Shown here piece by piece: positions 1 to 64,000 of a DNA stretch of 64,000 bases (position 1 is the first letter of the stretch; every line of letters starts with the position of its first letter). The position numbers and the translations under genes were made by a program. Source of the stretch: Flavobacteriaceae bacterium F08102. Lineage in GTDB: Bacteria; Bacteroidota; Bacteroidia; Flavobacteriales; Flavobacteriaceae. A model generated the notes under the pieces. The model was not told where the DNA came from, ran no database searches, and saw only the letters and a list, made by a program, of their open reading frames with translations. The stretch spans positions 248,001 through 312,000 of the forward strand of contig JALKAY010000003.1 in NCBI GenBank assembly GCA_023015935.1. The letters run 5' to 3'.

Positions 1-582
1 AATCACAAAGTGACTCGGCTGGTTTTAGCTGGGTCCTTTGAAGAAGGAGAACAAAATAAATCGGTACCTAGTTCTCCCTATGCAGCAGCAAAAATCGGAG
101 CCTCTAATTATGCCAAAATGTTTTATCATTTGTATAATACCCCGGTAGTGACTGCTTCGTTATACATGGTATATGGGCCTGGGCAAGTAGATGTAACCAA
201 ATTAATTCCATATACAATTTTAACTTCATTGAAAGGTGAATCGCCAGTATTTAGTAGTGGTGTGAGAATGATTGATTGGGTTTTTGTGGATGATGTTGTC
301 GAGGGGTTAATGCGCATGTTACTTGTTGAAGATATCGAAGGTAAAACCATAGATCTTGGGTCGGGTAAATCTATATCCATTAAGGAAATAGTCAATTTAA
401 CACTTGAGCTTGTAGACCAAGGGGTAAAGCCCAATTTTTCTCCTGAAAAAGATCGTCCAATGGAACAGGAAAAAAATGCAGATGTCAATTCAAGTTATAC
501 AACTATTGGATGGAAACCGAAGACTTCTTTAAAGAAGGGACTACAAGCTACAATAGCATATTATAGAAATTATTGTGGGTAA
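1..582 (+). CDS. NAD-dependent sugar epimerase/dehydratase (SDR), 5' end outside window
   Basis: The C-terminal part of an extended short-chain dehydrogenase/reductase that acts on nucleotide sugars. The reading frame is open to the left window edge, so the Rossmann GxxGxxG motif lies outside. Visible are the catalytic YxxxK motif (SPYAAAKIG), the following substrate loop (MVYGPGQ) and a typical C-terminal substrate domain ending in GWKPKTSLKKGL. It is the first visible gene of the rightward polysaccharide operon and overlaps the next gene by 8 bases, which suggests translational coupling. The substrate cannot be told from this fragment; GalE-, RmlB- or dehydratase-like roles are all possible. 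Confidence 0.85.
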   Translation, partial: NHKVTRLVLAGSFEEGEQNKSVPSSPYAAAKIGASNYAKMFYHLYNTPVVTASLYMVYGPGQVDVTKLIPYTILTSLKGESPVFSSGVRMIDWVFVDDVVEGLMRMLLVEDIEGKTIDLGSGKSISIKEIVNLTLELVDQGVKPNFSPEKDRPMEQEKNADVNSSYTTIGWKPKTSLKKGLQATIAYYRNYCG

Positions 583-1849
583 AAATCAAATAACATTTAA
601 TGTCATTTTAATTAAGGTGTTGGTCTTTGGACCCATTGTTGCCTTTATTACTTATTTTGGAGCTGGAATGGATTTTCAGTCCATATTGCAACTCTTTTCT
701 TATATAGGAGTTGCCTTGGTCTTATTATATAGAAAGCCAAATAGACCCGTAAAATTTCCCACATACTTACTGTTTTATTTGTTGTTTATCATTTATGTTT
801 TTTATTCAGATTTATACCGCCTTCAAAGAGAATTTAAAGTCATATATCTCTTTAAAAACTACATTATAGGTGGGTTTAATCTAATGTTCATTCTAGAAAA
901 TGTATCTATTACAAAAAAACAATTCGCTTTTATTTATAGGTGGAGTAAGATTTTTATGATTATTGCCGTGATCGTCATTGTCTATCAACAAGTCGTAGAC
1001 CCTAATTTTTTCTTAAGAGACGATTTAGTTAATCCAGATTTTTCACAAAGTGATAATGACAATAGACTTCCATCAATCTATTCATGGATTGGTAGTATGG
1101 CTGCTGGATTTACCTTTGTACCCTTATATATAGCTATTGTGGAATATGAAGATAGGCGTAAAAAGAAAATTTTACCGTGGTTATTGGCAGGCTTGTTATT
1201 TGTATTGTTGACCAAGGCAAGATGGACCATGGTTAATGGATTGCTTGTTTTTGCTGTTTTATTTATAAAGCATAAAGATATTACGAAGCGTATATATAAA
1301 TATATCATCATATTACCCATTCTATTAGTGGGGACTTCATTTGCACTCAGTACCGTGGGGATTGATATTAACGGAATTGTGGAAGAGCGAATTTTAGAAA
1401 GTGATAAAGCAGATATAAATGAAAAATCAGCGAGTTCAAGATTATTGGCATTTACTATTTTCGGTAAATTTTTTAAAGACAATCCGATTTTTGGAACTGG
1501 AAATATTAAATATGGAATGGGAGGAACTGGAAAGCAAAGTTATAAATTAACAAGAGCTTTAGCAGGTAGATCGTCTCAAATTCATGTAGGGTATTTGTCA
1601 CTACTTTATTTATACGGTATCGTTGGGGGATTTTTCTTTTTAGGATTCTTATTCTTAATCTTAAGAAAACTCTATTTAGAGGCTAAGATTTCGGGAATGT
1701 GGGCTCCGTTTCTAGGGTATTTGGGCTTTGCACTCGCAAATGCAACGCTAGTGACCTTTGACGCGCTTCAAATGGGATTGTTATTGATGATTGTTTATAG
1801 TAAATATTTTGTGGAAAACAGTAATAATGAAGAAACCTTGCTTACATGA
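575..1849 (+). CDS. Wzy-like O-antigen/capsule polymerase (multi-pass membrane protein)
   Basis: A 424-residue very hydrophobic protein with about 10-12 predicted membrane segments and a large loop around residues 270-345, the layout of Wzy polymerases and O-antigen ligases. Wzy joins lipid-linked repeat units in the periplasm. Sequence conservation in this family is poor, so the call rests on topology and on the flippase gene directly downstream. The start is a GTG inside the end of the preceding gene. The stop overlaps the flippase start (ATGA). A WaaL-type ligase is the main alternative. Confidence 0.72.
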   Translation: MGKNQITFNVILIKVLVFGPIVAFITYFGAGMDFQSILQLFSYIGVALVLLYRKPNRPVKFPTYLLFYLLFIIYVFYSDLYRLQREFKVIYLFKNYIIGGFNLMFILENVSITKKQFAFIYRWSKIFMIIAVIVIVYQQVVDPNFFLRDDLVNPDFSQSDNDNRLPSIYSWIGSMAAGFTFVPLYIAIVEYEDRRKKKILPWLLAGLLFVLLTKARWTMVNGLLVFAVLFIKHKDITKRIYKYIIILPILLVGTSFALSTVGIDINGIVEERILESDKADINEKSASSRLLAFTIFGKFFKDNPIFGTGNIKYGMGGTGKQSYKLTRALAGRSSQIHVGYLSLLYLYGIVGGFFFLGFLFLILRKLYLEAKISGMWAPFLGYLGFALANATLVTFDALQMGLLLMIVYSKYFVENSNNEETLLT

Positions 1850-3198
1850 TTAAAAAAATTAAAAAATTCTTCGAGGGTCATGAACGATCAGTCAAAGCTA
1901 AAAAAAATATTGTTGCGTCTTTTTTAATTAAAGGTGTAAGTATGGTCGTTGGCTTTTTATTGGTGAGGGTTACGATTGATTACCTAAATAAAGATGTGTA
2001 TGGAATTTGGTTAACATTAACTTCATTAATAGGATACATAACTTTTTTTGAAATTGGATTAGGAAATGGACTGAAAAATAAATTAGCTGAAGCCTTGGCA
2101 GTTAAAGATTATGCCTTAGGTAAAATTTATGTCAGTACAACCTATGCCATTTTGGGAATGGTAATCTTGGTGGTAGCTACTGTTTTTTTTGTAGCGAATT
2201 TTTTTATTGATTGGACCGTTGTTTTAAATACTGATGCATCCTTGACGAAGGAGTTGCGAAATGTGGCTTTTGTTGTTTTTGGATTTTTCTTCGTTCGCTT
2301 TTTGATCCAATTGATGAATATTGTACTTCTGGCTGATCAACGACCGGCGGTTGCAAATTTGTTTGGACCTATTGGGAATTTAATGGTGTTAATTATCGTT
2401 TATATTCTCACACAAACTACCGAAGGATCGTTAATTTATGTGAGTTGGGTTTTTAGTGGCATCCCCGTTTTAGTATTGTTAGTAGCTTCAATTTACTTTT
2501 ATAGTACGCACTATAAGCATATTGCTCCGTCTTTCAAAAGTGTTAACTTTGGGTATGCGAGGAATTTGTTAAATTTAGGTGTACAGTTCTTTTTTATTCA
2601 AATTGCTGGGCTCATAATTTATCAATCGAGTAATTTAATTATTGCTCAATATTTTGGAACTTCTGAAGTAACGGTATATAATATCGGGTATAAGTATTTT
2701 CAAATAATTACCATGATCTTTTCGATAATCTTGACGCCATTTTGGGCTGCATATACAGAAGCTTGGGCGAAAGATGATATTCAATGGATTAAAAATTCGG
2801 TAGCTAAATTGCTTAAGTTCTGGATGCTTACAGGGGTTGTAGGAATTGTAATGCTCCTTTTTGCAGATAAATTTTACTACTTGTGGGTGGGTGATAAAGT
2901 GAAAGTACCCTTTGAACTTTCACTTACGTTATACATTTATTTTATGACGTATACATTTGGAGGAATTTATGTGATGTTTATTAATGGAGTTGGGAAAATT
3001 AAAATCCAAATGTACAGTGCCTTTTTAGGTTCTGTCATATTTATCGTAGCGAGTATTGTCATGATAAAATATCTGCAATGGGGGATGAAAAGCCTGTTGA
3101 TTGCTATGATTTTAAGTAATTTTAATGGAATCATATTATCACCAATTCAGTATAAAAAAATCATTAATAAAACCGCAACTGGATTATGGAACAAGTAA
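1846..3198 (+). CDS. Wzx-like polysaccharide flippase (MOP superfamily)
   Basis: A 450-residue membrane protein with about 12-14 hydrophobic segments. The N-terminal pattern (KKNIVASFLIKGVSMVVGFL, then NKDVYGIWLTLTSLIGY and EIGLGNGLKNKL) is typical of polysaccharide biosynthesis proteins of the MOP/MATE superfamily. It would flip the undecaprenyl-linked repeat unit across the inner membrane for the Wzy polymerase. It starts in an ATGA overlap with wzy and overlaps the next glycosyltransferase gene by 13 bases, so the three are probably translated together. Confidence 0.88.
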   Translation: MIKKIKKFFEGHERSVKAKKNIVASFLIKGVSMVVGFLLVRVTIDYLNKDVYGIWLTLTSLIGYITFFEIGLGNGLKNKLAEALAVKDYALGKIYVSTTYAILGMVILVVATVFFVANFFIDWTVVLNTDASLTKELRNVAFVVFGFFFVRFLIQLMNIVLLADQRPAVANLFGPIGNLMVLIIVYILTQTTEGSLIYVSWVFSGIPVLVLLVASIYFYSTHYKHIAPSFKSVNFGYARNLLNLGVQFFFIQIAGLIIYQSSNLIIAQYFGTSEVTVYNIGYKYFQIITMIFSIILTPFWAAYTEAWAKDDIQWIKNSVAKLLKFWMLTGVVGIVMLLFADKFYYLWVGDKVKVPFELSLTLYIYFMTYTFGGIYVMFINGVGKIKIQMYSAFLGSVIFIVASIVMIKYLQWGMKSLLIAMILSNFNGIILSPIQYKKIINKTATGLWNK

Positions 3199-4493
3199 GG
3201 AAAGTTTTGATCTTATCTACGTCCCATCCCTATAAAACAGCAGGAATTGTTGCCCATGATATTTATACTGGATTTAAAAAGAAAGGATATATTACCAAGT
3301 TAATTGTCGAGAACTTTGATGCTTACCCAGAAAAAGATGTTGAAAGTATCCAAAATAAATGGGGCTATCTGTATAAAAAAATACGCAATAAAATAGCTAG
3401 AAGACTTAAATTAAACAAGCAAAATAAGGGGCTTAGAACATTACCAGAATATCATTTTGATCAAGAAGAACTTAGCCAGCAGCAATATGCTACAAAGAAA
3501 ATTTTAAAAAAAACAGGATTTATTCCAGATGTTATTATTGTAATTTTTGCACAAAATTTTATTTCCTATAAGAATTTAGCAGAATTACAAGAAATTACCA
3601 ATGCGCCAATTATTTGGCAGTTTGCTGATATGCATCCGTTTACAGGTGGATGTCATTATGCTTGGGATTGCAAAGGATATCAAAAGAGTTGTCAGGATTG
3701 TCCTGCGATTATGGACTCAAGGTATAAGAACATTACACACACGGTACTTGAAAATCATAAAAAATATAGAGAAAATTTAACGATTATTCCAGTAATTGGG
3801 TCAGACTGGTTATTAGCGAGAGCAAGGAAAAGTGCCTTATTCAAAGATTCACGCATTGAAAAAATATACCTTTCTTTAGATACAGATACGTTTAAACCCG
3901 TTTCTGAGCAGAAAAAGCAAGAAATTAGAAAAGCACATAATTTGCCAGAGGATGCCTACGTTATTTTAATTATGGCCAAATTTCTTACCCATAAACGAAA
4001 AGGAATTGAAATTATCCTTAAAGCACTATCTCATTTTTCTGAAGAAGAGGTCGTTAAAAAGAAACTACATCTGTTTATCATAGGGAATGAGTTAGAGAAG
4101 GTTATTGGAAATTTAGGGGGTAAATTACCATATACTGCTATTAATAGCGTCGAAAGAAGTAGGTTAGTGGATATGTATACCATGTCTGATTTATTTGTTT
4201 CAGCATCATTACAAGAAGTTGGTCCTTATACAATAACTGAATCATTATTGTGTTCTGTACCTGTAGTGTCTTTAGATCATGGCTATGCAAATGAATTTGT
4301 ATTTGACATGCAAACCGGAATGTTGGTAAAGGATGATGAACCAAAATCTCTGTTTTTGGGTATTGAGAAAATGGTAAATGTAGCACCTGATAAACTCAAA
4401 ATTATAAGGGAGAATTGTCGTGAAATGACAAAAAGAAAAATTACCAAAGAAGAGCAAATAGAAAAATATATTCAATTGATTAACACCTTATAA
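3186..4493 (+). CDS. GT4-like glycosyltransferase
   Basis: A 435-residue GT-B fold glycosyltransferase. The C-terminal half shows the usual GT4 features: a donor-domain start (AYVILIMAKFLTHKRKGIEIILKAL), and the acidic motif region around residues 335-360 with SASLQEVGPYTITESLLCSVPVV, the E-x7-E-like nucleotide-sugar site. The middle carries a cysteine-rich insertion (GGCHYAWDCKGYQKSCQDCPAI), also seen in other GT4 proteins of capsule loci. It would add one sugar of the repeat unit in the cytoplasm. Donor and acceptor are unknown. Confidence 0.85.
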   Translation: MEQVRKVLILSTSHPYKTAGIVAHDIYTGFKKKGYITKLIVENFDAYPEKDVESIQNKWGYLYKKIRNKIARRLKLNKQNKGLRTLPEYHFDQEELSQQQYATKKILKKTGFIPDVIIVIFAQNFISYKNLAELQEITNAPIIWQFADMHPFTGGCHYAWDCKGYQKSCQDCPAIMDSRYKNITHTVLENHKKYRENLTIIPVIGSDWLLARARKSALFKDSRIEKIYLSLDTDTFKPVSEQKKQEIRKAHNLPEDAYVILIMAKFLTHKRKGIEIILKALSHFSEEEVVKKKLHLFIIGNELEKVIGNLGGKLPYTAINSVERSRLVDMYTMSDLFVSASLQEVGPYTITESLLCSVPVVSLDHGYANEFVFDMQTGMLVKDDEPKSLFLGIEKMVNVAPDKLKIIRENCREMTKRKITKEEQIEKYIQLINTL

Positions 4494-4495
4494 TA

Positions 4496-5614
4496 ATGAA
4501 ATTTGAAAACCCCATTTATGTAACTCAACCTTCATTACCAGACTTAGATTTGTACAAGCCGTATTTAGAAAAAATATGGAAGAGTAAGATTTTAACAAAT
4601 AACGGTCCATTTCACAGAGAACTTGAAGAAGCCTTAGCAAAGGAATTAGGTGTTAAATATGTTTCCCTATTCACCAATGGTACGTTAGCGTTATTAACCG
4701 CTTTACAAACGCTTAGAATTACCGGTGAAGTTATTACCACCCCTTATACTTTTGTGGCTACGGCCAATTCTTTGATATGGAATAATTTGACCCCTGTTTT
4801 TGTCGATATTGATCCAAAGACCAATAATTTAGATGCAGAAAAGATTGAGGCAGCAATCACGGCCAAAACAACGGCAATTATGCCGGTGCACGTGTATGGA
4901 AACCCTTGTGATGTCGATAAGATACAGGATATTGCTGATACCTATAGTCTTAAGGTAATTTATGATGCAGCGCATGCCTTTGGGGTTAACTATAAAGGAC
5001 AGTCTTTATTAAATTACGGAGACCTATCTATATTGAGTTTTCATGCGACAAAGGTGTTTAATACCATGGAAGGAGGAGCGATTATCTCACATGATGAGAA
5101 GACAAAGAAACGCATTGATTATTTGAAAAACTTTGGTTTTAAAGATGAGGTGACGGTGATTGCGGCAGGAATTAATTCCAAAATGAATGAAATGCAATCT
5201 GCTCTTGGACTACTTCAATTAAAGCACTATAAAAAATATATTGAAAAAAGAAAGTTACTTGCAGCGCTTTATGTGAAGCAATTGTCAAAAATAGAAGGGA
5301 TCAATACCTTAGCCATCGTTGAGGGGGTAGAGGATTATAATTATTCGTATTTTCCAATCTATGTAGAAGCTTCTTATGGAAAATCTAGAGATGAATTATA
5401 TGAGTTTTTAAAACAACATAACGTTTTTGGAAGACGGTATTTTTATCCTCTAATTTCTGATTTTCCACTGTACAGTTCGTTTGACTCGGCAAACAGAAAT
5501 AATCTAAAAGTAGCATCTACCATTACAGAAAAAGTAATTTGCTTACCTATATATGCTGAGTTGACACCGGAGGAGGTTATCGCAATTTGTAAAATTATTG
5601 AAAATGGTCAGTAA
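4496..5614 (+). CDS. DegT/DnrJ/EryC1 family sugar aminotransferase (VioA/FdtB-like)
   Basis: A 372-residue PLP-dependent aminotransferase of nucleotide-4-keto-6-deoxysugars. The PLP lysine is in SFHATKVFNTMEGG (about residue 184). The preceding DAAHAFG motif and the N-terminal FTNGTLALL phosphate-binding region are intact. Length is normal for the family. The next gene, which overlaps it, is a PglD/VioB-like N-acetyltransferase, so the pair probably makes a 4-acetamido-4,6-dideoxy sugar such as Qui4NAc or N-acetylperosamine. Gmd, encoded 2.4 kb downstream, could supply GDP-4-keto-6-deoxymannose, but the nucleotide carrier cannot be read from sequence. Confidence 0.88.
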   Translation: MKFENPIYVTQPSLPDLDLYKPYLEKIWKSKILTNNGPFHRELEEALAKELGVKYVSLFTNGTLALLTALQTLRITGEVITTPYTFVATANSLIWNNLTPVFVDIDPKTNNLDAEKIEAAITAKTTAIMPVHVYGNPCDVDKIQDIADTYSLKVIYDAAHAFGVNYKGQSLLNYGDLSILSFHATKVFNTMEGGAIISHDEKTKKRIDYLKNFGFKDEVTVIAAGINSKMNEMQSALGLLQLKHYKKYIEKRKLLAALYVKQLSKIEGINTLAIVEGVEDYNYSYFPIYVEASYGKSRDELYEFLKQHNVFGRRYFYPLISDFPLYSSFDSANRNNLKVASTITEKVICLPIYAELTPEEVIAICKIIENGQ

Positions 5615-6272
5615 TAATGTCATCATTATTGGGTCTTCTGGCCATGCAAAGGTCATTATTGATATAATTGAATCCCTAGAGAACCTAACAATTGTTGGAC
5701 TCATAGATGATTTTAGAAGAAAAAATAGTGAAAAAACATTGGATTATAAAGTTTTAGGTGGAATTGCAGATCTACCTAAGCTCATGGAGGTCTACAAGGT
5801 AAAAAAATGTGTAATTGCAATTGGAGACAATTATAATCGAAAAAAAATCAGTGAAAAAATAGCAGATTTTGACCTAGAGTTTATAAATGTTATTCACCCT
5901 CAAGCGCTTATTTCACCTTCGGTTCGTTTAGGGTATGGAAATGTTATAATGCCCGGAGTGATAATCAATAGTTCGGTTAAATTAGGGAATTTCAATATAC
6001 TAAATACACATGCTACTATAGAACATGACGTTTCGATGGGTAATTTCTCCAGTGTTGGACCAAAGGCTGTTTTAGCAGGTGGGGTTCACATTGGAAATGA
6101 AACAGCTATTGGGATGAACACCGCAGTTATTGAGAAAGTTACCATTGGAAACTACAACGTTATTGGGGCCTGTTCATTAGTGAATAAAGATTTAGGTGAT
6201 AATTCTGTATCGTATGGCATTCCTTCGAAAATTAAGAAGAGTCGAGAAAGAAATGACACCTATTTACGATAG
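5604..6272 (+). CDS. NeuD/PglD/VioB-like sugar N-acetyltransferase
   Basis: About 222 residues. An N-terminal Rossmann-like domain (NNVIIIGSSGHAKVIIDII, then GLIDD) is followed by a left-handed beta-helix with hexapeptide repeats (VIMPGVIINSSVKLGNFNIL and later). The catalytic histidine of PglD/NeuD enzymes is likely in NTHATIEHD (residues about 134-142). It transfers acetyl from acetyl-CoA to the amino sugar made by the preceding aminotransferase. The ATG at 5604 is preferred over an in-frame TTG six bases upstream. It overlaps the aminotransferase stop. Confidence 0.87.
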   Translation: MVSNNVIIIGSSGHAKVIIDIIESLENLTIVGLIDDFRRKNSEKTLDYKVLGGIADLPKLMEVYKVKKCVIAIGDNYNRKKISEKIADFDLEFINVIHPQALISPSVRLGYGNVIMPGVIINSSVKLGNFNILNTHATIEHDVSMGNFSSVGPKAVLAGGVHIGNETAIGMNTAVIEKVTIGNYNVIGACSLVNKDLGDNSVSYGIPSKIKKSRERNDTYLR

Positions 6273-6314
6273 TTGTTTTTTAATCTTCAAGAGAACTAAT
6301 TATACTCGAAATTT

Positions 6315-8030
6315 ATGTCAAAAATTATATATATACAGTACAGAAATCCAACTGATTTAAACGTGGATGAAAGGCTAAGCAAAATTTGCCACGCAATTTC
6401 TCCTGATAATATTATTCCTGAGTCTCCATTAATTAAAACAAACCAATATGGTGGGTTTGGTATAATGAACCCTCCAAAGTCTGTTTTAATCAAAGAGCAA
6501 AGTGTGTTGTTGGGAGAGTTGTTTGTAGATAGCAATGATTGGGATACTTGTAATTCGGACTTCCCTGATGGTTCGTTTGCTTTGTTTCGAAATGATGAAT
6601 CAAAATTTGAAATTGTTTCAGATATAGTAGCCTCTAGAACGATTTGGTATTATTTTGATGAGGATAAACTAATTGCATCTACTTCACAACGCGCAATAAT
6701 CATGCTTTTAGAGAGCTTCGAATTTGATGAAAGAGTGATTCCTTGGATGTTGTCAACGGGAAGCTTAGGACCCCAATTTTCTTGGGATAAACGATTAAAA
6801 AGAGTGCCGACAGATGCGTCAATTACCTTAAATAAATCTACTTGGAAACTTTCCCAGATTAAGAATGAAGTTCATTTTGAAGAAAAAGCAGGTGATGATT
6901 TACATTTCGAATCAAACTTAAAAAATGCGATTGACAGAACATTTAGGAATTTGAATCTTGATTTATCGAAGTGGATACTGCCTATTTCAGGAGGCTATGA
7001 TAGTCGTGGGATTTTATTATTTCTTGCAAAATTCGGGAAGAATACAGGTTTAAAAACCATTACTTGGGGGCTAAAGTCATCGCTTAAGGTTAAGGGAAAT
7101 GATGCATTTATTGCAAAGAAATTGGTTAATGAATTGAATGTTAGTCATAAGTATTATTCGACAGATATCCCGGATGAGAAGCTTGAATCCATTATTGATA
7201 GGTTTATCAAGAATGGGGAAGGAAGGATTGATCATATATCAGGATATTTAGATGGGTTTAAAATTTGGAAAACTCTTTTTGAAGATGGAGTGCGCGGAAT
7301 TATTAGAGGAGATGAAGGCTATGGATGGGAAGATGTAAACTCTGTTACAGCGGCGAAGCACAGTTTAGATTTTGCCCTATGTGAAGATTTTGTCAATTTA
7401 AAAGAATATCGCAAGTTTGGAATTCCAGCCCAAGAAGTTCCAGAAAATTTAGTTAAAAAGGAATTTGAAACTATCGCAGGATGGCGTGATCGGATTTATC
7501 ATGAGTACCGATTACCTACGATATTGGCTGCGCTTTCTGATTTGAAATTATCCTATGTTGAGCAAATAAGTCCTCTGTTATCAAATGCAATTCTCAAAGA
7601 GGTGAGGAAGCAACCTGACCACTTGCGAACTGATAAAAAACTATTTAAAAAAATCATTGATGAGGTAAGTCCAAAAATCAATTATGCGCGTAGTAGTGCA
7701 ATTGCTTCGTCATCCAATATTATAAGTTCGAAACCGTTTATAGAACTAATAGTGAAAGAAATTGAAGGTGAATTTGCTGCTCAATTATTTTCAAAGGATT
7801 TTTTAACCGAGATTCTATCTGGAATTAAAGAGAAAAAGAAACCCAATATTTACCGTATTAAATCGGTTAAATCCTTTATAAAACGCGTAGTCCCGAAGAG
7901 AATTTTAAATCGCGTACGGGATTCGGTACAGGTAGCAAAAATTGACCCGTATACATTAGCGTTTCGGGTGTTTTTGATAATAAAAATGAATAAATTAATC
8001 CGTAAAGATATTGACCCTCAATTTCATTGA
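6315..8030 (+). CDS. Asparagine-synthetase-like protein without the glutaminase cysteine
   Basis: A 571-residue member of the asparagine synthase superfamily. The PP-loop for ATP is intact ([10 protein letters not shown], about residue 224), followed by a synthetase domain with GDEGYGWED. The N-terminal region keeps a glutaminase-like fold pattern ([27 protein letters not shown]). However, the protein begins [11 protein letters not shown] and lacks the Met-Cys start needed for glutamine hydrolysis. It may use free ammonia or another amine, as beta-lactam synthetases and lasso-peptide cyclases do. It sits inside the glycosyltransferase operon, so a role in amidating a sugar acid is an inference. 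Confidence 0.82.
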
Positions 8031-8046
8031 GGGTAGAACCAAAAAA

Positions 8047-9174
8047 ATGAGAACTATGACCAAAAAAACAGCGCTGATTACAGGAGTCACAGGACAAGAT
8101 GGAGCATATTTAAGTGAATTTCTTTTGAAAAAGGGATATATCGTTCATGGTATTAAACGAAGGTCGTCTTTGTTTAATACAGACCGTATAGATCACCTTT
8201 ATCAAGATCCTCATGTAGATAATGCAAATTTTATTTTGCACTATGGAGACATGACAGATAGTACGAATCTTATACGAATCGTTCAGGAAACGCAGCCTGA
8301 TGAAATTTATAATCTGGCCGCAATGTCACATGTGAAGGTGAGTTTTGATACACCAGAATATACGGCAAATGCTGATGGTTTGGGAACTTTGCGCTTATTG
8401 GAGGCGATAAAAATATTGGGCCTAGAGAAAAAGACTAAAATATACCAGGCTTCTACTTCAGAACTTTATGGATTAGTACAAGAAGTACCTCAATCAGAAA
8501 CAACCCCATTTTATCCTCGGTCACCCTATGCGGTGGCGAAAATGTATGCCTATTGGATTACCGTAAATTATCGTGAAGCCTATGGGATGTTTGCTTGTAA
8601 CGGTATTTTATTTAATCATGAATCACCTATTCGAGGTGAAACATTTGTAACTAGAAAAATTACAAGAGCAACGGCAAAGATTGCCTTAGGATTACAGGAT
8701 AAGGTTTATCTCGGTAATTTAGATGCGAAACGCGATTGGGGACATGCTAAAGATTATATACGGATGATGTGGATGATTTTACAAGCTGATAAACCTGAAG
8801 ATTGGGTTATTGCGACGGGAATTACAACGACAGTGAGAGATTTTGTGAAAATGGCATTTTTAGAAGTTGGTATTGAGTTAGAATTTAAGGGGGAAGGGGT
8901 AGATGAAATAGGAATAATTCACGCGTGTAATAATCCTAAATACCAATTAGAAATTGGAAAAGAAGTTGTGAAGGTAGATTCAAGATATTTTAGACCTACC
9001 GAAGTAGACTTACTCATTGGAGATCCAAGTAAGGCATTTAATAAATTAGGTTGGAAACCAGAATATGATTTAAAAGCATTGGTTAAAGATATGATGCAAA
9101 GTGATATAAAAATGATGCAGAAGGATCAATATTTAAAAGAAGGAGGGTATAAAACATTAAATTATTTTGAGTAA
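8047..9174 (+). CDS. gmd: GDP-mannose 4,6-dehydratase
   Basis: Converts GDP-D-mannose to GDP-4-keto-6-deoxy-D-mannose in the cytoplasm. The 375-residue product has the NAD(P) motif [15 protein letters not shown], the arginine-rich [16 protein letters not shown] segment, the STSELYG active-site threonine/serine-glutamate region, YxxxK ([12 protein letters not shown]) and the [19 protein letters not shown] motif specific for Gmd. The ATG at 8047 is chosen: an earlier in-frame TTG-type start at 8011 would lie inside the preceding gene, and another ATG occurs at 8056. GDP-fucose synthase follows 11 bases downstream, completing GDP-L-fucose synthesis. Confidence 0.96.
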
Positions 9175-9185
9175 ACATTAGGAGA

Positions 9186-10262
9186 ATGAAGAAGGATTCT
9201 AAAATATTTATAGCAGGACATAAGGGAATGGTTGGTTCTGCCATTTGGAGAGGTTTAGAGGCCGATGGTTATACCAATTTAATTGGAAGAAGATCGTCAG
9301 AGTTAGATTTAACCGATGGGGTTGCCGTCAATAAATTTTTTGAAAATGAAAAACCAAACTATGTTTATTTGGCAGCGGCGAAAGTTGGTGGAATTGTAGC
9401 TAATAATACCTATAGGGCACAATTTATTTATGAAAATATTCAAATACAGAATAATGTAATTCACGCATCGTATCTTCATAATGTTGAAAAGTTATTATTT
9501 CTAGGGAGTTCGTGTATTTATCCCAAAAATGCACCACAACCCTTAAAGGAAGAGTATTTGTTGACTGGTGAATTAGAATACACCAATGAACCTTATGCGA
9601 TAGCAAAAATTGCGGGTATCAAAATGTGTGAAGCATATAATTTGCAGTATGGAACAAATTTTATTGCCGTAATGCCGACTAATTTATATGGTGAAAATGA
9701 CAATTACGATTTGGAGAAATCTCATGTCTTACCTGCGTTAATAAGAAAAATGCACCTAGGTAAAGCCTTGATGAATAATGATTGGGACGCCATAAGGCAA
9801 GATTTTAATAAGAATCCAATAGAGGGAGTTGATGGAAATAGTGATGAACGTATACTCCTTGAAAAATTAGAAGCTTACGGTATAAAGAAAGATTCATCGG
9901 TAACCATAACCCTTTGGGGCTCTGGAAATCCACGACGCGAATTTTTACACGCTGATGATTTGGCAGACGCATCGAATTACATTATGAAGAATGTTGATTT
10001 TTCACAAGTGGCATCGGGTAAGCAAGAAGTTAGAAATACACATATCAATATTGGTTGTGGAATGGATCTAAGCATTAAAGAATTGGCTTACTTGGTACAG
10101 GAAATTGTGGGGTATACAGGAACAATTGAATGGGATCACTCAAAACCTGATGGTACATTTCAAAAACTATTGGATGTTAGTAAGTTAAAAGATTTAAACT
10201 GGAGTCCTAAAATAGCGTTGAAGAATGGGCTTATTGATGTGTATAATAACTATGTCGTATGA
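9186..10262 (+). CDS. fcl: GDP-L-fucose synthase (epimerase/reductase)
   Basis: Makes GDP-L-fucose from the Gmd product by 3,5-epimerisation and NADPH-dependent reduction. Visible are IFIAGHKGMVGSAIWRGL (cofactor loop), AAKVGGI, SSCIYPKNAPQPLKEEYLLTG, the catalytic EPYAIAKIAGIKMCEAY with YxxxK, and MPTNLYGENDNYDLEKSHVLPALIRK. The 358-residue length exceeds the roughly 320 of E. coli WcaG because of an insertion around residues 195-245, common in Bacteroidota homologues. It overlaps the next acyltransferase gene by 4 bases. Confidence 0.96.
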   Translation: MKKDSKIFIAGHKGMVGSAIWRGLEADGYTNLIGRRSSELDLTDGVAVNKFFENEKPNYVYLAAAKVGGIVANNTYRAQFIYENIQIQNNVIHASYLHNVEKLLFLGSSCIYPKNAPQPLKEEYLLTGELEYTNEPYAIAKIAGIKMCEAYNLQYGTNFIAVMPTNLYGENDNYDLEKSHVLPALIRKMHLGKALMNNDWDAIRQDFNKNPIEGVDGNSDERILLEKLEAYGIKKDSSVTITLWGSGNPRREFLHADDLADASNYIMKNVDFSQVASGKQEVRNTHINIGCGMDLSIKELAYLVQEIVGYTGTIEWDHSKPDGTFQKLLDVSKLKDLNWSPKIALKNGLIDVYNNYVV

Positions 10263-10900
10263 TTTCAAAACTGAAGAATAAAATTGACACCGATTTTTCA
10301 GGCTTTGTCTTTGGAAAGTTAAGAGCGTATAGATTAATGATTTATTCATTTTTTTGTACTGTATGGAACTATTTTATTTTTCGTTTAAAAGGGGTGAAAA
10401 TTAAACCTAAAGTTAGGTTTTATGGGAAAACCTACGTTCGACGAAGTTTTAATTCAATTATTGATATTGGCCCGGGTTGTACGTTTAGATCAGATAAAAC
10501 CTCTAATTTAATTGGGCTTAATCGTCGTTGTATGATTTCTACGTTTCATGAAGGAGCTATCGTTAAAATTGGAGAAAAATCTGGTTTTAGTGGGACAGTC
10601 ATAGGTGCAGCTCAATCGATACAAATTGGAGAAAATGTGTTGTCGGGTGCAAATGTGCTTATAACTGATTTTGATTGGCATCCTATCGACCCTAAATTAC
10701 GCCATACCAGTGAAGGAGTAAAAAGTGCTCCCGTAGTTATTGAAGACAATGTTTGGTTAGGGATTAATAGTGTTGTTTTAAAAGGAGTCACTATTGGTGA
10801 AAATACAGTTATTGGAGCAAATAGTGTTGTGGTTAAAGATATTCCAGCCAATGTGATAGCCGCTGGAAACCCCTGTCGCGTAATAAAAAAATTAGAGTAA
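10259..10900 (+). CDS. Hexapeptide-repeat acyltransferase (WcaF/CatB-like)
   Basis: A 213-residue left-handed beta-helix acyltransferase. The C-terminal half carries the family signature: SGANVLITDFDWHP with the catalytic histidine, then NVWLGINSVVLKGVTIGENTVIGANSVVVKDIPANVIAAGNPCRVIK. A hydrophobic stretch at residues 25-43 (LMIYSFFCTVWNYFIFRL) may associate with the membrane. It probably O-acetylates a sugar of the repeat unit with acetyl-CoA. The gene starts in a 4-base overlap with GDP-fucose synthase. The acceptor is unknown. Confidence 0.87.
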   Translation: MISKLKNKIDTDFSGFVFGKLRAYRLMIYSFFCTVWNYFIFRLKGVKIKPKVRFYGKTYVRRSFNSIIDIGPGCTFRSDKTSNLIGLNRRCMISTFHEGAIVKIGEKSGFSGTVIGAAQSIQIGENVLSGANVLITDFDWHPIDPKLRHTSEGVKSAPVVIEDNVWLGINSVVLKGVTIGENTVIGANSVVVKDIPANVIAAGNPCRVIKKLE

Positions 10901-10909
10901 AAAGACTTA

Positions 10910-12118
10910 ATGAAAAAAAAGGTTAATATAGTTCATGTTGGACTGTCTGGAATTCCGCATTCAAAAGGTGCAGCAGTCAATCGATGTTTAGCACTATATG
11001 CTATTTTTGGAGAAGACGATTATACTGTCTTAGCCATCAATAATAGAGCCATGCATGCGCCTACAAGCGAAAACAAAAAGACGGTAAAGTCAAATGGTAA
11101 AATTGGGAATTTACAATATTTGTATACAACGCCAACTCCTTTTAGAGCAAATAGTTTTATAAAAAGACGGTATTACAGTTTTATTGGTCGTTGGAATGAA
11201 ATAGTACTCTTGTTTAAACTTGGTTTTAAAAAGAAACTGGATCTAGTTTTCTTTTATCCCGATGGAGATTTTTTTGAATTGATTTTATATCGCTTTATAA
11301 CCAAACTATTTAGAGCAAAATTAATTACCCACTACGTAGAATATAGAACGAGTTTTAATCATTATCATGCCTATGCAAAGTTTAATGATACGTTATTTGA
11401 TAAGTACTTTATGTATTTTACAGATGGCATAATTCCCATTAGTGAATATTTAATTTCATCGGTAAAAAAGAAAAGGCCTAGGCTGCCTATGATAAAAATT
11501 CCACCTTTATCCGACTATAATTTTTTCGATAAAATTGAACCTAAGAAAACGGATCCTTATTTCTTATATGTGGGGAGTGCCTTGTATTTTTCAGCGATAC
11601 AATCCATCTTAGAGGCGTATAAATTGGTAGAAAATGCTACGTGTTATTTGTATCTAGTGGTTCATGGAAATGGGATAGATTCAGTACGTACAGCGGTAAA
11701 TGAACATCCTAAAAAACAACTGATAAAAATAGTGTCAAACTTACCCTATGCAGAATTAGTTGGTTTGTACAAAAGTGCAACCGCCTTATTAATTCCTTTA
11801 AGTGATAGTTTAAAAGATGAAGCTCGGTTTCCTCAAAAAATAGCAGAATATTTAGCATCCAAGAATCCAATAATAACGACCTATTATGGAGAGATAAAAT
11901 ATTATTTTGTCGATCGAGAAAACGCGTTAATTGCTATGGAAAATACAGCTAAATTATTAAGTGAGAAAATGACATTTGTTGTTGATAATTTAGACCAAGC
12001 AAAAGAAATTGGGCTAAATGGATACAAAACTGGGAAGGCATTTTTTGACCAATGGAGTTATAAAGAGAAGCTTATTGATTTTTGTTTAACATTGAGAAAT
12101 AATAGGCAAAAGAACTAG
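10910..12118 (+). CDS. GT-B fold glycosyltransferase
   Basis: A 402-residue protein with a divergent GT4-like pattern. The N-terminus has a GT-B acceptor domain (VNIVHVGLSGIPHSKGAAVNRCLALYAIF). The C-terminal donor domain has YFLYVGSALYF and the motif region ALLIPLSDSLKDEARFPQKIAEYLASKNPIITT, where the acidic residues bind the nucleotide sugar. It ends directly before the start of the next glycosyltransferase (no intergenic base). The specific sugar is not predictable. Confidence in the fold is higher than in the GT4 assignment. Confidence 0.8.
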   Translation: MKKKVNIVHVGLSGIPHSKGAAVNRCLALYAIFGEDDYTVLAINNRAMHAPTSENKKTVKSNGKIGNLQYLYTTPTPFRANSFIKRRYYSFIGRWNEIVLLFKLGFKKKLDLVFFYPDGDFFELILYRFITKLFRAKLITHYVEYRTSFNHYHAYAKFNDTLFDKYFMYFTDGIIPISEYLISSVKKKRPRLPMIKIPPLSDYNFFDKIEPKKTDPYFLYVGSALYFSAIQSILEAYKLVENATCYLYLVVHGNGIDSVRTAVNEHPKKQLIKIVSNLPYAELVGLYKSATALLIPLSDSLKDEARFPQKIAEYLASKNPIITTYYGEIKYYFVDRENALIAMENTAKLLSEKMTFVVDNLDQAKEIGLNGYKTGKAFFDQWSYKEKLIDFCLTLRNNRQKN

Positions 12119-13198
12119 ATGAGAATACTGTTTTATATAGAAAGCCTAAGAGCAGGTGGTAAAGAAAGGCGTTTAGTTGAGCTTATAAAAAGTTTGTCTA
12201 AACAAGCTGATGTTGAAATTGGACTGGTACTCACTACCAAGGAAATCCATTATACTGCTATTTATGAAACAAGAACGAACATTTTTTACACTGAAAGAAA
12301 AGGGATAAAAAAGGATCCAAGGGTTTTTTATAAGTTTTATAAAGTTGCAAAAAAATTTAACCCCGATGTAATTCACGTTTGGGGAAATATGGTAGCAATT
12401 TATGCAATTCCAACAAAATTGTTGTTAAGTGTTCCTATGATAAATAGCCAAATTACTTCTGTCCCAATGAAGGTGTCAAAATCTCTGTTAGGGCATACCA
12501 TACCCTTTAAATTTTCAGATTTAATTATTGCAAACACGCAGGCTGGATTGAATGCGTTTAAGGCTCCAAGCGATAAAAGTATGGTCATTTATAATGGTTT
12601 CGATTTTACAAGAATTAATGGGTTGAAAAATCCAGACAGATTAAAAGAAGAATTACAGATTAAAACCAAATATGTAGTGGGAATGGTCGCAACAATTTAT
12701 GAAAAGAAGGATTATGATTCTTATGTAAAAGCGGCTGTAATCATTTTGAAACAACGTTTAGATGTTACTTTTTTATGTATTGGAGAGGGAGAAACGCATG
12801 CATTGGAATCTTTAATACCTAAAGCATTTAAAAATCATATTAGGTTTTTGGGAAAAATATCAGATACGGAGTCATACATGAATATGTGTGATATTGGAAT
12901 TCTCGCAACATTTACAGAAGGAATATCCAATGCTTTATTAGAGTTTATGGCATTAAAAAAACCAGTTATTGGGACAGGGGTTGGAGGAACTGTTGAATTA
13001 TTAACCGGTGAAAATGGAATTTTATTACCCGCAAAACAGCCAGAAAAGCTTGCCGTTGAAATTAATGGATTTTTAGAGGATGCTGGAAAACGAAAAACTT
13101 TTGGTCAAAAAGCGTTTGAAACAGTAGGTCAGAAATTTAATGTGTTAGATAAAGTGAATGAGTATAGATCTGTATATGATCGTATACGTAATGTGTAA
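12119..13198 (+). CDS. GT4 family glycosyltransferase
   Basis: A 359-residue retaining GT-B glycosyltransferase. It starts with the glycine-rich acceptor-domain loop (ESLRAGGKERRLVELIKSL). The donor domain has VVGMVATIYEKKDYDSYVKAAVIIL, FLCIGEGETHALES and the EX7E region GILATFTEGISNALLEFMALKKPVIGTGVGGTVELL. All key GT4 landmarks are present and the length is typical. It works in the cytoplasm in repeat-unit assembly, between two other glycosyltransferase genes of the operon. Confidence 0.9.
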   Translation: MRILFYIESLRAGGKERRLVELIKSLSKQADVEIGLVLTTKEIHYTAIYETRTNIFYTERKGIKKDPRVFYKFYKVAKKFNPDVIHVWGNMVAIYAIPTKLLLSVPMINSQITSVPMKVSKSLLGHTIPFKFSDLIIANTQAGLNAFKAPSDKSMVIYNGFDFTRINGLKNPDRLKEELQIKTKYVVGMVATIYEKKDYDSYVKAAVIILKQRLDVTFLCIGEGETHALESLIPKAFKNHIRFLGKISDTESYMNMCDIGILATFTEGISNALLEFMALKKPVIGTGVGGTVELLTGENGILLPAKQPEKLAVEINGFLEDAGKRKTFGQKAFETVGQKFNVLDKVNEYRSVYDRIRNV

Positions 13199-13209
13199 AT
13201 AAAAAGGAA

Positions 13210-14148
13210 ATGAAGGTATTATTTGTAAGTAGTGGTAATTCACATCAGAAGGATGGTATTGTTACCTTTATTAAAAGTCAAGGATTATCCTTGAGAAAAG
13301 AAGGGGTTGACCTTGATTTTTATCCTGTTAAAGGTCATGGATTTAAAGGATATTTTAAACATATAAAAAGTCTTCGAAAACACGTAAAAGAGCATAAATA
13401 TGATATAATTCACGCTCATTATGGGTTAATTGGATTTTTATGTATCCTCTCTTTTTTGCGAACCCCTATGGTTCTTTCGGTTATGGGAGATGATGCCTAT
13501 GGTGATTTTAATTCAAAGGGAAAAAGAGTTTGGTCGAGTTATTTTGGAATGTTTTTGACCCAAATAGCCTTGTTGTTTTCTAAACAAATCATTGTAAAAT
13601 CTAAAAACATATTAAACGTAATTCCGTATAAAAAAAAGGCTCACATCATTCCTAATGGCGTTGATTTTGAGCAATTTAAACCCTTTAATAATGAGTTGGC
13701 TAAAAATAAACTTTTGTATCTCGCTGATATAACTAATCCGAGAAAGAATTATCAACTCTTAGAATCTGCTTTGGCCATATTGAACGATAAAGAATTGACC
13801 TTAGTAAATCCTTTTCCGATTAGTCACGATGAATTTCCACAATATTTAAATGATAGTAGTGTTTTTATATTGACCTCGTACAATGAGGGGTCACCTAACG
13901 TAATAAAAGAGGCTATGGCTTGCAATATTCCTATTGTCTCTACAGATGTAGGTGATGTTAAAGAAGTCATTGGAAATACAGAAGGTTGTTATTTATGCTC
14001 CTTTGATGCACAGGACTTGGCTGAAAAAATTCGATTGGCTTTGGCGTTTGGAAAACGAACCAATGGACGTGTTGATATCAGTCATTTAGAAGCAGGAGTT
14101 GTGGCGAAAAAAATCAAGAAAATTTATCAATCAATACTGGAAAACTAA
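13210..14148 (+). CDS. GT4 family glycosyltransferase (short)
   Basis: A 312-residue GT4-like enzyme, somewhat shorter than the usual 350-400. The N-terminus (KVLFVSSGNSHQKDGIVTFIKSQGLSLRKEGVDLDFYPVKG) and the IIHAHYGLIG motif mark the acceptor domain. IIPNGVDFEQFKP and SVFILTSYNEGSPNVIKEAMACNIPIVSTDVGDVKEVI give the donor site with both glutamates. Its TAA stop shares one base with the ATG of asnB (TAATG), suggesting translational coupling. The sugar donor is unknown. Confidence 0.9.
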   Translation: MKVLFVSSGNSHQKDGIVTFIKSQGLSLRKEGVDLDFYPVKGHGFKGYFKHIKSLRKHVKEHKYDIIHAHYGLIGFLCILSFLRTPMVLSVMGDDAYGDFNSKGKRVWSSYFGMFLTQIALLFSKQIIVKSKNILNVIPYKKKAHIIPNGVDFEQFKPFNNELAKNKLLYLADITNPRKNYQLLESALAILNDKELTLVNPFPISHDEFPQYLNDSSVFILTSYNEGSPNVIKEAMACNIPIVSTDVGDVKEVIGNTEGCYLCSFDAQDLAEKIRLALAFGKRTNGRVDISHLEAGVVAKKIKKIYQSILEN

Positions 14149-15974
14149 TGTGTGGAATAGCTGGAATAATCAATTTTAACGACCAAAAGGTCTCTGAAAA
14201 AGAGGTGCGGTTGATGATGTCTAAGATGAAACATCGTGGTCCTGATGATGAGGGAATTTATTTGAAGGATGCGATTGGATTAGGTTTTGTTAGATTGAGT
14301 ATCTTGGATTTAAGTCCTGCAGGTCATCAACCTATGTTCAGTGATGATTCGTCATTGGTAATGATCTTTAATGGTGAGGTTTTTAATTATGTTGAAATAA
14401 AAGAAGAATTACAAGATAAATATACCTTTCACACGGGTACGGACACCGAAGTTATCCTTAAAGCATATCAAGAATGGGGAGCAGCCTGTTTAGATAAGTT
14501 AAATGGAATGTTTGCCTTTGTAATTTACAATACGTTAACGAAGGAGATTTTTGCAGCTAGGGATCGATTTGGGATTAAGCCATTTTATTATTACCAAGAT
14601 GAAAATCGCTTTATTTTCGCATCGGAAATTAAATCCATTTTACCCTTATTACCAGCGAAAGAACCGAATGACCCAATTATTCTAGATTATTTACTATACA
14701 ACCGAACTGATCATACCGAACAAACTTTTTTTAAGGGAATTTTTAAAATGCAGCACGGTACATACGCACGCATTAAAAATAGATCGGTTGATTTTAAACG
14801 ATGGTATGTGTTAAAGGATAAAATTCGTAATCAAAAAGAATTAACACCTACAGCGTATAGAGCCTTATTTAACGATTCCTTAAAATTGCGATTAAGAGCA
14901 GATGTACCTATTGGAGTCTCTTTGAGTGGGGGGATCGATTCTTCCTCGATTGTGACTGCCTTAATAAACGATTTTGACTTAAAAGAACTCAGCACATTTT
15001 CGGCAGTGTATGGAAAAGATGAGCCAACGGATGAAAGCGAATATATTGATGAGTTTAAATCCATGGTGAAGCATATGTATTATACTTCACCCGGTGCAGA
15101 TGATTTCTATAATGATTTTGAAACTTTTATTGATGCACACAATGAACCTGTACCAGACATAGGGCCTTATGCCCAATTCAAAGTAATGGAATTGGCTTCA
15201 AAGCACGTTACAGTAACCTTAGATGGACAAGGTGCCGATGAACAATTAGCGGGGTATCACTATTTTTTTGGTAGTTATTATAAGGAACTGTTAAAGAAAT
15301 TAAAATTTGGACGGTTTTTCCTTGAGAATATTGATTATTTTAAAAAGCATAAATCACCTACGGCTTTAAAGTATATGCTCTATTATTTCTTGCCAGATAA
15401 AATGCAAAGTAAGTTAAATAGCCAGCATTTTCCATCTATTAACAAATCATTTATTCATAAATACGCGGGGAATAATTCAATTAATAAAATGCTTTATGCT
15501 CCTAAGGACTTGACAGATTCTTTGATTCAGCATTTTGAATATAAATTAGAACATCTTTTGAGATGGGAAGATTTAAACAGCATGCATTTTTCAATTGAAT
15601 CGAGAGTGCCATTTTTAGATTATAGGTTGGTAGAAGCAACCATAGCGACCCCTTCTAAATCGAAAATTTACAAAGGAGAAACGAAACATATTTTGCGAGA
15701 AGCGTTGAAAGATATTTTGCCCGAAAAAATAACTCAGCGAAAAGATAAAAAAGGATTTACCAATCCGAGAGCTAAATGGTTTAGAACAGAAAAATTTAAA
15801 TCGTATATAGATACGATGTTGGCCTCGGATAGTTTTGCTTCTAGACCGTATTTTGATGTTGAAGTGGCAAAGACTCAATATCAAAAACATTTAAATAGAG
15901 AGGGCGATTATTCAAAGGAAATCTGGAAATGGATTAACCTTGAAATATGGCTGAGAAAATTTATTGATAATTAA
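14148..15974 (+). CDS. asnB: Asparagine synthase (glutamine-hydrolysing) family amidotransferase
   Basis: A 608-residue class II amidotransferase. The start MCGIAGIINF gives the catalytic Cys2 after Met removal. The glutaminase domain contains MKHRGPDDEG, FNGEVFNY and TDTEVILKAYQEWG. The synthetase domain has the PP-loop VSLSGGIDSSSIV (about residue 260) and ends with ESRVPFLDYRLVE. AsnB-type enzymes make asparagine or, in exopolysaccharide loci, are thought to amidate other carboxylates. Here it lies between a glycosyltransferase and a FemAB-like gene, so a polysaccharide-linked role is likely but not proven. Confidence 0.9.
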   Translation: MCGIAGIINFNDQKVSEKEVRLMMSKMKHRGPDDEGIYLKDAIGLGFVRLSILDLSPAGHQPMFSDDSSLVMIFNGEVFNYVEIKEELQDKYTFHTGTDTEVILKAYQEWGAACLDKLNGMFAFVIYNTLTKEIFAARDRFGIKPFYYYQDENRFIFASEIKSILPLLPAKEPNDPIILDYLLYNRTDHTEQTFFKGIFKMQHGTYARIKNRSVDFKRWYVLKDKIRNQKELTPTAYRALFNDSLKLRLRADVPIGVSLSGGIDSSSIVTALINDFDLKELSTFSAVYGKDEPTDESEYIDEFKSMVKHMYYTSPGADDFYNDFETFIDAHNEPVPDIGPYAQFKVMELASKHVTVTLDGQGADEQLAGYHYFFGSYYKELLKKLKFGRFFLENIDYFKKHKSPTALKYMLYYFLPDKMQSKLNSQHFPSINKSFIHKYAGNNSINKMLYAPKDLTDSLIQHFEYKLEHLLRWEDLNSMHFSIESRVPFLDYRLVEATIATPSKSKIYKGETKHILREALKDILPEKITQRKDKKGFTNPRAKWFRTEKFKSYIDTMLASDSFASRPYFDVEVAKTQYQKHLNREGDYSKEIWKWINLEIWLRKFIDN

Positions 15975-16001
15975 AATAGCCAAAAAGTTTAAACTTAGTT
16001 G

Positions 16002-18062
16002 ATGACAGAATACAATATATTACATAAAAATGATGCCTTGAAGCTCCTGGATACAGCAAATCTCGATGGCTATTATGGACTTAGTTTTTTTCAAACAAGA
16101 GAAGGCCTTGGGTTTTTTGAATCTACAAACAAAGAGACTTTTAGTGTTGCGCTGATGAAAGGGAAACAGTTAATAGGTATAATTTCTGGAGTCATTGATA
16201 AGGAAAATGGGATAAAATCTTATGTTTCTCGAAGAGGAATTATTTATGGGGGGCCTGTATTGAGTTCTTCAATTTCTGCGGATGAAGTTGGGATGTTGTT
16301 AGATGCCTTGATTCAAAAAATTAAAAAGAAGGTAATCTATATTGAAACAAGAAATTTCTTCAACTACGATCAATTTAAAACCATTTTTAAAGAGCGGAAT
16401 TTCATTTATAATGCCCACTTAAATTTTCACTTAGCGACAAAAAGTGAAGAAGTTGTTCGAAAAAATATTAGCAAAAGTAAATTAAGGTATATTAAGCGAA
16501 GTTTAAAGGAAGGCGCTGAAATAGTTATTGCCGAGCATCGTGAAGAGATTGTTGCTTATTACGGTATTCTCCATAATTTATACAAGACTAAAGTTAAAAC
16601 ACCGCTACCTGACATTGATTTTTTTATAAAATTATTTGAGCAAAAATCAGTTAAGTTTATTTTAATTAAATTCAAGGACGAGATTTTGGGAGGGATCGTC
16701 TGTGCACTCTTTCCTAAAAGAGCTGTATACGAATGGTTCGTATGTGGAGAAGACCGAAAGTATAAAAATATTTATCCGAGTATTTTAGCTACTTGGGCAG
16801 GAATTGAATATGCATTTAAAAACGGCTATGAATATTTCGATTTTATGGGGGCAGGTAAGCCCGATGAAGAATATGGCGTTCGAGATTTTAAAAAATCATT
16901 TGGTGGAGAGTTAATAGAAAACGGAAGGTTTTTATATATTGCGAAGCCAAGGCTGTACAAATTAGGTAAAATTGCAGTTACTTTATTAAAGAAATCAACC
17001 AATTTTAAATTGAATACATCTAGTTTTAAACAGACGGATAAACCGATGGTTTCAAATCCGTCTTCTTTTAAAATTATTGACAATGTCAATGATATTGAAA
17101 GATCGGAATGGACTGAATTAAATAAAAATGCTGAAAATGGAACTGTTTTTCAATCACCAGAAATGTTTGATTTTTGGGGAACACAAAAAAATTCAAAACC
17201 ATTTATATGTGCAATAACGAATGAACAAGGTAACTTAATGGGACTTTGTTCCGGAGTTTTTATGTCAACCGGTAAGGGACTTAAAAAGGCAGTAAGTAGA
17301 AGGGCTATCGTATATGGAGGTCCAATTTTCAAAGAAGGTATAGCTAAAAAGGAGGTTGCTGAACAATTATTATCCGTGCTTCAGAAGTACGTAAAGAGAA
17401 AAGCCATCTATCTTGAAATTAGAAATTCGACGAGCTATGCAACCGTTAAAGATGTTTTTGAAAAAGATTTTAACTATATCCCCTATCAAAATTTTCTCAT
17501 AAATTTAGAGAGTGAAGAGGAGGTCTTTGCCAAATTTACTTCTGAAAAAAGAAGGCAGATACGAAGAGCATTACGCGAAGGCTGTGAAATTTCTTATGAA
17601 AATAGTGAAGAGAATGTACAGGGAGTGTATAGCGTACTTGCCAAAACATATAAAGAAAAAGTTAAAAAACCATTGCCAGAGATTCATTTTTTTAAGGAGT
17701 TGATACGTCAAGATTTCGCAAATATTATTGCGGTAATGTATCATGGTGAAATAATTGGTGGAGGTTTCTTTCTTTATAATGATAAAACAATCTATGACTG
17801 GTACCGATGTGGGAATGACATAACATTTAAACATCAATATCCAAGTACCTTGACTGCTTGGGGAGTCATGCTTTACGGATTGAATGCAAATATGAAGCAA
17901 TTCGATTTTATGGGGGCAGGTATTCGAGGTGAAGAATATGGTGTGAGAAAGTTTAAAGCGCAATTTGGAGGTGAGTTGGTAGAGTATGGGCGATATATGC
18001 AAATATTAAATCCTGTCCTTTATAAAATTGGGGTTTTTGGATTGAAATATTTGAAAAAATAA
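16002..18062 (+). CDS. Tandem FemAB/GNAT-like aminoacyltransferase (internal duplication)
   Basis: A 686-residue protein made of two homologous halves joined by a Ser/Thr-rich linker near residues 330-350. Half 1 has SRRGIIYGGPVLSS, YIETRNF and FDFMGAGKPDEEYGVRDFK; half 2 repeats these as SRRAIVYGGPIFKE, YLEIRNS and FDFMGAGIRGEEYGVRKFK, about 353 residues later. This pattern fits FemAB-related acyl/aminoacyltransferases, including those found with exopolysaccharide loci. FemA/B/X enzymes move amino acids from aminoacyl-tRNA to peptidoglycan precursors. The ATG at 16002 is preferred to a TTG at 15999. Each half alone would match one family member in length. Confidence 0.85.
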   Translation: MTEYNILHKNDALKLLDTANLDGYYGLSFFQTREGLGFFESTNKETFSVALMKGKQLIGIISGVIDKENGIKSYVSRRGIIYGGPVLSSSISADEVGMLLDALIQKIKKKVIYIETRNFFNYDQFKTIFKERNFIYNAHLNFHLATKSEEVVRKNISKSKLRYIKRSLKEGAEIVIAEHREEIVAYYGILHNLYKTKVKTPLPDIDFFIKLFEQKSVKFILIKFKDEILGGIVCALFPKRAVYEWFVCGEDRKYKNIYPSILATWAGIEYAFKNGYEYFDFMGAGKPDEEYGVRDFKKSFGGELIENGRFLYIAKPRLYKLGKIAVTLLKKSTNFKLNTSSFKQTDKPMVSNPSSFKIIDNVNDIERSEWTELNKNAENGTVFQSPEMFDFWGTQKNSKPFICAITNEQGNLMGLCSGVFMSTGKGLKKAVSRRAIVYGGPIFKEGIAKKEVAEQLLSVLQKYVKRKAIYLEIRNSTSYATVKDVFEKDFNYIPYQNFLINLESEEEVFAKFTSEKRRQIRRALREGCEISYENSEENVQGVYSVLAKTYKEKVKKPLPEIHFFKELIRQDFANIIAVMYHGEIIGGGFFLYNDKTIYDWYRCGNDITFKHQYPSTLTAWGVMLYGLNANMKQFDFMGAGIRGEEYGVRKFKAQFGGELVEYGRYMQILNPVLYKIGVFGLKYLKK

Positions 18063-18069
18063 AAAACGT

Positions 18070-19140
18070 ATGAAAATTTTAATTGATATAGGACATCCTG
18101 CACATGTACACATTTTCAAACATTTTACACGGGAAATGCAAAAGAACAATCATGAGGTTCTTTTTACATGCCGAGAGAAGGAGTTTGAGATTGACTTGCT
18201 AAGGGCAGAAGGCTTTAGGTTTATATCATTTGGGAAAAAATACAAATCCTTATTCGGTAAGATTTTAGGATTACTTGTGTTTAATCTAAAAATGTTAAAA
18301 GCAGCTTTAAAATTTAAGCCAGATGTATTTCTAAGTGCTGGTTCTATGTATGCGGCTCAAGTAGCATGGTTACTTAGAAAACCACATATTTCCATGGAAG
18401 ATACTGGAAATATGGAACAAATAAAATTGTATTTACCATTTTCAAAAGTTGTGTTTACACCTTATGAAATTCCAGAACAATTGGGAAAAAAACAATTTAG
18501 ATATCACTCGTATCACGAACTATGTTATTTGAGCCCTCCTTATTTCACACCGAATGAGGATATTTATAGTTTTTTAGAAATTCCTAGAGATCAAAAATTT
18601 GCAATTTTAAGATTTGTTTCTTGGGATGCAACACATGATGTAGGACAAGGAGGATTTACAGCTGAGCACAAAGACCAAATTGTTGAATATCTGTCTAAGA
18701 ATTATGCATTGTTTATTTCGTCAGAAGGAGATGTGCCAGATCGATATAAAAAATATTTATTCAAAATTCCACCAGATAAAATGCACGATGCGATGGCATT
18801 TGCCAGTTTGGTGGTTAGTGAAGGAGCAACCATGGCATCAGAAGCAGGCGTTTTAGGAACACCTTCCATTTATGTAAATTCATTAGTGAGGTGTTATAAT
18901 GAAGATCAAGAAAAGTACGGATTGGTTTTTAATTTTCAGTCAAGTGAAGGAGTGTTGGCTAAAATTAAGGCTATTCAGGAAATTGAAGATGTTGAAGAGG
19001 TATTTGAAAAACGTAGGCAAAACATGCTTGCTGATAAAATTGATTTTACCTCCTTTTTACTTTGGTTTGTACAAGAGTATCCAGCGAGTCAAAAGATTAT
19101 TTTTGACGATCCTGCGTATCAAGAACGATTTAAATTTTAA
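18070..19140 (+). CDS. DUF354 family GT-B-like protein
   Basis: A 356-residue protein starting MKILIDIGHPAHVHIFKHF, the hallmark of DUF354, a family related in fold to UDP-GlcNAc 2-epimerases and GT-B glycosyltransferases. Further landmarks are FLSAGSMYAAQVAWLLRKPHISMEDT and the late VVSEGATMASEAGVLGTPSIYVN, which corresponds to the nucleotide-sugar site of that fold. The reaction is unknown. It lies 7 bases after the FemAB-like gene and 2 bases before the deacetylase gene, so it probably acts in the same modification step or on the same sugar. Confidence 0.85.
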   Translation: MKILIDIGHPAHVHIFKHFTREMQKNNHEVLFTCREKEFEIDLLRAEGFRFISFGKKYKSLFGKILGLLVFNLKMLKAALKFKPDVFLSAGSMYAAQVAWLLRKPHISMEDTGNMEQIKLYLPFSKVVFTPYEIPEQLGKKQFRYHSYHELCYLSPPYFTPNEDIYSFLEIPRDQKFAILRFVSWDATHDVGQGGFTAEHKDQIVEYLSKNYALFISSEGDVPDRYKKYLFKIPPDKMHDAMAFASLVVSEGATMASEAGVLGTPSIYVNSLVRCYNEDQEKYGLVFNFQSSEGVLAKIKAIQEIEDVEEVFEKRRQNMLADKIDFTSFLLWFVQEYPASQKIIFDDPAYQERFKF

Positions 19141-19142
19141 GA

Positions 19143-19895
19143 ATGGACTTTACGGTAAAGATTTATAAAGAATTATTAAAGGCATTGCAAGAAAAAGAAT
19201 ATGTGTTTCAAACCTTCGAAGAATTTATACGCAATCCTGCTGAAAAAAGTATAGTGCTTCGTCATGACGTTGATTTGCTTCCATACAATTCGCTTCGGTT
19301 TGCAGAAATTCAGGCAGAAAATTATATAAAAGGCGTGTATTATTTTAGAGCAGTACCTGAAAGTTGGGATGAAGAAGTGATTCTTAAGATTAAAGAATTA
19401 GGCCATGAAATAGGATATCATTATGAGTGTATAACTACGTGTAAGGGAAACATGGAGGCGAGTATAAAAGATTTTAATGAAAATTTACAAGCGCTTAGAA
19501 AATTGGCTCCTGTTTCTACCATTTGTATGCACGGAAGTCCTGCGTCAAAATACGATTCGAAAGACTTATGGATTGATCATAGTTATCGCGATTTCGGAAT
19601 AATTGCCGAACCGTATTTTGATGTTGATTTTAAAAAAGTTTTTTATTTAACAGATACAGGCAGAAGATGGGATGGGCATAAAGTGAGTGTTCGTGATCGT
19701 GTTGAGAGTGGGTTTGATTTATCGTTTCATTCAACCAAAAATATTATAGCGTATCTAAAGACGAATGAGCTTCCTAACCAAATTATGTTTACCTTTCATC
19801 CACAACGGTGGAATGATAATGTTTATAGATGGACAAAAGAGTTAATTCTTCAGAATATTAAGAATGTGGTAAAGAAAGTTCTATACGTTAAATAA
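19143..19895 (+). CDS. Polysaccharide deacetylase-like (NodB-type) protein
   Basis: A 250-residue protein with carbohydrate esterase family 4 style motifs: SIVLRHDVDLLPYNS (metal-binding HD), GHEIGYHYE (His pair), ICMHGSPASKYD and FTFHPQRW near the end. It has no signal peptide, so it may act on a cytoplasmic, nucleotide- or lipid-linked sugar rather than on the finished polymer. Such proteins remove N-acetyl groups. As the last gene of the run, after FemAB-like and DUF354 genes, it could expose an amine for acylation; this link is inferred. Confidence 0.8.
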   Translation: MDFTVKIYKELLKALQEKEYVFQTFEEFIRNPAEKSIVLRHDVDLLPYNSLRFAEIQAENYIKGVYYFRAVPESWDEEVILKIKELGHEIGYHYECITTCKGNMEASIKDFNENLQALRKLAPVSTICMHGSPASKYDSKDLWIDHSYRDFGIIAEPYFDVDFKKVFYLTDTGRRWDGHKVSVRDRVESGFDLSFHSTKNIIAYLKTNELPNQIMFTFHPQRWNDNVYRWTKELILQNIKNVVKKVLYVK

Positions 19896-19948
19896 CAGGT
19901 TATTGGAAAGCACACATTGTTTTTATCACCTTATTTAGAATGAATTAA

Positions 19949-19980
19949 TTTGGTTTTGAATCAAATAATTCGTACGTTTG
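19949..19980 (+). promoter_or_regulatory. Promoter upstream of the sugar transferase
   Basis: TTTG at 19949-19952 and TACGTTTG at 19973-19980 are separated by 20 bases, matching the Bacteroidota housekeeping consensus (-33 TTTG, -7 TAnnTTTG). It lies after the last gene of the long operon and would give a leader of about 260 bases before the sugar transferase start. Confidence 0.6.
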
Positions 19981-20246
19981 CATAGCTATAAAAAGAAATG
20001 TTATTAAAATGAAGCTTATCAACCATAAGTCTAGCCTTAGTGCAGTTAACCCCATAGTTTCGCAAAGCCTTTTATTTAAGGGTTCACTGTCTCCGACACT
20101 TTCCACTTTTACGTTCGTAAGTGAAATTTTAAAATTTCAATTTAAAGCTAAATTTTCCTTTTATTATTAATAAATGTTGTCAATTAGATTTGGTGTAGAA
20201 CAAATCGTTATATGGACAATTGGTAATATTGGATAAAAATTTTGCT
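19981..20246 (+). promoter_or_regulatory. Long structured leader of the sugar transferase gene
   Basis: Between the promoter and the ATG at 20247 is a leader with a hairpin at 20104-20123 (CACTT-t-TACG, loop TT, CGTAAGTG). It runs directly into a perfect 16-base palindrome at 20123-20138 (GAAATTTTAAAATTTC). A second -7-like element, TAGATTTG, lies at 20185-20192. A 53-codon open frame (20009-20170) is present but has no recognisable product. The arrangement could be an attenuator or a protein-binding operator; the sequence does not decide which. Confidence 0.4.
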
Positions 20247-21629
20247 ATGATAAAACTTTACTCAACCCCTGAGGCACCTGATAATGACCAAGATTTGGTA
20301 TTAGATAAGGCGTCTGTGCTGAAAAAGATTGAAACTGATGATGTTGAACAAACAGATCACATCAAAGCACACCTACACGAGCGGATCCTACGATCCAAAA
20401 AAGCTGATAATTTTACATCTTTAGACCGAATACGAATAGTCGTAGACGGATTAATTGGTGATATTAGCGAAAGTGATTTATGTAAACGCGAAGGTATTTC
20501 TACCAAGGTATACCAGAATTGGAAAAAATCTTTTCTTGATTCATTTAAAGAATCTTCTGAGATTGATTTACTACAAAAAGCGGTTAGTACTAAGAATAAG
20601 AAACAAATCCTCAATGAAGTTGGGCTGTCTGCTTATCACTTTTTTAGTAAATACATCGATATTACAAATCCTAACAATCTCGTTGTTCCGAAAGGGAAAA
20701 TTCTTTCTGGATACAGTGATTTTTCAAAGATAGAAAATGTTGTTCTTTTAAATAAAGTCAATAATTTTCGTCAAATTAATAAGCAATTTGAAGAGGTAAA
20801 TTCAAAGTTGCAAAATGGAGGTATAATTTTAGGACGGTTTGAAACTTTTACAGCGCGATCTGAAAAGAGAGCTGTAAATAAAATTCCAGTAATCAACAGT
20901 CTTGTTAGAGGCTTTGATTTTGTGTTTCATCGAATTTTCCCAAAGCTGCCCTATTTAAAGAAATTTTATTTTTTCACTACCAAAGGAAAAAATCGATTAC
21001 TTTCTAAAGCGGAAGTTCTTGGAAGACTAGTTTCCTGTGGTTTTGATATTTTGGGATGTGAAGAAATAGGCGGATTATCCTATTTTGCTGCAGAAAAAAC
21101 GAAGTTACCTGATTTTAATATGAGTCCAAGTTACGGACCTTTATTCAAAATGAAAAGAGTAGGTAAGAATGGGAAAATTATTGGGGTTTATAAATTTAGA
21201 ACCATGCACCCCTATTCTGAATACTTACAAGATTATGTGTTAAAATTAAATGGTTACGCCGATTCAGGGAAGCCTGCAGATGATTTTAGGCTCGTTCCTT
21301 GGGGAAAGTTTTTACGTCGGTATTGGTTGGATGAATTACCCCAATTAATTAATGTATTAAAAGGAGAATTGAAAATTGTGGGCGTAAGACCAGTGTCTGA
21401 ACGGTATTTACAGGATATACCTGAGGATATTAGAGCGTTGCGATTAACTCAAAAACCTGGTTGTATCCCACCCTATGTGGCATTAGATAGAGCAGGAGCG
21501 GTTAACAGCGTTTTACAAGCAGAAAAAGAATACTTAGAAACAAAACTTAAGAATCCGTATTTTACTGATACCATATTCTTCTTTAGGGCGATATATAATA
21601 TTATATTTAAAAGTAAGCGAAGTGCTTAA
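20247..21629 (+). CDS. Priming sugar transferase with N-terminal transposase-like HTH domain
   Basis: A 460-residue protein. Residues about 58-100 (SLDRIRIVVDGLIGDISESD, LCKREGISTKVYQNWKKSF) look like the helix-turn-helix of IS3-family transposase OrfA. Residues about 150-290 resemble the extra domain of some Bacteroidota sugar transferases. Residues 295-455 form the bacterial sugar transferase core, with KMKRVGKNGKIIGVYKFRTM and the catalytic Asp-Glu in YWLDELPQL. Such enzymes load the first sugar-1-phosphate on undecaprenyl phosphate. No clear transmembrane segment precedes the core, unlike WcaJ/WbaP. An in-frame TTG at 20220 is an alternative start. Confidence 0.83.
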   Translation: MIKLYSTPEAPDNDQDLVLDKASVLKKIETDDVEQTDHIKAHLHERILRSKKADNFTSLDRIRIVVDGLIGDISESDLCKREGISTKVYQNWKKSFLDSFKESSEIDLLQKAVSTKNKKQILNEVGLSAYHFFSKYIDITNPNNLVVPKGKILSGYSDFSKIENVVLLNKVNNFRQINKQFEEVNSKLQNGGIILGRFETFTARSEKRAVNKIPVINSLVRGFDFVFHRIFPKLPYLKKFYFFTTKGKNRLLSKAEVLGRLVSCGFDILGCEEIGGLSYFAAEKTKLPDFNMSPSYGPLFKMKRVGKNGKIIGVYKFRTMHPYSEYLQDYVLKLNGYADSGKPADDFRLVPWGKFLRRYWLDELPQLINVLKGELKIVGVRPVSERYLQDIPEDIRALRLTQKPGCIPPYVALDRAGAVNSVLQAEKEYLETKLKNPYFTDTIFFFRAIYNIIFKSKRSA

Positions 21630-21647
21630 GAACTTGCCTAACTAAAT

Positions 21648-21682
21648 AAAAAAATCATCTGTACGTAACAGATGATTTTTTT
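21648..21682. terminator. Rho-independent terminator (bidirectional)
   Basis: The inverted repeat AAAAAATCATCTGT / ACAGATGATTTTTT with a five-base loop is followed by T on the plus strand and, symmetrically, on the minus strand. It lies between the convergent sugar transferase and wzc genes and probably ends both transcripts. Confidence 0.85.
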
Positions 21683-21929
21683 ATGCTACAAAAGCTAACC
21701 TTTGCTATGAAAGGTTTACTACTTACGATATAAGACATGCAGTGCAGTGATGTTCTAAGGGGTAGCAAAAATGACTCAACCGTAGTAGCTTAGTATCTAG
21801 GGCTATTAATCTCAAGTGATTTGTGAGCCGTTATGGATTGCGTTAAGGCACTTGTGAAATTATCAAGTAAAAGTTCGCTACTAGCAACTACCAATGGGTA
21901 GCAATCGGATGAATGAGCCTGAAAGGCGT
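21683..21929. other. Non-coding stretch with several small hairpins between convergent genes
   Basis: About 247 bases lacking a credible reading frame, visibly richer in G and C than the flanking non-coding DNA. Inverted repeats include AACCTTT-GCTAT-GAAAGGTT near 21699, CTACC-AAT-GGGTAG near 21889 and GCCT-GAA-AGGC near 21920. It lies downstream of both flanking genes. It could be the structured 3' end of the minus-strand mRNA, a small RNA, or decayed DNA. No known RNA family was recognised. Confidence 0.35.
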
Positions 21930-24344
21930 TTAAGCTTTCTTGAATTTCCACCATGCTTTTCTCTTTGATTTTTCAAAAGCAGTTCCATAGCCATAGCCAT
22001 ACCCATACCCTTGTTTGGAATCAATTCCATTAATTAAGATTGACATATTGGGGATTCTTCGGTCATCATAGATTGACTTAACATACTGTAACATACGTTT
22101 ATCTAAGAAGTTGGTTCGTACGATATAGATAAATGAATTTGCATACGAGCTTAATAGTAAGGTATCAGTAACCATGCTAAATGCGGCTGTATCAACGATG
22201 ATATAATCGTATTCTTCTTTAACTTTCTGAAATAGTTCCTTAACCCTAGGGTGCATTAAAAGTTCTGAAGGGTTTGGGGCTAAATCACCAGAAGAGATTA
22301 CAAATAAATTTTTATTTGATGGTACAGGATTTGTAATGCTTTCAACCGTAATCGATGGATTTATTATGAAATTGGTAACGCCTTTTTCTCCTCTGACATC
22401 TAGATAAGCCTCTATCTTAGGTGCACGGATGTCCATTCCTAATAACAGGGTCTTTTTTCCAGCATGCGCTAATGAAGTTGCTAGATTCGAGGCTACCATA
22501 GACTTTCCTTCATGTGCAATGGTAGACGTAATAAATATGGTTTTACCTTGGATTTTAGAATCTAAGACAAAGTTTAAGTTAGTTCGCAAAATTCGGAATG
22601 ATTCTGCGATTCCTGAATTGTCAGACTCAGTTATCAAATACCGTCCTTTAGTTTCTAATTTTGGAATATCTCCAATAATTGGAATATTTAAAATCTTTTC
22701 TACTTCTTGACGTGTGTGAATTTTGGTGTCTAATAAATCCCGAACATAGAGAATCGCAAAGGGAACAACGAGACCTAAGATAATGGCACTTATATAGCTC
22801 ATAAATCTATTAGGACCTGTAGGGGAGCTTCCACTCATTGCAGGATCGATAATAATTGCATTTGGATCAACGACCCCTAATGTAATTCCTGTTTCTTCTC
22901 TTTTCTGCAATAAATAAAGGAATAAATCCTCTTTAATTTTTTGTTGACGCGATATATCGCGATACTCACGTTCTTGTGTAGGGGTACTGTTGAGTTTATA
23001 ATTTATTTTTCCCGCTTGTCTATTTAATGAATTCAATGTGATTTGTTGACTTTCTTCTAAATTTTCTAAACCTAATTGAATATTGTCTTTAATATCCTTT
23101 AAGGCCTCGTCAAGTCGTACAATCGCAGGATTTTTCTCTTTAGCTTTAAGATTTAAGAGTCTTGTCCGTTCTTGTTGTATTTCGGTGTATTTGGAGATCG
23201 CTTCGTTGAGACTATTGTCTTGCGTAAGAATATTTCCAGGGATACTGGTTGTGTTATCTGCAGATTTGACATACTCCTTCATGTACCTTATTTTCTGTAA
23301 CTGCGCATCTGCTATGGCTTTTTGTCGATCTAATTCTTGACTAGCTTGCATGTTAATTCCCGTTTCAGATGCTTGATCAGAGAGTTGATACTTTTTCTTG
23401 AGGGATTCTGCTGATAAATCAATTTCGGTTAACTCTTCAGAAATTGCAATCAATCGATCGTTGACAAATTTGGCTGTATTACTCGAGAGTTCCTCTTTTA
23501 ACGCAACGGCCCGTTTATTGTATTGCCTAACCAGTTCATTTAAAAAATCTTCCGCTTTTCTCTTGTCTGTATCTGTTGCTTTAAGGCTTAATACGTTAGA
23601 ATATTTTGAAATAGGTTCTACAGTAAGATTATTAACATATACGTTTGTCATACCTTGAATAGAGGTAATCTTAACTAAAATGGATTCACCAATGAGCCCC
23701 GCAGATTTTAAATCAACACTAGGGGTTATAATTATGTCAGAGAAACTTGTTTTTAATTTTTCTCCAAATGCATATTGTTTATTAATAGTGTGATCTGCAT
23801 TAGAATACGTAAATTTGGATTCGGAATCAACGTGGATATAAAAAGTGGATCCGTAGGTATAGAGTACAGAATCAGGTATGAAAAAATTAATCTTTAACGG
23901 TGGATTTGTATAACGTTCATTTTCATAGAACTCAGTTGAAAAACCAAGATGATCATCGACAAATTTACTGATGGAATTTTTGTTTGTAAAAAATTGTACA
24001 TTAAATTTTAATGCTTCAATGGCTTTAGATACTAAACTTTTTGATGTTAAAATTTCAATTTCATCCTCAATATTATCATGGCTATTCCCCATCATACCTA
24101 GGTCTTGAAACACCGATAGGGTAGATTTGTCTGCACCCCCTTCATCTTTGATTTTAATGGAAGCTTCTGCCTCATAGATATCCCTGCTAAAATTTAAGTT
24201 CCAAAAAGTATTTAACAAAGACAATGTAATAGCCAATAAGAACCATTTCCAATATCCCAAATATTTATCTACAATGGATCTAAGGTCTAAATTACTCCCA
24301 TCGTTATGTTCCTCTTGCTGACTTAATTTTTTGCTGAATTCCAT
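21930..24344 (-). CDS. wzc: Wzc-like tyrosine kinase / polysaccharide copolymerase
   Basis: An 804-residue inner-membrane protein that controls chain length and export. A Wzz domain lies near the N-terminus with TM1 around residues 35-53, a long periplasmic coiled-coil region follows (about 270-470), and TM2 lies near 512-533 (FMSYISAIILGLVVPFAILY). The cytoplasmic BY-kinase has Walker A in ITSTIAHEGKSMVASNLA (about 611), Walker A' in LLGMDIRAPK and Walker B in YIIVDTAAF. The C-terminal tyrosine cluster is QGYGYGYGYGTAFEK, presumably the autophosphorylation site. It is 22 bases downstream of the Wza-like gene on the same strand. Confidence 0.95.
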   Translation of the reverse strand: MEFSKKLSQQEEHNDGSNLDLRSIVDKYLGYWKWFLLAITLSLLNTFWNLNFSRDIYEAEASIKIKDEGGADKSTLSVFQDLGMMGNSHDNIEDEIEILTSKSLVSKAIEALKFNVQFFTNKNSISKFVDDHLGFSTEFYENERYTNPPLKINFFIPDSVLYTYGSTFYIHVDSESKFTYSNADHTINKQYAFGEKLKTSFSDIIITPSVDLKSAGLIGESILVKITSIQGMTNVYVNNLTVEPISKYSNVLSLKATDTDKRKAEDFLNELVRQYNKRAVALKEELSSNTAKFVNDRLIAISEELTEIDLSAESLKKKYQLSDQASETGINMQASQELDRQKAIADAQLQKIRYMKEYVKSADNTTSIPGNILTQDNSLNEAISKYTEIQQERTRLLNLKAKEKNPAIVRLDEALKDIKDNIQLGLENLEESQQITLNSLNRQAGKINYKLNSTPTQEREYRDISRQQKIKEDLFLYLLQKREETGITLGVVDPNAIIIDPAMSGSSPTGPNRFMSYISAIILGLVVPFAILYVRDLLDTKIHTRQEVEKILNIPIIGDIPKLETKGRYLITESDNSGIAESFRILRTNLNFVLDSKIQGKTIFITSTIAHEGKSMVASNLATSLAHAGKKTLLLGMDIRAPKIEAYLDVRGEKGVTNFIINPSITVESITNPVPSNKNLFVISSGDLAPNPSELLMHPRVKELFQKVKEEYDYIIVDTAAFSMVTDTLLLSSYANSFIYIVRTNFLDKRMLQYVKSIYDDRRIPNMSILINGIDSKQGYGYGYGYGTAFEKSKRKAWWKFKKA
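21985..22010 (-). repeat. Hexanucleotide tandem repeat encoding the Wzc Gly-Tyr tail
   Basis: On the plus strand four near-identical six-base units (CCATAG, CCATAG, CCATAC, CCATAC) run in tandem. On the coding strand they specify the repeated Gly-Tyr pairs at the C-terminus of the kinase. Slippage by whole units would change the number of tyrosines without a frameshift. Confidence 0.75.
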
Positions 24345-24366
24345 AGTGTATTTTCGTGAAAAAGAA

Positions 24367-25161
24367 TTATCGAGTGATATTAATTAATAAAGCAGATACT
24401 GTAACTAAGGTTGATATTAGGCTAAGTGTAGTAGATGTATTTGGCCCTATATTGGATGATTTTACACGCGAATTATTTGGTTCAACATAGATGTAATCAT
24501 TTTGTGATAAATAATATACGGGTGAGTTAAATACGGCCTCTGACGTTAAATCTACACGATAATACACTTTTTTATCACCCTCTTCTCTTACCACAAGGAC
24601 ATTATCTCTTCTACCTTGAATAGTTAAATCCCCGGCCAAGCCTAAAGCTTCTAGCAAGGTAATTCGTTCATTTTCAATTTTAAATACCCCTGGGTTTCTT
24701 ACCTCCCCTTGTACGGTTACTTTAAAATTTACGATTCGAATTAATACCATGGGGTTCTCTAAAAAATCTTCAAGTCTAGTTTTAATGGTTTCTGTAGCTT
24801 GGGTTCTTGTTAAGCCGGCTAATTTTAATTTTCCAAGCTCTGGAAAATCAATATTTCCGTCAGGATCTACTAAATAGGATTGTGTGGTGGTTCTACCAAT
24901 ATTACCGTATTCATCTGAAAAGGTAACGGTGTTTAAATTGTACGGTTTTACCAAGTCAGAATCTGCACCTGTCACAATGATGGTTAATCGATCGTCAGGT
25001 TTTATGGTAGGGCTATAATTTGAAATAGGTCGGCTCATTCCTACCATGTCAACATCTTGAAAATAGACGATATCTTGTCTTGTACCACAAGACGAAATAA
25101 ACAGCGTCAAAATCATCAAGATAGAAAGCTTTGAAAGGGTTGATTTGATAGAGTTATTCAT
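24367..25161 (-). CDS. wza: Wza-like polysaccharide export lipoprotein
   Basis: A 264-residue outer-membrane export protein. A lipoprotein signal peptide ends at the lipobox LFISSCGTRQD (Cys about 27). The polysaccharide export domain follows (SPTIKPDDRLTIIVTGADSDLV, then PDGNIDFPELGKLKLAGLTR) and an SLBB domain (KVTVQGEVRNPGVFKIENERITLLEALGLAGDL). A hydrophobic C-terminal segment (TTLSLISTLVTVSALLINI) could be the outer-membrane helix. Much shorter than E. coli Wza (379 residues), but normal for Bacteroidota. Wzc follows after 22 bases. Confidence 0.93.
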   Translation of the reverse strand: MNNSIKSTLSKLSILMILTLFISSCGTRQDIVYFQDVDMVGMSRPISNYSPTIKPDDRLTIIVTGADSDLVKPYNLNTVTFSDEYGNIGRTTTQSYLVDPDGNIDFPELGKLKLAGLTRTQATETIKTRLEDFLENPMVLIRIVNFKVTVQGEVRNPGVFKIENERITLLEALGLAGDLTIQGRRDNVLVVREEGDKKVYYRVDLTSEAVFNSPVYYLSQNDYIYVEPNNSRVKSSNIGPNTSTTLSLISTLVTVSALLINITR

Positions 25162-25247
25162 AGTATATATTTTTTACTAAAGTAAGGTTATAATTCGGGG
25201 TATGTTTAATATTTTTTCGTAATTTTATTAACGACTATATTAAGTTT

Positions 25248-26378
25248 TTATTTCTTATAAATCAAGTTTTTAGGAGCCTTTGATAGGATGCTAGTTACTG
25301 TGTTGAGATCATTTTCAGTCATGCCGACTCCACTAGGTAAACACAACCCTTTTGAGAATATTTCTTCTGATGTTCCATTTATAAAACTTCGATATTGTTG
25401 AAATACGGGTTGGAGATGTAAAGGCTTCCAAAGTGGTTTAGCTTCAATGTTGTTTTTTGTTAAGGAAATTCTCACTTGTTCTCTAATTTCAAAACTAGTA
25501 CAACTTAATGTAGTTAACCATCTATTGGAGAAAGATCCTTCAGGTTCCTCGAGGAAGCAAAAGTTGCCATCAACTTGTGATTTATAAGAACTAAAAATCT
25601 TTCGTTTTATTGATATGTGCTTATCTATATGGTTCATTTGTGCTCGGCCGATACCTGCCAGTAGGTTTGACATGCGATAATTATAGCCAATTGATGAATG
25701 CTGATAATGCGGAGCATTGTCCTTGGCTTGCGTAGCTAAATGAATAAAACGTTCTTTTTCGGCTAAACTATTGCAGACAATAGCGCCACCCGCCCCCGTT
25801 GTAATAATTTTATTTCCGTTAAACGAAATAATCGCATAGTGTCCAAAAGAGCCGCAGGGTTGATCATTAACTCGGCTTCCTAAGGCTTCTGCCGCATCTT
25901 CAATAACAGGAATGTTATATCTCACAGACAAAGCGTTGATTTCTTTTGTCTTATAGGGCATTCCATATAAATGTACGGCAATAATCGCTTTTGGTTTTTT
26001 ACCGTTTTTGATACGATCTACGATGGCTTCTTCAAGTAAGACTGGACACATATTCCATGTTTCACGCTCACTATCAATGAATATAGGGGTTGCACCTAGG
26101 TAAATGATCGGGTTTGCCGTGGCTGAAAAGGTGAAGCTTTGACAAAGTATTTCATCACCTCTTTCAACACCTAAGGCTATCAAAGCCAGGTGAATTGCTG
26201 ATGTCCCAGAATTAACAGCCACCACTTCTGAAACATTTAAATAGGTTTTCAGTTGCCTTTCAAAAATATCAATATTCTCACCATACGACGCAATATTATT
26301 CGTTGCAATTGCTTGCTGAATATAGGATAATTCGTCACCAGATAAATCCGGGGGAGCCAAAAGTATTTTCGATTTCAT
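25248..26378 (-). CDS. DegT family sugar aminotransferase (PglE-like)
   Basis: A PLP-dependent aminotransferase of about 376 residues. Landmarks are VNSGTSAIHLALIALGVERGDEI, IEDAAEALGS and the PLP lysine in FNGNKIITTGAGGAIV, a pattern close to PglE of bacillosamine synthesis. The start at 26378 (MKSKILLAPP) is preferred to an upstream TTG at 26402 because a TATATTTG -7 element at 26405-26412 would place the transcript start downstream of that TTG. The partner 4,6-dehydratase and acetyltransferase are not adjacent. It is 86 bases upstream of wza on the same strand. Confidence 0.88.
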   Translation of the reverse strand: MKSKILLAPPDLSGDELSYIQQAIATNNIASYGENIDIFERQLKTYLNVSEVVAVNSGTSAIHLALIALGVERGDEILCQSFTFSATANPIIYLGATPIFIDSERETWNMCPVLLEEAIVDRIKNGKKPKAIIAVHLYGMPYKTKEINALSVRYNIPVIEDAAEALGSRVNDQPCGSFGHYAIISFNGNKIITTGAGGAIVCNSLAEKERFIHLATQAKDNAPHYQHSSIGYNYRMSNLLAGIGRAQMNHIDKHISIKRKIFSSYKSQVDGNFCFLEEPEGSFSNRWLTTLSCTSFEIREQVRISLTKNNIEAKPLWKPLHLQPVFQQYRSFINGTSEEIFSKGLCLPSGVGMTENDLNTVTSILSKAPKNLIYKK

Positions 26379-26806
26379 ATCAATAGTTCTAGATAAAACC
26401 AATGCAAATATACTATTTTAAAGACTATTTGTTTAGTTGAAGAATTAATATTATTTAATTAAATTAGCACCTAAAGATGGTTTTTAGTCCCCTTTTTCTA
26501 AGATTCTTTCAGTTTTTTCACTAAGATGCCTTCTGTTTAAAGTGTTAATTTTGCTACGGTGATTTTTTAATTTCTTCAAAAGAATGGGATTCTTTCCTGA
26601 AAAGAAAGGGCTTGGAGATTTTAATATAGTAGTAAATTTATGAAAATCAATTGTTTTACAGGCCGATATTCTTAATTACCTTTAGTGAAAAATTAATAAT
26701 TGATTAACAAAATTTATCACAAATTATAAATTGTTTTGATTATTTTCGCAATTCTATATCCGTAAGGAGGCTAAAACTAAATAATTAATTAATTAAAATA
26801 ACAAAA
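26379..26806. other. Divergent intergenic region
   Basis: About 430 AT-rich bases between the minus-strand aminotransferase and the plus-strand TlpA-like gene. It holds the minus-strand -7 element at 26405-26412 and a possible plus-strand -7-like TATTTTCG at 26741-26748. A small hairpin (CTTTCctgaaaaGAAAG) lies near 26594, and a purine-rich AAGGAGG is at 26764-26770, some 36 bases before the ATG and too far to be its ribosome site. No gene is visible. Confidence 0.5.
26405..26412 (-). promoter_or_regulatory. -7 promoter element of the PglE-like/wza/wzc genes
   Basis: TATATTTG on the minus strand matches TAnnTTTG exactly. No clear -33 TTTG is seen at the expected distance. It supports the ATG at 26378. 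Confidence 0.5.
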
Positions 26807-28183
26807 ATGAAAAAAGTATTATCTGTAGTGAGCCTTGTGGCTGTTTTCGCATCATGTGAAAAGGAAGCCAAGGTTGACTATGCAATTTTGTCTGGTAAAA
26901 TCGACAATAAATCAGACGGCTTGTTGACACTCAATGATTTAAATGACAGGAAAAATGTTGATACCATTGCTGTCGCAGCTGATGGTACCTTTATCGATAC
27001 CTTACATGTAAAAGCTGGTCAATATATGTTATACGATGGGAAAAACCCAACACGTTTGTATTTAGATCAAGGAAAAATTGTGAATGTTTCTTATGACGCT
27101 AATGATTATAAGAATACAGTCTCTTTAACTGGTGAAGGAGCTGCTGAATCAAATTATATGATGGCTAAAGCTAAGAAAACGGCTGAACTAATGGGACCAG
27201 GTACGGCAGTATACGAATTAGGCGAAGCTGAATATAAAGCGAAGATGAATGAAATTAAAACCGCTGCAGAAGAACTTTTAAATGCAGAAGGAATTTCAAA
27301 TTCGTTTAAAACGATTGAAAAAGCGAATTTGAAATACGAATATTTAAATGCATTGTCGAAATATCCTAGTTATCACGCGTATTATGCAAAATTACCAGAT
27401 TTTAAAGTTTCTGATGATTTCTTAAATGAAGTAAATGCAGTTGATTTAAATGATGGAAATGCATTCAAAACTTCTCAAGCTTACAAACAATTGGTGAGTG
27501 CAGCCGTAAGTAATAAAGCAAAAGAACTTATGGAGAAAGATTCTCTTGAAAAAGGTATTGCAATGATTAAAGTTGCAAAAGAGAATATCCAAAATGAAGA
27601 AATTCGCAATAGCATAGTAAAAAGTCAAGCAACTATGTTAGGACGTGTAGAGAATTTGGAAGAATTTGTTAAAGCTTTTAATGAAGCGTCTACCAGTGAA
27701 GAAGATAAAGCTGATATTAAAAAGCAATATGAGTTATTACTGACTGTTCAAAAAGGACAACCATCGCCAAAATTTGTTGATTATGAAAATCACGCTGGCG
27801 GAACAACATCATTAGATGATTTAAAAGGGAAATACGTGTATATCGACGTGTGGGCTACATGGTGTGGACCTTGTCTTGCTGAAATTCCTTCATTGAAAAA
27901 AGTTGAAAAAGCATATCATGGTAAAAATATCCATTTTGTAAGTGTTTCTATCGATAAAGAAGATGCATATGACAAATGGAAAGCTATGGTAACTGAGAAA
28001 GAATTAGGTGGAATCCAGTTGTTAGCAGATAATGCTTGGGAATCTAAATTTGTTCAAGATTATCTTATTAGAGGTATTCCAAGATTTATCTTAATTGATC
28101 CACAAGGAAATATTGTAAATGCAAATGCACCAAGACCTTCTGATCCAAAATTAATTGAAACTTTTGAATCGTTGAACATCTAA
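26807..28183 (+). CDS. TlpA-like thioredoxin lipoprotein (DUF4369-type N-terminus)
   Basis: A 458-residue periplasm-facing lipoprotein. The signal peptide ends in VAVFASCEKEAK. A beta-rich DUF4369-like domain (YAILSGKIDNKSDGLLTL onward) and an alpha-helical middle precede a C-terminal thioredoxin domain, with the redox motif ATWCGPCLAEIPSL near residue 350 and the cis-proline in LIRGIPRFILID. It probably reduces or isomerises disulfides at the membrane. It stands alone: a terminator follows and the sigma factor gene has its own promoter. It resembles two paralogues at 36115 and 37339. Confidence 0.9.
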   Translation: MKKVLSVVSLVAVFASCEKEAKVDYAILSGKIDNKSDGLLTLNDLNDRKNVDTIAVAADGTFIDTLHVKAGQYMLYDGKNPTRLYLDQGKIVNVSYDANDYKNTVSLTGEGAAESNYMMAKAKKTAELMGPGTAVYELGEAEYKAKMNEIKTAAEELLNAEGISNSFKTIEKANLKYEYLNALSKYPSYHAYYAKLPDFKVSDDFLNEVNAVDLNDGNAFKTSQAYKQLVSAAVSNKAKELMEKDSLEKGIAMIKVAKENIQNEEIRNSIVKSQATMLGRVENLEEFVKAFNEASTSEEDKADIKKQYELLLTVQKGQPSPKFVDYENHAGGTTSLDDLKGKYVYIDVWATWCGPCLAEIPSLKKVEKAYHGKNIHFVSVSIDKEDAYDKWKAMVTEKELGGIQLLADNAWESKFVQDYLIRGIPRFILIDPQGNIVNANAPRPSDPKLIETFESLNI

Positions 28184-28203
28184 TTTACAATAGATAGCAT
28201 TTT

Positions 28204-28247
28204 AAAAACGTCTTTGTTAACCGATAACAAAGACGTTTTTTTTTCTT
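28204..28247 (+). terminator. Rho-independent terminator
   Basis: AAAAACGTCTTTGTTA pairs with TAACAAAGACGTTTTT across a short CCGA loop, and nine T's follow. It ends the TlpA-like gene. Confidence 0.92.
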
Positions 28248-28295
28248 TTTATAGTTGCTGTTTGTAGATGGTTCATATAAATTCAACTTTTTTAA

Positions 28296-28303
28296 TATCT
28301 TTG
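28296..28303 (+). promoter_or_regulatory. -7 promoter element of the ECF sigma gene
   Basis: TATCTTTG matches TAnnTTTG, 28 bases before the ATG at 28331. It makes the longer reading from 28268 unlikely because that start would lie upstream of the transcript. Confidence 0.5.
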
Positions 28304-28330
28304 GAATCCCCACTAAACAAAATTTCGCAA

Positions 28331-28900
28331 ATGAGTGTTGATGAGGAGCGCATATTACTTCAAAGACTGAGTCAAAATGACCAAGATGCATTGACTTCAC
28401 TCTACACAACGTACTGGGAGGCACTCTATATTTCTGCATTTAATTTATTAAAAAACAAAGAAGCTTGTGAAGAAATCGTGCAAGATGTATTTTGTAATAT
28501 ATGGAGAAATAGAGCAACCCTAAAGATTGCTGTTTCGTTAAAGAGTTACCTTTTTACAGCTGTTCGTTATCAGACTTTTAGTCAAATACGGAAAAATAAA
28601 AAAGTACAACACATTGAACTTTTTGAACATTTAGATAATCGAATGCATACGACATATCCTGAAACTGATTTGATTTTTGAAGAGTTTGTTGAACATGTTA
28701 ATTCAATAGTTGCCACGCTCCCAAAAAAATGCAGGAAAGTGTATCAATTAAGTCGTTCTGAATCGTTAACACATAAGGAAATAGCTGATCGTCTAGAGAT
28801 TTCCACAAAAACAGTAGAAAATCATATAAGTAAGGCGCTTAAAACACTTAGACTGGCACTGGGTATGTTGTCTCTATTATTGACTTTTCTTTTTTTATAG
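28331..28900 (+). CDS. ECF RNA polymerase sigma factor
   Basis: A 189-residue sigma-70 factor of the ECF type. Region 2 (QDALTSLYTTYWEALYISAFNLL, EEIVQDVFCNIWRNR) and region 4 (LPKKCRKVYQLSRSESLTHK, EIADRLEISTKTVENHISKA) are both intact. The C-terminus is hydrophobic (LRLALGMLSLLLTFLFL), as often seen in Bacteroidota SusCD-linked sigma factors. It should be held inactive by the FecR protein encoded next and released when the STN-type SusC binds its ligand. Likely target promoters are upstream of fecR and susC. Confidence 0.93.
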   Translation: MSVDEERILLQRLSQNDQDALTSLYTTYWEALYISAFNLLKNKEACEEIVQDVFCNIWRNRATLKIAVSLKSYLFTAVRYQTFSQIRKNKKVQHIELFEHLDNRMHTTYPETDLIFEEFVEHVNSIVATLPKKCRKVYQLSRSESLTHKEIADRLEISTKTVENHISKALKTLRLALGMLSLLLTFLFL

Positions 28901-29118
28901 CAGATTTTTACCCTTTCAAGAATCCAATTGCTGCGTTTTCCTATTATTAGTTTTTGGAAGTAACAGATTTTTCAACTTATTTCTTGAGTTTGGTAGCAAG
29001 TATGTTGAAGGTTTTATCCAATGCGTAAAAAAAATCAAAAAAATATTAGATTAAACTAGGGGATAGGGTACTTTATTGACTCGTAGTATATAGAGCGACC
29101 TCTTAAAGTCTATAACTG

Positions 29119-30282
29119 ATGAGCAAATTACCGATGGATAAAGAATCTTTTTTGATGTTACTGGATAAGTTCCTAGAAGGAAAAACCAGTCTTGAAGAAG
29201 AACGACTTCTGCATAATTATTATGAGAGTTTTCAAGAAAGAACTAACTGGCACGATGCCTTAGGGGATAGGGCGTATGTAGAGGCAAAAATGCGATTAAA
29301 GATAAAGTCATCTATAGCTGCAGAAGAAAATCAAGAATTAAAAGGGCTTGGAAAAAAATCAAAAAAATCATTCTATGTATACGCTGTCGCAGCAAGTATT
29401 GCCTTATTAATCACAGTGTCTTTGCTCTTAATGAATATTTCATCAGGGACGTCCATAGAAAAAATAGTAGAGAAAAATGACATTCAAATTGGTAGTGATA
29501 AGGCGATATTAACTTTAGAAGATGGCACCGAAGTATCGTTAGATAAAAACAAGACCTTTAGTACGTCTAATGTGAAAAGTAATGGAAGAGAAATTGTGTA
29601 TGAAAAGCTAGCCTCTGTTGCCGAAATTGAATATAATTATCTAACAATTCCACGTGGTGGCCAATATTTTCTCCGTCTTTCGGATGGAACAGGAGTGTGG
29701 TTAAATGCGGAGTCTAAAATTAAATTTCCAAAAAGTTTTATCCCAGGACAACCTAGAGAAGTAGAACTTGTATACGGAGAGGCTTATTTCGATGTTACCC
29801 CAAGTTCGGAATTAGAAGGAGAAAATTTTAAGGTGATAAGCGCTTCCCAAGTATTGACCGTGTTTGGTACTGAATTTAATGTCAGTGCTAACCTAGGAGA
29901 AAATCAAATTAAAACTACCTTGGTTGAAGGAAGTGTGTCGGTTGAAAGTGACAGTGAATCTCATTATTTGAAACCAAACGAACAATCCGTATTTTCTAAA
30001 GGAAATCATCAAATACAAATTTCGGAAGTAGACGATATTAAGCACATTATCGCTTGGAAGCTTGGGTATTTTAGCTTTAAAGAAAAGCTGTTGGTTGACA
30101 TCATGGCTGATCTTTCGCGGTGGTATGATGTAGATGTTGACTTTAAAAATGAAAAATCGAAGGGTTTTAAATTCACAGGATTCTTAGGAAAAGGAAAAAA
30201 AATAGAAGAAATTTTAAATTATATAGAAAAGACGAATGAAGTGAAATTTACCATTCAAGGTACGACCATAATTATCGAATAA
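29119..30282 (+). CDS. FecR-family anti-sigma factor
   Basis: A 387-residue inner-membrane regulator. The cytoplasmic N-terminus (about 1-85) would bind the sigma factor. One membrane segment lies near residues 89-108 (FYVYAVAASIALLITVSLLL). The periplasmic FecR domain has YLTIPRGGQYFLRLSDGTGVWLNAES and LVYGEAYFDV. A DUF4974 domain ends the protein (IIAWKLGYFSFKEKLLVDIMADLSRWYDV onward) and would contact the STN domain of SusC. The gene order sigma-fecR-susC-susD is the standard cell-surface signalling arrangement of this phylum. Confidence 0.94.
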   Translation: MSKLPMDKESFLMLLDKFLEGKTSLEEERLLHNYYESFQERTNWHDALGDRAYVEAKMRLKIKSSIAAEENQELKGLGKKSKKSFYVYAVAASIALLITVSLLLMNISSGTSIEKIVEKNDIQIGSDKAILTLEDGTEVSLDKNKTFSTSNVKSNGREIVYEKLASVAEIEYNYLTIPRGGQYFLRLSDGTGVWLNAESKIKFPKSFIPGQPREVELVYGEAYFDVTPSSELEGENFKVISASQVLTVFGTEFNVSANLGENQIKTTLVEGSVSVESDSESHYLKPNEQSVFSKGNHQIQISEVDDIKHIIAWKLGYFSFKEKLLVDIMADLSRWYDVDVDFKNEKSKGFKFTGFLGKGKKIEEILNYIEKTNEVKFTIQGTTIIIE

Positions 30283-30287
30283 AAAAA

Positions 30288-30333
30288 GGGAATAAAGGTT
30301 ATCGCCTCCGACAGCTCCAACCTTATTATCCCC
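30288..30333 (+). promoter_or_regulatory. Hairpin in the fecR-susC gap
   Basis: GGGAATAAAGGTT pairs imperfectly with AACCTTATTATCCC across an 18-base loop. There is no T-run, so it is not a typical terminator. It may stabilise the susC message or cause partial termination that sets the fecR to susC ratio. Confidence 0.4.
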
Positions 30334-30375
30334 ACTAATTTAATTAATAATAAATACTAACTAAAATGCAAATTT

Positions 30376-33300
30376 ATGGAAAATAAATTTACCAAAGCTA
30401 TGTTGCCTCGGCATCGTATGATCTTTAAAATTATGATGAGAACAATGCTACTATTATGTTGTGCAGTAACCTTTGGGTTTACGCCTAAAACGGGTTTCTC
30501 GCAAAACGCCAAAATTGTTATTTCCTCGGATAGAATAGTATCCGTTGCGCAAATCTTCGAGTTAATAAAAGCACAGACAGATTATAAGTTTGTTTATCGT
30601 TCTGATCTAATCGATGACAGTCCAACCATTCCTCTTCGAGAAGGGATTATGAAAGCAGGAGATTTGTTAGACAAAGTATTGGCACCTGCGTTGCTTACCT
30701 ATGAGTTTACAGATAATACCGTAGTTGTCAAGAGATTAGTTGATGAGTATTCAGGGGCTGAATTACAAGAAACTGTGATGATTTCTGGGACTATCCGCGA
30801 TGAAGCAGGAATGACACTTCCCGGAATTACGGTTATTTATAAAGAGGCAAATACTGGAACAAGTTCAGATTTAGATGGAAAATATCAAATTAAAGTCAAG
30901 GATGATCAACAGGCAACCTTAGTTTTTTCAGGAGTCGGATTTGTGAGTCAAGAAATAAAAGTAGGGAATCAAACAACGATTGATATTGTGATGAAGGAAG
31001 GTGACAATCGCTTAGAGGAAGTAGTCATCGTAGGATATGGTGCGACCAAAAAGAAAGACCTCACAGGTTCAGTCGGAACGGTTCAGTCTAAAGAAATTAG
31101 ACAAATAAAAACACAAACGATAGATCAAGCTTTAGTGGGAAAAGTTCCAGGGGTTTATGTCAATGCTTTAAGTGGAGCACCTGGTGCTGGTGCAATTGTT
31201 CATATCCGTGGGTTAAGTGCCCTTCGTGGGGATAATCAACCATTATATGTGGTAGATGGAGTACCCATTATTGTGAATCCTATATTTGAATCTAATGGTG
31301 TCGGAACTTTTGGAAATAGAGAAAACCCTTTATTAGCCATTAACCCAAATGATGTTGAACGGGTCGATGTGTTAAAAGATGCTTCTGCAGCGGGAATTTA
31401 TGGATCTAGAGCAGCGAATGGCGTAATTCTTATTACAACTAAACGTGGGAAACGGAATCGAAAACCTCAGTTTACATTTTCGTTAAACTCAACATTTTCG
31501 AATCCTGTTAATACATGGGATGCCCTAAATGTAGAGCAATACAAAGCATTTGTTACCGAAGGAGCTCAAGCTAGAATTGATGCTGGGGCAGGAAGTGCAA
31601 CAGATAATCTAATTGTCAATACGCCCGATCAATTTTTCGGTAATGCAAATACCGATTGGCAAGATGAAATCACCAATGATAATGCTTTATGGAATGAGTA
31701 TCGATTTGGATTAAACGGAGGAACTGACAATATTAATTATTTAATCTCAGCGGGTGTAACAGACCAAGAAGGAATCATGATTGGCAGTAAACTAAATCGC
31801 TATAGTTTAAGTGCTAATATTGATGCGGATGTAACCAAACGAATTAAAACAGGGGTCTCATTTAACTATAACTATTCGGTAAATAGAACCTCTGGTGTCA
31901 CGAGTTTAGGAGCCGGATTTTTTCGTCCAGATTTAGGTGTTTATGATGCGAATGGACAGTATACTGGAACACCAGCCTTAGGAGGTGCATTTGGACCCGA
32001 TGTGATTTCTAGAAATCCAGTAGGTGGTTCGGGCTTGGCAACCAATAAGACCATTGGTCAATATGTGTTTGGTTCAGTATATGGTGAATATAAAATTGTA
32101 GATGGCCTGAAATTCAGATCGCAAATTAATCTCTCTGTGAGTAATGATAGAGCTTCTAATTTTGACCCTTCTTTTTCTGATAGAGCACTTTTTGGATTGT
32201 ATTATGGACCTGTTGCCGAAGCAACCCTTCAACGCCAACGTACGGATGCTTTTGCTACTGTTTTCACCAATACCTTGAATTATTCCAAGTATTTTGGTGA
32301 TCATAAGGTAGATGCCATTGCGGGGGTCTCATGGGATCACAATAGAACTGATATCGAAGCGCAAACCTATGCTGGATTTCCAGATGACTTTATTTTAGTG
32401 GACCCACGTTCAGCAAGTCGTATTTCAAACTATGAAGGAGAATCTATTGAAGGTGCTTTGAATTCATTGTTTGGTCGTTTTAATTATAATTACAATGATC
32501 GATATCTAGCAACCTTCACGATTAGGCGTGATGGTTCTACTAAATTTGGTCAGAACAACCAATTTGGTATTTTTCCTTCTGGAGCCTTAGCATGGAACAT
32601 GCATAATGAAGATTTTTTCAATATAGGTGTGATAAATCAACTTAAATTGAGAGCCTCTTTAGGACGAACAGGAAATGATAATTTAGCGGCATTTTCTTAT
32701 TTGGCTTATATGTCATCCTTAGCCAATAATTATTCTGTTTATGCAAATGTGAATGGTATTGCCATAACTGGATTACCTAATCCAAACATCCGATGGGAAT
32801 CAACCGATCAACTTGATCTAGGATTGGAATTTGGAGCATTTGATAATCGATTAAATGGAGAAATTGTTTATTTCGAAAAAAACACTTCAGGTATTATATT
32901 ATTTACCCCTTTGCCCTCTGAAACAGGTTTTGCTGCGTTTAATTCAAATGTAGCGGATGTGAGCAATAAAGGTTGGGAAATAACACTTAGTGGTGATGTT
33001 ATTCGTAATACCAACTTCAATTGGAACTCTTCTTTTAATATATCCTTTATCAAAGGAACTGTTGAAAATTTATACGACGGTTCAGTATTTTCAAGTGGAA
33101 GTAGTCCCAATATTGTTGAGGGACAACCTATTGGTGTTATTTCTGGATATATTCAAGATGGGATTGCACAAAATCAAGTGGAAATCGATGCATTGAATGC
33201 AGGAGCACCTGATGGTAATTATTATTCAGGACTTTCACAGCCAGGAGATTATATTTATAGAGATATTAATGGAGATGGTGAAATAACTACCTTGGACAGA

Positions 33301-33825
33301 ACTGTACTTGGGGATATAAATCCCGATTATTTCGGAGGATGGAACAATACGCTTAGCTATAAAAACTTTGATGCGAGTTTTAATATTCAATTTGCACAAG
33401 GTCATTCAAGAGAACTTGCAAATACATTGCTTCCACAATTAAGCAATTCTGATCCGCATTCAAATACGACGACTATTATTTATGATACGTGGACACCCGA
33501 TAACCCGAATGCCACTTATGGGAGACTTGGAGCGCGTGCGGAATCTTTTAGTTCAACATTCGTAAGTGATGCATCGTATGTTCGATTGCGTTCAGCATCT
33601 ATTGGGTATAACTTTAATAGTCAATGGTTGAGTGATTTAGGGATCGATAGAGCGCGACTAAATATCTCAGGGAATAATTTAGTTACGATAACAGATTATG
33701 CTGGGTTAGACCCAGAATCAGTAAGTAAACCTCGTGGCGGACAAACATCCGATCTTACGCGTGATGAAGGCTATGCCTATCCCCTCGCACGAACCTTTAC
33801 CTTAGGTCTTACTATAAGTTTTTAG
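30376..33825 (+). CDS. susC: SusC/RagA-type TonB-dependent outer-membrane transporter with STN domain
   Basis: An 1149-residue outer-membrane importer. The signal peptide ends near FSQNAKI. An STN signalling domain (about residues 40-118) is followed by a carboxypeptidase-regulatory-like domain (ISGTIRDEAGMTLPGITVIY, about 135-215). The SusC motif LEEVVIVGYGATKKKDLTGSV, a TonB plug (VHIRGLSAL, PLYVVDGVPI) and the 22-strand barrel end in FTLGLTISF. The STN domain implies ligand signalling to FecR. It pairs with the SusD lipoprotein encoded 20 bases downstream. The substrate is unknown; no glycoside hydrolase is nearby. Confidence 0.96.
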   Translation: MENKFTKAMLPRHRMIFKIMMRTMLLLCCAVTFGFTPKTGFSQNAKIVISSDRIVSVAQIFELIKAQTDYKFVYRSDLIDDSPTIPLREGIMKAGDLLDKVLAPALLTYEFTDNTVVVKRLVDEYSGAELQETVMISGTIRDEAGMTLPGITVIYKEANTGTSSDLDGKYQIKVKDDQQATLVFSGVGFVSQEIKVGNQTTIDIVMKEGDNRLEEVVIVGYGATKKKDLTGSVGTVQSKEIRQIKTQTIDQALVGKVPGVYVNALSGAPGAGAIVHIRGLSALRGDNQPLYVVDGVPIIVNPIFESNGVGTFGNRENPLLAINPNDVERVDVLKDASAAGIYGSRAANGVILITTKRGKRNRKPQFTFSLNSTFSNPVNTWDALNVEQYKAFVTEGAQARIDAGAGSATDNLIVNTPDQFFGNANTDWQDEITNDNALWNEYRFGLNGGTDNINYLISAGVTDQEGIMIGSKLNRYSLSANIDADVTKRIKTGVSFNYNYSVNRTSGVTSLGAGFFRPDLGVYDANGQYTGTPALGGAFGPDVISRNPVGGSGLATNKTIGQYVFGSVYGEYKIVDGLKFRSQINLSVSNDRASNFDPSFSDRALFGLYYGPVAEATLQRQRTDAFATVFTNTLNYSKYFGDHKVDAIAGVSWDHNRTDIEAQTYAGFPDDFILVDPRSASRISNYEGESIEGALNSLFGRFNYNYNDRYLATFTIRRDGSTKFGQNNQFGIFPSGALAWNMHNEDFFNIGVINQLKLRASLGRTGNDNLAAFSYLAYMSSLANNYSVYANVNGIAITGLPNPNIRWESTDQLDLGLEFGAFDNRLNGEIVYFEKNTSGIILFTPLPSETGFAAFNSNVADVSNKGWEITLSGDVIRNTNFNWNSSFNISFIKGTVENLYDGSVFSSGSSPNIVEGQPIGVISGYIQDGIAQNQVEIDALNAGAPDGNYYSGLSQPGDYIYRDINGDGEITTLDRTVLGDINPDYFGGWNNTLSYKNFDASFNIQFAQGHSRELANTLLPQLSNSDPHSNTTTIIYDTWTPDNPNATYGRLGARAESFSSTFVSDASYVRLRSASIGYNFNSQWLSDLGIDRARLNISGNNLVTITDYAGLDPESVSKPRGGQTSDLTRDEGYAYPLARTFTLGLTISF

Positions 33826-33845
33826 TCAATCAAAAAATAATACAC

Positions 33846-35351
33846 ATGAAAAATATAAAATATATACTAAAAGGAGTTTTTTGTAGCCTCCTATTGGTGT
33901 TGACTTCTTGTCAGCTTGCAGAAAATTTAGATGAGTTTGAACCCCTATATTCGTTGCCAGCAGAAACTGCCATTTCGGATGAAACTTCGGCAGAATTAAC
34001 CTTAGCCGGTATGTACGCCAGTTTACGTCAAACAGAAGGAGGATTTCCCTATTATACAATTGTTCCTAGTACTCTAAGTGGAGTGAATAGTGGTGGGCTT
34101 TTCTCTACAGGAGTTGAAGATCAAGGTTTTCTAACGAATAATCCAGATCCAAATGGTAGAACAACAAGAGGTATGTATACCAATCTATACACATTGATTA
34201 ACAGAGCGAATTGGGTGATTGAAGGAACTGAAAAATTAAGTGCTAATGATTTTGTAAATCCGAATAGAAAGACAGAAATCATTGCCGAAGCGAAAGCGAT
34301 GAGGGCTACTGGGCATTTTTATTTATTGCGTATGTACGGTCAATTTTACGATTTAAATTCTGAATACGGAGTGGTCTTAAATTTAACTCCAGCCAAAGAT
34401 GCTAATCCAAGACCTCGTAATACGGTGGCTGAAACTTATACGGCTATTTTAGAAGATTTAGAAGATGCCATTGCTGACGCACCTAGTGCTACAAATAAAT
34501 ATTACGCAAGTAGTGTGTATGCAAAAGGATTAAAAGCTAAAGTATTGCTTTATAAAGGAGATTTTACGCAAGCAGCCTTAGTCGCTAAGGACGTAATGGA
34601 AAATTCTGGTGCTAATTTTGACCTAATGCCCACCTTTGAAGGTTTATTTCAACACGATGGAGCAAATGATTATTTAAATACCGTAGAATCTTTGTTTAAT
34701 ACATATTCTGATTTAGATGAAGGTATTGGAAGTGGGAACTTTTGGGATGGAATTTTCGCTTCTACCTCGGATAGTTTTTATGACCTAGGAGAAAATGGGA
34801 CAATGACTATTAACGGTCAAATTATTAATTACGATGCAACGAGAATCCCATTTATGAAATTAGGAACACCTTTTACTGCTAGTTTTAATGGTAATTTTAA
34901 ATATAAACAACGACGAGGAGAAAATTTATATGAAACACATTATCATTTACGTATGGCTGAAATATATTTAATATATGCAGAAGCCGAAGCACGTCGAACA
35001 AATTCAGTTACGCCAGATGCGTTAGAAGCGTTGAATGCCATTAGAAGACGAGCTGGTGCAACCACAACTGGTTCGAATGGATTTGAAACGTATCCTGCTA
35101 CCATCTCTTATCCTCAATTTTTAGAGGCTGTTCGCATTGAAAAATTAATGGAATTGGCCACTGAAATGGGTGAAGATTTTTATGATTTGGTTCGTTATGA
35201 AATAACTGAAACGCCAACTCCTGATGGTGGAAATTTCAAAGCTTCCATGGTAAAAGCTACGGCAACAAATAAAGATAAATTTATTTTACCAATTCCAGAT
35301 GCTTCAATTATTGCAGGACAAGGGGTCGTGAAACAAAATTTATCGTACTAA
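33846..35351 (+). CDS. susD: SusD/RagB-type surface lipoprotein
   Basis: A 501-residue lipoprotein (lipobox LVLTSCQLAEN) that forms the lid of the SusC transporter. An N-terminal SusD-like domain with TPR helices (LTLAGMYASLRQ, EIIAEAKAMRATGHFYLLRMYGQF) is followed by the RagB/SusD C-terminal domain (YETHYHLRMAEIYLIYAEAEARR, ALNAIRRRAGA, EAVRIEKLMELATEMGEDFYDLVRY). It captures the substrate at the cell surface. The family does not reveal whether the ligand is a glycan or a peptide. Confidence 0.95.
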   Translation: MKNIKYILKGVFCSLLLVLTSCQLAENLDEFEPLYSLPAETAISDETSAELTLAGMYASLRQTEGGFPYYTIVPSTLSGVNSGGLFSTGVEDQGFLTNNPDPNGRTTRGMYTNLYTLINRANWVIEGTEKLSANDFVNPNRKTEIIAEAKAMRATGHFYLLRMYGQFYDLNSEYGVVLNLTPAKDANPRPRNTVAETYTAILEDLEDAIADAPSATNKYYASSVYAKGLKAKVLLYKGDFTQAALVAKDVMENSGANFDLMPTFEGLFQHDGANDYLNTVESLFNTYSDLDEGIGSGNFWDGIFASTSDSFYDLGENGTMTINGQIINYDATRIPFMKLGTPFTASFNGNFKYKQRRGENLYETHYHLRMAEIYLIYAEAEARRTNSVTPDALEALNAIRRRAGATTTGSNGFETYPATISYPQFLEAVRIEKLMELATEMGEDFYDLVRYEITETPTPDGGNFKASMVKATATNKDKFILPIPDASIIAGQGVVKQNLSY

Positions 35352-35416
35352 TTAGTATACTTTAAATTATCTAATAAAATGTCTTTTTTAACAATCACCT
35401 TTGAATTACAAATTAA

Positions 35417-36076
35417 ATGAAAATTTTAATTTACGTATGTGTTTTACTTTTAAGTGCAACGTTACATGCGCAAGCGTGTAAAGTTTTATTAAAATCAATC
35501 AATGAAACGTACAAAGGTGATTGTAAAAATGGCAAAGCTGATGGAATTGGGGTAGCCACAGGTGTAGATGCTTATTCGGGTAGTTTTAAAAAGGGATTAC
35601 CTCATGGTGAAGGTGTTTATACCTATGCAAATGGAGATGAATTTAAAGGAAAATTCCAGAAAGGCAAGAAAGAAGGTCAGGGTATCCTTATGTCAAAGAA
35701 CGGAATTATAAAAAAAGGATTTTGGAAAAAGGATAGGTATATTGGTTTATTTGAACAACCATATCAAAAATTAAATAAGTCTCCCAATATTTCGAATTAC
35801 ACAATTAACCGTAGAAAGGAAGAAATTAATAGTATCCGATTTTATATAAAGGAAAACCAAAGTCAGGTTAGAAACCCTAATGCCAATTTGATTGTTCATC
35901 ATGGCAATTTTCTTAGAACAAACAAAACAAGCAATTATATAGAATTCCAAGAAGTAACCTTTCCTTTTAAAGCAAAAGCGTATTTTGGACAAGAGTATGT
36001 CGAGTTTGAAATATTTAATAAGGGGTTGTGGGAGGTTAAGATTGATATAACAAAAATCAGAGGCTTAGGGAATTAA
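35417..36076 (+). CDS. Exported MORN-repeat protein
   Basis: A 219-residue protein with a signal peptide (cut near LHAQACK). Three to four MORN-type repeats cover residues about 30-108 (YKGDCKNGKADGIG, YSGSFKKGLPHGEGVY, FKGKFQKGKKEGQGIL). The C-terminal half (about 110-219) is not recognised. MORN repeats form beta-hairpin scaffolds with membrane or protein contacts. The gene lies 65 bases after susD and 38 before a TlpA-like gene, so it belongs to the same transcript; its role is unknown. Confidence 0.85.
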   Translation: MKILIYVCVLLLSATLHAQACKVLLKSINETYKGDCKNGKADGIGVATGVDAYSGSFKKGLPHGEGVYTYANGDEFKGKFQKGKKEGQGILMSKNGIIKKGFWKKDRYIGLFEQPYQKLNKSPNISNYTINRRKEEINSIRFYIKENQSQVRNPNANLIVHHGNFLRTNKTSNYIEFQEVTFPFKAKAYFGQEYVEFEIFNKGLWEVKIDITKIRGLGN

Positions 36077-36114
36077 TCGTTTCCCCTAAGTCAGTTGAAA
36101 TTTAAAAACTATTT

Positions 36115-37317
36115 ATGAAAGCAATTTATTTATGTATTTTATGCGCACTGGTTGTCAGTTGCAGTCTAAAAGAACAATCGTTGAAAGAAGGGATGTATCG
36201 GATCAACGGAAAGGTGACTAACCTTGAAAACGGGATTCTTTACCTAATCAGTTATTACGATGGTGCACGGAGTATTGACACTATAAAAATTTCAGGAAAT
36301 AAATTTAGTATAGAAGGAACAATGGAAGGTCTTGTTAAAGGCGTTACCATTGCAAATAATACAGACCCTAGCTCAAAAGAACCTAATGCAAGGCTTTTTC
36401 TTGAACCTACCATAATGAAATTACAATTGGACGGAAGTAATTTAGCATCGTTTAAAATGACTGGTTCTAATACCCAAGTAGATGCAGATGCTTTACAAAA
36501 ACAGCGCAATGCACTAGCTGATAAATACAAGGCAGAATTAGATGCCTTTGAAGCAAATAGAAAGCTGTATGACGAAGCAACCACCGAAGAAGATAAAAAG
36601 AAATACAAATGGAAAGATGATGATTTAAGAACTGAACTCGAACCTTATTTTGAAGAAGGTGTAGCCGTTACAAAGCAGTTTGTGTTAGATCATCCTACGT
36701 CTTTTGTTAGTCTTCAAAATTTAGCCGTTATTTTAAAACATTTAACACAAGAAGAAGCGAAAGCCATTTTTGATAAAATTCCACCTGAATTTAAGGAAGA
36801 ACCAATAGCCGTACGGATTAGGAAGGATATTGAGGATATGAATAAAGGAATTCCCGGAGCCATGGCTGGTGATTTTAATACCGTTGATATCAAAGGGAAT
36901 CCCATTGCCTTAGCTGATTTTAAAGGGCAGTATTTGTTGATTGATTTTTGGGCTTCCTGGTGTGTGCCATGTCGCAAAGGAAATCCGCATTTATTAGAAC
37001 TTTACGCAAAATACAAGTCGAAAGGCTTAGAAATTTTGGGAGTTTCGGATGATGATAGAAATCCTGATGCGTGGCATAAAGCCGTTAAGGAGGACAAAAT
37101 TGGCGTGTGGAGACATGTACTAAGAGGACTGGAAGTGGATCGTTCAAAAGGAGGCTATAAAATAGTAAATGATGGAATCAGTGGAGGGTATAATATTTCA
37201 ACCTTACCTACTAAAATTTTAGTCGGACCTGATGGAATTATCATAGGTCGTTACGGTGGAGGTGGAGAAGATGATGCTGCTATGGATAAAAAATTAGCCG
37301 AATTGTTCGGTGCATAA
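36115..37317 (+). CDS. TlpA-like thioredoxin lipoprotein
   Basis: A 400-residue lipoprotein (lipobox ALVVSCSLKEQ). The DUF4369-like N-terminal domain starts at YRINGKVTNLENGILYLISYY, a helical middle (about 120-235) follows, and the thioredoxin domain has FWASWCVPCRKGNPHLLELY near residue 281. The variable pair in CxxC is Val-Pro, against Gly-Pro in the neighbours, which may shift the redox potential. The cis-proline segment is ISTLPTKILVGPDG. It is paralogous to the next gene and to the one at 26807. Confidence 0.92.
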   Translation: MKAIYLCILCALVVSCSLKEQSLKEGMYRINGKVTNLENGILYLISYYDGARSIDTIKISGNKFSIEGTMEGLVKGVTIANNTDPSSKEPNARLFLEPTIMKLQLDGSNLASFKMTGSNTQVDADALQKQRNALADKYKAELDAFEANRKLYDEATTEEDKKKYKWKDDDLRTELEPYFEEGVAVTKQFVLDHPTSFVSLQNLAVILKHLTQEEAKAIFDKIPPEFKEEPIAVRIRKDIEDMNKGIPGAMAGDFNTVDIKGNPIALADFKGQYLLIDFWASWCVPCRKGNPHLLELYAKYKSKGLEILGVSDDDRNPDAWHKAVKEDKIGVWRHVLRGLEVDRSKGGYKIVNDGISGGYNISTLPTKILVGPDGIIIGRYGGGGEDDAAMDKKLAELFGA

Positions 37318-37338
37318 ATTAACAAAAAATAGAGTGTA

Positions 37339-38526
37339 ATGAATAGAGGAAAGAAGATCCTATATTTAATGGGGTGTCTGGCTTTTTTTAACTGTGTTGA
37401 AAAGGCGGATAAAACGACGACAAATGATGCGTTTTTAATAAAAGGGGATGTCAAAGGCTTCGGAAGTGGTATGGCAGCGATGTACGTATACGACGTTGTT
37501 AATAGAAAGCCCATTGTGTTAGACAGCGTATTCGTTACTGATGGAAAGTTCGAAGTTAAAGGCACCATAAAACATCCTGACCAAGTGAATATTCGATTAA
37601 ATCAACAAGGATTTTCTTTTTTTTTGGAAAACAGTGAAATCACCATCAAAGGCGATGCTACACTACCTAGGGAAGAAAACCAGCCCATTGAAGTCAATCT
37701 AGAAGGATCTCCTTTAAACAATTTATTTGAACGACAAATAGCCGAAGAAGCGAAGATTAAAAATGACTCAAAATATGATCAATTGCGGGCTGTGAATAAG
37801 GCGTATAATGAGGCGAGTCAAGCTAGAAATAGGGCGTTAAGTAAACAATTGTATGATAGTATTGGAACCTTCAAGGCCTTACAAGAAGAACAAAGTAAAC
37901 GGATAAAAAAGGCTAAGGTTGCCTTTGTAAAGCAGCATCCTACTTCCCCTGCGGCATCAAATGTGATGGGGTATTTTTTCTCTGAACGTATGTTTTCATT
38001 GGAAGAAATGGATACGCTTATATCCCTATTTCAAGGAAGAGCCAAGCAAACAGAAATGTATAAATACATAGCACAAGAATACGAGGATATTAATCGTACC
38101 CGTCCTGGTGCCATCGCGCCTGACTTCACGTTAAAAACTCCCGAAGGAAAAGATTTATCCTTATCATCTACGAAAGGTAAATACGTACTAATTGATTTTT
38201 GGGCTTCGTGGTGTGGTCCGTGCCGTGCTTCTTATCCGCATCTTAAAAAAGTGTATGAAAAATATAAAAATAAGGGTTTTGAAGTACTAGCCGTATCTAC
38301 AGATTCTAAACATGACGCATGGAAAAAGGCTATTAAAGAAGATGGAACCACATGGTTACACGTAGTTGATACGTTTAACCGTCCTGGCTTCCCGTCTGAT
38401 ATTGGTTCTTTATATGGAATCCCTTATTTACCCACCACCTATTTGTTGGATCAAGAAGGAAAAGTTCTTGCAAAGAATTTAACGCCAGATGAATTAGATG
38501 CAAAATTGGTAGAGATTTTTGGATAA
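37339..38526 (+). CDS. TlpA-like thioredoxin lipoprotein
   Basis: A 395-residue lipoprotein-like protein (signal peptide with Cys near LAFFNCVEK). A DUF4369-type domain (FLIKGDVKGFGSGMAAMYVY, FEVKGTIKHPDQVNIRLN), a helical linker and a thioredoxin domain with FWASWCGPCRASYPHLKKVYEKY near residue 290 follow in order. The cis-proline lies in GIPYLPTTYLLD. It is 21 bases from the preceding paralogue. The pair looks like a local duplication with divergence. A role in handling disulfides of the imported substrate or of surface proteins is inferred. Confidence 0.92.
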   Translation: MNRGKKILYLMGCLAFFNCVEKADKTTTNDAFLIKGDVKGFGSGMAAMYVYDVVNRKPIVLDSVFVTDGKFEVKGTIKHPDQVNIRLNQQGFSFFLENSEITIKGDATLPREENQPIEVNLEGSPLNNLFERQIAEEAKIKNDSKYDQLRAVNKAYNEASQARNRALSKQLYDSIGTFKALQEEQSKRIKKAKVAFVKQHPTSPAASNVMGYFFSERMFSLEEMDTLISLFQGRAKQTEMYKYIAQEYEDINRTRPGAIAPDFTLKTPEGKDLSLSSTKGKYVLIDFWASWCGPCRASYPHLKKVYEKYKNKGFEVLAVSTDSKHDAWKKAIKEDGTTWLHVVDTFNRPGFPSDIGSLYGIPYLPTTYLLDQEGKVLAKNLTPDELDAKLVEIFG

Positions 38527-38712
38527 ATCCAAAAAAACTACATTGCCTTTAGTACAAATTTAACAAAAAATTAGAAGTTCATTTTAAGGGAGATCTGCTT
38601 TATGTGCATCATTCTATAAATTGTGGGGTTGTTTATTGTTTTTGGATGCTGAGCCCCTGTAATTTGGACACCTCTTAAGATATATTATATAAACATTTAA
38701 CAGCAATAAGTT

Positions 38713-40227
38713 ATGAAACTGCATCAACTTAGAAAAATATTCATATTAAGCCTATACTTATTTAGTATGGCTGTGTTTTCTCAACAGACTAAACAAAATA
38801 TTTCTGTACTATTAGTTGGTTATGACCCAGCGACCCAGACGGACGAAATTAAAGGGCTCCCTTTTAAAAGAGGAACGTCGATTGCCGACCAACGTTATAA
38901 TAAAGAAATACGTACGAGGTTCGACGCTTGGAAAACCTATTTAAAGAAGTATTTCACCAAAGTAGGTACAGCCGATGCACGCTTGTATAAAACAGAAATG
39001 TCTGACGCGTATGATGTGACTATTTTTGATCAAACGATTCAACCCTGGAAAGCAGCTGTTAGGGAAACAAAAGAAGACGGATCTATACATTATGAAGCCC
39101 CTAAATATTTGACGGAAGATTTTGATCATGCGTCAATTTTTATTGCGGAAACGGCACCACAGATGGGGCAGAGTATTGGAACTAAATTGGATTGGCTCTG
39201 TCTTTGTTTAGATGCAGAGGCACATCATATTAAAACCGAGCACCCTATCTTTAAAGGTCCTTTTAAGGTGAACCTTACCATGGTTACAAAACCAACGCCA
39301 GAAGGGATATTTCATTATCCATCAGGAAATAATGTACCTAAAGAAATTCCAATGTGGCGTGTCCAAAAGGAAGGTTATTTAGATGGAAAGGGATATCGTA
39401 TTGGCTTAGTATCGCGAGGGGATGGCTTTTTAGATTCTCCTGATGTAGAATATATTTCAAGTGGTGTAAATTCCAAAGATGTTGGTGCAGTGGCCATTGG
39501 AAGACATGCAAATATGTTTTTGTGGGGCTTTAGTGGATCTCCTGATTATATGACTGATGAGGCAAAACAAGTGTTTGCGAATGCCGTAGTATACATGAAA
39601 CAATTTAAAGGAGTGAAGCCAATTGCCAGAAAATATAATGATCGAATAGCTACAAAAGTATATATCGATAATATGGTAGGTAGACTTAATAAAGATTTCT
39701 TTAATAAATCTGTTGCGTATTACAAAGATTTAAATGAGAAGTCCGCTAAACGAGTAGCCGCGCTTAAAGCACGAAAAGCCAAAGGTGAAAAACTGACCAA
39801 AACAGAAGAAATGATCATGAAAGCTCAGTCTAGACCGATGGAGATACCCGATTGGGCAACCTATGTGAAAAACACCAGTGGTAAATTTTTTAATCTTGAA
39901 TATGTTGACAATGTAGATGCGCTAAAAACGTACCTTCTTGAAAACCGAAAATATATGTATTCAGAACCTGATGGCTTTTGGGAATTAAAAATAGATGAAG
40001 ACGTTAAAAAATTGGGAATTGGAAATGATGATATTAGAATTTTAGATACCTGTGTAAGTTTACTTAAAAAGGGTAATCAGAAAGACTTGGCGAATCGGAT
40101 TTTAAAGCGATATACAGGTTTAGAAATGTCACCTTCAGCATGGGAAAAATGGTTAAACACGAATCGAAACAAGTTGTTTTTCACAGAATCAGGCCAATAT
40201 AAATGGTTAATAGATACGACAAAATGA
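38713..40227 (+). CDS. Secreted protein of unknown function with a GATase/ThuA-like N-terminal half
   Basis: A 504-residue protein with a signal peptide (cut near MAVFSQQTKQ). Residues about 25-300 have the alternating pattern of a flavodoxin/GATase-like fold (ISVLLVGYDPATQ, YDVTIFDQTI, FDHASIFIAETAP, YRIGLVSRGDGFLDSP, NMFLWGFSGSPDYMTDEAKQVFANAVVYM), reminiscent of ThuA-like domains, and contain an unusual WLCLCLDAEAHH segment. The C-terminal 200 residues are charged and helical and not recognised. Its stop overlaps the start of the DsbD-alpha-like gene, so both proteins probably work together. No function is assigned. Confidence 0.75.
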   Translation: MKLHQLRKIFILSLYLFSMAVFSQQTKQNISVLLVGYDPATQTDEIKGLPFKRGTSIADQRYNKEIRTRFDAWKTYLKKYFTKVGTADARLYKTEMSDAYDVTIFDQTIQPWKAAVRETKEDGSIHYEAPKYLTEDFDHASIFIAETAPQMGQSIGTKLDWLCLCLDAEAHHIKTEHPIFKGPFKVNLTMVTKPTPEGIFHYPSGNNVPKEIPMWRVQKEGYLDGKGYRIGLVSRGDGFLDSPDVEYISSGVNSKDVGAVAIGRHANMFLWGFSGSPDYMTDEAKQVFANAVVYMKQFKGVKPIARKYNDRIATKVYIDNMVGRLNKDFFNKSVAYYKDLNEKSAKRVAALKARKAKGEKLTKTEEMIMKAQSRPMEIPDWATYVKNTSGKFFNLEYVDNVDALKTYLLENRKYMYSEPDGFWELKIDEDVKKLGIGNDDIRILDTCVSLLKKGNQKDLANRILKRYTGLEMSPSAWEKWLNTNRNKLFFTESGQYKWLIDTTK

Positions 40228-40742
40228 TGAATTTTAAATGGTATATTTTGCTCTTGTTTATAGGAATTTCTATAAATGGGATAGCACAGGATGAAATTCA
40301 CGATGATTTGTTAAAAAAGGTAGCTTTAGATTCTATTCAATGGGATTTAACGGCTCCTAAATTGTCAGACCCCGTAAGTGTAGAAACTACCGTAGTTTAC
40401 AGTGATGATAAAAGTCAAATTGCCGTGATAACCAAGGCTGATATTTTAAAAGATTGGCATATATATGCGATTGTCCCACCGAGTCAACCTTATATTGAAT
40501 CGGATTTACAAATTGAATTGCCAGATGGATTACGGGCTATTTCAACCGATGAAACGCCCGCACCTTACCCGTATGTAGATGATATTTATGTGTATAAGAA
40601 TCGCATTCGCTTTGTAAAATACTATGCCTTAACGCCTATGGCAAAAGGAAAAAATTTGAAGGTAGGTTTGTATTATCAAACCTGTGATATCAATCAATGT
40701 TTACCACCTAAAACAAAAGAAAGTACCTTTAAATTGAAATAG
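40224..40742 (+). CDS. Stand-alone DsbD N-terminal (alpha) domain-like protein
   Basis: About 172 residues with a signal peptide (cut near NGIAQDEI). The body matches the N-terminal domain of the thiol:disulfide interchange protein DsbD: ILKDWHIYAIVPPSQPYIESDL and GLYYQTCDINQCLPPKTKE, where the two cysteines align with the redox pair of DsbD-alpha. The membrane and C-terminal thioredoxin parts of DsbD are absent. It starts in an ATGA overlap with the upstream stop. It could carry reducing power to the periplasmic TlpA-like proteins of the locus. An in-frame ATG at 40203 would give a longer N-terminus. Confidence 0.82.
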   Translation: MMNFKWYILLLFIGISINGIAQDEIHDDLLKKVALDSIQWDLTAPKLSDPVSVETTVVYSDDKSQIAVITKADILKDWHIYAIVPPSQPYIESDLQIELPDGLRAISTDETPAPYPYVDDIYVYKNRIRFVKYYALTPMAKGKNLKVGLYYQTCDINQCLPPKTKESTFKLK

Positions 40743-40860
40743 GTAGTTGTGAGAAATTCACTAAGGTGTTAGTTTAGCGGTTTACCACCATCAAAATTAA
40801 ACTAAAGTATAGTTTTCTTGGTAGTTAGTTTTGTTTGTTAAAACCCAAACCATGAAAGTA

Positions 40861-40887
40861 AAAAAGAGTCAGAAGCCTGACCCTTTT
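40861..40887 (+). terminator. Weak hairpin terminator candidate
   Basis: AAAAGAGTCAG pairs imperfectly with CTGACCCTTTT across an AAGC loop, and a short T-rich stretch follows. It would end the operon after the DsbD-alpha-like gene. Confidence 0.45.
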
Positions 40888-40932
40888 GATTTTAATTTAA
40901 AGCTTCATTAGAACGAATTTTAAACAATATGA

Positions 40933-41375
40933 ACCTTTAAAAACGAGGGTGAAAGCGACTTAACGTTTGTGGATCTTACAGGACAACAGGTTAAATTAAG
41001 TGATTATGAGGGGGAGTTGTTGTAATTGACCTTTGGGCTACTTGGTGCGGTCCGTGTATGAAAGAGAAGCCTGCATATGAAATATTGGTTAAAAAATATG
41101 CAGACAATGAGAACATTGCGATGCTATCTGTATCAATCGACACCAAAAAGGTTTGGCAAAATTATTACACAAAAGAAACTCCCATTGGATTGCAGTTACA
41201 AATTGATAAAAGTGAGCTCGCTGCCTACCAAGTAGTCAGTATTCCGCGGATTTTTGTATTTGATAAGGAGCAAAAAATTGTAGACGTTTTTGCACCGAGA
41301 CCTTCTTCTGGCGAGCTAGAAGAACTTTTAACAAGTATTTATAGACGTTTAAGCCGAATAAGGTTCTATTTCTAG
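40933..41375 (+). pseudogene. Frameshifted TlpA-like thioredoxin remnant
   Basis: Bases 40942-41024 encode the start of a thioredoxin-like domain (ESDLTFVDLTGQQVKLSDYEG). The frame then stops at TAA. One base later, in another frame, the domain continues VVVIDLWATWCGPCMKEKPAYEI and runs to 41375 (cis-proline in VVSIPRIFVFDKE). Restoring one base near the G-run at about 41010-41016 would join both halves. No start codon, signal peptide or DUF4369-like domain is found in frame upstream, because TGA lies at 40930. It is therefore a decayed copy, not merely one sequencing error. A short product from the ATG at 41058 would lack the CxxC. Confidence 0.82.
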
Positions 41376-41542
41376 GCTGATTAATCTTTTTTAATAAACT
41401 GCAATTAAGACCTTAATAAATACAGTATCTTAGTGCCCTCTTTTATTTTAGTATAATTTTAACAGTGCTAGAATAAGGGGGGGCATACATAATTACGTCT
41501 TTACAGTAGAATTTAATTGAAACCATTTTTACAACTATTTAA

Positions 41543-44344
41543 ATGAAAAAAATAATTTACACAATTTGTCTTCTCATCTCTTTTAGCAATTTTGCACAGA
41601 GCCTTGATTTAGACCAAAAATTACCGGTAAACACCAAAGTTAGAAAAGGGGTGCTTGCTAATGGAATGACTTATTATATTTATAATACCGATGTGACTAA
41701 AGGAGTTGCTAGTTATTATATTATCCAAAATGTTGGATCAATTTTAGAAAATGATCACCAACAAGGGCTTGCACACTTTTTAGAGCATATGGCCTTTAAC
41801 GGAACGAAGCATTTTGAAGGTAAAGGTATACTACAGACTTTAGAAAAAGTGGGAGCTGTTTTCGGTAGAAATATTAATGCATATACATCATTTGACGAAA
41901 CGGTATACAATATGGATAACATTCCAACTGATAATGGAATGATTGATACTTGTTTAACTATTTTACAAGATTGGTCAAACTATTTACTCCTTACAGATGA
42001 TGAAATTGATGCAGAAAGAGGGGTTATCAAAGAAGAATGGAGAACTCGTCAAAATGGTAGAATGAGAATCTTGGCTCAAACTTTACCAACGATGTTTAAC
42101 AATTCGAAATATGCTGAACGGTTGCCAATTGGTAAAATGGATATTGTTGAGAATTTTGAATATAAAGCGCTAAGAGATTTTTATCACGACTGGTATCGTA
42201 CAGATTTACAGGCAATCGCAGTCGTTGGAGATATTGATGTAAATGAAATAGAGCAAAAAATTAAGGATAAATTTTCAAAAATTCCTGCAGTTAAAAATCC
42301 TAAGGAACGATACAATGTAGCCATTCCAGGGAATAAAGAAATGTTGTACAAACTTGCGATGGATGAAGAAATATCTACCGCGAGTATTTTAATGTCTATT
42401 AACCATACTAAATCGTTAGCCGATAAAACGGTTGGTGATTTACGAACTTCTCTATTGAACGGAATGGTTACGGGGATGATTTCAAGCAGATTAAAAGAAC
42501 GTAGTCAAAATCCCGATGCTACATTTTTAGGCGCTGGTGTTTCTTATCGCAATAAGTCTAGGCTTAATGATGAGTTGGCCATAAGTGTGAGTCCTAAACC
42601 AGGAAAACAAGCAGCTGCTTTTAAAGAGGTGATGACTGAGGTTAGTAGAGCTGTTAATCTAGGTTTTACAAAAGGTGAATTAGATCGTTTCATCAAGCAA
42701 TACACTAATTATTATGAAACGCAAGTTAGTAAGGTTGAAGACCTTCCTCATGGGCAAATTATTAATATGTTCAAGGCAGATTACTTGAATAATGATACCA
42801 TGACAGATATTGCTGAGGAATTTGAACTTGTTAAGAAAATTTTCGCATCATTAACGGTGGCTGATTTAAATAGTACCATTAAAAAATTGTACACTAAAGA
42901 GAATAGAGCAGTCATTGTAACAGGTGTGAAAGGGAAAGATAATTTAACCGAAGCGCAAGCAAAGAAAATTTTGAATGAAGTTGAAAATGATACGACGCTT
43001 ACACCGTATACGGATGAATTTAGTGGAAAAACACTACTTTCTGGACTGAACGTAAAAGCGGGGCATATTGTTTCAGAAACAATTGATGAAAATATTGGTG
43101 CAACTACGTTTGAACTAAGTAATGGGGTTAAAGTGCATTATAAGTTTGCTGATAAAAACAAAAATGATGTTCAATTGTATGCTACGAGTAAAGGAGGATC
43201 ATCTTTAATTGACGATGCAGATTTGCCTTCTGCAAGTATGTTGGGAAATATCGTTCAAATGTCAGGGTTAGGTGATTATTCAGCAACAGAATTACCTAAA
43301 GTTTTAGCAGGAAAGACCGCTACAACCAAAATTTCTTTATCTGGATTATCTGAAACAGTAAGTGGTGCTTCTGTAACTAAAGATACAGAAACCATGATGC
43401 AAATGGTGTATTTAAGATTTGTAAAGCCGCGATTTGATGAACAAGCATACAAGGTGTTACAAGGAAATATTAAAAACTTCTTACTTCAAAGAAGTAATGA
43501 TATTGGAGCCAAAATGCAAGATAGTATGACGGTAGCGTTATATGGAAAGAATGATCCGAAGAACAGAATTATGGATCAAGCTTTGTTTGATGAAGTGAGT
43601 TTTGAAAAGATGAAAGAGATTTATCATACGAGATTTAATGATCCAGCTGATTTTGAATTTTTTATTGTAGGTGATATTACTAAAGAGCAACTTAAACCCT
43701 TGTTGAATAAGTATATAGCCAGTATTCCTACAAAAGGAATAAAAGAGGAATGGAAAGATAATAGTTCAAGCTGGTTGAGTGATGTCATAGATAAGGATAT
43801 TTACCTTAAAATGGAAGATCCTAAAAGTTCTGTGCGTATTGAATATAAAAACGAAATGCCTTATAGTTTGAAAAATTCTATGATGGCACGAACACTTGGA
43901 GATATATTGCAATTGAGATATACGGCAACCCTAAGAGAAGAAGAGGGAGGAACTTACGGAGCAAGTGTGCAAGGAAGGTTTAGTAAGCGTCCAGTTGAAG
44001 TGGCTAGTTTGTTTGTAGGGTTTGATTGTAACCCTGATAAAGTGGATGATTTGGTTAAAATTGTGCATAATGAGATTCAGAAAATTGCCAATGGAGAGAT
44101 TAATCAAGAAGATTTAGATAAAACATTAGCTAATTATATCAAAGTAAGAAAAGAACAAAAAGATTATAATAGCTACGATATGAGTTTGTTGAGAAATTAT
44201 TTCTTAGAGGGGTATAATATGGAAGACCCTAAGAGTTTTGATAAGATTGTAAATTCAATTACAGCAAAAGATATAAAAAAGTATACCAAGCGATTACTCA
44301 AGAATGCGAAAACGTATGAAATCGTTTTCAAACCAGCTGAATAA
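41543..44344 (+). CDS. M16 family zinc metallopeptidase (two-domain, secreted)
   Basis: A 933-residue protein with a signal peptide (cut near NFAQSLD). The inverted zinc motif HxxEH is in GLAHFLEHMAFNGTKHF (about residue 77) and the third ligand in DAERGVIKEEWRTR. The second half (about 500-933) repeats the M16 fold without the zinc site, as in pitrilysin-like enzymes, with a C-terminal R-Y-type motif region (LREEEGGTYGASVQGRFSKRP). Such enzymes cut peptides inside a closed chamber. Placed after the SusCD/TlpA genes, it suggests that peptides are processed by this locus. A terminator follows. Confidence 0.94.
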   Translation: MKKIIYTICLLISFSNFAQSLDLDQKLPVNTKVRKGVLANGMTYYIYNTDVTKGVASYYIIQNVGSILENDHQQGLAHFLEHMAFNGTKHFEGKGILQTLEKVGAVFGRNINAYTSFDETVYNMDNIPTDNGMIDTCLTILQDWSNYLLLTDDEIDAERGVIKEEWRTRQNGRMRILAQTLPTMFNNSKYAERLPIGKMDIVENFEYKALRDFYHDWYRTDLQAIAVVGDIDVNEIEQKIKDKFSKIPAVKNPKERYNVAIPGNKEMLYKLAMDEEISTASILMSINHTKSLADKTVGDLRTSLLNGMVTGMISSRLKERSQNPDATFLGAGVSYRNKSRLNDELAISVSPKPGKQAAAFKEVMTEVSRAVNLGFTKGELDRFIKQYTNYYETQVSKVEDLPHGQIINMFKADYLNNDTMTDIAEEFELVKKIFASLTVADLNSTIKKLYTKENRAVIVTGVKGKDNLTEAQAKKILNEVENDTTLTPYTDEFSGKTLLSGLNVKAGHIVSETIDENIGATTFELSNGVKVHYKFADKNKNDVQLYATSKGGSSLIDDADLPSASMLGNIVQMSGLGDYSATELPKVLAGKTATTKISLSGLSETVSGASVTKDTETMMQMVYLRFVKPRFDEQAYKVLQGNIKNFLLQRSNDIGAKMQDSMTVALYGKNDPKNRIMDQALFDEVSFEKMKEIYHTRFNDPADFEFFIVGDITKEQLKPLLNKYIASIPTKGIKEEWKDNSSSWLSDVIDKDIYLKMEDPKSSVRIEYKNEMPYSLKNSMMARTLGDILQLRYTATLREEEGGTYGASVQGRFSKRPVEVASLFVGFDCNPDKVDDLVKIVHNEIQKIANGEINQEDLDKTLANYIKVRKEQKDYNSYDMSLLRNYFLEGYNMEDPKSFDKIVNSITAKDIKKYTKRLLKNAKTYEIVFKPAE

Positions 44345-44362
44345 GCGCGAAATCAAACGATT

Positions 44363-44402
44363 AAAAATCACCTTGAACTGCTGTTTAAGGTGATTTTTTT
44401 TT
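44363..44402 (+). terminator. Rho-independent terminator
   Basis: AAAATCACCTT pairs with AAGGTGATTTT across a 12-base loop, followed by a run of T. It ends the M16 peptidase gene. Confidence 0.9.
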
Positions 44403-44427
44403 GATTATAATTAAACATAGGTTTTCT

Positions 44428-44459
44428 TTTGTAACTCCCAAAGGCATTCCGTAATTTTA
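44428..44459 (+). promoter_or_regulatory. Promoter of the cysteine-desulfurase-like gene
   Basis: TTTG at 44428-44431, a 20-base spacer and TAATTTTA at 44452-44459 match the Bacteroidota promoter pattern with one mismatch. It sits between the terminator and the ATG at 44497. Confidence 0.5.
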
Positions 44460-44496
44460 CCAAATTCAATATCAATTATTAAATTTATTAACTCTT

Positions 44497-46002
44497 ATGA
44501 ATACAGTTACTTGTAAAAAATCTATAGTGGAAAAAGAAGATTTAGAAGGCTATTTTCAACAATTTAGAAAGCGTATTATCGGTGATGTATATTCTTTTGA
44601 ATCGCGAAATGGCAAGCAAGATGTTTTATATGCCGATTGGATTGCTAGTGGTAGATTATATAAAGATATTGAGGAAATTATGTGTGAAAAAATTGGTCCT
44701 ATGGTGGCTAATACGCATTCATTTTCAAGTGAAACAGGTAAAGCTTCTACCTATGCCTATAAGGAGGCACGTAAAATTATCAAAAAACATGTCAACGCAA
44801 GTGATGATGATATCTTAGTAACAACAGGTACGGGGATGACAGCAGCGTTAGCAAAACTACAGCGATTAATGGGGCTTAAATGGCCAGATGCTGTGAAGGA
44901 TAAAATTAAGCTGGATCCTAAGGATAGACCTGTGGTCTTTATTACACATATGGAGCACCATTCGAATCACGTACCTTGGATGGAAACCATTGCTGATGTG
45001 GTAATTTTAGATGCCGATCCTGACGGTTTGGTTAATCCAAGTTACCTAGAGGAAGCTTTAAAGAAATATACAGATAGACCGCTCAAAATTGGATCATTTT
45101 CAGCTTGTTCGAATGTGACAGGCATAATTACGCCATATCAAAAATTAGCCGAAATAATGCATGCTCACGGGGGCTACTGTTTTCTAGATTTTGCCGCTTC
45201 TGCACCTTATGTCTCTATAGATATGCACCCTGAAAATCCTGCACATAAAATTGATGCGCTTTTCTTTTCTCCACATAAATTTCTTGGCGGTCCAGGAACT
45301 TGTGGGGTGTTAGTGTTTGACAAAGTGCTTTATAATACAAAGGCACCAGATAATCCAGGGGGAGGTAATGTGAAATGGACTAATCCATGGGGTGATTATG
45401 GATATTTTGATGATATCGAAACGAGGGAAGATGGGGGGACGCCAGGTTTTTTACAGGTAATGCGTACCGCACTAGCTATTCGCCTTAAAGAAAAAATGGG
45501 TGTTGAAAATATGAAAAACAGAGAGGAACAATTATTGACTCTTTGTTTTAAAAAATTAAAAGAAATTCCAAATGTTTCTATATTGGGAGATAACGATGAA
45601 AAACGAATAGGCTGTGTGTCTTTTACGGTAAAAGGTATTCACTATAATTTACTCGTTCGTTTATTAAATGATCGTTTTGGTATACAAGTCCGCGGAGGTT
45701 GGTCTTGTGCAAGTACCTACAGTCATCATTTGTTTAATATTCACGAAGATAACTCCAAAGCAGTGATCGATGGAATCGCCAAAAAAGATTTAACCAATAA
45801 GCCTGGATGGGTACGTATTTCTTTACATCCAGTGACTACAGATGCTGAAGTAATCAAAATTTGTGATGCCGTTAAAACAATTACTGAAAATATTGAAGAG
45901 TGGAGTGCAGCGTATACCTACAATCCAGCGACAAATGAATTTGAAGATGAATTAGGAGATGTAGCGATTGTGGAGTCGGTTAAAAAGTGGTTTGACCTGT
46001 AG
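44497..46002 (+). CDS. Class V aminotransferase, cysteine desulfurase-like
   Basis: A 501-residue PLP enzyme. Landmarks are TTGTGMTAALAKL, THMEHHSNHVPW, the Asp of LDFAASAPYVSIDM, the PLP lysine in DALFFSPHKFLGGPGTCGVLVF and a catalytic-type cysteine in IQVRGGWSCASTYSHHLF. It is about 100 residues longer than SufS, mostly from N- and C-terminal extensions. It may release sulfur from cysteine or a related substrate. It has its own promoter and is monocistronic, so it need not belong to the SusCD/TlpA locus, although sulfur metabolism would fit. Confidence 0.87.
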   Translation: MNTVTCKKSIVEKEDLEGYFQQFRKRIIGDVYSFESRNGKQDVLYADWIASGRLYKDIEEIMCEKIGPMVANTHSFSSETGKASTYAYKEARKIIKKHVNASDDDILVTTGTGMTAALAKLQRLMGLKWPDAVKDKIKLDPKDRPVVFITHMEHHSNHVPWMETIADVVILDADPDGLVNPSYLEEALKKYTDRPLKIGSFSACSNVTGIITPYQKLAEIMHAHGGYCFLDFAASAPYVSIDMHPENPAHKIDALFFSPHKFLGGPGTCGVLVFDKVLYNTKAPDNPGGGNVKWTNPWGDYGYFDDIETREDGGTPGFLQVMRTALAIRLKEKMGVENMKNREEQLLTLCFKKLKEIPNVSILGDNDEKRIGCVSFTVKGIHYNLLVRLLNDRFGIQVRGGWSCASTYSHHLFNIHEDNSKAVIDGIAKKDLTNKPGWVRISLHPVTTDAEVIKICDAVKTITENIEEWSAAYTYNPATNEFEDELGDVAIVESVKKWFDL

Positions 46003-46510
46003 GAAATTTTTTTTGTGTCTTGGTTTTCATGTTAACGATATGGTTACGCGGGCGAGATCTGAATTTATCGTAAAAACAGGAAGGATATACCTTCTATATG
46101 TTTATAATTTAAGGTCTTTGAGTTTTGCGGGACAGTAGAAGTGTACCACACTTAGCAAGACCCAACACGATAGGCTGATTTTTTATAACATAGAATAGAT
46201 ACCTTGTTTACAGGTAGTCTGGTCCATTGATGGTTTGGTTTTATTTGTAGATGTTTTTGAATACATCACGCCGCCCTGTACAATCATCCAATTACTACTG
46301 AGTAAAGTAAATTCTTTGCGAACATCGGTTGCTCCAAATGCCGGAGTAAGGGAGTGTAGAGATAACAGTTAGTATTTGGATGATTGTGTTTTTGTTATCT
46401 ATGTGAAATAAAGATGACTATAAGGGAAATTATATAGCAAATGAGTGTTTGTGTCATTAGAGAATTGAAATAATTTTTAATTAGATGTTTCAAACGTTAA
46501 TGATTTGTGT
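46003..46510. other. Non-coding stretch, no gene recognised
   Basis: About 500 bases with no convincing coding region. A 61-codon frame open on the minus strand (46183-46368) has no start at its head and no recognisable product. Small inverted repeats occur (GAAGG-atata-CCTTC near 46082; AAGTGT-acc-ACACTT near 46139). Local GC is higher than in other intergenic DNA here, so it may be a decayed gene. Confidence 0.4.
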
Positions 46511-46518
46511 TATTTTTG
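46511..46518 (+). promoter_or_regulatory. -7 promoter element of the small membrane protein gene
   Basis: TATTTTTG matches TAnnTTTG, and a TTTC at 46488-46491 with a 19-base spacer could be the -33 element. The position puts the transcript start near 46525 and supports the ATG at 46552. Confidence 0.5.
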
Positions 46519-46551
46519 GTATATAGTATTAATCAACTAAAACTACACATT

Positions 46552-46953
46552 ATGATTGACGGAATAGTACTCATTATTGTAAGTATCCTTGCAGTCCCTT
46601 CCTTATTGCTTTCTAGAAAACCAGATGCAAAAGAACTGCTCGAGAAAATTGAACCTTATCAGGGATGGATAGGTGTAGTAGCTTGTATTTGGGGGATAAC
46701 TGGTGTAATTAAAGAGTTATTTCACATGAATGGAAATAGTTATTGGATTGTGTCGATCAGTGCTATGGCGATCTTAGCCATCTTAGGTTTTATGCTAGGC
46801 TATGGATTAATTAATCAAATGGTTCTAAGTAAAAGTGATGAAGCGAGAGAAAAAGCAGTTGAGATTAGAGCTAAAATAGCGCCTAACTTAGGGAAGTTAG
46901 GAGTGGTTGGATTTATAATAGGCGTTTTAAAAATTGTGATGTATATTTTTTAA
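46552..46953 (+). CDS. Small membrane protein of unknown function
   Basis: A 133-residue protein with four predicted membrane segments: IDGIVLIIVSILAVPSLLL, WIGVVACIWGITGVI, YWIVSISAMAILAILGFML and LGVVGFIIGVLKIVMYIF. A charged loop (SKSDEAREKAVEIRAKIA) lies before the last. The WIGVVACIWGI and LGVVGFIIGVL segments look like an internal repeat. The start at 46552 is chosen over 46507, which lies inside the promoter. The gene is monocistronic with a terminator directly after. No family was recognised. Confidence 0.75.
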   Translation: MIDGIVLIIVSILAVPSLLLSRKPDAKELLEKIEPYQGWIGVVACIWGITGVIKELFHMNGNSYWIVSISAMAILAILGFMLGYGLINQMVLSKSDEAREKAVEIRAKIAPNLGKLGVVGFIIGVLKIVMYIF

Positions 46954-46981
46954 ACGCTGGTAAAAATATAGTAAATTGAGC

Positions 46982-47019
46982 AAAGAGTCTTTCATTTTCT
47001 TGAAAGGCTCTTTTTTTTA
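46982..47019 (+). terminator. Rho-independent terminator
   Basis: AAAGAGTCTTTCA pairs with TGAAAGGCTCTTT around a six-base loop, with one mismatch, and eight T's follow. Confidence 0.92.
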
Positions 47020-47055
47020 TAACTTTAACTTATGTAACTTTTAAATCCTATTGAA

Positions 47056-47589
47056 TTGAAGACGATTACAGTAAAAGGCAATACCAAAATATCTAAAGTT
47101 ATCACAGCATATCGGGTGAAAATCATTATGACTAAAGAGCAAAGTGATTTTGCAGGGCAGGAGGTTGAGACGGTAGATGAAATGAAAAGTATGTATTATC
47201 ATGCCTTGCTTGAGCATGGAATTGATGTCAATAAATTTGAAGAAAATGAATTTGAATACTTGAGTCAAAATAATTATGATTTAGGAACTATGTTGATTTA
47301 TACGTGTAATTCGTTTAGTGAAATTCAGGATTTATTAACGGTTAAATTACCGAGTATTTATTCTACTACACTCGAAGTTAAGTGGGTGAATCAAACACCT
47401 TATGAAGACTTAATATCGGCCGCAATTGCTGATGCAAGGAAACGGGCCGAATTGATTGCGAAAAATATTGGTAAAAAAATGGGGGCAATTGTTTCAGTTA
47501 ATGATGAAAACAACTTACATCCGTATTGGAGTTATTACAGTCCTTATGATGAATTTTTTACCGTTGATGTGGTCTTTGAAATTAGCTAG
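47056..47589 (+). CDS. SIMPL-domain (DUF541-like) protein
   Basis: A 177-residue protein starting MKTITVKGNTKISKVITAYRVKI, with the beta-strand and helix pattern of SIMPL/DUF541 proteins. These typically keep ALADARKRAELIAK-like helices, seen here as ISAAIADARKRAELIAKNIGKKMG. The family's biochemical role is unclear. The start is TTG, because a stop lies 21 bases upstream and no ATG or GTG is available in between. Unlike many relatives it has no signal peptide, so it should be cytoplasmic unless the start is wrong. Confidence 0.78.
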   Translation: MKTITVKGNTKISKVITAYRVKIIMTKEQSDFAGQEVETVDEMKSMYYHALLEHGIDVNKFEENEFEYLSQNNYDLGTMLIYTCNSFSEIQDLLTVKLPSIYSTTLEVKWVNQTPYEDLISAAIADARKRAELIAKNIGKKMGAIVSVNDENNLHPYWSYYSPYDEFFTVDVVFEIS

Positions 47590-47597
47590 TGTTTTAG

Positions 47598-48140
47598 TTA
47601 ACTTTCTTCTTGAAAAAAACTAAACACACTATTGCCATATTTTTTTGTGTAACAAAAGTGTTCTAATTGACTTAAGTCCATATGTTTTGAATGTTCGATG
47701 ATCAAGTATCCATCTTTATTAAGTAAATGTTGCGAAAAAACAGGTGTGGTAAGTTGGGTAATTTTTTCAACATCAAAATCATAAGGTGGATCGGCGAAAA
47801 TTACATCAAATGTTTTTCTGCATTTGGGGAGGTAATGAAATACATCAGTAGTAATTATCTGCATAGGAAATTCGAGCTCATTTGCAATTTTTTGAATAAA
47901 TTTTGCCGACAAAAAATGCTGTTCAACAGCGGTTAAATCGTGACAGCCTCTGGACGCAAACTCGAAGCTAATACTGCCAATTCCAGCAAACAAATCGAGG
48001 ACACGGATCTGAGAAAAGTGATAATGATTATTTAAGATATTGAATAGGGCTTCTTTGGCAAAGTCTGTCGTAGGTCTAGCGGGTAATTTTTTAGGAGCAG
48101 TAATTCGACGCCCCTTAAATCGACCTGATATGATTCTCAT
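47598..48140 (-). CDS. rsmD: 16S rRNA (guanine(966)-N(2))-methyltransferase RsmD
   Basis: A 180-residue SAM-dependent methyltransferase. It starts MRIISGRFKGRRITAPK, the RsmD N-terminal signature, and has RPTTDFAKEALFNIL, the SAM motif VLDLFAGIGSISFEFASRG and the catalytic motif FADPPYDF. It methylates N2 of G966 in 16S rRNA during 30S assembly. The start shares one base with the stop of the upstream DUF3822 gene (TAATG), a pairing commonly seen in Bacteroidota. Confidence 0.95.
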   Translation of the reverse strand: MRIISGRFKGRRITAPKKLPARPTTDFAKEALFNILNNHYHFSQIRVLDLFAGIGSISFEFASRGCHDLTAVEQHFLSAKFIQKIANELEFPMQIITTDVFHYLPKCRKTFDVIFADPPYDFDVEKITQLTTPVFSQHLLNKDGYLIIEHSKHMDLSQLEHFCYTKKYGNSVFSFFQEES

Positions 48141-48991
48141 TAATATTGATTTAAAAGTGAAAAGTAGTTCCGTTTATCTTCTTCGGTAAACATTGGGTCA
48201 AATTCATATTTTGAACGGTTTTCTAAAAGACTCACATTGCGGATATATTTGTAGGCAATTGAAAAATATTCATCCTCTTTTGTAATTGATCCAAAAAGAA
48301 CAAGTTCAAATTTTTCTGGATTCAATTTTAACTGTTCTACGGTAAATAAGATGTAGTAAATAAAATCTTCTTTTGATGTATGTTTAAATGTATTATACAA
48401 TTGTAACTTTTTATCAGCAATGACTATCATCTCAAAGTGATTTTCTCGAAGATGAACAAATACGTGTGGTACTAAACTGAATTTATAAATACCCAATAAC
48501 TTCTCCACTAAAACGGTAGCGTGATGCTTGTATTCAAATCCGCCATACTGATCAATTAAAAAATTATTGACATTTACAAAGGGAATAAAAACCGAAATAA
48601 TGTCGTGGTTTTTAATTTCATCACTAACCACATAATCATGTTTAAACACTTTGTTGTTATAACTTACGTATTCACTAGTAAAGTTTTCGTCAAATAATAC
48701 TTTAGGAACAAGGCAAGCAAGGTCATTTACGTGAATTACATTAACAGAACTAAATGTTTTTTCAAGTAAATCTTGTTTTTGATAAACTGATTTTATATTG
48801 GTAAGGAGCTTCTGTGGATTGTTATTTACTTCGTTAAAACGATATTCGCAAAGTGCCTCAAAACGCTGTGTCATTTTATTTAGAACACAAAAAGAAAATC
48901 CATCCAAACTAAATTGGATGGATAAATGACAGTTTTCAAGATTCTTTAAACCTTTATTCTTTATTTTTAGTTCTTTCTTCAGCTGTATCAT
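48140..48991 (-). CDS. DUF3822 family protein
   Basis: A 283-residue protein of a Bacteroidota-specific family that typically sits next to rsmD. It shows the family's ASKHA-like pattern (CHLSIQFSLDGFSFCVL, CLVPKVLF, FVHLRENHFEMIVI, FELVLFGSIT). The ATG at 48991 (MIQLKKEL) is preferred to a GTG at 49012; both overlap the end of the upstream gene, by 38 or 59 bases. Function unknown. The tight overlap with rsmD suggests joint translation. Confidence 0.85.
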   Translation of the reverse strand: MIQLKKELKIKNKGLKNLENCHLSIQFSLDGFSFCVLNKMTQRFEALCEYRFNEVNNNPQKLLTNIKSVYQKQDLLEKTFSSVNVIHVNDLACLVPKVLFDENFTSEYVSYNNKVFKHDYVVSDEIKNHDIISVFIPFVNVNNFLIDQYGGFEYKHHATVLVEKLLGIYKFSLVPHVFVHLRENHFEMIVIADKKLQLYNTFKHTSKEDFIYYILFTVEQLKLNPEKFELVLFGSITKEDEYFSIAYKYIRNVSLLENRSKYEFDPMFTEEDKRNYFSLLNQY

Positions 48992-49688
48992 AAGAAGGTG
49001 GCCAGTTACCACTTGTTTTTACATCGTCCAGTGAACCTACTCTAATATACGCACCTCTGACATTCACACCACCGAGCGCTTCTTTTTCTTGTCTGATAAA
49101 GTCTTTATTTAAGCCTTCTAAAATTAATGCCTTATCGACTTCAACCATAAATACCGGTGCTAATAAGCCTTGTACCTTTTCTACTCGTCCTATTTGTACC
49201 TCGAATTCTTTATCCGTTCCTGGAATTTTGAACATCTCTTTGTAATTTCTACCAGCGAAATCTGCACGTACATCTCTATATCCAACCGTATCGACCTTTC
49301 TTACTTCTACCTCAACTGTAATAGGACCTCTTTGTTGTGTTTCAACAACATTCTTTACTTCAGTAATTGCGAATTTAGCAGTGTCAATGAATTTAATCAA
49401 TTCCTCTTTATTATCTGTAAAGTCTCCTGTTATTTCTTTATATGCCACTTCCGCATCCCGAATCATTTTCATATGATGGATAACTTTTGCATAGCGAGCT
49501 TCCTTAATTCTATTAAATTCGATTGGTGCCATGATACTTTGATAAATCTGGTATCCTAAGAAAATTGTTAATACCCATAATAATAAGGAGATTATTGGTC
49601 GTGCTTTTTTAGGTATTTTATTGACTATCATATATGCAATAAATCCAACGATGAGAATTGCAACGAGAATAATTAAAATTGTTTTCAT
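48954..49688 (-). CDS. Membrane-anchored protein of unknown function
   Basis: A 244-residue protein with two N-terminal membrane segments (TILIILVAILIVGFIAYMIV, about 3-22, and PIISLLLWVLTIFLGYQIY, about 31-49). A soluble C-terminal part is mixed helix and strand (KEARYAKVIHHMKMIRDAEVAYKEITGDF, then FEVQIGRVEKVQGLLAPVFMVEVDKALILEG). The helix after the membrane region resembles pilin-like heads, but there is no prepilin site. A TAGATTTG promoter element lies upstream. It is the first gene of the rsmD operon. No function is assigned. Confidence 0.78.
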   Translation of the reverse strand: MKTILIILVAILIVGFIAYMIVNKIPKKARPIISLLLWVLTIFLGYQIYQSIMAPIEFNRIKEARYAKVIHHMKMIRDAEVAYKEITGDFTDNKEELIKFIDTAKFAITEVKNVVETQQRGPITVEVEVRKVDTVGYRDVRADFAGRNYKEMFKIPGTDKEFEVQIGRVEKVQGLLAPVFMVEVDKALILEGLNKDFIRQEKEALGGVNVRGAYIRVGSLDDVKTSGNWPPSYDTAEERTKNKE

Positions 49689-49719
49689 GAAATTTGAATA
49701 GTTATTTTATGGATATAGG

Positions 49720-49727
49720 CAAATCTA
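49720..49727 (-). promoter_or_regulatory. -7 promoter element of the rsmD operon
   Basis: On the minus strand TAGATTTG matches TAnnTTTG, 32 bases before the first gene. No clear -33 element is seen. Confidence 0.45.
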
Positions 49728-49771
49728 CAAAATTTTTTTAAAGATAAAAGTATTAAGCATAATTCAATTCG

Positions 49772-49779
49772 TACCTTTG
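49772..49779 (+). promoter_or_regulatory. -7 promoter element of the RecD-like helicase gene
   Basis: TACCTTTG matches TAnnTTTG, 18 bases before the ATG at 49798. It is divergent from the rsmD-operon promoter at 49720-49727. Confidence 0.5.
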
Positions 49780-49797
49780 AATTTATTGCCATAATAG

Positions 49798-51219
49798 ATG
49801 AACATTAGTGCTAAAGAGTTTTACCAACTTTTAATTAAAAAATTTCCTTATCAACCAACTACCTTACAAGGGGTTTTATTGGAAAAATTAGCTCATTTTA
49901 TCTTAGCTGAAAATAAGAAAGGAGTATTTTTATTGAAAGGTTATGCCGGGACGGGTAAAACAACGACAATAAGTACCCTGGTACAACTGCTACCCAAGGT
50001 AAATAAATCAGTGGTGTTATTAGCGCCAACGGGTAGAGCAGCGAAAGTAATCGCTAATTACTCAAATGCGCCGGCATTTACCATTCATAAGAAAATTTAT
50101 GTACCTAGGCAAAATGCCAACGGAGGGCGTTTTTTTAGTTTAATGCCCAATAGACATAGCAATACACTATTTATCGTGGATGAAGCGTCTATGATTGCTG
50201 ATGAACCACTGAAACTGTTTAATCAACGAAGTTTGTTAGACGATTTAATGACCTATGTTTTTCAAGGTAAAAACTGTCAATTAATGCTTGTGGGAGATAC
50301 GGCACAATTACCTCCTATAAATCTTGAGGTAAGTCCTGCTCTCGACAAAAATCACCTTGAAACAAGTTATCAGGTACATGTACATACGTTAGAACTCACA
50401 GAAGTCACGAGACAACATCAGAATTCTGGAATTTTGTTTAATGCAACACAATTACGAGAATTTATCGCGAATCAGACAGGTGTTGATTTTAGATTTAACG
50501 TAAACTTTCCTGATATTATTCGGTTAACAGATGGGTATGAAATACAAGATGCGATTCACATGACATATGATATGTGTGGTCTTGAAGAAGTTGCTTTTAT
50601 CGTATATTCCAACAAGCGAGCGAATTTGTATAATCAACAAATTCGTAGGCAAATACTAGGAAAGGATGGTGAAATTTCGGTTGGAGATTATCTTATGGTT
50701 GTTAAGAATAATTATCATTGGTTGGAAGATGCTGAAGCGGTTCATTTCATTGCAAATGGTGATGTGGCTGAATTGTTACAAATTTATTACTGGAAAGATT
50801 TATACAACTTTCATTTTGTAGAAGCAAAATTGAGGTTGATAGATTATCCTAACCAAGCTCCTTTTGACGCTGTGATGCTATTAGATACCCTGTCGTCTAA
50901 TACAGCGTCTTTGTCAACGGAAAAGGCGAATGAATTATATCGCAATATAAGTGAAGACTATCTTGATGAAAAAGTCGCCTATAAACGCGCACAAGCGATT
51001 CGTAAAAATCCTTTTTACAATGCCCTCCAGATTAAGTTTTCTTATGCGATTACTTGTCATAAAGCGCAAGGTGGGCAATGGGATACCGTTTTTATTGAAA
51101 AACCTTACTTACCGGAAGGGCCAAATATTTCGTATCTTCGATGGTTGTATACAGCGTTAACCCGTGCCAAAAAAAAAGTCTATTTAATTGGTTTTAACGA
51201 TGATGATTTTAAAGTATAA
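49798..51219 (+). CDS. RecD-like ATP-dependent DNA helicase (superfamily 1)
   Basis: A 473-residue SF1 helicase. Walker A is in LLKGYAGTGKTTTISTLVQL (about residue 45), motif Ia in VLLAPTGRAAKVI, Walker B in LFIVDEASMIADE, motif III in MLVGDTAQLPPI and the UvrD_C_2 end in SYAITCHKAQGGQWDTVFIE. It resembles short RecD/Dda-like helicases without the RecD2 N-terminal extension. It probably acts in recombination or repair. Its end overlaps the next gene by about 20 bases. Confidence 0.9.
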   Translation: MNISAKEFYQLLIKKFPYQPTTLQGVLLEKLAHFILAENKKGVFLLKGYAGTGKTTTISTLVQLLPKVNKSVVLLAPTGRAAKVIANYSNAPAFTIHKKIYVPRQNANGGRFFSLMPNRHSNTLFIVDEASMIADEPLKLFNQRSLLDDLMTYVFQGKNCQLMLVGDTAQLPPINLEVSPALDKNHLETSYQVHVHTLELTEVTRQHQNSGILFNATQLREFIANQTGVDFRFNVNFPDIIRLTDGYEIQDAIHMTYDMCGLEEVAFIVYSNKRANLYNQQIRRQILGKDGEISVGDYLMVVKNNYHWLEDAEAVHFIANGDVAELLQIYYWKDLYNFHFVEAKLRLIDYPNQAPFDAVMLLDTLSSNTASLSTEKANELYRNISEDYLDEKVAYKRAQAIRKNPFYNALQIKFSYAITCHKAQGGQWDTVFIEKPYLPEGPNISYLRWLYTALTRAKKKVYLIGFNDDDFKV

Positions 51220-52477
51220 CATACAAAAAGTGCTACTAGCTATTGTACTTATTCTGTTTTTATCAGGATGTACAACGCAAAAATTACGTAGTACCTTTAA
51301 GAAATCCGATAGGACGGAATCGTATTTTAAAGGGTTTGTGTTATACGATCCTAGCGTAGATAAAACACTCGTAAACCACCATGGTGCTAAGTATTTTACA
51401 CCTGCATCGAATACCAAATTGTTTACTTTTTACAGTACCTATCGAAGTTTTCAAGATTCGGTAAAAAGTTTGGCTTATTACCAAGCCCAAGATTCCCTTA
51501 TAATTAGAGGTACCGCAGATCCATCATTTTGGTATGGTTTTGAAACTGAAAAAACAAAGAACTTTTTAGAAAATTCAACGGACACCATTTATCTTTTAGA
51601 CGCGCAAATTGATGATCCTATATATGGACCTGGTTGGTCTTGGGAGGACTTTGAAACGGATTTTATGCCAGAAAGGAGTTTGTTCCCAGTTCACAGTAAT
51701 TTACTTACCATTACGTCGCATAGCGGATCGATTGAAACTGAGCCACGTTATTTTTTGGATTTTATAACGGTAGTAGATAGTTTAAAATTCGCACGAGATT
51801 TTTATTCGAATACTTTTTTTATTGAACCATCTGTAAATTCAGTTATAAAAGTCCCCTTTAGAACGTCTAATTTATTGGTTGCTGAGCTTTTGCGTGAACG
51901 AATAGGGAAAGAAGTAGTTTTAATTCCAGATAAAAAATATCCATTCTCTTTTTTTTATGGAATGAGTTATGAAGAATTGTTGAAACAAATGATGGTTGTG
52001 AGTGATAATTTTATTGCAGAACAATTGATGTTACAAGTTGGAGAAGAAACAACAGGAATGTACAGTGTTAAAAAAGGGATTGAATTTGCGCTTGCTAATT
52101 ATTTGACAGATATTCCACACCCGCCACGTTGGGTGGATGGTTCAGGTTTGTCGCGTTATAATCTGTTTACACCTGAAGACATGGTGTATGTATTAAAAAA
52201 AATGTATCGAGAGATTCCTTTGGATAAACTATTTGGTTATTTTCCCGTCGGGGGCCAATCAGGTACCCTAAAAAATTGGTATACCATAGATGGTGAGCCA
52301 TTTGTTTATGCGAAATCAGGAACCTTATCAAATAACTATAATTTAAGTGGGTATGTACGTACCCAGTCTGGGAAAGTTTTAATTTTTAGTTATATGAACA
52401 ATCATTATGCGACAAAAACCTCTGCGATTAAAAAAGAAATAGAAGCAATTTTAAAGAAGATTTATTACGATTTTTGA
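51200..52477 (+). CDS. dacB: PBP4-type D-alanyl-D-alanine carboxypeptidase (S13), lipoprotein
   Basis: A 425-residue penicillin-binding protein. A lipoprotein signal ends at LFLSGCTTQK. The three active-site motifs are visible: SxxK in FTPASNTKLF, SxN in VVSDNFIAEQLM and KSG/KTG in VYAKSGTLSNN. It trims peptidoglycan stem peptides or cuts crosslinks in the periplasm. The ATG at 51200 is chosen because the earlier in-frame codon at 51188 is TTG, and it still overlaps the helicase gene. It is slightly shorter than E. coli DacB (477), consistent with a smaller inserted domain. Confidence 0.9.
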   Translation: MMILKYNIQKVLLAIVLILFLSGCTTQKLRSTFKKSDRTESYFKGFVLYDPSVDKTLVNHHGAKYFTPASNTKLFTFYSTYRSFQDSVKSLAYYQAQDSLIIRGTADPSFWYGFETEKTKNFLENSTDTIYLLDAQIDDPIYGPGWSWEDFETDFMPERSLFPVHSNLLTITSHSGSIETEPRYFLDFITVVDSLKFARDFYSNTFFIEPSVNSVIKVPFRTSNLLVAELLRERIGKEVVLIPDKKYPFSFFYGMSYEELLKQMMVVSDNFIAEQLMLQVGEETTGMYSVKKGIEFALANYLTDIPHPPRWVDGSGLSRYNLFTPEDMVYVLKKMYREIPLDKLFGYFPVGGQSGTLKNWYTIDGEPFVYAKSGTLSNNYNLSGYVRTQSGKVLIFSYMNNHYATKTSAIKKEIEAILKKIYYDF

Positions 52478-52488
52478 GATAACGAGAA

Positions 52489-53043
52489 ATGAAAAAAATT
52501 ATTGGAACCCTTGTTTTATGGATTACCGGATGGAAGGCGGAATATCCTGCAGAAAATTTTGTACTAAAAACGGTTATGTTAGCAGCACCACACACCTCAA
52601 ATTGGGACTTGCTATATGCGTTAGCTGTTTATTGGAAAAAGGGGATTAAGGCTCGATTTTTAATTAAAAATAATTATACGAAAGGAATTCATGGATATTT
52701 TTTTAGATGGCTAGGAGCTATTGGTGTCAATAGAGAAAAAAATACCAACATGGTAGACTTTGCCGTTAATTTGTTTAATACGTCAGATACCCTAGTTTTA
52801 ATGGTTCCACCAGAAGGTACTCGAAAACGGGTAGATCAATGGAAAACGGGTTTTTATCATATTGCCATTCACGCTAAAGTACCTGTAAGTCTAGGATTTT
52901 TGGATTATAAAAAAAAGATTGCTGGGGTAGGCGGGGTAATTTATCTATCTGGGAATTTTAATCACGATATGAAAATTATTGAAGATTTTTATAAAACAAA
53001 AACTGGCAAATATCCAGCAAATTACAACCCTAAAATTTATTAG
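52489..53043 (+). CDS. PlsC-like acyltransferase
   Basis: A 184-residue glycerophospholipid-type acyltransferase. The catalytic HX4D is in MLAAPHTSNWDLLYAL and the phosphate-binding motif in MVPPEGTRKRVDQWKTGFYHIAIHA. It has no strong membrane anchor and is shorter than PlsC (about 240 residues), matching the small acyltransferase group common in Bacteroidota. The acyl donor and acceptor are not predictable. It follows dacB after 11 bases. Confidence 0.87.
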   Translation: MKKIIGTLVLWITGWKAEYPAENFVLKTVMLAAPHTSNWDLLYALAVYWKKGIKARFLIKNNYTKGIHGYFFRWLGAIGVNREKNTNMVDFAVNLFNTSDTLVLMVPPEGTRKRVDQWKTGFYHIAIHAKVPVSLGFLDYKKKIAGVGGVIYLSGNFNHDMKIIEDFYKTKTGKYPANYNPKIY

Positions 53044-53120
53044 GTCTCCTCAGATTCAAGTAGAAAATAATTGATTCAGATTGGGAAATTTTTTGATTGG
53101 AACGTTTTTAGTGAAAGGTG

Positions 53121-53176
53121 TTGCGTCTTGTGTCTTTGAGTCTTTGTGTTGGAAGGTTTTTACCACAAAGAACGCT
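53121..53176. repeat. Possible degenerate intergenic repeat (TCTTTG-type)
   Basis: The stretch contains GTCTTGTGTCTTTGAGTCTT followed by TGTGTT, then ACCACAAAGAACGC. The TCTTTG units are partly repeated and are roughly complementary to CAAAGA, like the ACCACAAAGACACAAAG-type dispersed elements seen between genes in many bacteria. Only one degenerate copy is present in this window. Confidence 0.3.
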
Positions 53177-53240
53177 CGTTTTTAACCATCTTTATGAAAA
53201 CCGATAAAGAACCCAATATTTTTCTGCGAAAATTACGCTG

Positions 53241-54152
53241 TCAAATTTTGTCAATTGCGTGAATAATTTCCGCTACGGGTGTATCGTATGGAAACCACAG
53301 AATATCTTCATCTTTTCGATACCATGTTATTTGACGTTTTGCAAAGCGCCGCGTATTTTTTTTGATTTCGTCAATAGCAAAATCCAATGATATTTCACCA
53401 GTAAAATACCTAAATAATTCGCGGTATCCTACGGTTTGTAAGGCATTAAGCTCTCGTAAGGGATACAGTGCCCGTGCTTCATTAACCAGTCCTTTTTCAA
53501 TCATTTGATCGACGCGAAGATTAATGCGATCGTAAATAATTGAACGGTCTGCCGTTAATCCAATTTTTATATAATTGAACTTTCGCTTTACTTTTTCTTT
53601 TGCTAAATAGGAACTAAAAGGTTGACCAGTTCCGATACTTACCTCGAGCGCTCGTATTAATCGCTGATGATTTTCAAGGTCTATTTGTGCATAGCTCACA
53701 GGATCTACACGTTTTAACTCGGCTTGTAAAGAGGCTAAACCGGTAGTGGCCAAGCGTGTTTTTAATGTTTGTCGAATTGATGGGTCGACGGTTGGGAATT
53801 TATCGAGACCTTTTAGAACAGCATCTACATAGAGACCGCTACCACCCACTAAAATTAGTGGATTTTTATGCATAAAACGCGCATCGAGCAGTGCTAAGGC
53901 ATCCCTCTCAAAATCTCCAACATTATAAGGTTCATGAATGCTTTTATGCTGAATAAAGTGATGTTTTGCTGCGGCTAATTCATGTGCTTCAGGTACGGCA
54001 GTGCCAATTTCCATTTCTTTAAAAAATTGCCTAGAATCGGCTGAAAGAATTTCAGTATTGAAATGCCTTGCTAAGGCAATGCTTAGCGATGTTTTTCCAA
54101 TACTTGTAGGACCAACAATGGTAATAAGGGTGTGTGGATTTTGGCTTTCCAT
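53241..54152 (-). CDS. miaA: tRNA dimethylallyltransferase MiaA
   Basis: A 303-residue enzyme that puts a dimethylallyl group on A37 of tRNAs reading UNN codons. Landmarks are the P-loop ITIVGPTSIGKTSLS, SADSRQFFKEMEIGTAVP, HHFIQHKSIHEPYNVGDFERDA, LVGGSGLYVDAVLKGL and the C-terminal RFAKRQITWYRKDEDILWF. The ATG at 54152 (MESQNPHT) is preferred over an upstream in-frame start at 54239, which would overlap the channel gene and add a non-conserved hydrophobic leader. Confidence 0.96.
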   Translation of the reverse strand: MESQNPHTLITIVGPTSIGKTSLSIALARHFNTEILSADSRQFFKEMEIGTAVPEAHELAAAKHHFIQHKSIHEPYNVGDFERDALALLDARFMHKNPLILVGGSGLYVDAVLKGLDKFPTVDPSIRQTLKTRLATTGLASLQAELKRVDPVSYAQIDLENHQRLIRALEVSIGTGQPFSSYLAKEKVKRKFNYIKIGLTADRSIIYDRINLRVDQMIEKGLVNEARALYPLRELNALQTVGYRELFRYFTGEISLDFAIDEIKKNTRRFAKRQITWYRKDEDILWFPYDTPVAEIIHAIDKI

Positions 54153-54177
54153 CTTATTTGATACAGGCTTAAATCTA

Positions 54178-55005
54178 TTAATGTAAGTGTAGGTTGTGTC
54201 CACATTTATAACAAAAATTAGCACCATCACGATGGTCATTGGTGTTGCATTTTTGACAAACTTGAGTGTTCATATGTACCCGTTCTTTTTTGACATATTC
54301 TGCAGTTACCATCCCAGTTGGAATGGCAATAATTCCATATCCCATAACCATAATAATGGTAGCAATAAACTGACCAACGGCTGTAACGGGTGCAATATCA
54401 CCATAACCTACCGTGGTCAATGTAACAACGGCCCAATAAACACTGGTTGGAATACTGGTAAAACCACTATTCTGATTTACTTCAACTAAATACATTACGG
54501 TTCCTAAGATGACGGCCATTATGACAATAAAAAATAGAAACACCGAAATTTTAGCACGACTATTACGTACCGCAAGCATCAAGGTGTTTGTTTCTTTAAC
54601 AAATCGCGCTAATTTTAGAATTCTAAAGATCCGCATGAGTCGCAATGCACGGAGAGCTACTAACGCATGTGTTCCGACAAAAATGAGTGATAAGTATTTA
54701 GGAATCGTTGAGAGTAAATCAATAATTCCATAAAAACTAAATATATAAGTAAAGGGTCTTTTAACGACAATAACACGACCGATATATTCTATACTGAACA
54801 GTATCGTGATAACCCATTCTGCAATATTAAAAAAATCGTGATATTTGGCATTTAGTGAATCAACACTTTCTAACATCACCAAGAGTATACTGGCAACAAT
54901 AAAGACCAACAGTAGGCCATCAAATATTTTACCAGCCTTTGTATCCGCTTCATAAATTATTTCATGCAGCTTTGACTTCCACTTAATTTGACTTCGATTT
55001 GACAA
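54178..55005 (-). CDS. Voltage-gated-type potassium channel with C-terminal zinc ribbon
   Basis: A 275-residue six-helix ion transporter. The S4 voltage sensor is ALRALRLMRIFRILKLARF, and the pore helix and selectivity filter are in SVYWAVVTLTTVGYGDIAPVT (TVGYGD, K+-selective). S6 is FIATIIMVMGYGIIAIPTGM. After S6 the cytoplasmic tail carries two CxxC pairs (CQKCNTND and FCYKCGHNLHLH), which should bind zinc. RCK/KTN and cyclic-nucleotide domains are absent. The gene is upstream of miaA by 25 bases. Confidence 0.92.
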   Translation of the reverse strand: MSNRSQIKWKSKLHEIIYEADTKAGKIFDGLLLVFIVASILLVMLESVDSLNAKYHDFFNIAEWVITILFSIEYIGRVIVVKRPFTYIFSFYGIIDLLSTIPKYLSLIFVGTHALVALRALRLMRIFRILKLARFVKETNTLMLAVRNSRAKISVFLFFIVIMAVILGTVMYLVEVNQNSGFTSIPTSVYWAVVTLTTVGYGDIAPVTAVGQFIATIIMVMGYGIIAIPTGMVTAEYVKKERVHMNTQVCQKCNTNDHRDGANFCYKCGHNLHLH

Positions 55006-55225
55006 AATTTATTTTTTTTTAAAGTTATTAAACTCTTTTGAGTTTTAATGATATGAAGGTAGAATTCTTTAAGATAATGGTATTTTTTTAATGCAAAGAA
55101 AGCACCTTAAATACTAATTTTCAAACGTTAAAGTATAGTTTAGATTTTTGTTGATAAGGAAAACAAAAACGTCTCCTATTCTTCGATACGTTGATTGTGG
55201 TTGAAGAAATACGCTCGATTTCATT

Positions 55226-56563
55226 TTAAAGAGGGATAATTTTTGGTGATTTTTTTTGTCTCAGATATTTGTGGATCAAATGTTTGTTGTTGATCGTGTC
55301 TGTCATTGGCGTAATTAATTCCTCCAAAATTTGTTTGTCATTAATTTGAAAATTAAGTTTAAAATAGCACATGCCTTTAAAACATCCATTCTCAATAAGA
55401 ATTGCGCTTCGCTCACGGGCGTTTCTTCCCTTATCGAGAATGACCATATTTTTTTCTTTTAGACTGAAACAATCAAGACTAGCTTGTACTTTTTGATTGT
55501 ATTCTTCTGGCTCTTCTGCGTGAGAGATGCTTAGAGATTTAATGTCAAAACCAGGTTCTACATGAAGTAATTTATGCGATAAATCAAAACGCTCAGTAAG
55601 TGTATTTATAAAATGATTTGCTTGCGCGAGATTGACAAAGGTGGTTAACATAGGTTTACGAAGATCACGTTTCACAACGACTAAATGATGATACCCTTTT
55701 TTATCCGTCTTTAAAATGAGTCCATGTGTGAAATTTGGACGATTTGGATTAGCATTTAAAGCAGGTTTTAGTTGAAGAATATATTCATTTGCTTTTATTG
55801 CTGCAACAAGCGAACTTCCAGTGCGTTCAAATCGAATATGATGAGTTAGTTTTTGTAATTTTTTACCCAAAGAATTTTTCGATAAGAACAATTTATTTAC
55901 ACTTTTGTAGATGTTTCGAGTACTTCCAATATATATGATTTCTCCATTTTTATCTTCTATAAAATACACGCCAGCTTCATTTGGAAGTGGTTCTAGAAGA
56001 GCGGATAAGTGTTCATTTAAGGACTTTTCAGGATTTAAAAAAACGGGTTGTTTTTCAATGAGTTTTTTGGTGTCTTTTTCTAAAAGTAATTGAAATAATT
56101 GGGTGGTAGCAAGTGCATCGCCATTGGCTCTGTGTCGGTCTGTCACAGGGATTCCAACCGTTCTACAAAGTTTACCAAGCTTGTAAGAGTCTAATCCAGG
56201 AATTAAAACTTTACTCAATTCTACCGTACAAATGGAAGGGCGGTCAAAGGTGTAGCCCAGTCGCTTAAACTCTAAGCGCAACATGCGGTAGTCAAATGCT
56301 GCATTGTGGGCAACCAAGACACAATCCTGAGTGATTTCTATAATGCGTTTGGCTACTTCGTAGAATTTGGGAGCATTGCGTAACATCTTATTGTTAATTC
56401 CTGTCAGTTGTGCCACAAATGGTTGAATTTCTTGTTCAGGATTAATCAAGCTAATAAAACTATCAACCACATCTTCTCCGTCAAATCGATGTATTGCAAT
56501 TTCGGTGATACCTTCGTGATTAAATTTACCTCCGGTTGTTTCTATGTCAAGTACTGCGTACAA
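55226..56563 (-). CDS. DEDDh exonuclease fused to a GIY-YIG (UvrC/Cho-like) nuclease domain
   Basis: A 445-residue fusion. Residues 1-165 are a DNA polymerase III epsilon-like 3'-5' exonuclease: ExoI DIETTG, ExoII LVAHNAAFDYRMLRLEF and ExoIII HRANGDALATTQLF. Residues about 195-285 are GIY-YIG-like (NEAGVYFIEDKNGEIIYIGS, then TRNIYKSV). The C-terminal 150 residues are conserved in such proteins but have no clear domain. It probably acts in DNA repair, incising and degrading damaged strands. The same fusion is known in other bacteria. Confidence 0.9.
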   Translation of the reverse strand: MYAVLDIETTGGKFNHEGITEIAIHRFDGEDVVDSFISLINPEQEIQPFVAQLTGINNKMLRNAPKFYEVAKRIIEITQDCVLVAHNAAFDYRMLRLEFKRLGYTFDRPSICTVELSKVLIPGLDSYKLGKLCRTVGIPVTDRHRANGDALATTQLFQLLLEKDTKKLIEKQPVFLNPEKSLNEHLSALLEPLPNEAGVYFIEDKNGEIIYIGSTRNIYKSVNKLFLSKNSLGKKLQKLTHHIRFERTGSSLVAAIKANEYILQLKPALNANPNRPNFTHGLILKTDKKGYHHLVVVKRDLRKPMLTTFVNLAQANHFINTLTERFDLSHKLLHVEPGFDIKSLSISHAEEPEEYNQKVQASLDCFSLKEKNMVILDKGRNARERSAILIENGCFKGMCYFKLNFQINDKQILEELITPMTDTINNKHLIHKYLRQKKSPKIIPL

Positions 56564-56616
56564 TTATTGGTTGTTTTTAATGTTATTCAAAGGGCTTACG
56601 TATTTTCAAAATTAGG

Positions 56617-57411
56617 TTAATCTTTTGTAAAAACAAATTGACGTTTTAGGGCATCAAAACGCATGAGTTCTGTTGAAAACAATTCATCTAATGCATTATT
56701 CTTAATGAGTTTTTCAGTTTCTCCAGAGGTAATTCCTTGCTCGTTCATTAACCAAAGTTCATCGGCCATTTCTAGTGCATAATGGATTTCATGCGTACTA
56801 ACCAAAATGGCTTTGTTCATTTTCTTAGCCAGTTGTTTTAATAAAATGAATAAGGAAATTTTATGATGCATGTCTAAGTGAGCTGTTGGTTCATCTAATG
56901 TGATTATTGGCGTATTTTGTGCCAAACTTCGAGCAATCATTACTTTCTGAAGTTGTCCATCACTTAATTCGTGATGTTTTTTGTTAAGGAGTGTTTCACA
57001 TTGTGTTTGTGAAATAGCTAAATTAATATAACGGTGGTCAATTTCACTCAGTTTTCCTAACCAATTGGTATAGGGCTGTCTACCTAAAGCTATTAGTTCA
57101 TAAACGGTTAAGTTGTTTGCTGGAATTCTTTCGGTAAACACGGTACTTATTTTTTGTGCTAATTCTGGAGCCGTCCAATGTTCAATCTTCTCTTGATCGA
57201 TCCAAATTTCTCCTTTTAGTTGTGGTTGTAATCGCGATAGTGTTCTTAATAAGGTGGATTTCCCGATACCATTTTTTCCCAATAAGCAAACTAATTTACC
57301 ACTTTGTAGCGTAACATTGAAATTTGATCCAATTACCAATTCACTTTTTTTTGTGCGATACCCTATGGTTAAATCTCGGGTTTGTATGGTATGTTTAATG
57401 TCTGTCTTCAT
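56617..57411 (-). CDS. btuD: ABC transporter ATPase, BtuD/FecE-like
   Basis: A 264-residue ATP-binding subunit. Walker A is in LVCLLGKNGIGKSTLLRTLSRL, the signature motif is LSDGQLQKVMIARSLAQ (Ser-Asp-Gly-Gln in place of LSGGQ), Walker B is PIITLDEPTAHLD and the switch histidine is in ILVSTHEIHYAL. It pairs with the FecCD-type permease encoded 1 base upstream. The neighbouring riboswitch-controlled receptor suggests cobalamin as substrate, though iron-siderophore uptake uses the same family. Confidence 0.9.
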   Translation of the reverse strand: MKTDIKHTIQTRDLTIGYRTKKSELVIGSNFNVTLQSGKLVCLLGKNGIGKSTLLRTLSRLQPQLKGEIWIDQEKIEHWTAPELAQKISTVFTERIPANNLTVYELIALGRQPYTNWLGKLSEIDHRYINLAISQTQCETLLNKKHHELSDGQLQKVMIARSLAQNTPIITLDEPTAHLDMHHKISLFILLKQLAKKMNKAILVSTHEIHYALEMADELWLMNEQGITSGETEKLIKNNALDELFSTELMRFDALKRQFVFTKD

Positions 57412-58437
57412 TTAATAAACTTTACGTTTACGAACCAACAACCAAATAACAATTGGGGCCCCAAATAAAGAGGTTACCGCATTAATTGGTAAGGTGTATG
57501 CCGAGGATGGAAGTTGGGCAATGGTATCACAAATCAGCATGAGGATGGCACCTCCAAGAGCGGTGGCAGGAATTAATATTCGATGGTCTGAGGTTTTTAC
57601 CACAAGCTTAGTTAAATGGGGTACCGCTAAACCAATAAAGGCTATTGGTCCCACAAAGGCGGTGATAACTCCAGTGAGTAAACCCGTTATCAGCATCGTA
57701 TGATTTCTTGTTTTTTTTAAATTAACCCCTAAACTAATAGCATACCTTTCTCCTAAAAGTAGACTGTTTAGCGATTTAATTAATGGCAGTACTAATCCTA
57801 TTGATAGAAGAAAAAAGGAACTTAAAATACTGATTTCTACCCAATTTAAATTCCCTAAACTTCCAAAAGTCCAAAATACATATTGTTGTAATTTTTCTGC
57901 ACTTGAAAAATAGGCTAATACAGAAATAATAGCGGCGGTGAAACTACCAAACATCAATCCGATAATGAGGATTGACATGGTATTTTTTATATTTCTTGAA
58001 ACAGTTAAAATAATGGCTAAAACGAATATTGCTCCTGCGCTAGCGGCAATTGAGAGTGCGAGGTTAGATAGTAAAAAGGGACTAACACTTACCGTAAAAA
58101 GACCTGCACCCATCAACAAAAGTGCAACCCCCAAACTAGCCCCAGAACTCACACCTAGTACGAAAGGTCCAGCCAATGGGTTTCTAAAAAGTGTTTGCAT
58201 TAATAAGCCACAAATTGCCAGCCCTCCACCTACAATAATGGCGGTAATTGATTTTGGAAGGCGATAATTAAGTAAGATATGATGCCATGAAGGCTTTATT
58301 TCTGCACCAAATAAACCTTTTAACATCTCGGTAAATGGAATGTCTACAGAACCTAAACTCAAATTCATCAGTAGACAACCAAAAAGGATGAGTAAAAGCC
58401 AAAGCATTGGGATACTATATGATTTTTGCTGTATCAA
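57412..58437 (-). CDS. btuC: ABC transporter permease, BtuC/FecCD family
   Basis: A 341-residue permease with about ten membrane segments. The family features are visible: SLGSVDIPFTEM, RLPKSITAIIVGGGLAICGLLMQTLFRNPLAGPFVLGVSSGA and FIGLAVPHLTKLVV. It forms the membrane channel for vitamin B12 or a siderophore together with the ATPase and the binding protein. It starts 1 base after the stop of the binding protein gene. Confidence 0.93.
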   Translation of the reverse strand: MIQQKSYSIPMLWLLLILFGCLLMNLSLGSVDIPFTEMLKGLFGAEIKPSWHHILLNYRLPKSITAIIVGGGLAICGLLMQTLFRNPLAGPFVLGVSSGASLGVALLLMGAGLFTVSVSPFLLSNLALSIAASAGAIFVLAIILTVSRNIKNTMSILIIGLMFGSFTAAIISVLAYFSSAEKLQQYVFWTFGSLGNLNWVEISILSSFFLLSIGLVLPLIKSLNSLLLGERYAISLGVNLKKTRNHTMLITGLLTGVITAFVGPIAFIGLAVPHLTKLVVKTSDHRILIPATALGGAILMLICDTIAQLPSSAYTLPINAVTSLFGAPIVIWLLVRKRKVY

Positions 58438-58438
58438 A

Positions 58439-59575
58439 TTAGTCGTTTAGTGGTTCTAAAAATGTAGGTGAATAATCACTTAAGAGGTTTGGATGAAATA
58501 AATGAATTAAATCTTTTAGTATTAAATGGGGTTGAATTGCTGCTTGTTCATAATATATAGCCCCTCCGTTTACTCCTTTTTTTAGGGTAAATGTATAAAT
58601 CTTTTTCTTTTTGAACGCGTCAAATTTTTGATAGTGCAGATCTGCATCTGCTAATTGTCGATAGCTTGTATAATGTCCTGGTGCTATCCAATATTCAGCT
58701 TCTTGACCGAGATCAAAAACTGTTTCAAAATTTAGGGATAAGCTCCCTTTTCCCGGATGGTCTTTCCAAAGGTAGTTGGCATTGGCATCTTTTAAAAATT
58801 GGGCAACAAAGCTTTCGCCACCGGGGAGATTCCAAACTCCTTTATACTGTACGCCAGATAGTACGGTGGGTTGAGTAGCTGCTTTTTGTGCTATCTTTTT
58901 GGCATTTAGGTATGCTTTCTCAATATGTTGAAAAAGGGAGTCAGCACGTTCATTTTTATCAAATAATACGCCAAAAAACTTTATCCACTCTGCTCTCCCG
59001 AGCGGTGTTTTTTCGAGCCAATCACCATTAAAGATAACGGGTATTCCTGCCTTTTGTATATTACTATACATTTTATTGTCACGGTTCATGGAAAAACCAA
59101 TAAGTAATTCAGGCTGTAATTCTACCAATATTTCTGTATTAATTCCATCTTCTTTTCCTAGTTCTTTCACGGCTCCAGTTTCAATTCGTTTTCTCGTTTT
59201 CTCAGATGAAATATAATTCGTATTCGGGAATCCGACGAGGGTAGATGACTGGCCTAATAGTTCTAGCATAGGGATGTGGGTTGTTGAGGTGACAACCACG
59301 CGCTCAATAGGGGTTCTAAGAATAGGGTTTCCTTTGAGTGTTTCTGGAATTTTTTGACCTTTTGGTACGAGCGTATATTCTTGAGGGGTTGTTGCATTGG
59401 GGTATGGTGATTTAATACGTAGTTTAGTATACCCATCAAAGAACTCAATATCGAATCCCTGCGCATGACTAATCACTGAGGAATTCTCTTGAATAATCAC
59501 TGGTTTTATCTCTTTTTTACAAGCGATAAAAAGGATAAAGAATAACCAAAATGAACAGGTTTTAAGGAATTGCAT
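58439..59575 (-). CDS. btuF: ABC transporter substrate-binding lipoprotein, BtuF-like
   Basis: A 378-residue periplasmic binding protein. The signal peptide ends at FILFIACKKEIK, so it is a lipoprotein. The class III binding-protein fold shows RVVVTSTTHIPMLELLGQSSTLVGFP, LGKEDGINTEILVELQPELLIGFS and, near the end, YYEQAAIQPHLILKDLIHLFHP. It delivers the ligand to BtuCD. It is longer than E. coli BtuF (266 residues), but this is usual in Bacteroidota. The first gene of the operon. Confidence 0.88.
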   Translation of the reverse strand: MQFLKTCSFWLFFILFIACKKEIKPVIIQENSSVISHAQGFDIEFFDGYTKLRIKSPYPNATTPQEYTLVPKGQKIPETLKGNPILRTPIERVVVTSTTHIPMLELLGQSSTLVGFPNTNYISSEKTRKRIETGAVKELGKEDGINTEILVELQPELLIGFSMNRDNKMYSNIQKAGIPVIFNGDWLEKTPLGRAEWIKFFGVLFDKNERADSLFQHIEKAYLNAKKIAQKAATQPTVLSGVQYKGVWNLPGGESFVAQFLKDANANYLWKDHPGKGSLSLNFETVFDLGQEAEYWIAPGHYTSYRQLADADLHYQKFDAFKKKKIYTFTLKKGVNGGAIYYEQAAIQPHLILKDLIHLFHPNLLSDYSPTFLEPLND

Positions 59576-59596
59576 TCGCTCTATTTTTTAAGACGA

Positions 59597-59604
59597 CAAA
59601 GGTA
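59597..59604 (-). promoter_or_regulatory. -7 promoter element of the btuFCD-like operon
   Basis: TACCTTTG on the minus strand matches TAnnTTTG, 22 bases before the ATG of the binding protein. The transcript would have almost no leader, so no riboswitch controls this arm directly. Confidence 0.5.
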
Positions 59605-59683
59605 TTGAATTTTATTTCAAACCTGATGGAGCAATGGTGAGCAAATACTGTGAATATTCGCCCCAATTTTTTAAATAATTGTG

Positions 59684-59691
59684 TACTTTCG
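59684..59691 (+). promoter_or_regulatory. -7-like element upstream of the cobalamin riboswitch
   Basis: TACTTTCG is one base away from TAnnTTTG and lies just before the riboswitch, so the transcript would start around 59698. Confidence 0.4.
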
Positions 59692-59699
59692 CGCCGAAT

Positions 59700-59900
59700 T
59701 TGGTTTTAATTCTTTTTGAGAATTAAATTAAAAGGGAATCAGGTATTTAAAGCCTGAGCTGTCCCCGCAACTGTGAGCTTTGTCCAGAAATGGATGTTGA
59801 CATATGCTAAAATCCACTGTTTTATTAAATGGGAAGGAAGTATGTCAGACGCGAGCCAGGAGACCTGCCAAAGTCATTATTGTTAACGCTTTCGGAGGAA
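59700..59900 (+). ncRNA. Cobalamin (AdoCbl) riboswitch
   Basis: A cobalamin riboswitch in the leader of the TonB-dependent receptor gene. Visible are the core strand CTGTCCCCGCAACTGTGAGC (about 59759-59778), the variable peripheral stems and the B12 box GCCAGGAGACCTGCC at 59855-59869. After the box a TTCGGAGGAA segment (59891-59900) contains a GGAGG that may form the regulatory kissing loop. The start codon is 69 bases further on. High cobalamin should lower receptor synthesis. Exact ends of the element are estimated. Confidence 0.95.
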
Positions 59901-59968
59901 AAGTACAGGATACATTTGTATTCCCTATTTTTTACTGATAGCCATTTTAATCATTAAACCCTTATAAA

Positions 59969-61837
59969 ATGAAAAAAAGGTTATTAAATGGATTAATGGT
60001 ATTAGGTACCATTAATGCTTTTGCACAAGAGTTTCAACTCGACACAACAAAGGTTCATTCTTTAAAAGAAGTGGTCATCACAGACTCAAGATTTCCTTTA
60101 CAACCACAACACTCTGGTAAAAACGTAATTGTTATTACATCGGATGAGATTGAACGGAATCAAACCAGTAATTTAGCCGAAATCATTAATACCAAAAGTG
60201 GTATTGAGATTAATGGGAGTAGGTCAAATGCTGGACAAAATTTAAGTACATATATTCGAGGAGGTAATAATCGTCAAGTACTTGTAATGATTGATGGAAT
60301 TCCAGTTTCAGATCCTTCGCAAATTGCGAATGATTATGATCTAAAGTTAATCGATATTAACCAGATTGAGCGTGTTGAAATTATAAAAGGGGCTGCCAGT
60401 ACCCTATATGGAAATGCAGCTTCAACTGCCGTAATTAATATTTATACTAAAAGAGCATCTGATGAAAAAGTGCGTGGCTATTTCGGAACGAGCATTGGTA
60501 CAAATCAATCAACAGAAGATCAAAAAGGACATATTAAAGCTTTTCAAAATGCCTTAGGTGTTAATGGTTCTGTTGATAAATTTACCTATCGATTAGATGC
60601 AAGTCAACGTTCGTTAGGTGGCTTGTCAGCGGTAGAAAGTGGCACAGAAAAAGATGATTTTGTAAGTCAAAATGCAGCGCTTAAATTAGGATATGCAGCG
60701 ACAAAATTTAGCTTTGACACGTATGCAGCTGTCGATGCATTTAATGCTGATTTTGACAATAGCTTTCCATTAGAAGACGCTGCCTTTGTTTCAAAGAGCA
60801 CCCAATATAGAATCGGAATCGCGCCAAAGTATTATTATAAAGGAGGAACTGTTCAGGTAAATGCAGCTTATTCAGAAGCTAAGCGTGATCTAGAATCTAG
60901 TTATCCAGCAAGTTATGATGCTAAAAGTTGGGTTGCAGATGTGTTTAATAAATACAGTTTTGGTGATAATTTTCACAGTATTATAGGATTTGCTTATAGA
61001 AAAAATGAAGTGACTTTTACTGATGAGGTGATGGATGAAACGTTGGATCCTTATATTAATTTTGTTTGGAATGCTGATTTTGGATTAAATATAAATGCTG
61101 GGGTACGGTTAAATAATCACAATGCTTACGGTGCGCATTTAACGTATTCAATTAATCCGTCTTTTCATGTTGATTTTGACGACCGTTTTGTGAAAGTCTT
61201 AGGGTCGTACAGTACTTCCTTTATAGCGCCAACTTTATCACAACTTTACGGTCCATTTGGTGCAAACGCAAACCTAGATCCTGAAACAAACATTACCGTA
61301 GAAGGAGGGTTGGAGTTCCACAGTCCGAAATGGATGGTTTCTGCGGTATATTTTCACCGTAATGAAGAGGATTTTATCGACTATGTGACGATTGATCCGA
61401 TAACCTATGCTTCAGAATATAGAAATACGGACACCGAATTTACGGTAGAAGGTGTAGAGGTTGATGTGATCTTACAATTGGCAAAAAACATTGATTTTAT
61501 GGCAAATTATACCTTTACGGATAAAATGGAAAAGAATGTGCGATTGCCTAAGCATAAAGCCAATGCCTCAGTAAATTTAAATCTCTCAACGCGTCAACAT
61601 TTAGGGGCTAGATTCCAGTATGTAGATAAGCGTACAGATATGGATTTCGTATCATTTACCAATGTTGAATTAGGGTCTTTTACCACGGTAGATGTAATGT
61701 ACGATTATCAGTTAATTGCAAATAGACTGAAACTCTCAGCATCTGTAAATAACATCTTTAATGAAGCCTATAATGAATTAGTTGGATACTCAAGTTTAGG
61801 TAGAAATTATAGACTTGGTGTAAAGATTAATTTTTAG
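59969..61837 (+). CDS. btuB: TonB-dependent cobalamin receptor, BtuB-like
   Basis: A 622-residue outer-membrane receptor. The signal peptide is cut near NAFAQEFQ. A TonB-box-like segment is KEVVITDSRFPLQ and the plug domain has NLAEIINTKSGIEING, STYIRGGNNRQVLVMIDGIP and ERVEIIKGAASTLYGNAA. The barrel ends in RNYRLGVKINF. There is no carboxypeptidase-like or STN domain, so it is a classical BtuB-type receptor and not SusC-like. The riboswitch directly upstream fixes the likely substrate as cobalamin or a precursor. Confidence 0.94.
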   Translation: MKKRLLNGLMVLGTINAFAQEFQLDTTKVHSLKEVVITDSRFPLQPQHSGKNVIVITSDEIERNQTSNLAEIINTKSGIEINGSRSNAGQNLSTYIRGGNNRQVLVMIDGIPVSDPSQIANDYDLKLIDINQIERVEIIKGAASTLYGNAASTAVINIYTKRASDEKVRGYFGTSIGTNQSTEDQKGHIKAFQNALGVNGSVDKFTYRLDASQRSLGGLSAVESGTEKDDFVSQNAALKLGYAATKFSFDTYAAVDAFNADFDNSFPLEDAAFVSKSTQYRIGIAPKYYYKGGTVQVNAAYSEAKRDLESSYPASYDAKSWVADVFNKYSFGDNFHSIIGFAYRKNEVTFTDEVMDETLDPYINFVWNADFGLNINAGVRLNNHNAYGAHLTYSINPSFHVDFDDRFVKVLGSYSTSFIAPTLSQLYGPFGANANLDPETNITVEGGLEFHSPKWMVSAVYFHRNEEDFIDYVTIDPITYASEYRNTDTEFTVEGVEVDVILQLAKNIDFMANYTFTDKMEKNVRLPKHKANASVNLNLSTRQHLGARFQYVDKRTDMDFVSFTNVELGSFTTVDVMYDYQLIANRLKLSASVNNIFNEAYNELVGYSSLGRNYRLGVKINF

Positions 61838-61854
61838 TAGTAATTGATTAGGTT

Positions 61855-61912
61855 ACATGGGGAAAAGCAACCCTTATTAAAATGAGATAAGTTGGGGTGC
61901 TTTTCTCCATGT
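61855..61912. terminator. Long inverted repeat between convergent genes, bidirectional terminator candidate
   Basis: ACATGGGGAAAAGCAACCC pairs with GGGGTGCTTTTCTCCATGT with one G-T pair and one mismatch. An inner CTTAT/ATAAG can pair too. It lies between the ends of btuB (plus) and yihY (minus). There is no long T-run, so it could also act by stabilising mRNA 3' ends. Confidence 0.7.
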
Positions 61913-61977
61913 ATGATTGTAAAATTGAATTAGGCGCTCTGTTGTATATGACGTAAATTTACGTCTTACGCAGGTGT

Positions 61978-62967
61978 CTATGCTTCTTTATCTTTCGTCA
62001 AATTAGCTTTTGCTGGATGTATAGGTTGTACTTTCTTATCAAATAATTCAGGAGCTTCTAAATTTCGCTTAAAGCGGATGATTGTTGCATTTAATTCAAA
62101 ACCTAATAGTAAAATAATGGAATTTAACCAGATAAATAACATGATAATCAGTAAAGCGCCAATTGAGCCATAAAGCTCATTGTATTGTGCGAAATATTGA
62201 ATATAGATACTGAATATTTTAAAATTTATGATAACTAACAGTGTGGTCCACAGGGCGCCTGGTGAAAAAAATGAAAGTTTACGCCCCTCTTTAGTTCCGT
62301 AATAATAAAACAATGCAACGATAATATATAGCATAGCACAAAGGATGCCATAACGTCCAACTTGTAACCAGAAAATATCGTTCGAAACAATGCCTCTACT
62401 TTTTAAATTTTCAATGGCAAATCCAAAGTAAATTAAAATGCTTACAGAAACAAAAAGGAGCAAGGCGAGTACTAAGGATATGATTAATGATACAAAATAC
62501 TGTTTAAGAACGGTTCTTGTTAATAATTGGTGATAGCTGTATTCAAATCCTCCAAAAAGTGAATTAACACCATTTGTCATTAAAAAAATAGAGAGTATAA
62601 ATCCAAAAGACAGTAATCCTCCATACCGATTATTTGTAATATCAGTTAAAACGCTGTTCACGGCCTCATAGGTAGATGGCGGGAGCGATTGAAAAATAAA
62701 ATCTAAAAACCCACTTTGAAAACCTTCAATAGGAACGTAGGGAATAAGGGTAAGAATAAATAATGCAAAGGGAAAAAGCGCCATAAAAAAACTAAAGGCT
62801 ACTGCACTGGCTCTAGAGGTTAAGGCTCCTTGCAAAATGCCTATACCATACATTTTGAGTACGTCATAAACCGACATCCCTTCTAAGCCTGGCACTTTGA
62901 ATTTCTGTAATAAGCTTAAAAGCCATCCGATAATAGGTAGTTTAAGGAAGCGCTTTTTTACCGTCAT
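61978..62967 (-). CDS. YihY/BrkB family inner-membrane protein
   Basis: A 329-residue membrane protein with six segments. Family landmarks are ILQGALTSRASAVAFSFFMALFPFALFILTLIPYVP, GLLSFGFILSIFLMTNGVNSLFGGFEYSYH, FSPGALWTTLLVIINFKIFSIYIQYFAQYNELYGSIGALLIIMLFIWLNSIILLLGFELNATI. Formerly annotated as a ribonuclease or virulence factor; its real role is not established. It follows the KdsC-like gene by 1 base. Confidence 0.92.
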   Translation of the reverse strand: MTVKKRFLKLPIIGWLLSLLQKFKVPGLEGMSVYDVLKMYGIGILQGALTSRASAVAFSFFMALFPFALFILTLIPYVPIEGFQSGFLDFIFQSLPPSTYEAVNSVLTDITNNRYGGLLSFGFILSIFLMTNGVNSLFGGFEYSYHQLLTRTVLKQYFVSLIISLVLALLLFVSVSILIYFGFAIENLKSRGIVSNDIFWLQVGRYGILCAMLYIIVALFYYYGTKEGRKLSFFSPGALWTTLLVIINFKIFSIYIQYFAQYNELYGSIGALLIIMLFIWLNSIILLLGFELNATIIRFKRNLEAPELFDKKVQPIHPAKANLTKDKEA

Positions 62968-62968
62968 T

Positions 62969-63496
62969 TTATTCTACTTGAGCATCAAAATTTACATGCC
63001 ATTTGTCTTGAACTTTTAAGACTTGTTCAATCACATCTCTTACACAGCCAGCACCTCCTTTTTTCTGAGAAATATAGCTTGAAATTGATTGGATTTCGGC
63101 GACCGCATCTTTCGGGCACGCAGCGATTCCAACTTCTTTCATTACAGGATAGTCAGGAATGTCATCCCCCATGTATAAGATTTCTTCAGGAGCAATGTTT
63201 TTAGCTGCTAAATAGGCTTTAAAGGGTTCTATTTTATGGTGAGCACCTAAGTATATATCGGTAATACCTAAAGCCGCTAAACGCGATTTAACAGCTTCAT
63301 TGGTGCCGCCAGAAATGATACAAATGTTAAACCCTTGTTTGATAGCTGTTTTCATAGCGTAGCCATCTTTAATATTCATTTGTCTTATTAATTCGCCATT
63401 AGGAAAAACGGTGATTGTACCATCCGTTAATACGCCGTCAACGTCAAAAATAAACGTTGTAATTTGTGGCATATATTCTTTGTAACTTTTACTCAT
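62969..63496 (-). CDS. kdsC: KdsC-like HAD phosphatase (3-deoxy-D-manno-octulosonate 8-phosphate phosphatase)
   Basis: A 175-residue C0-type HAD enzyme without a cap domain. Motif I is TFIFDVDGVLTDGTI, motif II is ICIISGGTNEAV, and motif III/IV is in EEILYMGDDIPDYPVMKEVGIAACPKDAV. It closes with the conserved GGAGCVRDVIEQVL. KdsC releases phosphate from Kdo-8-phosphate in lipopolysaccharide core synthesis. Related YrbI-type enzymes act on other nonulosonate phosphates, but the sequence fits KdsC well. It overlaps the upstream DUF2520 gene by 8 bases. Confidence 0.93.
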   Translation of the reverse strand: MSKSYKEYMPQITTFIFDVDGVLTDGTITVFPNGELIRQMNIKDGYAMKTAIKQGFNICIISGGTNEAVKSRLAALGITDIYLGAHHKIEPFKAYLAAKNIAPEEILYMGDDIPDYPVMKEVGIAACPKDAVAEIQSISSYISQKKGGAGCVRDVIEQVLKVQDKWHVNFDAQVE

Positions 63497-64000
63497 AGTT
63501 TTTTTTTATTGAGGCTGTAAATAACGAATATAATTCTAAAGGAACGCCTGTTAATTGTTTTAATTGTTGATTAATAGTATGTTGGTCATTTCGTCTTGCT
63601 GGTCCTGTTTGTGCATCTATTGGGCGTGTTGTTTGTATTTTTAATGCAGTTTCTTCAATCAACGGATATAAAATTTCAAAAGGTAGGTCATTGGCTAAGC
63701 AAATTTCTTCGCCTAAATGATAGAGATGATTGCTGAAATTATTTACAAAAACTGCTGCTAAATGCAATTTTTTTCGTTTTTCTGAGTCGAGTCGGTACGC
63801 ATTCTTAGAAATGGTCTTGGCCAATTTTTCTAATAATTCGTAATCTTTTTCCGAGGTTGCTTCTATACATATTGGAATTTTAGAGAAATCAATTTTTGCC
63901 CCTGAACTAAACGTTTGCAAAGGGTAGAAAATTCCCCTTCGAATGTGATTTTTTAAGGCTGTGATAGGTTGTGTACCCGAAGTGTGCACCACCAATCCAC
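63489..64000 (-). CDS. DUF2520/Rossmann-like protein, 5' end outside window
   Basis: The C-terminal part of a protein with a Rossmann-like N-terminal domain (mostly outside) and a DUF2520 domain. VVHTSGTQPITAL is the last part of the Rossmann-like region, and KLHLAAVFVNNFSNHLYHLGEEIC to the end forms the DUF2520 helices (TGPARRNDQHTINQQ, LYSLFTASI). The frame is open to the right window edge. The family is annotated as oxidoreductase-like with unknown substrate, and it commonly precedes kdsC in Bacteroidota. Confidence 0.88.
   Translation of the reverse strand, partial: GLVVHTSGTQPITALKNHIRRGIFYPLQTFSSGAKIDFSKIPICIEATSEKDYELLEKLAKTISKNAYRLDSEKRKKLHLAAVFVNNFSNHLYHLGEEICLANDLPFEILYPLIEETALKIQTTRPIDAQTGPARRNDQHTINQQLKQLTGVPLELYSLFTASIKKNYE

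Follow-up and report, generated by a model that had tools for sequence, protein, structure and literature searches.

Known classes of monotopic phosphoglycosyl transferases (PGTs) have been described around a catalytic core with a re-entrant helix (PMC10942596). The large members WbaP, WcaJ and EpsZ are associated with Wzx/Wzy-type exopolysaccharide loci and carry additional parts ahead of the core, namely an N-terminal four-helix membrane bundle and a CoA_binding_3 domain (PF13727). In Myxococcus xanthus, the response regulator EpsW activates the PGT EpsZ, probably through its dimer (PMC12802240).

The gene described here belongs to the genus Aureibaculum and lies within an exopolysaccharide gene locus in the window, the whole 64,000-nucleotide stretch of DNA from Flavobacteriaceae bacterium F08102 that was analysed. 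Its product has the Bac_transf core and Asp-Glu pair of the monotopic PGT superfamily, without the re-entrant helix. With the large PGTs it has in common the fold of the core, the catalytic pair, a Wzx/Wzy-type exopolysaccharide locus and an extra domain ahead of the core; it differs from them in having a methyltransferase fold in the stead of CoA_binding_3, in lacking both the four-helix bundle and the re-entrant helix, and in the addition of a helix-turn-helix (HTH). The latter has the sequence pattern and predicted three-helix fold of IS3-family OrfA (HTH_Tnp_1, PF01527) but, unlike OrfA, is joined to an enzyme, has no OrfB adjoining it and has largely lost the basic DNA-contact residues. 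The reading favoured here, to which a probability of roughly 0.6 is given, is that this HTH was joined from an IS3-type OrfA in an ancestor and domesticated as a protein-contact module of a priming PGT. A search of the open-access literature, the coverage of which leaves subscription journals largely outside, turned up no description of an HTH-PGT fusion.

The fusion protein and its locus

The gene and its domains are arranged as follows (window positions).

20247..21629, + strand: HTH-PGT fusion gene, 460 aa; an ORF with full-length relatives in most congeners, presumptive priming sugar transferase
20388..20555, + strand: IS3 OrfA-type HTH, residues 48-103, with helices 58-70, 75-82 and 86-103; HTH_Tnp_1 in relatives, OrfA homologues, AlphaFold
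20598..21107, + strand: truncated class I methyltransferase-fold domain, residues 118-287; structure match to 3cc8
20886..20981, + strand: helix pair, residues 214-245, with conserved R229, P232 and K233; model, conservation, hydrophobicity
21138..21614, + strand: monotopic PGT catalytic core, residues 298-456; Bac_transf, WbaP and PglC structure matches
21330..21335, + strand: catalytic pair Asp362-Glu363; invariant in 78 homologues, aligned to the WbaP/PglC core

The frame starts with the ATG at 20247 and its stop codon ends at 21629, exactly where the preliminary description had placed a fusion of a transposase-type HTH to a sugar transferase; the product has 460 residues. The order from N- to C-terminus is HTH (56-103), methyltransferase-fold domain (about 118-287) and PGT core (298-456). 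Bac_transf (PF02397) matches residues 298-431 with an E value of 7.5e-26, beginning at position 35 of the 179 in the profile, and the membrane-helix part is therefore absent. Absence of a re-entrant membrane helix before the core is indicated by the Bac_transf profile, by hydropathy (the peak 19-residue mean is 1.12 in the 75 residues ahead of the core motif) and by the AlphaFold model. The modelled core matches the structures of WbaP (Z 13.2, rmsd 1.9) and PglC (Z 11.6). Thus, a full sugar transferase core with its Asp-Glu pair and no membrane segment ahead of it, as initially described, is what was found. There is no hydrophobic stretch in the protein that could correspond to an N-terminal membrane bundle; CoA_binding_3 matches in this genome fall on C11 and C50, and none on the fusion protein.

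The region between the HTH and the core went unnoticed in the preliminary description. In the AlphaFold model it folds like a class I methyltransferase (3cc8, Z 12.7, rmsd 3.2, 131 aligned residues, with many further matches) and is no mere linker. The glycine-rich SAM motif I (G.G.G or [DEC].G.G) occurs in one of 78 aligned rows, which is not that of the window protein. Since the motif is missing from the other 77, this domain is probably not a methyltransferase. Its helix pair at 214-245 is, by the model, a candidate membrane-contact element. The protein represents an unusual PGT subfamily, the core of which is devoid of the re-entrant helix and preceded by a truncated methyltransferase fold. 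It is regarded as a soluble-looking priming PGT, presumably catalysing the priming step.

The following genes flank the fusion gene.

19143..19895, + strand: upstream neighbour; adjoins the PGT gene in many relatives (synteny)
21930..24344, - strand: Wzc-type tyrosine kinase / chain length determinant, convergent neighbour; NCBIfam eps_fam above cut-off
24367..25161, - strand: Wza-type polysaccharide export protein; NCBIfam export families, under their cut-offs

The upstream neighbour has no NCBIfam match; its product is presumably polysaccharide deacetylase-like. The order PGT-wza-wzc is found in many relatives. Only two Bac_transf genes are present in the genome, and the other one lies on contig C11, ruling out a second sugar transferase at the locus; genes of the WecA/MraY type are located on C4 and C50. 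From this arrangement, the fusion gene would encode the priming PGT of the surrounding exopolysaccharide locus. Further upstream, positions 15999-18062 encode a 687-aa FemAB-like protein, seemingly one domain repeated twice in tandem (SRRGIIYGGP / SRRAIVYGGP).

Kinship and descent of the helix-turn-helix

Pfam HTH_Tnp_1 matches residues 56-103 of the window protein with an E value of 0.014, under the curated cut-off. The same domain was found in 10 of the 14 members of the alignment (best E 8.7e-5), and the cut-off is passed, with up to 37.9 bits, by seven two-HTH relatives. An AlphaFold model built with 14 close sequences was weak in the core and was replaced by one using 78 homologues; in the latter, three helices span residues 58-70, 75-82 and 86-124, and the block-mean pLDDT is about 90-96 across residues 51-100. 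When a profile of the fused HTHs was searched against 149 Flavobacteriaceae genomes, it retrieved stand-alone OrfA proteins of about 117 aa (E 3e-14 to 7e-11). These adjoin an OrfB transposase, of which one was run against the NCBI IS3 model and passed it. Apart from the fusions themselves, the nearest kin of the HTH in the profile search are thus OrfA proteins of IS3-type insertion sequences. The profile matches to OrfA, together with relatives scoring above the Pfam cut-off, indicate a kinship to IS3-type OrfA that goes beyond general HTH likeness, and bear out the initial reading of residues 58-100 or so. With a joint profile run on 345 genomes of the class, the matches listed were short frames or fragments of OrfA size and two Aureibaculum PGT fusions, the one exception being a 348-aa frame from the same genome as the window. 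That frame aside, no other enzyme with an OrfA-type HTH was among the matches listed from these genomes. Compared with solved structures by sequence, the HTH profile gave no credible match; a fold search with the full model returned matches to its methyltransferase and PGT domains, which filled the list.

A scan of bacterial genomes yielded 497 relatives of the protein, the best 80 of which were studied. HTH-bearing full-length relatives, 60-67% identical to the window protein, are present in most congeners examined; the assignment to Aureibaculum comes from named records (A. marinum, A. flavum, A. luteum). The fusion thus recurs in most of the genus, and recurrence, together with a confident HTH match, was what the preliminary description had named as support. 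Among these 80, the N-terminus differs: some have no addition, whereas others carry a hydrophobic membrane domain, a receiver domain, a single HTH or a tandem pair of HTHs. The HTH is kept in some twenty genes and is doubled in eight related ones, two of them in Lutimonas; the two-HTH genes include those of Lutimonas halocynthiae and L. saemankumensis. One genome bin (CSMAG_104) has two such genes on separate contigs (L077 and L087). Hydrophobic multi-helix domains are found in L041-L049, L110, L111, L122 and L131, from Bacteroidota, Calditrichota and Fidelibacterota records; where tested, these members still lack the re-entrant helix before the core. In a Bacteroidales member of the same subfamily (L109:9590-11026), the N-terminal domain is a response-regulator receiver (PF00072, E 8.8e-21), that is, a phosphorelay-type input fused to the priming enzyme.

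Fourteen HTH-less relatives start at the residue aligned with residue 117 of the window protein, and the HTH part therefore looks as if it had been added ahead of a pre-existing enzyme. In a tree of the 300 residues common to all, the HTH-bearing genes form two neighbouring groups. An approximately unbiased (AU) test did not reject a single clade of HTH-bearing genes (p-AU 0.82), which is compatible with the domain having been acquired once. One Aureibaculum congener carries a gene without the HTH (L078, the same gene as L013) that is placed among the HTH-bearing genes; its condition would most simply be explained by loss. According to the reading favoured here, an IS3-type OrfA HTH would have been joined to the N-terminus of the enzyme in an ancestor of a marine group within Flavobacteriaceae that includes Aureibaculum and Lutimonas. 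The added part would comprise residues 1 to about 117, and the transfer would have run from the insertion sequence to the enzyme.

Selection, DNA-contact residues and the upstream leader

In four close pairs of genes, the ratio dN/dS for the HTH is 0.06, 0.09, 0.15 and 0.45; the remainder of the N-terminus (residues 1 to about 50) evolves faster (0.35-0.62). Judged by these ratios, the HTH is held by purifying selection. The fold pattern is kept in 27 fused HTHs. By contrast, the basic arm, the Lys or Arg before the Trp of helix 3 (the recognition helix) and the KKRL tail, all of which vary little or not at all among 21 OrfA proteins, are largely missing from these 27. The Lys or Arg before the Trp is present in 6 of 27 fused HTHs versus 21 of 21 OrfA proteins (Fisher p 1.7e-8, a value that overstates independence because the sequences are related), and the mean net charge is about 0 (-0.3 to -0.6 by group) as against +5.1 in OrfA. 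The Trp itself is replaced by Phe or Leu in 3 of 10 Aureibaculum copies, but a Lys immediately after its position is found in all 10 copies compared. In IS2, the residue that immediately follows W49, R50, is of importance for binding to DNA (PMC3219604).

The segment ahead of the gene contains the following elements.

19973..19997, + strand: -7 promoter-like box with the AGCTATAAAAAGAA leader motif; same motif before HTH-clade PGT genes
20009..20170, + strand: small ORF of the leader, 53 codons; counterparts of like size and location in the other Aureibaculum-type leaders
20015..20029, + strand: inverted repeat CTTAT-CAACC-ATAAG; read from the sequence, with palindromes at the same place in several congeners

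The motif consists of a -7 box, the above element in Aureibaculum and usually CCCCT, which is lacking in the window. It precedes nearly all HTH-clade genes examined, including the HTH-less L078. The conserved promoter-leader as a whole extends over 19973-20246, with counterparts at L068:9593, L070:9581, L079:9534 and others. Leader ORFs in Aureibaculum have 53-76 codons; in L078 and some two-HTH genes, no ORF of at least 25 codons is found at the same place. In two close pairs, dS in the leader ORF is 0.16-0.28, compared with 0.63-1.2 in the middle domain and core, suggesting that the nucleotide sequence is constrained; in one pair, an equally low value (0.14) applies to the first 50 codons. 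Single leader sequences fold into small hairpins, and searches of the leaders yielded no Rfam match and no RNAalifold consensus. Terminal repeats of a related IS, read by eye from its flanks (automated repeat detection reported none), were considered as possible binding sites and rejected: most of the best matches to them in the leaders were no better than in shuffled sequences, and the one weak match in the window leader was equalled by 1 of 40 shuffles, among 40 tests. A similar motif lies before L194 and L204 (a GT4-like gene in two congeners), before L187 (an acyltransferase-like gene) and at L079:4117-4168; the genes preceded by it include one for a PelF-like glycosyltransferase and a 1064-aa gene of the same locus in Lutimonas halocynthiae. 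Several further matches to the pattern look like chance. The motif is possibly the common leader of a small regulon.

Role of the captured domain

The preliminary description had put forward that DNA binding by the HTH might couple the priming step to gene control, protein contacts being its alternative. The evidence leans against DNA binding of the transposase type, as far as residue composition can indicate: only 6 of 27 fused HTHs have the Lys or Arg before the Trp, their charge is about nil and the leaders have no conspicuous IS-end site. Loss of the basic contact residues and of charge makes the HTH more likely a regulatory or assembly module than a DNA-binding controller, and protein contacts fit better than a DNA-binding coupling. 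The joined HTH has retained its predicted fold while losing most of its basic DNA-contact surface, and in one branch it occurs in tandem. Most probably it would set the assembly or activity of the priming enzyme, by self-association or by docking to a partner, for instance the Wzc kinase or a regulator. The position that it occupies is that of the receiver domain in a distant relative and of membrane domains in others. An N-terminal regulatory module is plausible given the precedent of EpsW and EpsZ and the receiver domain at the same place in L109. The idea is likewise that of a small cytoplasmic module controlling a priming PGT after translation, although EpsW is a separate single-domain protein, acts on a large PGT and has no HTH (PMC12802240). 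This proposal draws on the OrfA homology, the HTH model, the PGT fold with its invariant Asp-Glu pair, the AU test, the dN/dS values, the starts at residue 117, the loss of charge, L109, the EpsW-EpsZ pair, the PGT-wza-wzc synteny and the presence of a sole Bac_transf gene in the locus. Against it, the conserved leader and the Lys following the helix-3 Trp position would fit nucleic-acid binding, and the L078 lineage manages without the HTH.

The main rival, though an unlikely one, is a trigger enzyme, in which the HTH would bind DNA or RNA with an altered specificity and control its own leader, perhaps also other exopolysaccharide genes, thereby coupling priming to transcription. The conserved promoter-leader before HTH-clade genes, with the low dS of its ORF, would provide a target, as would the motif before the GT4-like gene of two congeners; the Lys conserved in all ten Aureibaculum copies occupies the place of the DNA-binding R50 of IS2, and tandem HTHs could read a longer site. 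These points are countered by the loss of charge, basic arm, Lys or Arg and KKRL tail, by the Phe or Leu in place of the Trp in three of those ten copies, by persistence of the leader motif in the HTH-less L078 and by the lack of an outstanding IS-end site in the leaders. Were the trigger-enzyme reading true, a single polypeptide would both open polysaccharide synthesis and control the locus, its targets being the conserved leaders, and Lutimonas-like bacteria would have a tandem-HTH version.

A passive HTH, left behind by an IS insertion and tolerated as an N-terminal extension without function, seems improbable. Its absence from the L078 lineage and the faster evolution of residues 1 to about 50 would be in line with such a remnant, but the HTH itself has a dN/dS of 0.06-0.15 for three gene pairs and 0.45 for the fourth, and is kept in some twenty genes and doubled in eight. 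Convergence or chance as the source of the OrfA likeness, the N-terminal helices being a different domain, is strongly disfavoured and close to negligible: the window protein falls under the Pfam cut-off and no solved structure is matched by sequence, but profile E values are as low as 3e-14 against OrfA genes adjoining OrfB, relatives exceed the cut-off, and the pattern common to fused HTHs and OrfA runs across the whole domain.

The fate usually ascribed to the DNA-binding domains of transposases is reuse in DNA-binding regulators. In the present case, such a domain has been joined to a biosynthetic enzyme, is held by selection, occurs in tandem in a neighbouring branch and is absent in one lineage, which provides a small comparative series for testing the role of a captured HTH once its DNA-contact residues erode. 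The PGT subfamily itself poses the question of how a core without a re-entrant helix reaches undecaprenyl phosphate. The variety of its N-terminal modules, from membrane and receiver domains to single or paired HTHs, suggests that priming is a site at which new regulatory inputs are plugged in.
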